Assembly: GCA_023251775.1 (NCBI GenBank)
Contig: JAHEYC010000029.1
Span: 1-39,055 of the forward strand
DNA from: Sphingobacteriaceae bacterium
Lineage (GTDB): Bacteria; Bacteroidota; Bacteroidia; B-17B0; Aurantibacillaceae
Length of the DNA: 39,055 nt
Direction: 5' to 3'
Part shown: one piece after another, positions 1-39,055 of the stretch
Position numbering within the stretch: position 1 is the stretch's first letter
How the letters are laid out: every line of letters begins with the position of its first letter
Position numbers and translations under genes: made by a program
The notes under the pieces: generated by a model
Databases searched by the model: none
What the model was told of the DNA's origin: nothing
The model's input: the letters and a program-made list of their open reading frames with translations, nothing else

Positions 1-1
1 A

Positions 2-352
2 TTTGGCGCTGCTAATAATCCACTTTGGTTAATACGCGACGGAGAACTCAAAATATTTAAAGGCGATAAAATGCCTGTTGGCAAATACGAAGATGAACCG
101 GCCGATTTTACAACACAGAATATCGCTCTAAAAAAAGGGGATCTTATTTACACCTTCACCGACGGTTTCACCGATCAATTTGGTGGTGCAAAAAATAAAA
201 AGTTCAAGTATAGTCAGCTTAGTAGTTTGCTGGTAAATAATAAAGATCTATCAATGTTAGAACAAAAACAATTGCTTATAAGAACAATGGAAACTTGGCG
301 TGGTGATAACGAACAGGTGGACGATATTTTAATTATTGGTGTAAAAATTTAA
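2..352 (+). CDS. SpoIIE-family PP2C phosphatase, C-terminal part (cut by window edge)
   Basis: The reading frame is open from the first bases and ends in TAA. Only about the last 116 residues are in the window, so no start can be given. It aligns along its length with the end of the next gene: an AANNP segment (AAHNS in the neighbour), MPVG, KKGD and YTFTDGFTDQFGG, followed by a QVDDILIIGV ending. These are the last motifs of the SpoIIE/PPM serine phosphatase fold, including late metal-binding aspartates. Family knowledge: such domains dephosphorylate serine or threonine on partner-switching proteins such as anti-sigma-factor antagonists. By analogy with its neighbour the missing part may carry TPRs and a membrane segment, which is inference. 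The stop overlaps the next start by one base (TAATG), so the two genes are probably translationally coupled. Confidence 0.85.
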   Translation, partial: FGAANNPLWLIRDGELKIFKGDKMPVGKYEDEPADFTTQNIALKKGDLIYTFTDGFTDQFGGAKNKKFKYSQLSSLLVNNKDLSMLEQKQLLIRTMETWRGDNEQVDDILIIGVKI

Positions 353-2508
353 TGAAGGTCAATTTTTTCATACTTTTATTTTTAACTTCTTTTTTCTATG
401 GAAGCGCGATAGAGCCATTGCCTAAACAAGCGTTGCGGAAATTGGATAGTTTGAATTCTATCATTAAAAGAACTACCGACCAAGATACATTAAAAGTTAC
501 TTGCATTTTAGAAGAGGTTTCCATTTTATATTTAATTAGTCCAGATACAGCACTTCAACTGAGTCAAAAAGCGTTACGATTAGCTGAGAAGATAAATTTT
601 TCTAAAGCCGTCGCAGAGGCATATGGATGGATTGCATATATAATGGATTCGAAAGGCTATGTGAAAACCGCTTTATTCTATTACAAAAAAAGTTTATGGA
701 TAAGAGAGCGAATGAATAATAAAGATGGAATGGCAGTTAGCTTGAACAACATTGCATTCATCTATAAGAATCAAGGTAATATTCCACTTGCACTTGAATA
801 TCTGCATAAAAGTTTGAAGTTAGTTGAGGAGAGTAATGATAAAATGGGAATAGCTTATACCATGAACAATATTGGATCGGTTTATTATACATTAGGAGAA
901 GAAACAAAAGCACTTGAATATTATCATAAAAGTTTTAAGTTACGGGAAGAGACCAACGATCTGCAAGGCATAGCGTACTCGCTTAATAGTTTAGGATCAT
1001 TTTACAAGAACAAAGGAGCTTTGATAAAAGCCTTGAGGTATTACAATAGAGGATTATCTATTCAAGAAAAATTATCCAACAAACAAGGTGTTGCGAACTC
1101 ACTACTTAATATTGGAGAGTTGTATCTTTTATTGGGAGATCCGTCGCGATCGGAAAATTATCTTTCAAATTGCCTTTCAAAATTTGAAGTATTAGAAGAT
1201 ATGAACGGTATCGATAATTCGTTGTACTTTATGGCTGAAGTGAAATTTAAAACCAATAAACTTCAAGAAGCGCTCGCGTTGGCCGAAAGAAGTTTGAAGA
1301 TCGCCGAAGAAATAGGCTATCCGCAAAATATTAAGAATGCCAGTGGTTTACTGAAAAAAATTTACTCCCAAAATAACAACTACAAAGAAGCATTCAAAAT
1401 GCAAGTTCTTAATAAGCAAATGAGTGATAGTATCAACAACGAGAACAATCGGAAACTGGCCATACAAAAAAGTTTTCAATATACGTACGAAAGTAAACTC
1501 ACCCGCGATGAGATCAAAACAACAGCCGAAAGAAAGATCTACGAAGCCGAACTAAAACAAAAACAATCGCAAAGCATTTTGATCATTATAGGTATTCTTA
1601 TGATCTCCGTTTTTTCTTTTTTCATCTACAAACGCTTCAAGGTTACCAGTTATCAAAAAGAATTGATCGAAAAACAGAAAGTGGAAGTGAATTACCAAAG
1701 AGAACTTGCCGATAGCAGAAGGGCCATAGTAGAAGAACAAAAGGAAGTCTTGGAAAGCAAACAAAAAGAAATTCTCGACAGTATTCATTACGCCAAAAGA
1801 ATTCAAGAAGTAATTCTTACCAACGAAGAGTATATTTCATCACATCTTAATACCGATCATTTTATTCATTATCAACCGAAAGATATTGTTAGCGGCGATT
1901 TTTATTGGGCCACGCAAAAAAACGATAAATTCTATTTAGCAGTTTGCGATAGTACCGGACATGGCGTGCCCGGTGCCTTTATGAGTTTATTAAACATTGG
2001 TTTCCTATCGGAGGCCATCAATCAACGTGAAATTGAAGAACCCAATGAAATTCTCAACTTCGTACGAAAGCGATTGATAGAAAATATAAGTAAAGAAGGG
2101 CAAAAAGATGGATTTGATGGCATCCTTTTGTGCATTGATCAAAAAACAAAAAAGATCACCTACTCTGCCGCACATAATTCGCCTTTATTAATTAAAAATA
2201 ATGTTATAACCCATCAAGATGCCGATCATATGCCTGTGGGACTCGGCGAAAAGAAAGATGATTTTAAATTGTATTCTCTCGACCATAAAAAAGGTGATAT
2301 TCTTTATTTGTATACCGATGGATATGCCGATCAGTTTGGAGGTCCTAAAGGAAAAAAATTCAAGTATAAACAACTGGATGAGCTTTTATTGAACCTATCT
2401 AAACTTCCGATGAAGGAACAAAAACTCAGGTTAAATGAAACCTTTATTACCTGGAAAGAAGATCTTGAGCAGATCGATGATGTTTTGGTTATTGGAATGA
2501 GGTTGTGA
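352..2508 (+). CDS. TPR - transmembrane - SpoIIE phosphatase signalling protein
   Basis: 718 residues. Residues 1-19 form a signal peptide. About residues 60-360 are tetratricopeptide repeats with repeated A.EYxxKSLKLxEE-type helices. Residues 408-428 are one hydrophobic membrane segment, followed by a charged coiled coil (about 430-480) and a SpoIIE/PP2C domain (about 500-718). Conserved phosphatase motifs are DIVSGDFYW (511-519), VCDSTGHGVPGAFMS (531-545) and YTDGYADQFGG near the end; D516 and D533 are the likely metal ligands. The order suggests a periplasmic TPR sensor passing a signal through the membrane to a cytoplasmic phosphatase. This layout is common in Bacteroidota, where the TPR part often replaces a two-component sensor. 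The substrate is not visible here. The ATG overlaps the stop of the upstream paralogue by one base. Confidence 0.93.
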   Translation: MKVNFFILLFLTSFFYGSAIEPLPKQALRKLDSLNSIIKRTTDQDTLKVTCILEEVSILYLISPDTALQLSQKALRLAEKINFSKAVAEAYGWIAYIMDSKGYVKTALFYYKKSLWIRERMNNKDGMAVSLNNIAFIYKNQGNIPLALEYLHKSLKLVEESNDKMGIAYTMNNIGSVYYTLGEETKALEYYHKSFKLREETNDLQGIAYSLNSLGSFYKNKGALIKALRYYNRGLSIQEKLSNKQGVANSLLNIGELYLLLGDPSRSENYLSNCLSKFEVLEDMNGIDNSLYFMAEVKFKTNKLQEALALAERSLKIAEEIGYPQNIKNASGLLKKIYSQNNNYKEAFKMQVLNKQMSDSINNENNRKLAIQKSFQYTYESKLTRDEIKTTAERKIYEAELKQKQSQSILIIIGILMISVFSFFIYKRFKVTSYQKELIEKQKVEVNYQRELADSRRAIVEEQKEVLESKQKEILDSIHYAKRIQEVILTNEEYISSHLNTDHFIHYQPKDIVSGDFYWATQKNDKFYLAVCDSTGHGVPGAFMSLLNIGFLSEAINQREIEEPNEILNFVRKRLIENISKEGQKDGFDGILLCIDQKTKKITYSAAHNSPLLIKNNVITHQDADHMPVGLGEKKDDFKLYSLDHKKGDILYLYTDGYADQFGGPKGKKFKYKQLDELLLNLSKLPMKEQKLRLNETFITWKEDLEQIDDVLVIGMRL

Positions 2509-2630
2509 TTTTGTAATTTTTGGCTTTAAACCCTGCATTTTAGTTAATAACTTCGTTAATTGTTTCTGTAGATGAACACAAAATTCAAGATCATATTTTG
2601 TGATATTTATTGATTCATAGCGTACAAAAA

Positions 2631-5348
2631 ATGGCTCAGGATAAAGTTAAAGTAGGAATTATTTTTGGCGGACAAAGTAAAGAACGCGAGATCTCTTTTG
2701 CCGGTGGAAGAACCGTTTACGATAATTTAAATAAATCTATTTTTGAGGCCATTCCAATTTTTGTTGACAGCTTCGGGAATTTTGTAGAACTCAAATGGGA
2801 ATTCATTTACAAAGGTACCATTCGCGATTTTTATCCACCCGTTGAATTTCTTCCGACACATTCACATTTTCAATATTACGCCGAGAATCTTGGGAACCTT
2901 TCCGTTTCAGAACAAGAAAAATTAGTTGAGAAGATCGGTAAAAAAATAAGTGTTACAGAATTAAAAAACAAAATTGATTTCGCTTTTTTGTGTTTGCATG
3001 GTCCTTATGGCGAAGATGGGCGCATTCAAGGCTTATTTGAATATTATCAAATTCCTTATAGTGGTTCAGGTGTTTTGCCTTCTTCTATTGGTATAGATAA
3101 ATCAGTTCAAAAACGCATGATGGTTGATAAGGGGTTTAATAGTCCCAATTTTCTCACCATCGATCGCGCTGCTTGGATAAACGGAACTTGCAAGGGTGTT
3201 TTTGCAGAAGTAAAAAGTAAAATTGGTTTTCCTTGTGTAGTAAAACCTGCCAATCAAGGATCAAGTATTGGTATCACTATTTTGAGCAAAGAAAATGAAA
3301 TGGACTTTATGTATGCCGTTGAAAAAGCTTTGTTCACCTATTGGTTGGATGCGGAAGAATGGAAAAAGAAGAATGAAGAAGAAAAATTAAGTTTTGTAAA
3401 AAAATTAACGGATATACGCGAAGGAATTGGAATGCCGATCTTAGTTAGTGTTTTTCCCGACAATCAATCGCTCACAGATGAAAAAACAATTTATGATCCG
3501 GATGCTTTGCTAAAAGAGTTCAATACTAATTTCAAGAGCGGTGGACTAATGTTGCAAAGTTTAGATGGCGAGAGTACCGTATTGGTTGAAGGATTTATTG
3601 CCGGAAAAGAATTTAGCTGTATTGTTGTTGAAAATGAAAAAGGAACACCTATTGCTTTACCTCCAACCGAAATTAGAAAAGGAAAAGAGTTATTTGATTA
3701 CCGAAGTAAATATTTACCCGGACTTTCAAGAAAAATAACGCCTATTGATCTTCCCGATGCACAAATTGAAGCTATACGTAAAGACTGCGAGCGTTTATTT
3801 TTAGAATTAAAATTTGATGTGTATGCTCGAATTGATGGTTTTTTAAGTACCGATGGCAAAATATTTTTGAACGATCCGAATACCACTTCAGGAATGATGC
3901 CTTCTTCGTTCTTCTTTCATCAAGCTGCTGAAATTGGTTTAAGTCCTTCCGAATTTTTAAGTTTTATCATTAGCACTTCACTTCGAAAGCGAATTATACA
4001 AGCCAAAGGAAATACAGTTTACAAAGAATTGGAACTAAAGCTGGAAGGCTTGATACATAAGGAATCTAACGCCGCTTCGTACAAAACAAAAGTGGCAGTT
4101 ATTTTAGGAGGTTATTCATCCGAAAGACATATCTCTGTTGAAAGCGGAAGAAATGTGTACGAAAAATTGGCTTCTTCCGAAAAATATTTTCCCATTCCTG
4201 TTTTTCTTACGGGCGGACATGATGATCATGAATTATATCAGATCCCTATCAATTTATTATTGAAAGATAATGCAGATGATATCAAAGAAAAAATTCAATC
4301 GTTCAAAGTTCATCCTCTCATTCAAAAAATAAAAACACAATGCGCTTCTATCATTGAGAAATTCTCAAGAAATAATTTAGCTGCGCCAATTGCTTTAGAT
4401 TATCAAAAACTTTCAAAACAAGTAGCAGAAGTATTTATTGCTTTGCATGGCCGTCCGGGAGAAGATGGCGCCGTGCAAGAACAATTAGATAAAGTTGGAT
4501 TAAGTTATAATGGATCCAATAAAGATAGCTCTAGTCTTACCATTGATAAATACCGCACCAACGAGATCTTAAAACAAAACGGTTATTTGATCGCCGAACA
4601 TATTTTAATTACTGAACAAGATTGGAATACCAACAAGGCAAAACTTTCTGAAACTCTTCAAAACACTATCAAATATCCATTCATTGCAAAACCGGTGGAT
4701 GATGGTTGTAGCAGTGCCGTAAAAAAAATAAAAACATTAGCAGAGTTTGAAGCATTTGCCAAATTGATGTTCCGAAAAAATGAAGAATTGGATGCACAAG
4801 CAGCTGAAACGCTTCATATCAAAGAAAAAGAAGAATTCCCAATTAAACCTGTGATATTAGTTGAAGAACTCATCAGCAAACATGATGCAAAACATTTTCT
4901 GGAAATTACAGGAGGAATGCTTACCAAATACAATAGCAAAGGCGAATTGGAATACGAAGTGTTTGAAGCATCAGAAGCACTCGCAGGTGGAGAAGTATTA
5001 AGCTTAGAAGAAAAATTTTTAGCAGGACAAGGACAAAATATCACTCCTGCGCGTTATGCACAAACTAAAGAAAGCAGAGATAAAGTTAGCGAGCAAGTAA
5101 AGAAAGCATTGGGCGGAGCAGCAAAAGTTCTAGGCGTGAGTGGTTATTGCCGTATTGATGCCTTTGTTCGCGTGTTTGATAATGATAAAGCAGAAATTAT
5201 TTTTATTGAAGTGAATTCCTTACCGGGTATGACACCGGCTACTTGCATCTTTCATCAAGCCGCCATCAATAATTACAAACCTTACGAATTCATTGACAAG
5301 ATCCTTGATTTTGGGGTGAAACGTAAGGAGATGATGCCACAAGCATAG
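2631..5348 (+). CDS. ddl: tandem D-alanine--D-alanine ligase-like protein (two fused ATP-grasp halves)
   Basis: 905 residues from the ATG at 2631; an in-frame TTG at 2610 would add seven residues without conserved sequence. Ordinary Ddl is about 300-370 residues. Here two complete Ddl-like units follow each other. Unit 1 (about 1-480) has IIFGGQSKEREIS, LHGPYGEDG, KPANQGSSIGI, FDYRSKYLPG, RIDGF and DPNTTSGM. Unit 2 (about 486-905) has VILGGYSSERHIS, LHGRPGEDG, KPVDDGCSSAV, EEKFLAGQGQNITPAR, RIDAF and EVNSLPGMTPAT. Unit 2 keeps the canonical metal-binding E859 and N861; unit 1 has D415-P-N417 instead of E-V-N, and an insert of roughly 70-80 residues before LVEGF. Ddl joins two D-alanines with ATP for peptidoglycan precursors in the cytoplasm. 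Whether both sites are active, or one makes another dipeptide, is open. No other murein gene is adjacent. Confidence 0.9.
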   Translation: MAQDKVKVGIIFGGQSKEREISFAGGRTVYDNLNKSIFEAIPIFVDSFGNFVELKWEFIYKGTIRDFYPPVEFLPTHSHFQYYAENLGNLSVSEQEKLVEKIGKKISVTELKNKIDFAFLCLHGPYGEDGRIQGLFEYYQIPYSGSGVLPSSIGIDKSVQKRMMVDKGFNSPNFLTIDRAAWINGTCKGVFAEVKSKIGFPCVVKPANQGSSIGITILSKENEMDFMYAVEKALFTYWLDAEEWKKKNEEEKLSFVKKLTDIREGIGMPILVSVFPDNQSLTDEKTIYDPDALLKEFNTNFKSGGLMLQSLDGESTVLVEGFIAGKEFSCIVVENEKGTPIALPPTEIRKGKELFDYRSKYLPGLSRKITPIDLPDAQIEAIRKDCERLFLELKFDVYARIDGFLSTDGKIFLNDPNTTSGMMPSSFFFHQAAEIGLSPSEFLSFIISTSLRKRIIQAKGNTVYKELELKLEGLIHKESNAASYKTKVAVILGGYSSERHISVESGRNVYEKLASSEKYFPIPVFLTGGHDDHELYQIPINLLLKDNADDIKEKIQSFKVHPLIQKIKTQCASIIEKFSRNNLAAPIALDYQKLSKQVAEVFIALHGRPGEDGAVQEQLDKVGLSYNGSNKDSSSLTIDKYRTNEILKQNGYLIAEHILITEQDWNTNKAKLSETLQNTIKYPFIAKPVDDGCSSAVKKIKTLAEFEAFAKLMFRKNEELDAQAAETLHIKEKEEFPIKPVILVEELISKHDAKHFLEITGGMLTKYNSKGELEYEVFEASEALAGGEVLSLEEKFLAGQGQNITPARYAQTKESRDKVSEQVKKALGGAAKVLGVSGYCRIDAFVRVFDNDKAEIIFIEVNSLPGMTPATCIFHQAAINNYKPYEFIDKILDFGVKRKEMMPQA

Positions 5349-5374
5349 ATCTGTCCGATCATTTTTTAGATCAA

Positions 5375-6475
5375 CTATCTGCGTCCGTCGCTTAGTGTTT
5401 TTAAGAACGCAACTATATCCTGAACATCTTGTTCTGAGAGATTTAGTTTTCCTAATTCATCGCGATTAACATGTTGCAAAACTTCCGGCGGATCGAACAT
5501 TCCAACAGAATCGCGATCCGAATAAAATCTAACAACATCCTCAAGTGTTTTAAAATATCCATTATGAAAATACGGCGCAGTTAAAGCAACATTACGGAGT
5601 GTTGGCACTTTAAATCGTCCGTTATTTGCCGTATCGTTCAAAAATTTCCCTAATCCAAGATCCGGTAATGCATTCGGCGACGAAGGATTATGTGGAACAC
5701 CAATATTATCATAAGTGAAATCAGTGAATAATGCCAAACCAAAAGAATTATCATTCGTAGAAGGATGACAATTGGCACACTTAGCCTTTGCAGTATCATT
5801 AAAAAGTTTTAGTCCGCGTAGTTCTTGCGCCGAAAGAACAGCCTTTCCTTTTAAGTAATAATCGTATTTACTTGTAAAAGGGTTTACTTGATCAGACTTT
5901 TCGTACGCAGCAATAGCAGAGGCTAAAGAATTAATTGCTGTTGTGGTATCATTAAACACATTGTTACCGAAAACTGATCTAAACAGATCGCTGTACTCAG
6001 CATTTTTTATTTTGTTAACTATGGTCGCAATATTGGGATTGTTCATCTCAATTGGATTAAGCATTGGTTTTATGGCCTGAGCTTCTAAAGAATTTACTCT
6101 ACCATCCCAAAACAAGCCACCGACATAAGTAGAATCAACGTTATCGAAGTAAAGTGAAGGCGCGTATTTCATATACGCAATAGATGGTGCATTACGATCG
6201 CCGATAAGCGAACTTATTGCTCCTTTTGAAAAAGGTAAATGACTTGGATCAGTGAAACCATCACCGAGTGCGTGACAACTTGCACAACTTTGTCCTGCCG
6301 GAGAAGAAAGTCCCTTATCGAAAAAAATTTTCTTACCCAATTTCTCAATATCACTTAAACCACTATAATCATGCTCTTCATTGGGCGGTACCTCTATTTT
6401 TTCCTTCTTGCAGGACAATAGAATTGTAAATGCTATAAGCGTTACTAAGAAGGCATATTTATTTACTGATCTCAT
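5375..6475 (-). CDS. di-haem cytochrome c peroxidase (CcpA/MauG family), lipoprotein
   Basis: 366 residues. The N-terminus is a lipoprotein signal ending TILLSC (Cys22), so the protein is probably membrane-anchored on the periplasmic side. Two haem c sites are visible: CASCH at 64-68 and CANCH at 233-237, the spacing expected for the bacterial di-haem peroxidase/MauG family. The conserved GLFWDGR segment (120-126) and RNAPSI (94-99) are also present, and the C-terminal part has the PTLRNVALTAPYFHNG block of the family. Known members reduce hydrogen peroxide or oxidise protein or metal substrates. It lies 17 bases downstream of the TonB-dependent receptor on the same strand, suggesting co-transcription. 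A role in handling the imported metal or an oxidative side reaction is inference. Confidence 0.93.
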   Translation of the reverse strand: MRSVNKYAFLVTLIAFTILLSCKKEKIEVPPNEEHDYSGLSDIEKLGKKIFFDKGLSSPAGQSCASCHALGDGFTDPSHLPFSKGAISSLIGDRNAPSIAYMKYAPSLYFDNVDSTYVGGLFWDGRVNSLEAQAIKPMLNPIEMNNPNIATIVNKIKNAEYSDLFRSVFGNNVFNDTTTAINSLASAIAAYEKSDQVNPFTSKYDYYLKGKAVLSAQELRGLKLFNDTAKAKCANCHPSTNDNSFGLALFTDFTYDNIGVPHNPSSPNALPDLGLGKFLNDTANNGRFKVPTLRNVALTAPYFHNGYFKTLEDVVRFYSDRDSVGMFDPPEVLQHVNRDELGKLNLSEQDVQDIVAFLKTLSDGRR

Positions 6476-6492
6476 AAATTACATCAAAAAAA

Positions 6493-8670
6493 TTAAAAAG
6501 TAGCGGAAATGCCAACATAGATCATTCTTCCAATGGAAGGAATAATACCCGGACCGGGATATTCAGCTGTGCGAAGCGTAAAATATTTTGCATTAGCCAA
6601 ATTATTCACGCCCATTTTGATCTGATACTTTTGCTTTATCTTGTAAGAAGAAGACACATCAATTAGATTATAAGAAGGAATTATCCCCGAAAGCGCATCA
6701 GCCGAAAATTTAGTATTGTCTGCATCACCAAAAGCCGCCGAAGTATAAGAATACTGAATGTTCACAGAGAAATTCCTCTTTTTATAATTTAAACCAACGC
6801 GTTCAATATTTTGCGGAGCATACTCTACAAATTTGCCAACATAGTCTCCTTTTACATAACGTGCATTGATGTAGGCATAGGAATTGTAAATACTTAGTCT
6901 TCCAAATCTTGAAGTTTGAATAAGTCCGTCCAAAATATTCAATTCAATATAAGCTTCAACGCCTTTATGTTCTGAATTTCCAGTATTTGTACGAAACGCG
7001 TATGTAACCGTGTCCGTTCTGTAAATTGTTCCTATCCTGTTCTTGTAATTGATATAAAATACGCTACAATCAAAATTTAAAATATTCTTTACGTGCCCTC
7101 GGAAACCAATATCCACATTATCCGCACTTGCATCCTTAAGTTTAGGATCTATTTGGGCAATAGTTCCGAACGGTGTTAGATCAGAATAAGAAATAGGACG
7201 ATAACTTTGGCTGTAATTCGCATAGATGTTTGTTGTTTCTGAAGTTCTAAATTGTAAACCCACTCCACCAACTAAAAATGTACGCGACTTTTTCTTCATT
7301 TTCGAATACACATAAGCATCGTCGCTATCCCCTTCTTCATTTTCGTCGTAACCATCGGCAATAGTGCTGAGATATTCTTGACGTAAACCCGGTGTAATGC
7401 TAAAACGAGAACCAATTCTAAACGTATTTTCAGCAAACACAGCCATGTTTGTTGTATAAAAATTCATGTTACCTCCCCAAGGCGAAGTTGTTGTAAGATC
7501 CAGGTCAACTCCCGTTGTGCCCTCAGCGCCATGTTGATTTTTTTTGAACGCATAAGCATAGCGAGCACCAATAGAGAATGTTTGTTTTTGTTTGCCAACA
7601 TAATAGTTGGTTAAAAAACGTAATTCATTTGTAATGCTACGGAAACGTTCGCTTTCTACTTCGCGCGGAACATATTCAAGATAAGCAGTGATCGTATCCA
7701 AAGCACCGGGACCGCCATCCTCATTGCGCCATACAAGATCGCGCTGACTATAAAGAAATGAAGATTTTAAACTAACCGAAGCATTGTCGTTTAATTTGTA
7801 CTTCATATTTGCCGCCAAAATATTCCAAGGACTTTGCAACCAATTACGCGATCGAAGTGATTGTTTAGCATCTACATTAAAAAGAGAATCTGTTAAACCA
7901 CCGGGCATTCGAATGGTATTTCTTAAAGCAGAATATTCAACACCGATCTGAAATTTTTCATTCGGGGTGTATTTTATACTTGCAAAACCCGACATCTGAT
8001 GTTGTTGTGAATTTTTTCTCCATCCATCGAAATAACGATATTGAAAGAAACTGTAATATTTTATTTTTTTATACGTTCCGCCAATAGATGTAAAACTATT
8101 GAACATGTTATAACTTCCCATGGTTTGTGAAGCAGTAACCTCTATTGGTTTACTTGCTCCATCTTTTAATTCGTAATTGATCATTCCTCCAATTTGCGGA
8201 CCAAATGCAAGTGCGCCTGAACCACGAACAAAAGAAATACTTTTTACTGCTTCCATTGGTGGTAAATAATAGGATTCGTTATACCCAAAAATATCTGCCG
8301 AAATATTATACCCATTTTGACGTGTATTTGATTCAATACTTTGATAAGGATTTAAACCGCGGAAACCAATACCGTTCGCAGTAAATCCACCACTTTCTGA
8401 TTCAATGATATTTAATCCCGGGATACGTCCAATAATTTGTCGCGTATTATTTATTGCTTTGTTGGCATCTAAACTATCAATAAGCAATATCTCATTTTTT
8501 TTACCTGCGTAAATTATTTGCCCGTCATGATCTTTCATTCTTCCAATGCCGTTCATAGTTTTGTAGCCAATGATCGTAACTTCAGAAAGAATTTTACTTG
8601 AATCAACTGTTTGGGCATTATAAAATGAAAAACAAATACTAAAAGAAAAAATAAAGGACAGAAGTTTCAT
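6493..8670 (-). CDS. TonB-dependent outer-membrane receptor (FecA-like siderophore/metal type)
   Basis: 725 residues from the ATG at 8670; the frame also has a TTG two codons earlier, which I reject. Residues 1-19 are a signal peptide ending in FYNAQ. The plug follows directly (about 40-180): RIIGRIPGLNIIE-type segment, GIGFRGLNP and VRGSGALAFGPQIGGMINY. The rest is a 22-strand-type barrel rich in alternating aromatic residues, ending GRMIYVGISATF with a terminal Phe. There is no N-terminal carboxypeptidase-like domain, so it is not a SusC-type polysaccharide importer; FecA-like iron or metal-chelate uptake is the nearer fit. The substrate cannot be read from the sequence. The peroxidase gene follows after 17 bases. 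Upstream lie a possible promoter and a 15-bp palindrome. Confidence 0.92.
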   Translation of the reverse strand: MKLLSFIFSFSICFSFYNAQTVDSSKILSEVTIIGYKTMNGIGRMKDHDGQIIYAGKKNEILLIDSLDANKAINNTRQIIGRIPGLNIIESESGGFTANGIGFRGLNPYQSIESNTRQNGYNISADIFGYNESYYLPPMEAVKSISFVRGSGALAFGPQIGGMINYELKDGASKPIEVTASQTMGSYNMFNSFTSIGGTYKKIKYYSFFQYRYFDGWRKNSQQHQMSGFASIKYTPNEKFQIGVEYSALRNTIRMPGGLTDSLFNVDAKQSLRSRNWLQSPWNILAANMKYKLNDNASVSLKSSFLYSQRDLVWRNEDGGPGALDTITAYLEYVPREVESERFRSITNELRFLTNYYVGKQKQTFSIGARYAYAFKKNQHGAEGTTGVDLDLTTTSPWGGNMNFYTTNMAVFAENTFRIGSRFSITPGLRQEYLSTIADGYDENEEGDSDDAYVYSKMKKKSRTFLVGGVGLQFRTSETTNIYANYSQSYRPISYSDLTPFGTIAQIDPKLKDASADNVDIGFRGHVKNILNFDCSVFYINYKNRIGTIYRTDTVTYAFRTNTGNSEHKGVEAYIELNILDGLIQTSRFGRLSIYNSYAYINARYVKGDYVGKFVEYAPQNIERVGLNYKKRNFSVNIQYSYTSAAFGDADNTKFSADALSGIIPSYNLIDVSSSYKIKQKYQIKMGVNNLANAKYFTLRTAEYPGPGIIPSIGRMIYVGISATF

Positions 8671-8711
8671 GTTCAATTTGATTTAATGGTTAGTCTTAAC
8701 CTAACGCTCGG

Positions 8712-8742
8712 CAAAGTAAAGGTTGAAACCCTTAAAACACAA
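8712..8742 (-). promoter_or_regulatory. possible promoter of the TonB receptor/peroxidase pair
   Basis: On the minus strand there is TTG (8742-8740), 21 bases, then TACTTTG (8718-8712). This resembles the Bacteroidota vegetative pattern TTG-N17-23-TAnnTTTG but is one base short in the second box. It would place the transcript start about 35 bases before the ATG at 8670. Inference from pattern only. Confidence 0.3.
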
Positions 8743-8760
8743 TACCACGAAACTGGTATT
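8741..8760 (-). terminator. perfect 7-bp inverted repeat, possible weak terminator of the helicase operon
   Basis: AATACCA (8741-8747), six-base loop, TGGTATT (8754-8760) is a perfect inverted repeat. Read on the minus strand it follows the helicase stop by about 100 bases and is followed by GTGTTTTAAG, only modestly T-rich. It also overlaps the possible -33 box of the TonB receptor, so it could be an operator instead. Confidence 0.3.
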
Positions 8761-8783
8761 TATAGCGATTCTAAATTATAAAA

Positions 8784-8798
8784 TATTGATTATCAATA
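8784..8798. promoter_or_regulatory. 7-1-7 palindrome upstream of the TonB receptor, candidate regulator site
   Basis: TATTGAT-T-ATCAATA is a perfect inverted repeat with a one-base centre. The 7-1-7 geometry and AT-rich GAT/ATC content are like Fur-family operators, and the downstream genes (TonB receptor, peroxidase) fit metal or peroxide control. The site lies about 75-90 bases upstream of the suggested transcript start, further than usual for a repressor, and AT-rich DNA makes such palindromes by chance. Confidence 0.3.
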
Positions 8799-8861
8799 AT
8801 TTAAATTGATATCTATAAAAATTAAAAGCTAATATTCTCTGATCAAAAGATGAGGAGATAT

Positions 8862-10793
8862 TTAATACTCCTGGTACTCCCAAGCCGACTTGTAAAATCC
8901 GTTCGCCTCGCAGTATTCAATGAATTTTTTGTAGAATGGATTGCTTCCAATAGTAGCGCTATCTCCAATTACTACTAATTTCTTTTTTGCTCTTGTGAGA
9001 GCAACATTCATTCGCCGCAGATCACCTAAAAATCCAATTTCTAAATTGTCATTACTTCTTACCAAACTAATATAAATGATATCGCGTTCTTCACCTTGGA
9101 ATCCGTCAATAGTTTTGATGCTAAAATGATTCACCTTTTCTAAGTTCAATTCAAATGTGGTTTGATCGTCTTTCATACACTCCACTTGTTCTTTGTAAGG
9201 AGAAATTATTCCTACTGATATTTTATCGGCTTCTTTATAATTAGAATAACTTTCTAAAACCGTTCTTAAATGCTTGAATAAAAGATCAGCTTCTTGCTTA
9301 TTTGAATAACTTAAGGATTCAGGATTTTGAACTTCACTAAAACCACAACCTGCGGTATCTACAAATTCTATCGTGCGATTACAAACATCATTCTCGTCAT
9401 TTATCAATTTTGCTTGCGCCACCGAACTGTCCGCCACTAATTTATTTTCATAGAACGTAAGATTACTGAACGCCATAATGGCCTCGTGCATTCTGTATTG
9501 CTTATCCAATAGCACAACCGCTTCTTTCTTTTTGATGCATCTATCCAACATGGTAACGCCTAATCCTTCAGAAGCCGCTTTTTTACTTTTTACCACCGGT
9601 GGTAACTGACAGTGATCTCCACACAAAATTAATCGCTTACATTTTAAAAGCGGGATCCATACCATTGGCTCTAATGCCTGCGATGCTTCGTCAAAAAATA
9701 AAGTGTCAAAACTCTTCTTCGACATCATTCTATTGGTGCTCGTTACAGGAGTACAACAAATTACTTGTGCTTCTTTAAATAAATTCTCTACAATATGATC
9801 CTCTAACAACCGTGCTTCCTTTAAACAATTTTTTGCTTCTGTATAATAAGCCGTTCGTTGTTGGGCTTCTTCTTTTCCAAAAACACGTTTATACTTTCCA
9901 GCCATTCTAAAATACTCTTCGGCATTTTTTCTCAGATTTTTAATATCCTTATAATATGGCGAAGCAGTTACTTTCCCATCAACCGATGTACTCAACAGAT
10001 CCTCCGAAATTCTTGCAGGATGTCCCAACCTCATCACATTCAATCCCAAATTATTCAGCTTTTCGCACAAAAGATCAACCGCTGTATTTGTTGGCGCGCA
10101 AACCAAAACTTGCTTCTCGGTTTGCAAGGTCAAACGAATGGCTTCAACAAGTGTTGTTGTTTTTCCTGTTCCGGGCGGACCGTGAACTACACCGTAATCA
10201 TTTACATTCAAAATAAATTCTACCCCTTTGTTTTGAGATGGATTTAAATGCGTGATCGGGTTAACTAATTTTTCTTTTCCGAATGTAGGCTCTTGTATTC
10301 CTTCTAAAATATCTCTTAACTCCTCTACTCGATTGTTTCTTGCATTGATAACAATATCTAACGCTTTTTCCATTTCTTTATAAGAGTTCTCATCAAACTG
10401 AACATTGATCCCTAACTTTCCGTCATAAGCCCAATCAGGTAATTCATCATAAGGAAAGATCACTTTGATCACATTTTTATGAACAGCCTTTATCACTCCC
10501 GCAACTTCGTTTCCATCATTATCAGCATTTGAAAATAAACTAATGCTTTTTCCCACCGAAAATTGATGCGGCATATTTATATGTGATGTGCGCTCAATAT
10601 CTACATTTAAAAGATCGCCATAACCTAATTCAGTTTCGTTTATTTTAATTGGATACCAGGTGAGTCCGTTCTTGCGACGTGTTTCAATGCTCGCTTTTAG
10701 AAATTGTTCTTTATACAATTTATAATCTTCGTCGCGCTCAATTTGAAGGAGATGTTTTAAATTTAAAAGACGTTCGCTTGCAGAATTACTCAT
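8862..10793 (-). CDS. superfamily 1 DNA/RNA helicase, IGHMBP2/Upf1-like
   Basis: 643 residues. The N-terminal 170 residues form a beta-rich region as in IGHMBP2/SMUBP-2-like proteins. Helicase motifs are in order: Q-like LNPSQNKGV (about 184), Walker A GPPGTGKTTT (205-214), motif Ia CAPTNTAVD, motif II DEAS (368-371), motif III LILCGDHCQLPPV, motif IV LDKQYRMH, motif V TIDGFQGEERDIIYISLVRS and motif VI NVALTRAKKKLVVIGD. The family unwinds DNA or RNA 5' to 3' using ATP; the bacterial role is not well settled. The start codon overlaps the stop of the upstream hydroxylase gene by three bases within an ATGA, so translation is probably coupled. The functional link between the two is unclear. Confidence 0.93.
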   Translation of the reverse strand: MSNSASERLLNLKHLLQIERDEDYKLYKEQFLKASIETRRKNGLTWYPIKINETELGYGDLLNVDIERTSHINMPHQFSVGKSISLFSNADNDGNEVAGVIKAVHKNVIKVIFPYDELPDWAYDGKLGINVQFDENSYKEMEKALDIVINARNNRVEELRDILEGIQEPTFGKEKLVNPITHLNPSQNKGVEFILNVNDYGVVHGPPGTGKTTTLVEAIRLTLQTEKQVLVCAPTNTAVDLLCEKLNNLGLNVMRLGHPARISEDLLSTSVDGKVTASPYYKDIKNLRKNAEEYFRMAGKYKRVFGKEEAQQRTAYYTEAKNCLKEARLLEDHIVENLFKEAQVICCTPVTSTNRMMSKKSFDTLFFDEASQALEPMVWIPLLKCKRLILCGDHCQLPPVVKSKKAASEGLGVTMLDRCIKKKEAVVLLDKQYRMHEAIMAFSNLTFYENKLVADSSVAQAKLINDENDVCNRTIEFVDTAGCGFSEVQNPESLSYSNKQEADLLFKHLRTVLESYSNYKEADKISVGIISPYKEQVECMKDDQTTFELNLEKVNHFSIKTIDGFQGEERDIIYISLVRSNDNLEIGFLGDLRRMNVALTRAKKKLVVIGDSATIGSNPFYKKFIEYCEANGFYKSAWEYQEY

Positions 10794-11671
10794 TTTTTCA
10801 TTTCTGCTCTTAACTGTGCGCTTGTTTTTGTGGAGCCATCATGACTCCATCCGGGAGGACCGAATACATAAAGAAATTTATCTTTTATGGAACACTTTTT
10901 TCCCAGATCCTTAAAAATATTTATCCACTCATGAAATACAACTATACCGGGATTATGTGTATTGATATTCTTAGTGAGTCCGTACTTTATTGGTTCACTT
11001 TCTTCTTCCTTTTGAAATGTGCCAAATAATTTATCCCAAATGATCAAAACCATTCCCATGTTCTTATCTAAATAAATAGTATTGCTAGCATGATGCACAC
11101 GATGATGAGAAGGTGTTACCAAAATATATTCTAAAAGCCCTAATTTCCCAATGGTTTGTGTATGCGAAAGGATCCCGAAAATTTGTGTGGCACTATAAAT
11201 GAACATGATGTCAATTCCTTTGAATCCCAAAAAACTTAATGGGATAAAATAAATAAAACGATACACGGGTTGAAAAACAGATGAACGAAAGCCTACTGTA
11301 AGGTTGAATTCCTCGCTATTATGGTGTGTTACATGTACCGCCCAAAATAATCGACAGTAATGATCCACGCGATGCAACCAATAATACATAAAGTCCTCTG
11401 CAAAAAATAAAATTGTCCAGTAAACAATGGCATTGGTATACGAATCAACGAATCTGAATTGAAAAAAATAATTGAGCACAACTAAACAAGCAGTTCGCAT
11501 TACAATATCTAAACCCATATTTAATGCGGTCAAATACACGTTAGCTAATGTTCCTTTGGTTGTGTATAAGTTCCGATCGTTCCGGTGAGAATAAAATATC
11601 TCAATACCTATTACAATAGCATAAATAGGTGTTGTGGTATAAATTAAAAGTAATTCCCTGAATTGGTCCAT
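10790..11671 (-). CDS. sterol desaturase/fatty acid hydroxylase superfamily membrane protein
   Basis: 293 residues, integral membrane protein with hydrophobic segments near residues 8-25, 45-70, 80-95 and 140-165. The di-iron histidine clusters of the superfamily are visible: LHRVDH, HVTHH and HHRVHH, with a further SHTQ. The family inserts oxygen or a double bond into lipids using a histidine-bound di-iron centre and O2. Bacteroidota homologues act on fatty acids, ornithine lipids or carotenoids; the substrate here is unknown. The gene sits between a large surface protein (20-base gap upstream) and the helicase (ATGA overlap downstream). A good TAnnTTTG box in the 20-base gap suggests it has its own promoter and leads a two-gene operon. 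Confidence 0.9.
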   Translation of the reverse strand: MDQFRELLLIYTTTPIYAIVIGIEIFYSHRNDRNLYTTKGTLANVYLTALNMGLDIVMRTACLVVLNYFFQFRFVDSYTNAIVYWTILFFAEDFMYYWLHRVDHYCRLFWAVHVTHHNSEEFNLTVGFRSSVFQPVYRFIYFIPLSFLGFKGIDIMFIYSATQIFGILSHTQTIGKLGLLEYILVTPSHHRVHHASNTIYLDKNMGMVLIIWDKLFGTFQKEEESEPIKYGLTKNINTHNPGIVVFHEWINIFKDLGKKCSIKDKFLYVFGPPGWSHDGSTKTSAQLRAEMKK

Positions 11672-11680
11672 TTGTTAGGA

Positions 11681-11710
11681 CAAATTTACATTTAATATGC
11701 TAATTGGAAA
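11681..11710 (-). promoter_or_regulatory. candidate Bacteroidota-type promoter of hydroxylase-helicase operon
   Basis: Minus strand: TTTC (11710-11707), 18 bases, TAAATTTG (11688-11681), a full match to TAnnTTTG. The box ends nine bases before the ATG at 11671, so the leader would be only a few bases long. The -33 part lies inside the end of the upstream gene. Confidence 0.4.
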
Positions 11711-14700
11711 TACCCGTTATAGGTTTTATTTTCAGCTCCACCAAGGGATAAAATATAGAAATAAGTGCCGGTAGGAAGTTTGCCATTCACACTTTTATAA
11801 TTAGCGGTTCCGTCGAAACTATTATCATAGTTCTTCATACTATACACTTTATTTCCCCAACGGTTAAATATTTGCAGTTCGCTGTCAGTAAATTGCTGAA
11901 TGCCTTTTATCTCGAAGGTCTCATTTTTTCCATCGCCATTTGGAGAAATAAGCTGAGGAATCAAACCAAAAGGTTCGTTGATCACTTCAACAGTTCTGGT
12001 AGTTGCGGCTAAACACCCTTCTGCATTTTCAATTACAAGCGTTACCGTATATACGCCGGGCAATGTATAGGTTGTACTTCCGGCCGGACTATTCGACAAT
12101 AAACCATTTCCATAGTTCCATTGATTGAGCATATTATTAAAACTCATATTTGTGAAGTTCACAGTTAATGGAACAATTCCTGAAGTTACCGATGGTGCAA
12201 AATTTGGAACAAGTGTTGATTGAATGATGGAAACTGTTACTATAGCTGCACCACAACCGTTCACATACGAAACAGTATATACTCCTCCACTAAAAACCGG
12301 TTCAATACTGGATGTGTTGATCGAAGAACTCCAAACAAAACCTCCGCCTCCACTTAAGTTTGTTGCAGTTAATACAGCAGATTGACCCGCACATAGCGCA
12401 GTCTTATCTGTACTCACACTTATATCAGGCGAAACTTGAAATGTAACTGTTACTTGCGCGCTTGTATTTCCACATTGACTGGAAGCATTCACTGTATAAA
12501 TTCCTGCAAATGTTGTTGTAAATGTTTGTGATGTTGGTCCGCCTACCCACGTGTATGAAGTTGCGCTACCTTGTGCAACTAACGTAGCAGTTTGTCCAGT
12601 ACAAAAAACTGTTTGCGATGGCACAACTGCAATTGTTGGTTGTGGACCATTTGTAACTGCAATTGTTGCATTTGAACTTCCGCAAGCATTGCTAAGTGTT
12701 ACATTATAAACTCCTGCTGATCCAACTGTAACTGAACTTGTATTTACTGTAGTTGTACTCCATGCAAATGTTCCTGTTCCGCTTGCCGTTAATGTAACAG
12801 TTCCTCCTGCACAAATTGTATTAGCAGAGGCAGATAAACTCGGAATGTTTGATGGTCCGTCCAAAATATTAACCGTATACACTGCTGTTCCGCATGCATT
12901 AGTTAACGTTGTTGTGTAAACACCAAAAACAGTTACAGCAATTGAAGGTGTATTACCTGCACCTGTGCTCCACGAATAAGTTCCTGAACCTCCACTCGCA
13001 ACTAAAGTAATAGTTTGATTAGCACAAATAAGTGTTGATGATGGTGTAACGGTTAACGTTGGTAAACCTTGCGATACAACCGTAGATGTTGCTTGTGCAG
13101 TACATCCCGAAACAGCACCTGTAACTGTATAAATTGTTGTGGTGGTTGGAGAAACGGCAATGGTAGAAGTTGTAGGTCCTGTGTTCCAAGTATAACTTGT
13201 AGCACCCGATGCAGTGAGTGTTACCGTTTGTGCGCCGCAAATACTTGCCGATGTTGCCGCAACTGTTGGTGTTCCAACAACGGTAATTATTGCAGGCTCG
13301 CGATAAGTTCCGGGACACATGCCAGCATAAACGGTATAAGTTCCAGGCACTGTAAATACACTTGATGTAAAAACTGAACCTGCACCAATTTGTGAGGCAC
13401 CGGTTAATGAATTATACCAAAAGAAATTTGGAAGCGGTGCCGTTGATGTTACAGTTACATTTGCTGAACTATTTACACATACCGTTGCATTTGTCGTAGT
13501 AAGAACTTCTAATTTTACATTTTGATCTTTCAAACCATCAGCGCCGTTAGTTGCTCCGTTTGGAAGAAAGGTAGCCATAGGTTGCGAATTTGTTGTTCCG
13601 CTAATTGCGCCTAAAACATTTTGTGTTGGTGGTGCAGTATTTGAATAGGCAATATATCCGCCGCCACCGCCGCCGCCCGGACCTTCTGCTTCGGTATTTG
13701 CTCCTGCAAAGCCACCTTTTACAATTATTTGATTTCCGCCATTACCACCGTTTGCATTCACTGTAATTCCGGTTGCATTTCCTGTTGATGCAAGCATGAT
13801 CGTTCCGCCACCGCCACCACCGCCGCAACCATCAATTCCATTTACGTTACTTGAAAAAGCTCCGGGAAAAGGACCTGTTGCATTTGTACCTGCAGTTCCA
13901 TTTGAAACAACAGTCCCGGTCCCTGAAATATTATTATACACTTGTAAAAATATCAATCCACCACCATTACCACCAACACCACCGGTATTTTGTGCACTCA
14001 GATCATTTACATGTCCTGCACCGCCGCCTCCGCCTAAAAATATTTTTCCTGTACTGTAATCAAGTGGGCGACCACCAAAGCCTCCATTTTTTCTTCTAAA
14101 ATCTCCGCCCCAAACAGTGAAGCCCGGTGCAATAGCTAATGGATTTAAATTCGCACTTGAAAAACTATAACCGCCTCTTCCACCACCAGATGAAACGATA
14201 GCAGCGCGTCCGGGCCATTCTAAATTATAAGCAACATTATAAACTGGATTTACTACGCCATAACCATACCACGTATTTATATTTCCTGCATTTGCACCAC
14301 CGCCACCACCGGCGTTGTGACAATTTCCTCCACCGCCACCATTTGCAGGTGCACCCATAGCGTATGGTCCGCCGTATGTAAGAGAATAATCTGTAACAGA
14401 TCCGGCGATACTTTCTCCTTTTAATCCGCCTTCATTTGCACCACCGCCAAGATCAACAAAACGTAAACCACCGTAATTACTATTGTTAGCCGCAGTTCCT
14501 CCTCTAAATCCTAAACCGGTTGCAGTTACACTTCCATTGATGGTAGTTAATCCATTTACTTCAACCGCAAGCACACCTGCAATTGAACCATTCCACGCAT
14601 CGGTGGTTAATTCGCCACCGGCATTTATGGTAAGTGCATTATATCTTGGTACGCGAACAATTTGTGTTTTACCTGATACTAAATAATTATTTTTCAAACC

Positions 14701-15099
14701 GCAATCTAACACAACTGACGTTGCATTTGGAATAGCGTATACTTCTGCAAATTCGTAGTTACCTGAATTATTGTAATTCAGTACTTGTCCGTAAGTAGAA
14801 TCCTGACCGGGAACTGCCACAAATGTTTTTATGATGGCGCCTTGCATTTGGATGATCATTACTAGATCACCAACCTGAAGCGTAGAAGTAAATCGTCCGT
14901 TCGCATTTAAAGAGCTTGCTGCCACCGAAATTGTTGAATTACCAATAGCGGCGTTACTTGTTAAGGTGGTGAATTCGTTCACTCTTGTATTCGTAGAAAC
15001 GATGGTAAGATTTCCGTGTTTTCCTTTTTGCGAGAACAAAACGTTCGAAAGCAGAATTGCGAGTAATAAAAATATCGTATTATATTGATTGAACTTCAT
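11692..15099 (-). CDS. large secreted glycine-rich surface protein with Ig-like/PKD repeats and T9SS type B sorting domain
   Basis: 1135 residues. Signal peptide 1-24 ending NVLFSQ. About 25-190 is a beta-rich module with GDLVMIIQMQGA, seen in many Bacteroidota surface proteins. About 195-500 is strongly glycine-rich, with runs such as GCGGGGGGG and GPGGGGGGG separated by short hydrophobic strands. About 545-960 holds several Ig-like repeats of the form (I/F)C-x-GQ-x-VTLTA-x-G...YTW...G-Y-V...CG. A PKD domain follows (about 966-1041, NFTNMSFNNMLNQWNYGNG). Residues 1042-1135 are the gliding-motility-type (T9SS type B) tail: LISPNGDGKNETFEIKG, LQIFNRWGNKVY, LPTGTYFYIL. The protein is therefore expected to be exported by T9SS and displayed on or released from the cell surface. 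An adhesive or structural role is inference; no catalytic motif is seen. Confidence 0.92.
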   Translation of the reverse strand: MKFNQYNTIFLLLAILLSNVLFSQKGKHGNLTIVSTNTRVNEFTTLTSNAAIGNSTISVAASSLNANGRFTSTLQVGDLVMIIQMQGAIIKTFVAVPGQDSTYGQVLNYNNSGNYEFAEVYAIPNATSVVLDCGLKNNYLVSGKTQIVRVPRYNALTINAGGELTTDAWNGSIAGVLAVEVNGLTTINGSVTATGLGFRGGTAANNSNYGGLRFVDLGGGANEGGLKGESIAGSVTDYSLTYGGPYAMGAPANGGGGGNCHNAGGGGGANAGNINTWYGYGVVNPVYNVAYNLEWPGRAAIVSSGGGRGGYSFSSANLNPLAIAPGFTVWGGDFRRKNGGFGGRPLDYSTGKIFLGGGGGAGHVNDLSAQNTGGVGGNGGGLIFLQVYNNISGTGTVVSNGTAGTNATGPFPGAFSSNVNGIDGCGGGGGGGTIMLASTGNATGITVNANGGNGGNQIIVKGGFAGANTEAEGPGGGGGGGYIAYSNTAPPTQNVLGAISGTTNSQPMATFLPNGATNGADGLKDQNVKLEVLTTTNATVCVNSSANVTVTSTAPLPNFFWYNSLTGASQIGAGSVFTSSVFTVPGTYTVYAGMCPGTYREPAIITVVGTPTVAATSASICGAQTVTLTASGATSYTWNTGPTTSTIAVSPTTTTIYTVTGAVSGCTAQATSTVVSQGLPTLTVTPSSTLICANQTITLVASGGSGTYSWSTGAGNTPSIAVTVFGVYTTTLTNACGTAVYTVNILDGPSNIPSLSASANTICAGGTVTLTASGTGTFAWSTTTVNTSSVTVGSAGVYNVTLSNACGSSNATIAVTNGPQPTIAVVPSQTVFCTGQTATLVAQGSATSYTWVGGPTSQTFTTTFAGIYTVNASSQCGNTSAQVTVTFQVSPDISVSTDKTALCAGQSAVLTATNLSGGGGFVWSSSINTSSIEPVFSGGVYTVSYVNGCGAAIVTVSIIQSTLVPNFAPSVTSGIVPLTVNFTNMSFNNMLNQWNYGNGLLSNSPAGSTTYTLPGVYTVTLVIENAEGCLAATTRTVEVINEPFGLIPQLISPNGDGKNETFEIKGIQQFTDSELQIFNRWGNKVYSMKNYDNSFDGTANYKSVNGKLPTGTYFYILSLGGAENKTYNGYFQLAY

Positions 15100-15121
15100 C
15101 CTAAATTAAAGTTCAATTTAG
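15088..15121 (-). promoter_or_regulatory. two mutually exclusive inverted repeats around the start codon of the surface protein
   Basis: ATTGAACTT (15088-15096) pairs with AAGTTCAAT (15109-15117), leaving the start codon (15097-15099) in a 12-base loop. CTAAATT (15101-15107) pairs with AATTTAG (15115-15121). Both use 15115-15117 so they cannot form together. This could influence translation, but the region is AT-rich and no regulation is shown. Confidence 0.25.
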
Positions 15122-15183
15122 TTAAAATAATGATAGCTCACAAGCAGATATTTTAACGAAATGAAGGGGTATCCTTAAAAGCA

Positions 15184-15209
15184 AAATGCCGGTAACCACT
15201 CCGGCATTT
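15184..15209 (-). terminator. intrinsic terminator after the 146-residue gene
   Basis: AAATGCCGG (15184-15192), eight-base loop, CCGGCATTT (15201-15209): a perfect 9-bp GC-cored stem. On the minus strand it lies about 70 bases after the stop at 15280 and is followed by a T-rich stretch (TTTTGCTTTTAAGG, counting the last stem T's). It separates this gene from the surface protein gene. Confidence 0.7.
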
Positions 15210-15279
15210 CTTTAAGTAACTAATTGCTTAACCCTTAATTATGACAATAGCTACTATGTTCTCAAAAACAAATGAACTA

Positions 15280-15720
15280 CTAGTTCATTTTGAAAGGAGG
15301 AATTCTTCCTTCTTTCATCATTTGTAAACTTTTCTTCTTGTGCTCTTCAAAATTTCCGAATGCTAAAGCATCCAACATTTCCTTGCGGGTCATCTTTGGA
15401 TTGCCAAATTGCTCGCGGATCTCTTCCGAACATCTGTCAACATATTTTTCGAATTTGTTTGGAGCCCATAGGTATTCTTTTTTTAAGGCTTCCTTTTGAA
15501 AAATAACAAATTCCTTTGGTAAAGTTCCTTCGATCTTTGCTTTAATATCTAGACCTTCGTAGCTTTTTGGAAGCTGACGATTGTCGAACATGAAAGGCTT
15601 GCTAATTAAAATAACATGCTTCTTTCTCTTCGGGTCTATCATTGATAAACCTTCAATACGCAAACCTTTCTTTTTCAAGGTTCCGTACTTCGTTTCAAAA
15701 CTTTTTAGTATCTCAAACAT
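15280..15720 (-). CDS. hypothetical protein, 146 residues
   Basis: I do not recognise a family. The protein is soluble and charged, with no signal peptide or membrane segment, so it is probably cytoplasmic. It begins MFEILKSFETKYGTLKKKG, has a central IDPKRKKHVILISKPF strand-like segment and a helical Lys/Glu-rich C-terminal half (RKEMLDALAFGNFEEHKKKS). It is likely real: a full TAnnTTTG box lies 20 bases upstream of the ATG, a strong hairpin terminator follows, and its codon use looks like that of its neighbours. It stands alone, divergent from prfC. The high Lys content and lack of catalytic-looking motifs would allow a nucleic-acid or ribosome-associated role, but that is a guess. Confidence 0.75.
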   Translation of the reverse strand: MFEILKSFETKYGTLKKKGLRIEGLSMIDPKRKKHVILISKPFMFDNRQLPKSYEGLDIKAKIEGTLPKEFVIFQKEALKKEYLWAPNKFEKYVDRCSEEIREQFGNPKMTRKEMLDALAFGNFEEHKKKSLQMMKEGRIPPFKMN

Positions 15721-15740
15721 GTCTTTAATTAATTGGACTT

Positions 15741-15748
15741 CAAAGATA
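15741..15748 (-). promoter_or_regulatory. -7 promoter box TATCTTTG for the 146-residue gene
   Basis: Minus-strand TATCTTTG matches TAnnTTTG in full, 20 bases before the ATG at 15720. I see no clear TTG at the -33 distance. Confidence 0.4.
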
Positions 15749-16107
15749 TGGATATTACTTGTTAATAAGTTTCTTTTTTAGACGAATGGGTCATATTTTA
15801 AATAAGTACCTTAATTGTTCCTGTTCATAACACCTTCAAAAGCTGTTCATTTTCGGTTTATAATTTGTTAAATAATTAATTAACAATTAGTTAAGAACTA
15901 ACAATCCGACCCATCTAATCCGACCTCAAAATCAAATTCCCACCAAATTTTTCGTTCAATCCATTTTCCTTTATAAGTGGTATATTTTCGTAAGTTCTAG
16001 TTACTTTTTATTCCAATTTATCAAAACCTTGAAATTCAATACTTTACATTATTACACTCACAAATCGCTGGCTTAAGCCTTTTTGCATTAATTGACAGCT
16101 AATAAAA
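15749..16107. other. AT-rich intergenic region between divergent genes
   Basis: No coding sequence is supported between the 146-residue gene and prfC. It contains an inverted repeat TTGTTAA (15865-15871) / TTAACAA (15880-15886) and a 9-base direct repeat AATCCGACC at 15903-15911 and 15917-15925, 14 bases apart. I see no RNA gene or riboswitch I can name. The direct repeat could be a regulator site for either gene. Confidence 0.5.
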
Positions 16108-16136
16108 TTCTTTTTTATCTATTACAAGTATATTTG
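16108..16136 (+). promoter_or_regulatory. candidate promoter of prfC
   Basis: TATATTTG (16129-16136) is a full TAnnTTTG match; TTC at 16108-16110 is a weak -33 box with 18 bases between. Transcription would begin about 6-8 bases before the ATG at 16149, which argues against the upstream TTG at 16092 as the start. Confidence 0.4.
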
Positions 16137-16148
16137 CGGCCTGAACCA

Positions 16149-17729
16149 ATGACCTTTACTGAAGAAATAAAACGTCGAAGAACGTTTGCAATTATTGCTC
16201 ACCCTGATGCCGGAAAAACTACGCTCACCGAAAAATTACTTTTGTTTGGAGGTGCCATTCAAAGTGCGGGAGCAGTAAAATCAAATAAAATAAAAAAAGC
16301 AACCACAAGCGATTTCATGGAAATTGAAAAACAGAGAGGGATCTCGGTTTCAACTTCCGTGATGGCATTCGATTATAAAAATTATAAAGTAAATATTTTA
16401 GACACGCCCGGTCACGAAGATTTTGCCGAAGATACCTATCGCACCCTAAGCGCAGTTGACAGCGTAATAATGGTTATTGATTGCGTAAAAGGTGTTGAGC
16501 CTCAAACGCGAAAATTATTGGAAGTTTGCAGAATGCGAAATACACCGGTAATTGTATTCATCAACAAGCTAGATCGCGAGGGACAAAACGCATTTGATCT
16601 ATTGGATGAAATTGAAAAAGAATTAAAGATAAAAGTTCGTCCTATCACTTGGCCAATAGGAATTGGGAAATCCTTTAAAGGCGTTTATGATCTTACGGCA
16701 AAATCGCTGAATCTTTTTCAAGGTGAAAGTAAAACAACGGTGGAAGATACATTGACCCTAAGTGATATCAACGATAAACAAATTGATAAACGCATTGGAG
16801 AAAGTTTTGCGGAACAATTAAGAGCGGATGTTGACCTGATAGATGGCGTTTACGATACATTGGACAGACAAAAATATTTGGATGGACATATTAGTCCGGT
16901 ATTTTTTGGAAGTGCGGTAAATAATTTCGGTATCAAGGAATTATTGGATTGCTTTGTTGAAATTGCTCCCCCACCAATTGAAAGAGAGACGGATGAAGGC
17001 ATTGTAAAACCAAGTGATGAAAAATTCAGCGGATTTATTTTTAAGATCCATGCAAACCTCGACCCAAAACACAGAGATAGAATTGCATTCTTGCGTATTT
17101 GTTCGGGAACATTTGAACGAAATAAATATTACCATCATGTTCGCGACAATAAAGAACTTCGTTTTAGTAACCCAACTGCTTTTATGGCGCAGCAAAAATC
17201 GGTTATTGATGAAGCTTTTCCGGGAGATGTGATAGGTTTGTATGATGCAGGTAATTTTAAGATCGGTGACACACTCACCGAAGGAAAAAATTTCCATTTT
17301 AAAGGAATTCCAAGTTTTTCTCCTGAGCTTTTTAGATATGTTACCAATTTGGATCCAATGAAGACCAAGCAACTTCAAAAAGGATTAGAACAATTAACCG
17401 ATGAAGGTGTAGCGCAATTATTCACCAAAAAAGCAGATGGGCGAAAAGTTGTTGGAACAGTTGGGGCTTTACAATTTGAAGTTATTCAGCATCGTTTAAA
17501 AAGCGAATATAACGCAAGCGCCAGTTTTGATCAATTGAATCTATACAAAGCACTTTGGATAAGCAGCGATGAAAAAAAGAGTTTAGATGATTTTATGCTC
17601 GATCGTTCGTCGCATGTTGCCTACGATAAAGAAAACAAACCGGTGTTCCTGGCCGAAAGCGCTTGGTTATTACAAATGGCCCAGGAAAAATTCCCAAAAA
17701 TAAAATTCCATTTAAAAAGTGAGTTTTAA
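16149..17729 (+). CDS. prfC: peptide chain release factor 3
   Basis: 526 residues from the ATG at 16149, the usual RF3 length. It is a translational GTPase: G1 AHPDAGKTT (17-25), the switch I segment [19 protein letters not shown]3 [14 protein letters not shown] and G4 NKLDRE. The [13 protein letters not shown] segment and the C-terminal [16 protein letters not shown] block are specific to RF3 rather than EF-G or TypA. RF3 recycles RF1 and RF2 from the ribosome after peptide release. The longer frame from TTG 16092 adds 19 residues overlapping the likely promoter and is rejected. The gene overlaps the next one by 11 bases and seems to head an operon with envelope chaperone genes. Confidence 0.96.
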
Positions 17730-18699
17730 ATTCTTTAAGATACCAGCATTGATCTGCTTTGCTTTTTCATTTAAAGCACAAACTTTTGATATTGAACAGA
17801 TAAACCAATTGATCAGGCCGCGAATAAAAGTAGATTCGAAATATACATTTGATTCGAACTTTAAAGATACCCTTGGAAAATACAATGCACTTGAGAATAC
17901 CATTGGCTTCACATTCCCTATCAAACGCACTTTTAAAACTGAAATAAAATTAAATTTGAGCAGTTTAAAATTAAAGGATATCGTAAAGAACAGCGTAAGC
18001 ATTAAAGCCGATGAGATCTTAGGAACTTTAAAAATTGCACAAAAACAAACCTCCCTTGGTTTTGATTCCTTACCGAAAAAGAATTTGTATTATGCCAATG
18101 CAGGGATCATTGGTTTACATCTCACAAAAAAATATAGAATATTATTCTACTCAGCCAACGTTACTATTCATGAACAAGATAAAACCCTTGCTAAACTTAT
18201 GCCTAGATTCTCAGGCGTAATTGGTCAATATCACATCAGAGGTTTGCGAAAAGGATATTATTATGGGGCTACGATCATTTACAGCGATGGCCTTTTACTT
18301 CCATCCCCATTTTTTGGCGGAACTATTCCTTTGAATAAGAATTTCTCCTTTAATTATACTTTACCTGTTGCATTGAATATACAATATTCTAAAGATAAAA
18401 GTTACCTTCTTATTGGCGCAAAAGCCGATGGATATAGAGCCGGTGTTATGATGCATGGTAAAAGGACCAATTTAAATTATACAAATGCAGCTGCCTATAT
18501 TAATTTCAGATATCGTTTTTCAAAATTGTTTCATGCGCAAGCCGAATGCGGTTATAATTTTTATCAGCGAGTGCAGTATGATAAAACCAATACCTATCCT
18601 TATAAATATCCTCTTAACACAGGATTTTACGTGAATGCCTCTTTAAATATCTATTTTGGCAAAAGTTTGCTCGAAAAAATTGTTGAAGAGTTGTTTTAA
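17719..18699 (+). CDS. predicted outer-membrane beta-barrel protein
   Basis: 326 residues. It starts with GTG inside the end of prfC; this is the only start that keeps the signal peptide (residues 1-20, ending SFKAQ). The mature part alternates polar and hydrophobic or aromatic residues in strand-length stretches ([28 protein letters not shown]), as in Bacteroidota outer-membrane barrels. The wording resembles the DUF6268-type barrels I know of, but I cannot confirm this. No enzyme motif is seen. Position between prfC and two SurA-like genes, with a two-base gap downstream, suggests it is co-expressed with periplasmic chaperones. Confidence 0.8.
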
Positions 18700-18701
18700 T
18701 C

Positions 18702-19577
18702 TTGTTATATTTAAAAGAATTGAAGATCGCATTTTATACATATTTATTTTTCTTTGGAATTGCTTTTTTGTCGTGTACTAAAACTACCAACCAAGAAGAC
18801 TCCCAAGAAAAACTTATTGCCAGTATTGGCACCGATCAGCTAACGGAAAGTGAATACAGAGAAAGTTTGATCCACGCCGATACAAAAGAAGATAGCATTG
18901 CTTTTGCCAAAAAATTAGTAGACGATTGGGTGCTTGAAACTTTGTTATATCAAGAAGCGCTTACAAAATTAGAACCTCAAGAAATTGATGTTGAAAAACA
19001 AGTGAACGATTACAAAAAGCAATTGATCAATTATATTTACGAGACCAAATTAATAGAGAATAACTTGGATACAGTGGTTTCTTATGAAGAAATTCAAGAT
19101 TACTACAATGATAATATTGACAATTTTGTTTTGAAGGATAATATCGTAAAAGTGAATTATTTTAAGATCCCTATTCAATCCAAAGAAATTGGTAAACTAA
19201 AACGCTTGGTTTATTCAACCACCGAAAAAGACAAACAACAACTGGAAGAACTATGCGTACAAAATGCCGAAAGTTTTTTTTTGAATGATAGCTTATGGCT
19301 TTTGTTGGATGATATCAAGCGCGATATCCCTGCAATGAAAGGTCCGCTTGAATACAATGTGGTGAGAGGCCGCATCATAGAGTTTGGAGATGCTGAGGCA
19401 TATTATTATTTGCGAATAAAAGATGTGAAGATCAAGAACAGTGCATCGCCTTTATCCTTTGAAAAAACAAATATCAAGACCTTCATTGTGAATTCTCGAA
19501 AAATAAAACTGATACAAGCTTACAAACAACAATTGCTCGAAAAGGCCAAAGCCAATAAGACTTTTAAGATATTTTAA
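18702..19577 (+). CDS. SurA-N-like lipoprotein chaperone without a clear PpiC domain
   Basis: 291 residues from TTG at 18702, two bases after the previous stop; a second TTG at 18720 is also possible. The signal ends FLSC, giving a lipoprotein anchored in the periplasm. The rest has the SurA N-terminal pattern: IASIGTDQLTESEYRESL, then long helices (VDDWVLETLLYQEALTKL, DVEKQVNDYKKQLINYIYE) and a YEEIQDYYNDNIDNFVLKD segment that in full isomerases leads into the PpiC domain. The following region lacks a recognisable PpiC signature such as GG.L..... or hILi. I infer a chaperone-type protein that helps outer-membrane proteins fold without isomerase activity, or with a diverged domain. Confidence 0.8.
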   Translation: MLYLKELKIAFYTYLFFFGIAFLSCTKTTNQEDSQEKLIASIGTDQLTESEYRESLIHADTKEDSIAFAKKLVDDWVLETLLYQEALTKLEPQEIDVEKQVNDYKKQLINYIYETKLIENNLDTVVSYEEIQDYYNDNIDNFVLKDNIVKVNYFKIPIQSKEIGKLKRLVYSTTEKDKQQLEELCVQNAESFFLNDSLWLLLDDIKRDIPAMKGPLEYNVVRGRIIEFGDAEAYYYLRIKDVKIKNSASPLSFEKTNIKTFIVNSRKIKLIQAYKQQLLEKAKANKTFKIF

Positions 19578-19621
19578 GGTTTTTTTAAGCGATAGTAGCT
19601 TATAATACGTAATTTTACCAC

Positions 19622-20965
19622 ATGCCGAAAAAGCTCTTCATACTTCTGTTCATTTCCATTTCATTTATCTCATTTTCGCAAAAAGAAAGTATTGATAAAG
19701 TGATAGGAATAGTTGGAAAATACCCTTTGTTATTGAGCGACCTGCAAAATGCTATGCTCATGCAGGAAAAGAACGAAGAAAAAATAAGCAAATGTTCGGC
19801 ATTTGAACAAGTATTATTTCAAAAACTATTAGTGGCACAGGCCGATAGAGATAGTATAACTGTTAGTGATGCAGAAATAGAGAACGAATTGAACAAGCGT
19901 TTGAATTATTATATCAATCAATTTGGAAGTGAAGAAAAATTGGAACAATTCTACGGTAAGCGTACCAATGTGATCAAAGATGAATTCAGAGCAGATGTTC
20001 AAGAGCAATTACTTGCACAAAAAATGCAATCAAAAATTTCTCCGGCAGAGAAATTATCTCCTGCAGAGACCCGCGCTTTTTTTAATACTATTCCTGAAGA
20101 TAGTTTGCCATTGATAAGTTCTGAGCATGAAATGCAACAATTAGTTAAGAAACCAACATTTAGTCCCGAAGCTAAAAAAGCTGCCAAAGAAAAATTGGAA
20201 GGATACCGCGAGCGAGTTATTGGTGGAGAAAGTATGAGTGTATTAGCGCGTATTTACAGTGAAGATCCGGGCTCTGCTAAAGAAGGTGGCGTTATTACCA
20301 ATGTATTTCGCGGACAAATGGTAGGCGAGTTTGAAGCCGTTGCTTACCGTTTAAAAACGGGAGAAGTATCGCAAGTATTTGAAACACCTTTTGGATATCA
20401 CTTCATGCAATTGATAGCGCGTAAAGGAGATCTTTTGGATATCCGACATATTCTCATCATTCCAAAAATGAGTAATCCTGATTATTATAAAAGCAAGATC
20501 CAATTGGACTCTATAGTAAAAGCCATTCACGATGGAACCATCACGTTTGAAGAAGCGGTAAAAAAATTCAGCGATGATAAAGAAACTGTACAAAACGGTG
20601 GCTTAATGGTAAATCCAATGACGGCAAGTCCAAAATGGACCATAGAAGATATTAGTCAAATGGATCAGAAATTGGTACAAACCATTGCCGAATTAGGCAT
20701 TGGTGAAATGAGTAAGACCATGGAGTATACAAACTATGGCGATAACAAACCTGCATTTCGTGTGATCAGATTAAAGAATCGTATCGATCCGCATAAAGCA
20801 AACATGAAAGACGATTACCAAAAGATCCAGCAAATGGCAACAGCCGATAAGAACAGAAAAGCCTTAAGGGAATGGATCAAAAAACGTTCGAAACTAACTT
20901 ACATTAAAGTTGAGGATGAATACAAGAAGTGCAACTTTGAGAATAGTTGGAACATCGCTAACTAA
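19622..20965 (+). CDS. surA: periplasmic SurA-like peptidyl-prolyl isomerase with two PpiC domains
   Basis: 447 residues. Signal peptide 1-20 (ends FISFSQ). The SurA N-terminal chaperone part covers about 21-160 (IDKVIGIVGKYPLLLSDL). Two parvulin-type domains follow: the first (about 170-270) with YSEDPGSAKEGGVI and FETPFGYHFMQLI, the second (about 275-390) with DIRHILIIPK, KFSDDKETVQNGGLM and PAFRVIRLK. The family folds outer-membrane proteins in the periplasm and speeds up proline isomerisation. It lies 44 bases after the SurA-N-like lipoprotein and ends the run of four co-directional genes that begins with prfC. Confidence 0.92.
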   Translation: MPKKLFILLFISISFISFSQKESIDKVIGIVGKYPLLLSDLQNAMLMQEKNEEKISKCSAFEQVLFQKLLVAQADRDSITVSDAEIENELNKRLNYYINQFGSEEKLEQFYGKRTNVIKDEFRADVQEQLLAQKMQSKISPAEKLSPAETRAFFNTIPEDSLPLISSEHEMQQLVKKPTFSPEAKKAAKEKLEGYRERVIGGESMSVLARIYSEDPGSAKEGGVITNVFRGQMVGEFEAVAYRLKTGEVSQVFETPFGYHFMQLIARKGDLLDIRHILIIPKMSNPDYYKSKIQLDSIVKAIHDGTITFEEAVKKFSDDKETVQNGGLMVNPMTASPKWTIEDISQMDQKLVQTIAELGIGEMSKTMEYTNYGDNKPAFRVIRLKNRIDPHKANMKDDYQKIQQMATADKNRKALREWIKKRSKLTYIKVEDEYKKCNFENSWNIAN

Positions 20966-20969
20966 ACTG

Positions 20970-20984
20970 CTCGGCTTCGCCGAG
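20970..20984. repeat. hairpin CTCGGC-TTC-GCCGAG at the left edge of the foldback repeat
   Basis: Perfect 6-bp GC-rich stem with a three-base loop, five bases after the surA stop. It is not followed by a T-run, so it is not a classical terminator, but may act as a 3' mRNA stabiliser or as part of the adjacent repeat. Confidence 0.5.
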
Positions 20985-20993
20985 GCTAAGAGG

Positions 20994-21189
20994 TTCTTTG
21001 CCACGTCCCGATAGCTATCGGGATACACTAATTTTCACTAATCTAAACGTACATTATTACACTAATCTGTGTGTAAACTAGATTTGTTCATCATATAAAT
21101 TAGTGCAATCTACTTGGCGCATACACACAGATTAGTGAAATCATAACGCACACAGATTAGTGTTAATTCGTTATTCGTGGCTAAAAAGA
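20994..21189. repeat. foldback intergenic repeat element (MITE-like)
   Basis: About 196 bases between the convergent surA and flippase genes. Ends are imperfect inverted repeats: TCTTTGCCACG on the left and CGTGGCTAAAAAGA on the right. Inside are three CACTAAT copies on the left (21026, 21036, 21060) mirrored by three ATTAGTG copies on the right (21099, 21131, 21156). CACTAATCTGTGTG (21060-21073) has two exact reverse-complement copies at 21124-21137 and 21149-21162. A perfect 18-bp palindrome TCCCGATAGCTATCGGGA lies at 21006-21023. A second hairpin, GCAGC-GGA-GCTGC (21195-21207), flanks the right edge. No open reading frame or transposase is inside, so it would be non-autonomous if mobile. 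Confidence 0.65.
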
Positions 21190-21219
21190 CGCAAGCAGCG
21201 GAGCTGCGAAGTATTCTCA

Positions 21220-22671
21220 TTAAGGTTTGATAACTTTGAATTGGATCAACACCTGTTTTATCTCATTTCTAAAAACAAAGTAGAACACCAAGGCAAAAAT
21301 GCCTAATTGCGCAAGGTATAATCGCAGATCATAATCCGGAAAGAAATAAAATTGGATCGCATTTACTAGAAGATATAAGAGCGGGATCAAATAGATCTTA
21401 AAATAATTGAATTCGTAAACAAAGATCCCTTTTGTTAATCCTGCGGATAAAATAACTTGTAATACCTTAGTTAAAATGCCGGCGTAGATAACGCCCATCA
21501 ATCCCATATACACAGAAGCAAAATACGTTATCACCATTTGAAATATAGCGCTGAAACCAAATATCTTTAAAAGTGTAAATGTCTTCTTTGCAAATAAAAT
21601 GGTTGACAAATAGAAATTTAAAATACTTCTCAACCCATATCCTGCGGCTAAAATCCCAATATAACTTGCCGCATCGTAAAAACTTTGCTTGGTTATAAGT
21701 AATCTGTAGAGTAACGGGATAGCAATACAAAATACAATGAGTTGCATGATATTTACCGCTGTAAACACATTAAAATACCGATTACTTTCTTTTGTAGTGG
21801 TGTATCGTTCTTGTTTATTCCAGATCTCATAAAGTTTTGGGAAAATAACAGCCGATAAACTATTTTGCAGAAACTCAATTCCAAAAAAACATTTTAAAAC
21901 AAGATCGTACGTATTCAGATCAACTTTATCAATATACGATTGCAGCATAAAACGATCGATCTGACTTAAGATCCAACCCGAAAGCACAAAAAATAAGAAG
22001 GGTACGCAAAATTGTTTTATCTCCGGCAAAAACTCCTTATTGAATTTGAACGAGCCATATTTTACAAAAATGAAATGTGCCATCACAAAAATGATAACAC
22101 CACTTAGTAATCGTCCGTACATAGGACCAATAATAGATTCAGGGTAAAGCTTCAATCCCCCAATAGAAATTAGCAGCGTGAAAATAAAATTGATGAAATT
22201 CACACTTAAAAAAAGTAGAGGTTTTTTAAGATAGATAAGCGAATTGGTACAGGTTTTAAAATATGAATTAAAAAAGGCAGTTAAGATCGCATAAAAACCA
22301 TACGGCCAAAATTCCATTTCATAATCGGCTCTAAACACCATTTTCATGACCGAAGTTCCCATTAATGCCATTACAGCTAACCAAAAAACGCCAATAAGTA
22401 ATAATAAAATAGCGGTTGTGCCAATGAATTGTTTTTGTTTTTCAGGCTGGTCGCTTAATTGCGTGTATTTCACCCCAAAAAAAGTATCCAAAGAGAACGT
22501 GAACAGAACTTGAAATAATAAAGAGATACTGATATAAAAAGCAACCTGTAAAAAATGAAGTTCGTTAAGATTATTGGTGTAGAACGGAAGCAGAATGATA
22601 CTTGCCAACATTGGCATGGCACCACCAATGGTGTAAACGATAGATGATTTAAGAAAACCTTTACTGATCAT
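21220..22671 (-). CDS. polysaccharide/oligosaccharide flippase (Wzx/MATE-like, MOP superfamily)
   Basis: 483 residues with about 12-14 hydrophobic membrane segments spread along the whole length and short polar loops, starting with SSIVYTIGGAMPMLASIILLPFYTNNL, the typical N-terminus of Wzx-like exporters. Charged residues at loop positions (QIDRFMLQSY, SLDTFFGVKY) match the family. Such proteins flip lipid-linked sugars across the inner membrane. It is the last gene of a four-gene minus-strand operon with a methyltransferase, an unknown acidic protein and a GT2 enzyme (33-base gap upstream), supporting a surface glycan pathway. The sugar is not known. Confidence 0.9.
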   Translation of the reverse strand: MISKGFLKSSIVYTIGGAMPMLASIILLPFYTNNLNELHFLQVAFYISISLLFQVLFTFSLDTFFGVKYTQLSDQPEKQKQFIGTTAILLLLIGVFWLAVMALMGTSVMKMVFRADYEMEFWPYGFYAILTAFFNSYFKTCTNSLIYLKKPLLFLSVNFINFIFTLLISIGGLKLYPESIIGPMYGRLLSGVIIFVMAHFIFVKYGSFKFNKEFLPEIKQFCVPFLFFVLSGWILSQIDRFMLQSYIDKVDLNTYDLVLKCFFGIEFLQNSLSAVIFPKLYEIWNKQERYTTTKESNRYFNVFTAVNIMQLIVFCIAIPLLYRLLITKQSFYDAASYIGILAAGYGLRSILNFYLSTILFAKKTFTLLKIFGFSAIFQMVITYFASVYMGLMGVIYAGILTKVLQVILSAGLTKGIFVYEFNYFKIYLIPLLYLLVNAIQFYFFPDYDLRLYLAQLGIFALVFYFVFRNEIKQVLIQFKVIKP

Positions 22672-22704
22672 ATCTTAATGCACCATAACGTTAGAGTTGT
22701 GCAT

Positions 22705-23394
22705 TTATTTTTGCTTTTCGTATATAAAGAAGTCGCAATCCGATCCAATTTCACCTTTTTTCACATCTGCGTACTTATTTTTGATCTGTTCTATCAATTT
22801 AAAATTGGGAAATTGCTTTGTTACAAAAGTGCTAAAACTCCTTCTGTTCTCGTGCTGATAAATTGGCTCTTCCTTTTGATCAAAATCGGTAGCGTAAATG
22901 ATCACGTATTTTTTTGATGTATTAAAAAGATCGGTCAAATATTTTTCGAAGATCTGTTTTTCTACTAAGTGATATAATACATCCAACGACATGGTAAGAT
23001 CGGCCTTGATGATATTGTGATTATCATAAAATGCTAAACTATTGTACAATAAAAAACTTTTGTGTTTATCATCTTTAAAAAGGTCATGACACATTTGAAT
23101 AGCGGTAGGACTCACATCTAACCCAATGTAATTTGGATATTTTGCAATTTTCAATTGATTGCCATCGCCGCATCCAAATTCCAGCACTGTATCAATTTTA
23201 TTTTTTTCTACAAAGGGATTTAAGATCTCCGCTTTAAATTCGGCCAAATGATCATACGAACCACTCCCTGAATTTCCTTGTGTCTTATAACGTTCGTCCC
23301 AATACTCCGCCGAGCCTTTGAATTTCTTCTTCTGCTGATTTCGTTTGATCTCCTTAATGAATCCGATCTTTAAAAGGGTTTCTTTTAATCCCAT
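22705..23394 (-). CDS. class I SAM-dependent methyltransferase
   Basis: 229 residues, soluble. The S-adenosylmethionine site is clear: VLEFGCGDGNQ (70-80), followed by IGLDVSPTAIQMC as motif II and a later MSLDVLYHLVEKQIFEKYL segment typical of small-molecule methyltransferases. The N-terminal YWDERYKTQGNSGSGSY resembles methyltransferases in glycan clusters. It lies between the flippase and the pRiA4b-like gene in the same direction (33- and 24-base gaps). The substrate is probably a sugar or lipid-linked intermediate, which is inference. Confidence 0.9.
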   Translation of the reverse strand: MGLKETLLKIGFIKEIKRNQQKKKFKGSAEYWDERYKTQGNSGSGSYDHLAEFKAEILNPFVEKNKIDTVLEFGCGDGNQLKIAKYPNYIGLDVSPTAIQMCHDLFKDDKHKSFLLYNSLAFYDNHNIIKADLTMSLDVLYHLVEKQIFEKYLTDLFNTSKKYVIIYATDFDQKEEPIYQHENRRSFSTFVTKQFPNFKLIEQIKNKYADVKKGEIGSDCDFFIYEKQK

Positions 23395-23418
23395 CTTTTG
23401 CTCTAGTGTTGTGAAATT

Positions 23419-24090
23419 TTAATGTTCGTCCTCTTCAAACGCCGAAGGATCCACGTCTGCATCCGCATCTTCGCCTAATTCTTCGTCTACTTCTTCCTCG
23501 CCCTCTTCTCCTTCCAAAGCAACAAGATCATCCTCCTCTATTCCTTCTTCGCCTGTATCCAATGTTTTATAAACTTCCTCATCCGATGGCTCCTCGCTCA
23601 ACAGCGCTGCCAGAGCCAATTCAGGGGTTAGATCATCTTTAATGATATTGAGTTGTTTGTATTGCTTTGGTGCGTTGCCAATTGAACGTATGCAAACAGG
23701 ATAATTTAATTTTCCATCCTCATTCACAATTTTAAGCATCTCAATTAAAAAACACCATTGCGCTTCGGGATCGAACACATAAACAAAACGTTGGTGAGGT
23801 TGTTCAATGAATTTCGCAATCTTTGTTTCCTTCATTAAATATTTGCGCTCTATCTTTCGGCGTTTATCTTCTTCGTCGAGTGCAAGATCTTCTTTATTCA
23901 AAGTGATCTCTTCATTTTTACGCCAATAATCATCGCTCACAAAAAAAGAAGCTGCGTGTTTTTTATCAAATTTAAATGCCTCTTGAATGGCATCATGAAA
24001 TTGTTCGAAATTCTGTGCGGCTTTTATGTCAATGTCGCGATAAACATCTTCATTATCCTCCAAACAAACTCTAAAGCGATAGACTGCCAT
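23419..24090 (-). CDS. plasmid pRiA4b ORF-3-like protein with a highly acidic tail
   Basis: 223 residues. The N-terminal part (MAVYRFRVCLEDNEDVYRDI, then FDKKHAASFFVSDDYW and YVFDPEAQWCFLIEML) matches the pRiA4b ORF-3 / IS1096 TnpR-like fold, a small alpha/beta domain of unknown role. About residues 165-223 are almost entirely Asp, Glu and small residues (GEEGEEEVDEELGEDADAD). Despite the family name there is no transposase nearby and it is not a recombinase by any motif I see. Its stop is one base from the start-side gene pair (GT2 ends at 24092), so it is co-transcribed with glycan genes. Confidence 0.8.
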   Translation of the reverse strand: MAVYRFRVCLEDNEDVYRDIDIKAAQNFEQFHDAIQEAFKFDKKHAASFFVSDDYWRKNEEITLNKEDLALDEEDKRRKIERKYLMKETKIAKFIEQPHQRFVYVFDPEAQWCFLIEMLKIVNEDGKLNYPVCIRSIGNAPKQYKQLNIIKDDLTPELALAALLSEEPSDEEVYKTLDTGEEGIEEDDLVALEGEEGEEEVDEELGEDADADVDPSAFEEDEH

Positions 24091-24091
24091 T

Positions 24092-24844
24092 TTACTTAGA
24101 TTTTGGTTTATAGATCTTGCTATTCATTAATCCTATCTTATTAAAAAAATGCACGAACGACGTACCTAAAACGCCCATGCCATATTTGGCACTGCGGCGG
24201 AAATTGATGCTGCTTGCTTCAGGAAAATATTTGGTTGGACAAGTTACTTCGGCAATGTCAAATCCGGCATAAAATATTTGTGAGATCATTTGGTTATCAA
24301 ATACAAAATCATCTGAGTTAGCGTGATAATTAATTCCCAATAACACTTGCTTACTGAATGCTCTGTAACCTGTGTGATATTCAGAAAGTTTTTGATTTAC
24401 TAATACATTTTGCGTAAAAGTTAGCATCCGATTAAAAATATATTTATACATAGGCATTCCACCTTTCAATGCGCCTTTTCCCAATATCCTTGATCCAAAA
24501 ACAACAGGATACAATTCGTTAGCAATTATGTAACTCATGCTATGAATTAACTTTGGAGTATACTGATAATCCGGGTGAAGCATGATAACAATATCAGCAT
24601 TCAATTGCAAAGCCTTATCATAACACGTTTTTTGATTACCGCCATAGCCTTTGTTCTTCTCATGTTTAATTACATGATTAATGCCTAATCCATGGGCTAC
24701 TTCCACCGTATTATCAGTGCTGTTATCATCAACCAAAACAACATCATCAACAATGTCGAAAGGGATCTCTTCGTATGTTTTTTTTAGGGTTAATGCAGCA
24801 TTGTATGCAGGCAGCACCACCACTATTTTTTTACCATGAATCAT
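24092..24844 (-). CDS. glycosyltransferase family 2 (dolichol-phosphate mannosyltransferase-like)
   Basis: 250 residues, GT-A fold. Motifs: VVVLPAYNAALTLKKTYEEI at the start, VVLVDDNSTDNT for nucleotide binding, DIVIMLHPDYQYTP in place of the usual DADLQ, and the acceptor-side YHTGYRAFSKQVL. There is no C-terminal membrane pair, so it is a short soluble or peripheral DPM1-like enzyme that probably moves a sugar from a nucleotide to a lipid phosphate. First gene of the four-gene minus-strand operon; a full TAnnTTTG box lies just upstream. Divergent from the LptF/G operon. Confidence 0.9.
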   Translation of the reverse strand: MIHGKKIVVVLPAYNAALTLKKTYEEIPFDIVDDVVLVDDNSTDNTVEVAHGLGINHVIKHEKNKGYGGNQKTCYDKALQLNADIVIMLHPDYQYTPKLIHSMSYIIANELYPVVFGSRILGKGALKGGMPMYKYIFNRMLTFTQNVLVNQKLSEYHTGYRAFSKQVLLGINYHANSDDFVFDNQMISQIFYAGFDIAEVTCPTKYFPEASSINFRRSAKYGMGVLGTSFVHFFNKIGLMNSKIYKPKSK

Positions 24845-24851
24845 ATGCTCA

Positions 24852-24859
24852 CAAAAATA
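24852..24859 (-). promoter_or_regulatory. -7 box TATTTTTG for the glycan operon
   Basis: Minus-strand TATTTTTG fits TAnnTTTG. Only seven bases separate it from the ATG at 24844, so the transcript would be nearly leaderless. I do not see a good TTG at the -33 distance. Confidence 0.35.
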
Positions 24860-24921
24860 ACAACAATTGTGAAATTAATGCTTATTTTCTAATTAAGAAA
24901 TCTTATTTTTAAACGAAAATT

Positions 24922-26349
24922 GTGAATTTTAAGAAACTACATAAACTACTGATTTCAAGTTTTGTGCCGCCTTTTTTGGCCACTCTTTTTGTAAGCGTTT
25001 TTTTGTTCTTTTTAGTGGAGATCGTGATCACGTATCTTGACGAATTGATAGGTAAGGGTTTACGTACCTTCGATCTTATCAAACTTTTTACGTACGCATG
25101 GATAACCATTATTCCGCAATGTATTCCGTTGGCCGTTCTATTGGCCTCCATCATGAGTTTTGGGAATTTGGCAGAGAATTATGAATTAGCCGCCATGAAA
25201 TCATCAGGACTTTCTTTATTCAGGATCATGAAGCCGCTTATTGTTTTAATTTTAATTTTAGCGGGACTCACATTTTTATTCAACAATTTTATTTTGCCAA
25301 CTGTAAGTTTACGATCAACAGCTTTGCTTTACGATATTCGGCAGAAAAAACCAACGGTGAATATCAAAGAAGGGATCTTTTATAATAAACTGGATAATTA
25401 TTCTATTTTGGTTGGAGGAAAATCGGAGAACAAGGATACGCTCAAAAATATTTTGATCTACGATCACAGTGCCAACGATGGAAATACGATTCAAACATAT
25501 GCAAAGGCCGCGCGAATGTCCACTACCTCGGATACAAGTAATTTGGTATTGATCATGAAAGATGGAAATCGTTACGAAACTGTTTTGAATAAAGAGAATA
25601 CTAACAAAGCAAAAGCATTAAGCATACTCAATTTTAAACAACTTCAAGTAAATATTGAGCTCACCGATTTTAAATTGGCGAAAACGGATGAAAAATTATT
25701 TAAAGGTTATGCCGAAATGATGAACATATGGCAATTGGATTCTATTGCCGATTCTTCTCGCAAAACCCTAAGAGGTCTTTCCAAACAATTAGATAAACAA
25801 ATGAAGGATTATTTTTTTATTAAAAGTAATTTAACCGATACGGCTAAAAATAAATATGCCATGGTCTGCATTGATACCTTAAGCTCTAAACTTATTAAAG
25901 ACGATTACTATAAATTATACGATTACGCTTTGAATATCACACGAAATAATATTAGTGTGCTCGATAACGCTGCTGACATCCGAAAGTCGGAAACCGCAGC
26001 CCTTACAGAACTTACTGTGGAATGGCATAAAAAAATTGTGGTATGTTTTGCCTGTATCATTTTGTTCTTCATTGGCGCGCCATTGGGTGCTATTATTCGC
26101 AAAGGCGGATTGGGTTTGCCCGTGGTAACAGCGGTATTTTTCTTTTTGGCCTATTTTATTTTAACCGAAGCTTTTACCACAGTTGCCATAGAAGGAAAAT
26201 TACCGCCATGGCAAGCGATGTGGATCCCATTGGCCATATTTTTTCCGGTCAGTGTTTTTCTGACCTACAAAGCCGCTAAAGATTCGGCGCTTTTTGATAT
26301 TACCAGTTATTTTATTTTCTTTCAAAAACTTTTTAAACGCGGAAGCTGA
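24922..26349 (+). CDS. LptF/LptG-family permease (YjgP/YjgQ)
   Basis: 475 residues from GTG. Three membrane segments at the N-terminal side (about 10-35, 55-85, 95-120), a long soluble periplasmic part (about 125-370), and three C-terminal membrane segments (about 375-455). The NLAENYELAAMKSSGLSLFRIM segment is the LptF/G coupling motif. Family role: inner-membrane part of the Lpt transporter that takes lipopolysaccharide from the membrane with the ATPase LptB and passes it to LptC/LptA. Its stop overlaps the next start by one base (TGATG). An OstA/LptA-like gene closes the same operon, supporting the assignment. Confidence 0.93.
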   Translation: MNFKKLHKLLISSFVPPFLATLFVSVFLFFLVEIVITYLDELIGKGLRTFDLIKLFTYAWITIIPQCIPLAVLLASIMSFGNLAENYELAAMKSSGLSLFRIMKPLIVLILILAGLTFLFNNFILPTVSLRSTALLYDIRQKKPTVNIKEGIFYNKLDNYSILVGGKSENKDTLKNILIYDHSANDGNTIQTYAKAARMSTTSDTSNLVLIMKDGNRYETVLNKENTNKAKALSILNFKQLQVNIELTDFKLAKTDEKLFKGYAEMMNIWQLDSIADSSRKTLRGLSKQLDKQMKDYFFIKSNLTDTAKNKYAMVCIDTLSSKLIKDDYYKLYDYALNITRNNISVLDNAADIRKSETAALTELTVEWHKKIVVCFACIILFFIGAPLGAIIRKGGLGLPVVTAVFFFLAYFILTEAFTTVAIEGKLPPWQAMWIPLAIFFPVSVFLTYKAAKDSALFDITSYFIFFQKLFKRGS

Positions 26350-27548
26350 TGCGCATACTGCAATTATGTAATAAAGCACCATATCCCGCCAATGATGGCA
26401 GCAGCATTGCTATTTATAACATGGCCCGCGGCTTGTATGAGAACAATGCTGAATTACATTTGCTCACAATTAATACAAAAAAACATTTTAAAGATGATGC
26501 ATCTGTTCCTGAAGAATTTAAAAATAAAGCGCATTACCGATCAGTTTATAAGGATACAAGTCCAAGCGCATTAGGCGCATTCTTTAATCTTTTTAGCTCC
26601 AATTCCTATTTCATTAGTCGGTTTTATTTTAAAGAATTTGAAGATGCGTTAATTGAAACACTGCAAAAAAATACGTTTGATCTTGTTCAATTGGAAGGCT
26701 TGTTTATGGCACCTTATATTGAAACTATTCGTAAATTCAGTAAAGCCAAGATCGCTTTACGCGCGCACAATATCGAACATCTTATTTGGGAAAGACACAT
26801 TGCCCATGAGAAAAATAGCTTAAAGAGATCTTACTTAAAAATTCAAAATGCACGATTAAAAAAATTCGAAGAAGAAATTTTTACTAAAGTAGATGTGATC
26901 ATTACTATAACAGACGCAGATAAAAATTACATTCTTAAAAAATTTCCGAAATTAAATATCGTAACATGCTTAACCGGAATAGAACTAAAAGATTATGAGC
27001 AAAATGCTAACGTAAAAAAAGAAGAGAACACACTTTTCTCTTTTGGTTCCATGGATTGGATGCCAAATTTGGAAGCGGTAGATTGGTTCGTGAACAATTG
27101 CTGGAAAAATATTCACGCAAAGCATCCCAATTGCAAATTCATAATTGCCGGGCGTCACATGCCGCAAAAGTTCAAAACTCTTCAATTACCCAATATCGAA
27201 ATTATTGAGAACGTATCTAATAATCGCGATTTTTACAGCACATATGATATTATGTTGGTTCCGTTACTTTCGGGGAGTGGTTTAAGGATAAAATTAGTGG
27301 AAGGACTTGCTTACGGAAAAGCCATTGTATCAACAAGTATAGGCGCAGAAGGTATTGTTATTAAAAAAGGAGAACAAATGATGTTAGCCGATTCGGCGGA
27401 TGAATTTGTGAACGCCATTGATACTTTACTTAGATCTGAAACAGAAAAGAAAAAACTGGAACAGAACGCCAAACAATTTGCGAAAGAACATTTGGAAAAT
27501 AAATTCATCACAAAACACCTGTTAGAATATTATTCAAAACTGCATTGA
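26349..27548 (+). CDS. glycosyltransferase family 4
   Basis: 399 residues, GT-B fold. N-terminal MRILQLCNKAPYPANDGSSI acceptor domain, then RAHNIEHLIWER, the donor-domain FSFGSMDWMPNLEAVDWF and the nucleotide-sugar motif VPLLSGSGLRIKLVEGLAYG followed by IVSTSIGAEGI, in which the usual E-x7-E pattern is reduced. Such enzymes add sugars to lipopolysaccharide or exopolysaccharide on the cytoplasmic face. It is translationally coupled on both sides: one-base overlap with LptF/G and a four-base TTGA overlap with the next GT2. Confidence 0.92.
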   Translation: MRILQLCNKAPYPANDGSSIAIYNMARGLYENNAELHLLTINTKKHFKDDASVPEEFKNKAHYRSVYKDTSPSALGAFFNLFSSNSYFISRFYFKEFEDALIETLQKNTFDLVQLEGLFMAPYIETIRKFSKAKIALRAHNIEHLIWERHIAHEKNSLKRSYLKIQNARLKKFEEEIFTKVDVIITITDADKNYILKKFPKLNIVTCLTGIELKDYEQNANVKKEENTLFSFGSMDWMPNLEAVDWFVNNCWKNIHAKHPNCKFIIAGRHMPQKFKTLQLPNIEIIENVSNNRDFYSTYDIMLVPLLSGSGLRIKLVEGLAYGKAIVSTSIGAEGIVIKKGEQMMLADSADEFVNAIDTLLRSETEKKKLEQNAKQFAKEHLENKFITKHLLEYYSKLH

Positions 27549-28699
27549 TCACGTATATCATATATTCAATTTTAGGAGTTTGTGTCTTGGGCATTTTACA
27601 TTCGTATGTATTTTATCCCGGAATGCTTTTACTATTTGCCACTAAAAAAGCTAAAGATGTAAAAGAAAATTCAACCTTCAAGATCGGAATTCTTGTGGCT
27701 GCGTATAACGAAGAGAAAGTGATCGCGCAAAAATTGGAAAGTATTTTAAGTAGTGATTACCCAATGAATTTGGTGAATATTTACATTGGATCAGATGCTT
27801 CTACCGACAAAACAAATTCTATTGTGGAAGGGTTGTCAAAAACACATCAAAATATTCACCTCATCAATTTTCCCGGACGCACAGGAAAAGCAGGCATCAT
27901 AAATCAATTGGCCGAGAAATGTAAAGACGAGGTCTTTATTTTAACCGATGCCAATGTGATATTTGATAAAAATACCATCAAAAATCTTGTGAAACATTTT
28001 TCGGATCCAAATGTACATCAGGTTTGTTCTAACCTCATCAAAACCTCCAATAAAGATATTAGCATTCAACCTCTCGAAAAAAATTATCTTAATCTCGAAA
28101 ATAAAATAAAAGCTCTTGAAAGTAATACTTGGCAACTAGTGATAGGTGCGGAAGGCGGTTGTTATGCCATTCGCGGCCAAAAATATGTTCCCGTTCCGAA
28201 AAATTATTTCATGGATGATTTTTACATCACCATGGGCGTTTTAAATAACGGCGGCAAAGTATTGTTTGAACAGGAGGCCATTTGTTTTGAAGATCTGCCG
28301 TCCGAATCATCCGAAGAATTTAAACGCAAAGTGCGAATTTCTATTGGGAATTATCAAAACCTCAGCAGCTATAAACATTTGTTGTGGCCACCATGGAAAG
28401 CGGTGGCTTACGCGTTCTTTTCGCATAAAGTATTGCGTTGGATAACTCCATTTTTATTATTCATTATTTACGGTTGTTCGCTTTATCTTGCTTTACATTC
28501 ACGGATCTTTTTAGGATTAAGCGTGCTTCAGCTTTTTTTATTCATGTTACCACTTTTCATAACTAACTTAAATCCAATAAAACCACTTTTATTTGTTGCG
28601 CATTTTTACAATATGAATTATGCTTTATTAAAAGGCTTTATCATTTACAGTAAGGGCGTAAACTCAAGTGTTTGGGAACCCACAAAACGAAATGCGTAA
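27545..28699 (+). CDS. membrane glycosyltransferase family 2 (processive-type)
   Basis: 384 residues from TTG overlapping the previous stop. One N-terminal membrane segment (about 3-33), a GT-A catalytic domain (about 45-280) with ILVAAYNEEKVI, IGSDASTDKT, LTDANVIFD and FMDDFYIT, and about three C-terminal membrane segments (about 295-370). A RKVRISIGNYQNL stretch takes the place of the QxxRW motif of cellulose-synthase-like enzymes. This fits a membrane enzyme that builds or extends a glycan on the inner membrane. It overlaps the OstA-like gene downstream by eight bases. Confidence 0.9.
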   Translation: MITYIIYSILGVCVLGILHSYVFYPGMLLLFATKKAKDVKENSTFKIGILVAAYNEEKVIAQKLESILSSDYPMNLVNIYIGSDASTDKTNSIVEGLSKTHQNIHLINFPGRTGKAGIINQLAEKCKDEVFILTDANVIFDKNTIKNLVKHFSDPNVHQVCSNLIKTSNKDISIQPLEKNYLNLENKIKALESNTWQLVIGAEGGCYAIRGQKYVPVPKNYFMDDFYITMGVLNNGGKVLFEQEAICFEDLPSESSEEFKRKVRISIGNYQNLSSYKHLLWPPWKAVAYAFFSHKVLRWITPFLLFIIYGCSLYLALHSRIFLGLSVLQLFLFMLPLFITNLNPIKPLLFVAHFYNMNYALLKGFIIYSKGVNSSVWEPTKRNA

Positions 28700-30260
28700 C
28701 CTTTTCACATATGCATTTATTTTAATTTCATTTTGTGTCTTCTCACAAAAGAAACCTGCCGTTCCAAAAAAACAAGAAGATAAAAAATTCAAGACCATTA
28801 CCGTAAAGAATGCCGATAATTTATCGTTTGATAAAAGTAAATCAGATGCACAGATCTTAAAAGGAAATGTGATCTGTGAACACGAAGGTGCTTTGTTGTA
28901 TTGCGATAGCGCTATGCTTTTTTCAAATAAACGCATGGAGGCCGGCGGACATATTCGTATTGTAAAAGGCGATAGTATTACCGTTACAGGTGATAAATTG
29001 AATTATGATGCGGCCACAAAATTAGCGGTGCTGGATGGAAATGTGGTTTGCATTGAAAAAGACATGACCCTAACCACAAATATTTTGACGTTTGATGTAG
29101 CCAACTCTATCGCTAATTATTATAATGGCGGAACAATCGTAAATAAGGAAAATACGCTAAAGAGTAAGAACGGACATTATTACTCTTCTACTAAAGATGT
29201 AGCCTTTCATTACGATGTTGTACTCACCAATCCCGATTACAAGATGAATAGTGATACATTGCGATATAATACGATCAGCAAAACTGCATTTTTTCTTGGG
29301 CCAAGTATTATTTTAAGTAAAGACGATTATATTTATTGCGAGAATGGTTATTACGATACGCACAATGAAAAATCTTCCTTTAGTAAAAATGCTTTGTTAG
29401 TTACAAAACAACAACAATTAAGGGGCGACAGTATGTTTTACGATCGTAATTTGAAATTAGGCAAGGCCTTTAAAAATGTAACATTAGTTGATACATCGCA
29501 AAAATCAATTCTTTACGGTGATTATATCGAATACAAAGAAAAAAATTCGGAAGCCTTTGTCACAAAAAAAGCTATTTATGCGCGCGTTGTAGATAAAGAC
29601 ACTTTATTTATTCATGCAGATACATTATATCACAGGGACATTGACTCGGTGAATAATTTTTTAAATGCCTATCATCATGTTCGTCTTTACAAAAAAGATC
29701 TGCAAGCCTTGTGCGATTCGGCAAGCTATAATAGCATGGATTCATTGATGCAATTATACGATGAACCCATTTTATGGTCGAACCGATCGCAAGCCATGGG
29801 TAAAAAAATTATGATCAAATTAAATGATAAGGCTATTAAAGGATTTATTTTAGAGAACAACGCTTTCATGATCAACCAGGTTGATTCTTCAGATAAATAC
29901 AATCAACTCTCGTGCAAGAACGTTGAGGCCTTTTTTGAAAGAGATACCATCCGAAAAACTATTTTAACCGATAATGTAGAGGCTTTATATTATGCGAAAG
30001 ATAAACGTAAAATAATAGGCTTGAACCGAACTACATGCAGTTTTATGAATATTTGGTTCAAGAACGAAGAAATAGACAGAGCCACCATGAACGTTAAACC
30101 AATAGGATCCATTACACCAATAAAAGATGTAACGGAAGCTGATTCAAAATTAAAAGGGTACAGTTGGCAATATGATCGAAGACCAAAATCGAAACAGGAT
30201 CTTTTGATAGAACCTAAAAAAGCAACAATTGATCCTCCTAAAAAACAAAAAGGACCTTAG
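28692..30260 (+). CDS. OstA/LptA-like lipopolysaccharide transport protein
   Basis: 522 residues from the ATG at 28692; a GTG at 28668 in the same frame would put eight residues in front of a good signal peptide (MRNLFTYAFILISFCVFSQ) and is less likely. The mature protein has repeated OstA-type strands such as LKGNVICEHEGALLYCDSA, ITVTGDKLNYDAATKLAVLD and YYDTHNEKSSF. OstA domains form the beta-jellyroll that carries lipopolysaccharide across the periplasm. The protein is much longer than E. coli LptA (about 185 residues), as is usual in Bacteroidota. It ends the operon and is followed within seven bases by a strong terminator. Confidence 0.9.
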   Translation: MRNLFTYAFILISFCVFSQKKPAVPKKQEDKKFKTITVKNADNLSFDKSKSDAQILKGNVICEHEGALLYCDSAMLFSNKRMEAGGHIRIVKGDSITVTGDKLNYDAATKLAVLDGNVVCIEKDMTLTTNILTFDVANSIANYYNGGTIVNKENTLKSKNGHYYSSTKDVAFHYDVVLTNPDYKMNSDTLRYNTISKTAFFLGPSIILSKDDYIYCENGYYDTHNEKSSFSKNALLVTKQQQLRGDSMFYDRNLKLGKAFKNVTLVDTSQKSILYGDYIEYKEKNSEAFVTKKAIYARVVDKDTLFIHADTLYHRDIDSVNNFLNAYHHVRLYKKDLQALCDSASYNSMDSLMQLYDEPILWSNRSQAMGKKIMIKLNDKAIKGFILENNAFMINQVDSSDKYNQLSCKNVEAFFERDTIRKTILTDNVEALYYAKDKRKIIGLNRTTCSFMNIWFKNEEIDRATMNVKPIGSITPIKDVTEADSKLKGYSWQYDRRPKSKQDLLIEPKKATIDPPKKQKGP

Positions 30261-30266
30261 TAAATA

Positions 30267-30298
30267 AAAAAGCCGTCACATTTATGCGACGGCTTTTT
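30267..30298. terminator. strong bidirectional terminator between convergent genes
   Basis: AAAAAGCCGTC (30267-30277), ten-base loop, GACGGCTTTTT (30288-30298): an 11-bp perfect stem with A-run on one side and T-run on the other. It serves the OstA-like gene on the plus strand and the M4 protease on the minus strand. Confidence 0.9.
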
Positions 30299-30313
30299 AA
30301 TTATATATCTTTT

Positions 30314-33300
30314 TTACTCCTTCACCAACTTAATGGTCTTAAGCGTTGCATTACCTTGTTTAATTCGTAATACATAAACGCCATTGGCTAACTGAGAAAC
30401 ATTTACTTTCTCTTCATTTGAAGAAACAGCTTGGTTTATAATTATTCTTCCGGTAGCATCAGAAATGATGAATGAAGAATTTCCTATCAATGCATTTGTA
30501 ATAGTTAACTGATCTTTCGCAGGGTTTGGATACACACTGATTGAACCTATTTGATTACTTAATTGATTCAAATTGGTGCAATCTGCAACGGTCATTACCA
30601 AACTATCCATTCCACTACAACTTGTAATTGGATCGGTGTAGGTATAATAAATAGTGAACGAACCATTTCCTGTAACCGAAGGATTGAACATGTTCGCCGT
30701 CATGCCCGGTCCGCTAAATGTACCACCCGCAGGTGTTGCATTTATAATGGAGCCCGGTGCACCAAGACAAAAGCTAGTTTGATTACCACCTAAATTAATA
30801 CTCGGCGCCGGATTAATTGTTGCAGTAACAGCAACAGCAGGACTTAAACACGCTGCTTTTCTTACTTTAATATTATATGACCAATAATAAGAACCCGGTC
30901 CTGCACTTGAACCTGTAAGATTTACACAACCGCCAATATTGTAAGGATAACTTACTGCGGTATTTGTTCTGTAAAGAGCAGAAGCAGAAGATGCATTTAA
31001 ACCTAAACGATAATTCGTTCCAATTGGTACACTAAAATTTAAATTAACGGTGTTCGCACCTAAGGCTAAATTCACGATCGTAGAGGTCAAAATTGCGTTT
31101 GAAGAATTTCTTACTTCAAATGTTCTGTTACCTGCATTTTGCGCATCAACAACAATAGATTCGATGGTACTGTTTTGCACAACGTCAAATATTAAATAAT
31201 GTGCTGGATTAGTTAAATAACCTCCACCTGTAATAGATAACAAACCACCTGTAACAGGGGAATTGGTCACGGTATTTGCAACATAGTAAGTTGTTGTTGT
31301 GGTTAAATTTGGAGTTGTATATGAACTTCCTGTATTAACCAAATTGGTTAACGAAGCTGAATCATACCAATTCAATAATGTTCCACCGCTTGCACTTAAT
31401 AAAAGTGAACCGTTCAAACAAACTGCAGCACCAGTTGCAGTTGGCATTGCCGGAGAATTCACTGTAATATATGCGGGCTGAACAATACTTGCTGTGTTAC
31501 TTAAACAACCTGTTGCCGTTAATGTCACCGTGTAAGTTCCATTCGCAGTATACGTATGCACAGGGTTTGTGGAAGTGGATGTACTATTATCTCCAAAATT
31601 CCAAATATAAGTTACGCCATTCGCAGTAGTGTTATTAAAACTAACACTGGCTGGCAAATTACAATAGCTTGTGCTTGCCGAATTAAAATTAGGATTAATT
31701 GCTGCAGGTGCATATGCTGCACCAACACCAACTGCATACCATGCATTTGTGGTTTGAATAACTTCGTTACTACAAGCACCAAAAAGATCTTTAGCAGCTT
31801 GAATAGTTAATAACCGCGCGTTCGCGAAATTTGTACTTGGAACATAGTAAATAGTTAATGCGCGGAAAGCGATCTTAGCGGCGCTTGCCATGGTGATACC
31901 AGTTACGGTATACGAACTTGAAATATCATTTGTTCCTGTTCCACCTGCTGTAAGTAAATAGAACCAGAAATTATAAACACCGCTATTCGTATGTACTCCG
32001 CCATTATCACCGGTACCGGTGTACCAGTACGTTCCCATATATGTGTCCGGGTCAGTATATGCCGCAGCTGATGGATTTTGCATATCACGGATGCCAAGAT
32101 TATTTGGCGTTATTTCCTTCCCTATTTTCCAATCCCATGTACTTGGTTTTCCATAATTCTCAATACACGTTCCAAAAATATCAGAGTTCCCTTCATTCAA
32201 CGCTCCCGACTCGTAGCTATAAGTTAAGTTACCAGTTGCCGATGTTAAACCATGAGAAACTTCATGGCCGCATACATCCAAAGATGTGAGAGGTGTAAAT
32301 GTTGTTCCGTTCCCATCACCATAGGTCATTCTGATCCCATCCCAAAATGCATTGTTATAATTTGTTTGGTAGTGAACGTAGCTTAATAATTTAAAACCGC
32401 CGTTATCAATACTGTTCCTGTTATGCTGGAGCCAATAATAATCGTAGGTCATTTCACAACCCCAATGCGCGTCTCTGCCCACTTGTTCAAATTGCACGGT
32501 GCTTGTCCATGCTGTACTTGTATTGGTAAAATCGGTTGAGCTATACGTTGATGTATTGTTCATGTTATAGGTCTCAACACCTAATCCACGTGCTACTTCT
32601 CTTAATCTGAATTGAGTTGGAGTTACCTGATCGCAAGTGATACTTTGTGTTGCGCTATATTTTAATAATGCTGTGGCGCCAATATCTGTGCTACATATCA
32701 AGTTTTGTTCATCTAAAATTGCACCGGTTAATGCATCAACAAAAACGTTAGCGCGGTAAAGTGGTACTTCTGCATAAATATCAAATCTATAAGCCGCTAT
32801 TAATTTTCCTTTTACTTCTAAATATGTTTTGATGCCCTTTGGAAAGTATGTAAAATCAGGTTGGTTTAAAACTATGCGTGTATGTGCTTCGTCTGCGCTA
32901 TTCTCCCACTTATATTTAGTTGCGTTCACTTTATTCAATGCTTTTTGAAGCGCTGCAGCTTCGGTTAACATGAATTGTCCGCTTAAATTGGTAACATCAT
33001 TGATATCACCATTTACCGAGACCATTTTTCCATTAACGCAATGCGCAATGATCATTTTATTGCTTAGCTCAACACCATTTACGGTAATGCCATAACGTTG
33101 GTTCGTCCAGCCAATAAAATCAACTTCCTCCTTCATCAACGAAACCTTTAAGGAAGGATCGCTGAATAACATCATGTTCAAAAAATCCTTCACTTCATCT
33201 TGAGCTACCTGATGTGTTTCTTTGAACTTAACAAAGTTGAGTTTTTTATTACTGTCGTAATTATATTCCTGAGCGTAAGGAATTAATTTTGAATTCGACT

Positions 33301-33358
33301 GCCCGATCAATTGAACCGAAACAAATAATAAAGCTGCAATACATAACGTTTTTTTCAT
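30314..33358 (-). CDS. secreted M4-family (thermolysin-like) metalloprotease with T9SS type A sorting domain
   Basis: 1014 residues from ATG 33358, chosen because it starts the signal peptide MKKTLCIAALLFVSVQLIGQ; an ATG at 33406 would add 16 residues. About 30-215 is the FTP/PepSY propeptide that keeps the enzyme inactive. The M4 catalytic domain spans about 225-560 with HEVSH (365-369) and GALNEGNSD, giving zinc ligands H365, H369 and E389 and catalytic E366. A PKD domain follows (about 565-630, YIWNFGDNSTSTSTNPVHTY), then Ig-like and jellyroll-like parts (about 640-930). The C-terminal 80 residues (SVYPNPAKDQL ... LANGVYVLRI) are a T9SS type A tail. Expected product: an extracellular or surface protease. 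Confidence 0.95.
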   Translation of the reverse strand: MKKTLCIAALLFVSVQLIGQSNSKLIPYAQEYNYDSNKKLNFVKFKETHQVAQDEVKDFLNMMLFSDPSLKVSLMKEEVDFIGWTNQRYGITVNGVELSNKMIIAHCVNGKMVSVNGDINDVTNLSGQFMLTEAAALQKALNKVNATKYKWENSADEAHTRIVLNQPDFTYFPKGIKTYLEVKGKLIAAYRFDIYAEVPLYRANVFVDALTGAILDEQNLICSTDIGATALLKYSATQSITCDQVTPTQFRLREVARGLGVETYNMNNTSTYSSTDFTNTSTAWTSTVQFEQVGRDAHWGCEMTYDYYWLQHNRNSIDNGGFKLLSYVHYQTNYNNAFWDGIRMTYGDGNGTTFTPLTSLDVCGHEVSHGLTSATGNLTYSYESGALNEGNSDIFGTCIENYGKPSTWDWKIGKEITPNNLGIRDMQNPSAAAYTDPDTYMGTYWYTGTGDNGGVHTNSGVYNFWFYLLTAGGTGTNDISSSYTVTGITMASAAKIAFRALTIYYVPSTNFANARLLTIQAAKDLFGACSNEVIQTTNAWYAVGVGAAYAPAAINPNFNSASTSYCNLPASVSFNNTTANGVTYIWNFGDNSTSTSTNPVHTYTANGTYTVTLTATGCLSNTASIVQPAYITVNSPAMPTATGAAVCLNGSLLLSASGGTLLNWYDSASLTNLVNTGSSYTTPNLTTTTTYYVANTVTNSPVTGGLLSITGGGYLTNPAHYLIFDVVQNSTIESIVVDAQNAGNRTFEVRNSSNAILTSTIVNLALGANTVNLNFSVPIGTNYRLGLNASSASALYRTNTAVSYPYNIGGCVNLTGSSAGPGSYYWSYNIKVRKAACLSPAVAVTATINPAPSINLGGNQTSFCLGAPGSIINATPAGGTFSGPGMTANMFNPSVTGNGSFTIYYTYTDPITSCSGMDSLVMTVADCTNLNQLSNQIGSISVYPNPAKDQLTITNALIGNSSFIISDATGRIIINQAVSSNEEKVNVSQLANGVYVLRIKQGNATLKTIKLVKE

Positions 33359-33537
33359 GCCTATAATATTAGATTTATAACACAAAATTCGCCGAGCGCA
33401 TTTCATGCCAGGTCATTACATCATAACAAGATAGGAAGAATAACAAGCAAAGTCAAGCCGTCCTTTTGAATATGTTAATAATTTGGTCTAAAATCTAAAC
33501 TAAAAGGGTGATTTTAACAATTAGTCGAAAAATTATT

Positions 33538-33545
33538 AAGGAGGT
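33538..33545 (+). promoter_or_regulatory. perfect Shine-Dalgarno-like AAGGAGGT
   Basis: An unusual full match to the anti-SD complement, four to five bases before an in-frame GTG (33549). Such sites are rare in Bacteroidota. It would favour GTG 33549, but that would add 17 residues before a good signal peptide at ATG 33600, so I think the match is not decisive. A TTG-N20-TATATTG pattern (33547-33576) could alternatively be a promoter giving the shorter protein. Confidence 0.3.
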
Positions 33546-33599
33546 ATTGTGGTAAACGAATGGATTTTATATATTGCTTATGCAAAAAACATCTATCAC

Positions 33600-36500
33600 A
33601 TGAAAAAAATCTACACTATCATTTTACTTACGGCATTAACAGCTTCCAATTTAATTGGGCAATGTATGTTAACGCCTCTTTCATTAACTCAACGCGTAAA
33701 TAATTCCAACGTTATAGTAGAGGGAACAGTTATCTCTAAAAAACCATTCTGGAATGCCACGCATGATTATATCTACACCTCCAATCTTATTCAGGTGAAG
33801 CAAATTTTGAAAGGCAATTCTCATATTTCTTTTGTGGAAGTAATAACCGCAGGTGGAGAAATAGATGTATTGCGTGTAGTTGTTGATCCTGCGCTTCAGT
33901 TGAACCAAGATCAAGAAGGTGTTTTTATGTTAACTCCAAGAAATTATTCTTCACAGTTTGGTTACACTACGTATGAAGCATACGGTGATGATCAAGGATT
34001 CGTGAAGTTCAATATTAAAGAGAACAGTGCAACAGATCCATTTAATAAGTACGAAGATATTAATGCAGATCTTTATAAAGCGATTGGTGATGTGATGAAT
34101 ACAACTTTACCATTTTATTCAGGCGCAACTCATAATAACCAAGGTAAACTTAGCGACCTTTCGCAATTAATGGCGGTAACAAGTATAGCGCCTACTAATA
34201 TTCCTGCAGGAACGTTTAGTGTACTTACCATCAATGGTAGCGGTTTTGGTGTAGGACCAAGCGCAACTAATTATGTTGAGTGGAGAAATGCTGATGACGG
34301 TGGTGCAACATTTATTGGAGCACATCAATCGCAGTATCTTTCATGGACCCCAACTCAGATCCAAGTTTATGTACCAACGCGTACAAATGGTGGAGGTACT
34401 GCAGGTACAGGACAAGTTCGTGTAACAACTACAACAGGAAGTACATTAAGCGCAACTTCGCTTACAGTTAATTATGGACATTTAAATGTGATCAGTCCGG
34501 GTTCGCCAACAACAGCAGCTTCTGTAGTTTATAATACTCGTCACGTGAACGATAATGCATCTGGCGGTTATACTTGGCAATATTTTACAGGTTTCGCAGG
34601 TAATGCTCCGGCGGTATCTTCTTTTACAAGAGCAATTAAAACATGGACATGTACAACGTATATCAATTGGATCATTGGGGCCAATAGTGCAATTAACGTT
34701 GCAGCAGCTGATGGTGTAAATATTGTTCGTTTTGACATTGGCGCAGAATTACCTGCAGGTGTGCTTGGACGATGCACAAGTTATTTTGGTGGTTGCGGTT
34801 CTAATCCTAATATGAATTGGTACGTAAGTGAATTAGATATTGTTTTTGATGATGTAACCAATTGGCAATATGGTCCTGCAAATCCTACAGCGGCTCAAAT
34901 GGATTTTGAATCTGTAGCCGTGCATGAATTAGGTCACGGTCACCAATTATCGCATGTGATAAATGCGGTTGACGTTATGCACTTTTCAATTGCAAATGGT
35001 CAAAACAAACGCGCGCTTAACGTTGATGATATAAATGGCGGAACAACAGAGATGACCAGAAATTTATCGGGCGGTGTTTGTGCTCAGCCTGTAATGACAC
35101 AATTGAGTTCTGCATCTTGTACCACACTTGTACCAACGGCAACGTTTGTGATAACTCCTACATTGGTTTGCACAGGACAAGTAGTTACTTTAACAGACCA
35201 ATCAACAAATGGTCCTATTACTTGGACATGGACATTAACAGGAGGAGCTCCTGCAACTTCTAACGCGCAAAATCCAACTGTAACATATGCAACAGCTGGA
35301 ACAAAAACAATTACATTGGCGTGTTCTAACAGTAATGGTCCTTCAACTCCATTCTCACAAACTATAAGTGTAGTTGCTTCTCCAACGGTAGCAGTAACTT
35401 CAGCAAGTATTTGTCCGGCCAAAGTTGCCACACTCACCGCAAGTGGTGCTGTAACGTATACATGGAACCCGGGTAATCTTGTTGGAACAACGCAAACATT
35501 AAGTCCTGCAAGTACACAAGTATATAATGTGGTTGGATCAAACGGAACATGTACAAATAGTTCAACCGGAACAGTAACTGTTTATCCGGGCGCATTTCCG
35601 GGTGTTTCAAATTCCACTATATGTGCAGGTTTTCCAACAGTGAAAACAGCAACAGGTGCAACAACGTATACATGGAACCCCGGTAACTTAACCGGTCCAA
35701 CTCAAACATTGAGTCCTACTGTTACAACAACCTATACTGTAATTGGAACTGTAGGAACTTGTACAGGACAAACCACATTTGTAATAACTACAACAACCGT
35801 ATTAACCGGTATGGCAGTAACGCCTTTAAGTTCTACTGTTTGTGTTGGTAGTCCAACTGTATTAACAGCATCGGGTGCTACAACATACACCTGGAATCCT
35901 GGTAACTTGAATGGTGCAACGCAAACTTTGAGTCCTGGGTCAACTACAACATATACTGTAGGGGGAACAACGGGTGGCTGTTCGGGACAAGCAACATGCG
36001 TGGTGAATACAACCACTGTATTAACAGGCGTATCAATTTCTCCTTCTAACCTTACACTTTGTGTTGGACAAACAACAGTATTAACTGCAAGTGGTGCCAC
36101 AACGTATTCGTGGAATACAACGGCAACAACAAATACTATATTAGCAAGTCAGGCAACAACAACTGTATATGTTGTAACAGGAACAACAGGTGGTTGTTCG
36201 GGTACTGCTAACTCTACAGTTAATATCAGTACATGTGCCGGAATAAACCCAAGTGGTAGTGAATTAGTTTCGAGTATCTATCCTAATCCAACACAAGGAA
36301 CACTTGTGATGAAATTCTCAAATACTTTTAATGGATCTGTGGTTGTGTATAATGCCATTGGACAATTAGTGATGGAGAAAAAACTTACCGACAAAACCGA
36401 AGTGGAATTAAATATCTCTGAGCAAGCAGATGGAGTTTACATGATGAAGGTAAGACCGGATAATGGTTCGGAGAAGATCTTCAAAGTGATCAAGCAATAA
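33600..36500 (+). CDS. secreted matrixin-like metalloprotease with IPT/PKD/Ig-like repeats and T9SS type A tail
   Basis: 966 residues. Signal peptide 1-20 (ending NLIGQ). An unassigned N-terminal domain (about 21-185) is followed by an IPT/TIG domain (about 193-295, VTSIAPTNIPAGTFSVLTIN). The protease part has HELGHGHQLSH (442-452) with the metzincin spacing HExxHxxxxxH and the Met-turn VDVM (457-460) close behind, as in matrixins; the usual Gly at position +7 is Gln449. Residues about 515-590 are PKD-like, and about 595-880 are Ig-like repeats of the TASGATTYTWNPGNL type. The last 80 residues (SIYPNPTQGTL ... ADGVYMMKV) are a T9SS type A tail. Expected to be an extracellular zinc protease; substrate unknown. 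It is divergent from the M4 protease, about 241 bases apart. Confidence 0.9.
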   Translation: MKKIYTIILLTALTASNLIGQCMLTPLSLTQRVNNSNVIVEGTVISKKPFWNATHDYIYTSNLIQVKQILKGNSHISFVEVITAGGEIDVLRVVVDPALQLNQDQEGVFMLTPRNYSSQFGYTTYEAYGDDQGFVKFNIKENSATDPFNKYEDINADLYKAIGDVMNTTLPFYSGATHNNQGKLSDLSQLMAVTSIAPTNIPAGTFSVLTINGSGFGVGPSATNYVEWRNADDGGATFIGAHQSQYLSWTPTQIQVYVPTRTNGGGTAGTGQVRVTTTTGSTLSATSLTVNYGHLNVISPGSPTTAASVVYNTRHVNDNASGGYTWQYFTGFAGNAPAVSSFTRAIKTWTCTTYINWIIGANSAINVAAADGVNIVRFDIGAELPAGVLGRCTSYFGGCGSNPNMNWYVSELDIVFDDVTNWQYGPANPTAAQMDFESVAVHELGHGHQLSHVINAVDVMHFSIANGQNKRALNVDDINGGTTEMTRNLSGGVCAQPVMTQLSSASCTTLVPTATFVITPTLVCTGQVVTLTDQSTNGPITWTWTLTGGAPATSNAQNPTVTYATAGTKTITLACSNSNGPSTPFSQTISVVASPTVAVTSASICPAKVATLTASGAVTYTWNPGNLVGTTQTLSPASTQVYNVVGSNGTCTNSSTGTVTVYPGAFPGVSNSTICAGFPTVKTATGATTYTWNPGNLTGPTQTLSPTVTTTYTVIGTVGTCTGQTTFVITTTTVLTGMAVTPLSSTVCVGSPTVLTASGATTYTWNPGNLNGATQTLSPGSTTTYTVGGTTGGCSGQATCVVNTTTVLTGVSISPSNLTLCVGQTTVLTASGATTYSWNTTATTNTILASQATTTVYVVTGTTGGCSGTANSTVNISTCAGINPSGSELVSSIYPNPTQGTLVMKFSNTFNGSVVVYNAIGQLVMEKKLTDKTEVELNISEQADGVYMMKVRPDNGSEKIFKVIKQ
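35440..36180 (+). repeat. tandem Ig-like coding repeats, about 211-219 bp per unit
   Basis: Four related units begin near 35450, 35661, 35880 and 36099, each with an ACGTAT(A/T)C(A/G)TGGAA-type core encoding TYTWNPGNL or TYSWNTT. Regular spacing (211, 219, 219 bases) and close DNA similarity point to unequal duplication within the gene. Confidence 0.7.
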
Positions 36501-36522
36501 GTAGATCAAATTTTAAACTAAG

Positions 36523-36552
36523 AACGGGGTCAGTAAAATGATCCCGTTTTTT
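36523..36552. terminator. intrinsic terminator between convergent genes
   Basis: AACGGGGTCA (36523-36532), six-base loop, TGATCCCGTT (36539-36548), with one G-T wobble, then a T-run to 36552. It follows the matrixin-like gene by 22 bases on the plus strand; in the other direction it follows the 250-residue gene but with a weaker T-tract. Confidence 0.85.
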
Positions 36553-36563
36553 ATTTGTATCCA

Positions 36564-37316
36564 TTAATTAAATCCTTTGATCTTTGGAATACTGATACTT
36601 GTTCCTAAAGTGATGCAAGGAGAGAATTGTTCGTGATGCATATTGTTGATGTATTTTGTATGATAGTAAAAAGAAGCAGCAATGAATGTATTCCATTGAA
36701 CATTTTTGGCCAGTCGTACTCCGAGTTCAAATCCTAAACCACCTTCTACCGTAGATAAAGTTGCTGTCTTCCAATCATAACCTTCTACTCTATTAACATG
36801 TGCTTCCATTTTTTGAGTGCAGTGTGAAAGTAGATTGTTTTTGAGATACTCTGCATAAACGTACAATTTAAAATTAACTCTCTGTTCAATGTTTGGACCA
36901 TGATTTGGGTCAAGGTTTACATCCTCTCTAGGATCATTGCTTTTGAAATATTGATAGACCATGTCAGTACTATCTTCAGCCTCTTCTTCTATCACCTTCT
37001 TTGTACGTGCATTCAAAACAAATTCATATGCCAACTTTGCGCCGTTGAATCTCAACGCTTGTTTTTGTAAGCAGGCACCCAATAAGAAAGCGCTTCTTTT
37101 ATTGGTAAAAACTAATTGTGGCAAATAAATACTTCCATGTCCATTTCCTGAGATCGAACTTCCCAATGCAACTCCTATCATTGTTTTGTAATGTTGATCA
37201 ACCTGGGCGTTTGAATGATGAAAGCAAAGTAAAAGCGCCACATAATAAAATGCCTTCAGCTTTACAATTTTTAAATTGATATGCGATCCGGTCTCATTCT
37301 TAAATAATTTTTCCAT
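36564..37316 (-). CDS. predicted outer-membrane or secreted envelope protein, unknown family
   Basis: 250 residues. The N-terminus is long: about 20 charged residues and then a hydrophobic signal segment (FYYVALLLCFHHSNAQ, about 23-38). No later Met gives a shorter signal, so the ATG at 37316 is kept. The mature part alternates strand-like stretches (IGVALGSSISGNGHGSIYLP, LGFELGVRLAKNVQWNTF, ITLGTSISIPKI), with the last strand near the C-terminus, suggesting a small barrel of about 8 strands. An acidic loop (KVIEEEAEDSTDMVYQ) interrupts it. I do not recognise the family. It is convergent with the matrixin-like gene. Confidence 0.75.
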   Translation of the reverse strand: MEKLFKNETGSHINLKIVKLKAFYYVALLLCFHHSNAQVDQHYKTMIGVALGSSISGNGHGSIYLPQLVFTNKRSAFLLGACLQKQALRFNGAKLAYEFVLNARTKKVIEEEAEDSTDMVYQYFKSNDPREDVNLDPNHGPNIEQRVNFKLYVYAEYLKNNLLSHCTQKMEAHVNRVEGYDWKTATLSTVEGGLGFELGVRLAKNVQWNTFIAASFYYHTKYINNMHHEQFSPCITLGTSISIPKIKGFN

Positions 37317-37455
37317 TTGTCCATTATTTTCATCTAAGTAAGCTCAACTCAACCGACCTTAATACCTAGCTTTCCATGCTTCGTGACGGATGTAAGAAAA
37401 TAATGCAATTTGTATAACATTTTGAACGTAAAAAATTGATTTTGGCGAAACCAAA

Positions 37456-37547
37456 CAGGTAATTCTTCGTACTATGAATAGGTATTTCTACCTATGAAAA
37501 ATAGGTATTTATACGCTTGAAGATTGGGTATTTCTACTCTTTCGGGC
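37456..37547 (+). repeat. four direct repeats with exact 23-bp period upstream of a response regulator
   Basis: Cores CAGGTAATTCTTC (37456-37468), TAGGTATTTCTAC (37479-37491), TAGGTATTTATAC (37502-37514) and TGGGTATTTCTAC (37525-37537) begin exactly 23 bases apart. They match the second copy at 10, 13, 12 and 12 of 13 positions. The second copy also forms an inverted repeat ATAGGTA-TTTC-TACCTAT (37478-37495). The array ends directly in front of a candidate -33 box, the place expected for activator binding. It is not coding and there are no CRISPR-type spacers. Confidence 0.75.
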
Positions 37548-37570
37548 CCCATAAATATGTTCTAATATTG
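37540..37570 (+). promoter_or_regulatory. candidate promoter of the CheY-like gene
   Basis: TTTC (37540-37543), 19 bases, TAATATTG (37563-37570; one mismatch to TAnnTTTG). The transcript would begin about 12 bases before the ATG at 37589. The repeat array lies immediately upstream. Confidence 0.45.
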
Positions 37571-37588
37571 GAGTAAGACAAAGAACAC

Positions 37589-37951
37589 ATGAGCAGAAAA
37601 ATAGTAATAGTAGATGATGACCCTACCAGTAATTACATAAGTGAATTCATCTTATCTTCTATGTATCCTAATCTAGAAATAGTAAGTTTCGCTGATCCTT
37701 TAGTAGCTCTTGAAAAAATGCCTTCTATGGATCTATGTAAGGATTGCATTATCTTACTCGACCTTAACATGCCAGAGATGAATGGTTATGAATTTGTTGA
37801 TCTTCTTGATAAGAAGGGATTAGAATGCAAAGTTGTGATCCTTACCTGTTCAAAGAATCTCATGGATAAAGAGTACTCAAAAAGATACGACAAAATAAAA
37901 GGGTACTTAAGTAAGCCCTTAACACAAGATAATATGAGTATGTTCATTTAA
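37589..37951 (+). CDS. single-domain response regulator (CheY-like)
   Basis: 120 residues, one receiver domain and no output domain. Active-site residues are complete: acidic pocket D9, D10, D11 in VDDDP, phospho-acceptor D58 in LLDLNMPEMNGYE, T86 in ILTCS and K109 in LSKPL. The end is short, with helix 5 trimmed (PLTQDNMSMFI). Such proteins pass phosphate between histidine kinases and other partners, or act by binding a target. The gene stands behind an elaborate promoter region, so its own expression is probably regulated. Its kinase is not evident unless it is the PAS protein at the right edge. Confidence 0.93.
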   Translation: MSRKIVIVDDDPTSNYISEFILSSMYPNLEIVSFADPLVALEKMPSMDLCKDCIILLDLNMPEMNGYEFVDLLDKKGLECKVVILTCSKNLMDKEYSKRYDKIKGYLSKPLTQDNMSMFI

Positions 37952-38080
37952 TAAAATGAATTACGTTCTTTGAATTGTTGTAGTTAATAAACTACATTAA
38001 CTTAGTTTTTGGAGCTATTTTAAGATTCCTAAATTATATGTAGATTTGAATTGTTAATTTTAGATTTATTAAATTAACAC

Positions 38081-38093
38081 ATTGATAATCAAT
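38081..38093. promoter_or_regulatory. 6-1-6 palindrome upstream of the LuxR-type regulator
   Basis: ATTGAT-A-ATCAAT lies eight bases before the ATG at 38102. Its core is the same as in the palindrome at 8784-8798 (ATTGAT-T-ATCAAT). It could be an operator or autoregulatory site, but chance is possible in AT-rich DNA. Confidence 0.3.
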
Positions 38094-38101
38094 ATCTTAA
38101 T

Positions 38102-38731
38102 ATGTCTAGGGTACTCGTAGCGGATAACTATCCATTAAACCGAATAGGAATATGCCAAGTTTTGGAGGCACATATTCCAAAAATTGAGATCACAGAGGCA
38201 TCTTGCACCAAAACAGCTATGAAACAGCTTAAGTTAAAGCGTTTTAATTTGCTGGTACTTGCACTCTCACATCCGGGCAAAAATAACATCGATCTGCTAA
38301 AGAGTATAAAACTGAAGCATCCCAAAACGCCGGTTCTTGTGATCTGCATTTATCCTGAATCCATTTATGGATATAGGGCCCTGAGTGTTGGAGCTTCAGG
38401 TTATATAACCAGAGAAACTCCCGTTAATGATCTTTTATTAGCAGTAAAAAAAATATTGAAAGGCGATAGCTATATTTCAAGCGCACTTGCGCAAAATATG
38501 CTATCTAAGATCAATACTCGCACCAAGGTAAGTTCGATAGAATTATTAAGTAATCGCGAATTACAAATTCTTCAGCTTATGGCTACCGGCAAAAAAACTC
38601 ATCTTATAGCATCCGAAATAAGTTTAAGCGTAAGTACGGTTGGTACATATCGTCAAAGGATCTTCTCAAAACTCGACATGAAAACGGATGCTGAGTTAAC
38701 ACGCTTTGCTATCGACAACGCTTTAGTTTAA
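38102..38731 (+). CDS. LuxR/NarL-type regulator with a degenerate receiver domain
   Basis: 209 residues. The N-terminal part (1-125) aligns with NarL-type receivers: VLVADNYPLNRIG, VLALSHPG, GASGYITRE. The phospho-acceptor Asp is replaced by A54, the second acidic residue by N9, and the conserved Lys by R104, so classical phosphorylation is not expected. The C-terminal part (about 148-207) is an intact LuxR helix-turn-helix: LSNRELQILQLMATGKKTHLIA, then SVSTVGTYRQRIFSKLDMK. It should bind DNA, presumably controlled by a ligand, a partner protein or its own level. It is 150 bases after the CheY-like gene and in front of a PAS-domain gene. Confidence 0.92.
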   Translation: MSRVLVADNYPLNRIGICQVLEAHIPKIEITEASCTKTAMKQLKLKRFNLLVLALSHPGKNNIDLLKSIKLKHPKTPVLVICIYPESIYGYRALSVGASGYITRETPVNDLLLAVKKILKGDSYISSALAQNMLSKINTRTKVSSIELLSNRELQILQLMATGKKTHLIASEISLSVSTVGTYRQRIFSKLDMKTDAELTRFAIDNALV

Positions 38732-38779
38732 GAGCCTGCTTATTTTAGCTAGAACCAACCTACAACATTTCATCGATCA

Positions 38780-38808
38780 TTGTACTCTAAACTGTATTAT
38801 TATTTTTA
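38780..38808 (+). promoter_or_regulatory. candidate promoter of the PAS-domain gene
   Basis: TTG (38780-38782), 18 bases, TATTTTTA (38801-38808; last base differs from TAnnTTTG). The transcript start would fall within a few bases of the ATG at 38815. Confidence 0.3.
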
Positions 38809-38814
38809 TATGTA

Positions 38815-39055
38815 ATGCACACATCTACATCACACATATCAAAAAAATTCATCTCCGGACTTACAACACATTTGCCGGGCGTATTATTTTGTGCGAATAA
38901 CGACGAACATTTCTCTTTGTCATATATTTCAGAGAACTGTGTAAAACTTACCGGCTATACACAACACGAACTTTTGGAAGATGGTTTATTGTTCATGATT
39001 GATCAGCATGACCACCGATCGATCAAAGAAAAAAAAGATCTTGCATTCTCAACAA
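38815..39055 (+). CDS. PAS-domain signalling protein, N-terminal part (cut by window edge)
   Basis: The frame is open from ATG 38815 to the window end (80 residues seen). It begins MHTSTSHISKKFISGLTTHL and shows a PAS fold: PGVLFCANNDEHFSLSYIS, then ENCVKLTGYTQHELLEDG and the FMIDQHDHRSI loop that follows helix F in PAS domains. Without a signal peptide, it is probably cytoplasmic or has later membrane segments. Most proteins with this start are histidine kinases or diguanylate cyclases; in this phylum next to two response regulators a sensor kinase is the likeliest. The output domain is outside the window. Confidence 0.8.
   Translation, partial: MHTSTSHISKKFISGLTTHLPGVLFCANNDEHFSLSYISENCVKLTGYTQHELLEDGLLFMIDQHDHRSIKEKKDLAFST

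Follow-up and report, generated by a model that had tools for sequence, protein, structure and literature searches.

The window considered here is the whole analysed stretch of 39,055 nucleotides from a Sphingobacteriaceae bacterium, and all positions refer to it. Upstream of a response-regulator gene it carries an array of GGTATTTNTAC-like copies starting at 37458 (weak), 37481, 37504 and 37527, in steps of 23 bp. The copies, with their ranks in a matrix scan of the window, the candidate promoter element and the downstream genes are as follows.

37459..37468, + strand: putative operator copy 1 (weak), GTAATTCTTC, in the 23-bp register; matrix rank 5 of 39,038 positions.
37478..37495, + strand: putative operator copy 2, a perfect inverted repeat with its core GTATTTCTAC at 37482-37491; matrix rank 1 of 39,038.
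37505..37514, + strand: putative operator copy 3, GTATTTATAC, in the 23-bp register; matrix rank 2 of 39,038.
37528..37537, + strand: putative operator copy 4, promoter-proximal, GTATTTCTAC, ending 25 nt before the -7 box; matrix rank 3 of 39,038.
37563..37570, + strand: candidate sigma-A -7 box TAATATTG, recognized from its sequence, with five of the six fixed letters of TAnnTTTG (consensus from PMC9723704).
37589..37951, + strand: single-domain (receiver-only) response regulator of 120 aa, the presumed target (Pfam Response_reg, 7.1e-15).
38102..38731, + strand: NarL/LuxR-type response regulator with a degenerate-looking receiver (Pfam GerE, 1.4e-15; Response_reg, 3.5e-13).
38815..39055, + strand: a further gene, start only, cut by the contig end (80 aa present, no Pfam match).

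By eye, the acidic, Asp, Thr and Lys positions of the 37589 receiver are all there. Among 40 genomes of the same genus, the best other match to this receiver gene is 38% identical, and no array was found in the stretch covered at the locus of that match. In the 38102 protein, compared by eye with four relatives (L188-L191), the phospho-acceptor Asp of the receiver is replaced by Ala and the conserved Lys by Arg, and this LuxR-type protein may act independently of phosphorylation. The 38102 gene could be co-transcribed or separate, with TAGATTTG at 38041-38048 as a possible -7 box of its own (by eye).

In the 23-nt register of 37453-37544, the array reads, row by row, AAACAGGTAATTCTTCGTACTAT / GAATAGGTATTTCTACCTATGAA / AAATAGGTATTTATACGCTTGAA / GATTGGGTATTTCTACTCTTTCG. 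The 13-mer TAGGTATTTCTAC is matched at 13/13 positions by copy 2 and at 12/13 by copies 3 and 4, and all three retain GTATTTNTAC. The four copies at 23-bp steps described in the original prediction are confirmed, copy 1 being weak, with a match at 10/13 positions and GTA followed by TTC instead of TAC, so that one half-site is kept. Its claim that one copy is a perfect inverted repeat is borne out by copy 2, which lies inside ATAGGTA-TTTC-TACCTAT (37478-37495; 7-bp arms around a 4-nt centre). The array unit, GTA-N4-TAC, has the form of a dimer site, and the dyad symmetry expected of such a site is perfect in copy 2, retained as GTA-N4-TAC in copies 3 and 4, and present as a half only in copy 1. 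The periodicity was assessed over 37317-37588 against dinucleotide-preserving shuffles in which any period from 5 to 59 was counted; none of 300 shuffles reached the observed period-23 self-match score with windows of 30, 36, 46 or 69 nt, and 7 of 300 did so with a 13-nt window. The description of the array as helically phased, on the other hand, does not stand. A step of 23 bp, about 2.2 turns, rotates successive sites by about 70 degrees, and the spacing is neither whole-turn nor conserved, being 23 bp here, a mixture of 23, 24 and 25 bp in homologous arrays of sister species, and 21 bp in one further locus (L349).

Searches of the whole genome to which the window belongs found the 13-mer with at most one mismatch 9 times, against 13 in the reversed control, the sole exact match being the array. 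A pair of units at 23 bp with up to three mismatches gave three matches, all of them the array, and none in the control; no further array was found in this genome by that pair search. Exact GTATTTMTAC cores are in mild excess (36 against 26 in the reversed control), and 33 of them lie outside the array. All 27 of these that were examined fall within open frames of at least 100 codons, which implies a regulon of essentially one array. A matrix made from 30 palindromes of ten array-bearing sister promoters, with the window's genome excluded and the sites themselves picked for GTA-N4-TAC, placed the four copies at ranks 1, 2, 3 and 5 of the 39,038 positions, with scores of 21.5 for copy 2, 14.6 for copy 3 and 12.6 for copy 4. 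Across 101,713 other positions of the same genome, in loci chosen in part for carrying the core, chance gave scores of up to 14.5 and 13.9. These are as high as the score of copy 3 and above that of copy 4, and only copy 2 and the clustering of the copies stand out.

The promoter proposed earlier, TTTC-N19-box, is present, with TTTC at 37540-37543 and, after 19 nucleotides, TAATATTG at 37563-37570. PMC9723704 places the Bacteroidota sigma-A -7 box TAnnTTTG at -12 to -5. The centre of copy 4 lies 30.5 nt 5' of the start of the box, and this assignment would therefore centre the operator near -42.5 and predict a transcription start near 37575. The same geometry, within 1 nt, is seen at 8 of 17 TAGGTATTTMTAC sites in another genome, MAG SZAS-3 (G425). 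This genome contains 105 GTATTTMTAC sites against 31 in the reversed control, and 40 stretches taken around sites among the matches listed hold 50 exact cores, about half of which are in open frames. The intergenic cores are mostly of the common form AAAATAGGTATTTATAC, often followed by CCTA. Among the 17 TAGGTATTTMTAC sites of these stretches (one in an open frame, some paired within one array), eight have a box with at least five of the six letters of TAnnTTTG 24-26 nt downstream, a count reached in 0 of 2000 mononucleotide shuffles, and nine have no box at that distance. The 25 nt between copy 4 and its box falls inside this range. MAG SZAS-3 has 14 GerE matches; in the stretches covered, an exact core lies upstream of just one of them, C29:141186, and at one locus (L147) a NarL-type regulator has sites in its own promoter. 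We also note a 23-bp operator pair before a Pvc16 (extracellular contractile injection system) gene in the same MAG (L103, 2420-2452, and L148), and its position suggests response-regulator control of the contractile injection cluster.

The same unit recurs in the genus of the window before a two-component operon. In one genome (G010), a 23-bp pair lies upstream of genes for a small protein, a membrane protein, a kinase and a regulator, and a search of 40 same-genus genomes with the membrane protein of G010 gave matches in 23 of them. In the 12 best-matching genomes, the operon encodes a small protein (~104 aa), a membrane protein (~217 aa), a kinase (~267 aa) and a NarL-type regulator (~220 aa), the kinase and regulator domains having been Pfam-tested in G010 and the window's genome only. 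In ten of these 12 genomes, the 260 bp preceding the small gene contain between two and four GTA-N4-TAC palindromes at intervals of 23-25 bp, and the remaining two have one palindrome each. None of 18 weaker operon loci has an array at 23-25 bp spacing; a pair of palindromes at 21 bp occurs in one of them and overlapping copies in another, single palindromes occur in six (the window's own genome among them), nine have none, and one locus is without the small gene. The search suggested earlier, for the core with 23-bp spacing before other genes, found only the array itself in the window's genome with up to three mismatches; in the genus, arrays of the same unit precede the two-component operon in 10 of the 12 genomes. 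Together with the spacing at 8 of 17 sites in MAG SZAS-3, these same-genus arrays support the earlier proposal that activator sites are arrayed directly upstream of a promoter.

The final palindrome of the sister operons lies some 140-150 nt upstream of the small gene rather than at -42, and a standard -7 box about 25 nt from it was not found in these operons, except weakly in one (L344; 27 nt), so that the geometry differs there. In seven loci (L336-L341 and L343), the array is flanked on one side by the kinase-regulator operon and on the other by a small gene in divergent orientation (up to 64-76 codons), which is DUF3606 in the one tested (L339), and a single array may serve both divergent transcription units. 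Across genomes, the constant part of the unit is GTA-N4-TAC. The centre is TTTM in the sets searched for that, and other AT-rich or mixed centres occur in the units of the sister operons. The flanks often pair and vary by genome, for example, TAGGTA..TACCTA, GAGTA..TACTC and TACGTA..TACGTA, and such paired, genome-specific letters are a better fit to a dimer site than to a simple repeat.

Beyond the genus, a class scan for two exact GTATTTMTAC cores 3-33 nt apart found them in 12 of 395 genomes, against 2 of 395 in the reversed control. The pair at 23 bp, searched in 84,980 species genomes, gave 29 stretches, which group into 15 non-redundant Bacteroidota loci, five extra copies of two of those, and nine loci of other phyla. 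A NarL-type regulator is encoded within 2 kb of the pair at 5 of the 15 Bacteroidota loci, where 0.22 would be expected from 84 GerE matches in ten genomes (0.30 if all 116 matches count), and at none of the nine loci of other phyla. GTATTTMTAC sites precede operons of DUF7793, HisKA_3 kinase and NarL regulator genes at two loci (L093 and L279), and precede DUF7793 genes at a third (L293), where the NarL gene adjoins on the opposite strand. The sites of these three loci have differing arms, and L093 and L293 share a divergent aminotransferase class I/II gene. The core reaches about twice its control or more in 6 of 19 genomes (G425, G398, G423, G281, G116 and G427). This enrichment is not general, as shown by counts of 25 against 23 in the control for G010, 61 against 75 for G426, and 13 against 17 for G431. 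When TAGGTATTTMTACCTA was allowed one mismatch, 118 of the 395 genomes of the class scan gave matches, with many in the control also; of 20 follow-up stretches (exact matches and a few others), two (L282 and L283) lacked an exact core, and in roughly half of the remaining ones the site had no signalling gene nearby. Twelve dispersed pairs, for example GTATTTATACTACTAAAAAAGGGTATTTATAC, were counted in G398; the ten at L041, L046, L049 and L051-L057 are spaced at 22 bp, except for L055 at 21 bp, and could represent another regulon or a mobile repeat. The 22-bp pairs of G398 and the 33-bp pairs of G281 may be separate regulons or dispersed repeats and were treated as background. Matches in L030 and G132 were set aside for their tandem-repeat appearance. 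A near-identical dispersed repeat containing GTATTTCTAC units was seen at five loci of the Azobacteroides MI.4_1 MAG (L092, L096, L100, L105 and L116).

The window's own genome has the operon of small protein, membrane protein, kinase and regulator, split over two contigs, C11 and C86, which appear to be neighbours, as the membrane-protein gene of the operon is split between their ends. The regulator on C86 combines a receiver with a GerE domain, and a HisKA_3 kinase is encoded alongside. The promoter of this operon has no array; it has one clear site, GTATTTTTAC, with TATATTTG 27 nt downstream. On C11, a single-domain response regulator gene precedes the operon, and its product is 31% identical to that of the window over 123 positions. 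The DNA-binding domain of the C86 regulator is 65% identical to that of the self-linked regulator C29:141186 of MAG SZAS-3, 60% identical to that of G010, and 39-53% identical to those of the other aligned sister regulators, most array-bearing ones being at 46-48%. Within its own genome, the corresponding values are 44% for an unlinked regulator on C73, nearly as high as for most array-bearing sister regulators, 33% for the LuxR-type 38102 protein and 31% for a regulator on C94. The contrast is clearer over the whole protein, at 42-48% to array-bearing sister regulators against 25% to the C73 regulator. In a tree of 90 NarL-type regulators, array-linked labels fall on 7 of 17 rows in one clade, against 5 of 73 outside it; 48 of 500 shuffles of the labels were as parsimonious, so this clustering is not significant. 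The recognition helix RT[IV][DE] is found in 9 of 11 array-linked regulators and also in some array-free ones.

Based on these observations, we consider it reasonably probable that the copies are four tandem operators for the trans-encoded NarL/FixJ-type regulator of C86, through which the single-domain response-regulator gene at 37589 would be activated. What is observed directly is the array with its palindromic unit, how far it lies from the -7 box, and the recurrence of such arrays before a two-component operon in sister species. That the sites are bound, which protein binds them, that the effect is activation and not repression, and that a signalling link results are proposed from sequence. 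Under this proposal, each GTA-N4-TAC palindrome would accommodate a single dimer of a response regulator of the NarL/FixJ type, and copy 1 would be a weak or half-decayed version of the site. At about -42.5, the dimer nearest the promoter would touch RNA polymerase in the geometry of a class II activator, and those farther upstream would increase occupancy. The C86 regulator, acting in trans and with its own HisKA_3 kinase, is the likely binder. Once activated, it would fill the tandem sites and switch on the gene at 37589, and the signal would be handed from one two-component system to another through the receiver protein encoded there.

It is less likely, though still worth weighing, that the neighbouring LuxR-type protein (38102) is the one that binds the array, perhaps in a phosphorylation-independent manner, and thereby controls its own neighbourhood. 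Its gene begins 565 nt past copy 4, and array-linked NarL genes elsewhere often adjoin their arrays. Near-whole GerE domains number about five in the genome (7 matches), too few for such closeness to the array to be probable by chance. The original prediction had put this protein forward for DNA-binding tests. It is not supported as the preferred binder, since its receiver looks degenerate and no array was found in the roughly 3.6 kb covered at the loci of its four closest same-genus relatives (L188-L191; 39-41% identity). Its recognition helix, STVGTYR, is unlike the RT[IV][DE] of most array-linked regulators, and its DNA-binding domain shares, as given above, just 33% identity with that of the C86 regulator.

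We regard it as improbable that the array is instead a repressor or silencing site at which several dimers sit beside the promoter. Palindromic arrays adjoining promoters can also act in repression, and the distant placement of the last palindrome in the sister operons would suit this role. Class II activation, however, is a better fit both to the recurrent 24-26 nt to the -7 box in MAG SZAS-3 and to the array before 37589, which does not overlap the -7 box. Finally, a tandem repeat without a regulatory role, be it a slippage product or a dispersed repeat that lies before the gene by chance, has near-identical dispersed copies around such pairs in some genomes in its favour (the Azobacteroides MI.4_1 loci) and is very improbable here, given that the linkers diverge while copies 2-4 hold GTA-N4-TAC, that 10 of 12 sister genomes repeat the unit at 23-25 bp in front of an orthologous operon, and that the 23-bp-spaced pair is found once in its own genome.

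Returning to the C86 regulator as the binder, a wider hypothesis, which we advance tentatively and at rather less than even chances, is that GTA-N4-TAC arrays constitute the operator code, across Bacteroidia, of one group of NarL/FixJ regulators, with the centre and arms of the site co-varying with the recognition helix. The group in question mostly has the RT[IV][DE] helix and a HisKA_3 kinase. If such a code is indeed shared, sequence could be enough to link orphan sensor-regulator pairs with the genes they control, and those targets would include single-domain response regulators, implying cross-talk, and the contractile-injection gene cluster of MAG SZAS-3. At least seven GerE matches are present in each of 8 of 10 Bacteroidota genomes counted. 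A recurring, recognisable operator that keeps a repeated distance from the -7 box would make target genes predictable from sequence, and what was an orphan motif becomes a testable sensor-regulator-target link from a two-component system to a free-standing receiver protein.

The original prediction could not match the array to a named regulator. The array can now be linked to a kind of regulator, the NarL/FixJ-type response regulators. Among the matches listed, the open-licence literature held no named NarL/FixJ regulator with a GTA-N4-TAC operator, and the literature containing the 10-mer held no Bacteroidota regulator by title. The C86 and window regulators have NCBIfam matches that include NarL, UvrY and RcsB of Escherichia coli. 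The C86 regulator falls far below the curated cut-offs of these families (120.8 of 250 bits for NarL, 116.4 of 280 for UvrY and 46.6 of 235 for RcsB), and the matches of the window regulator are likewise far below them. The NarL heptamers and RcsB boxes also differ from GTA-N4-TAC. Sites of the NarL/FixJ family are short inverted repeats for dimers and adjoin their target promoters. The candidate binders resemble this family in having both Response_reg and GerE domains together with a HisKA_3 kinase, and the array differs from its known operators in the GTA-N4-TAC core, the T-rich centre (TTTM) and the tandem arrangement of up to four sites at 23-25 bp. With respect to Bacteroidota sigma-A promoters, the element at 37563-37570 resembles TAnnTTTG, as given in PMC9723704; no -33 match is needed here, and the operator is positioned just upstream of that region. 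The array probably works like a NarL/FixJ-type operator array in a class II position.
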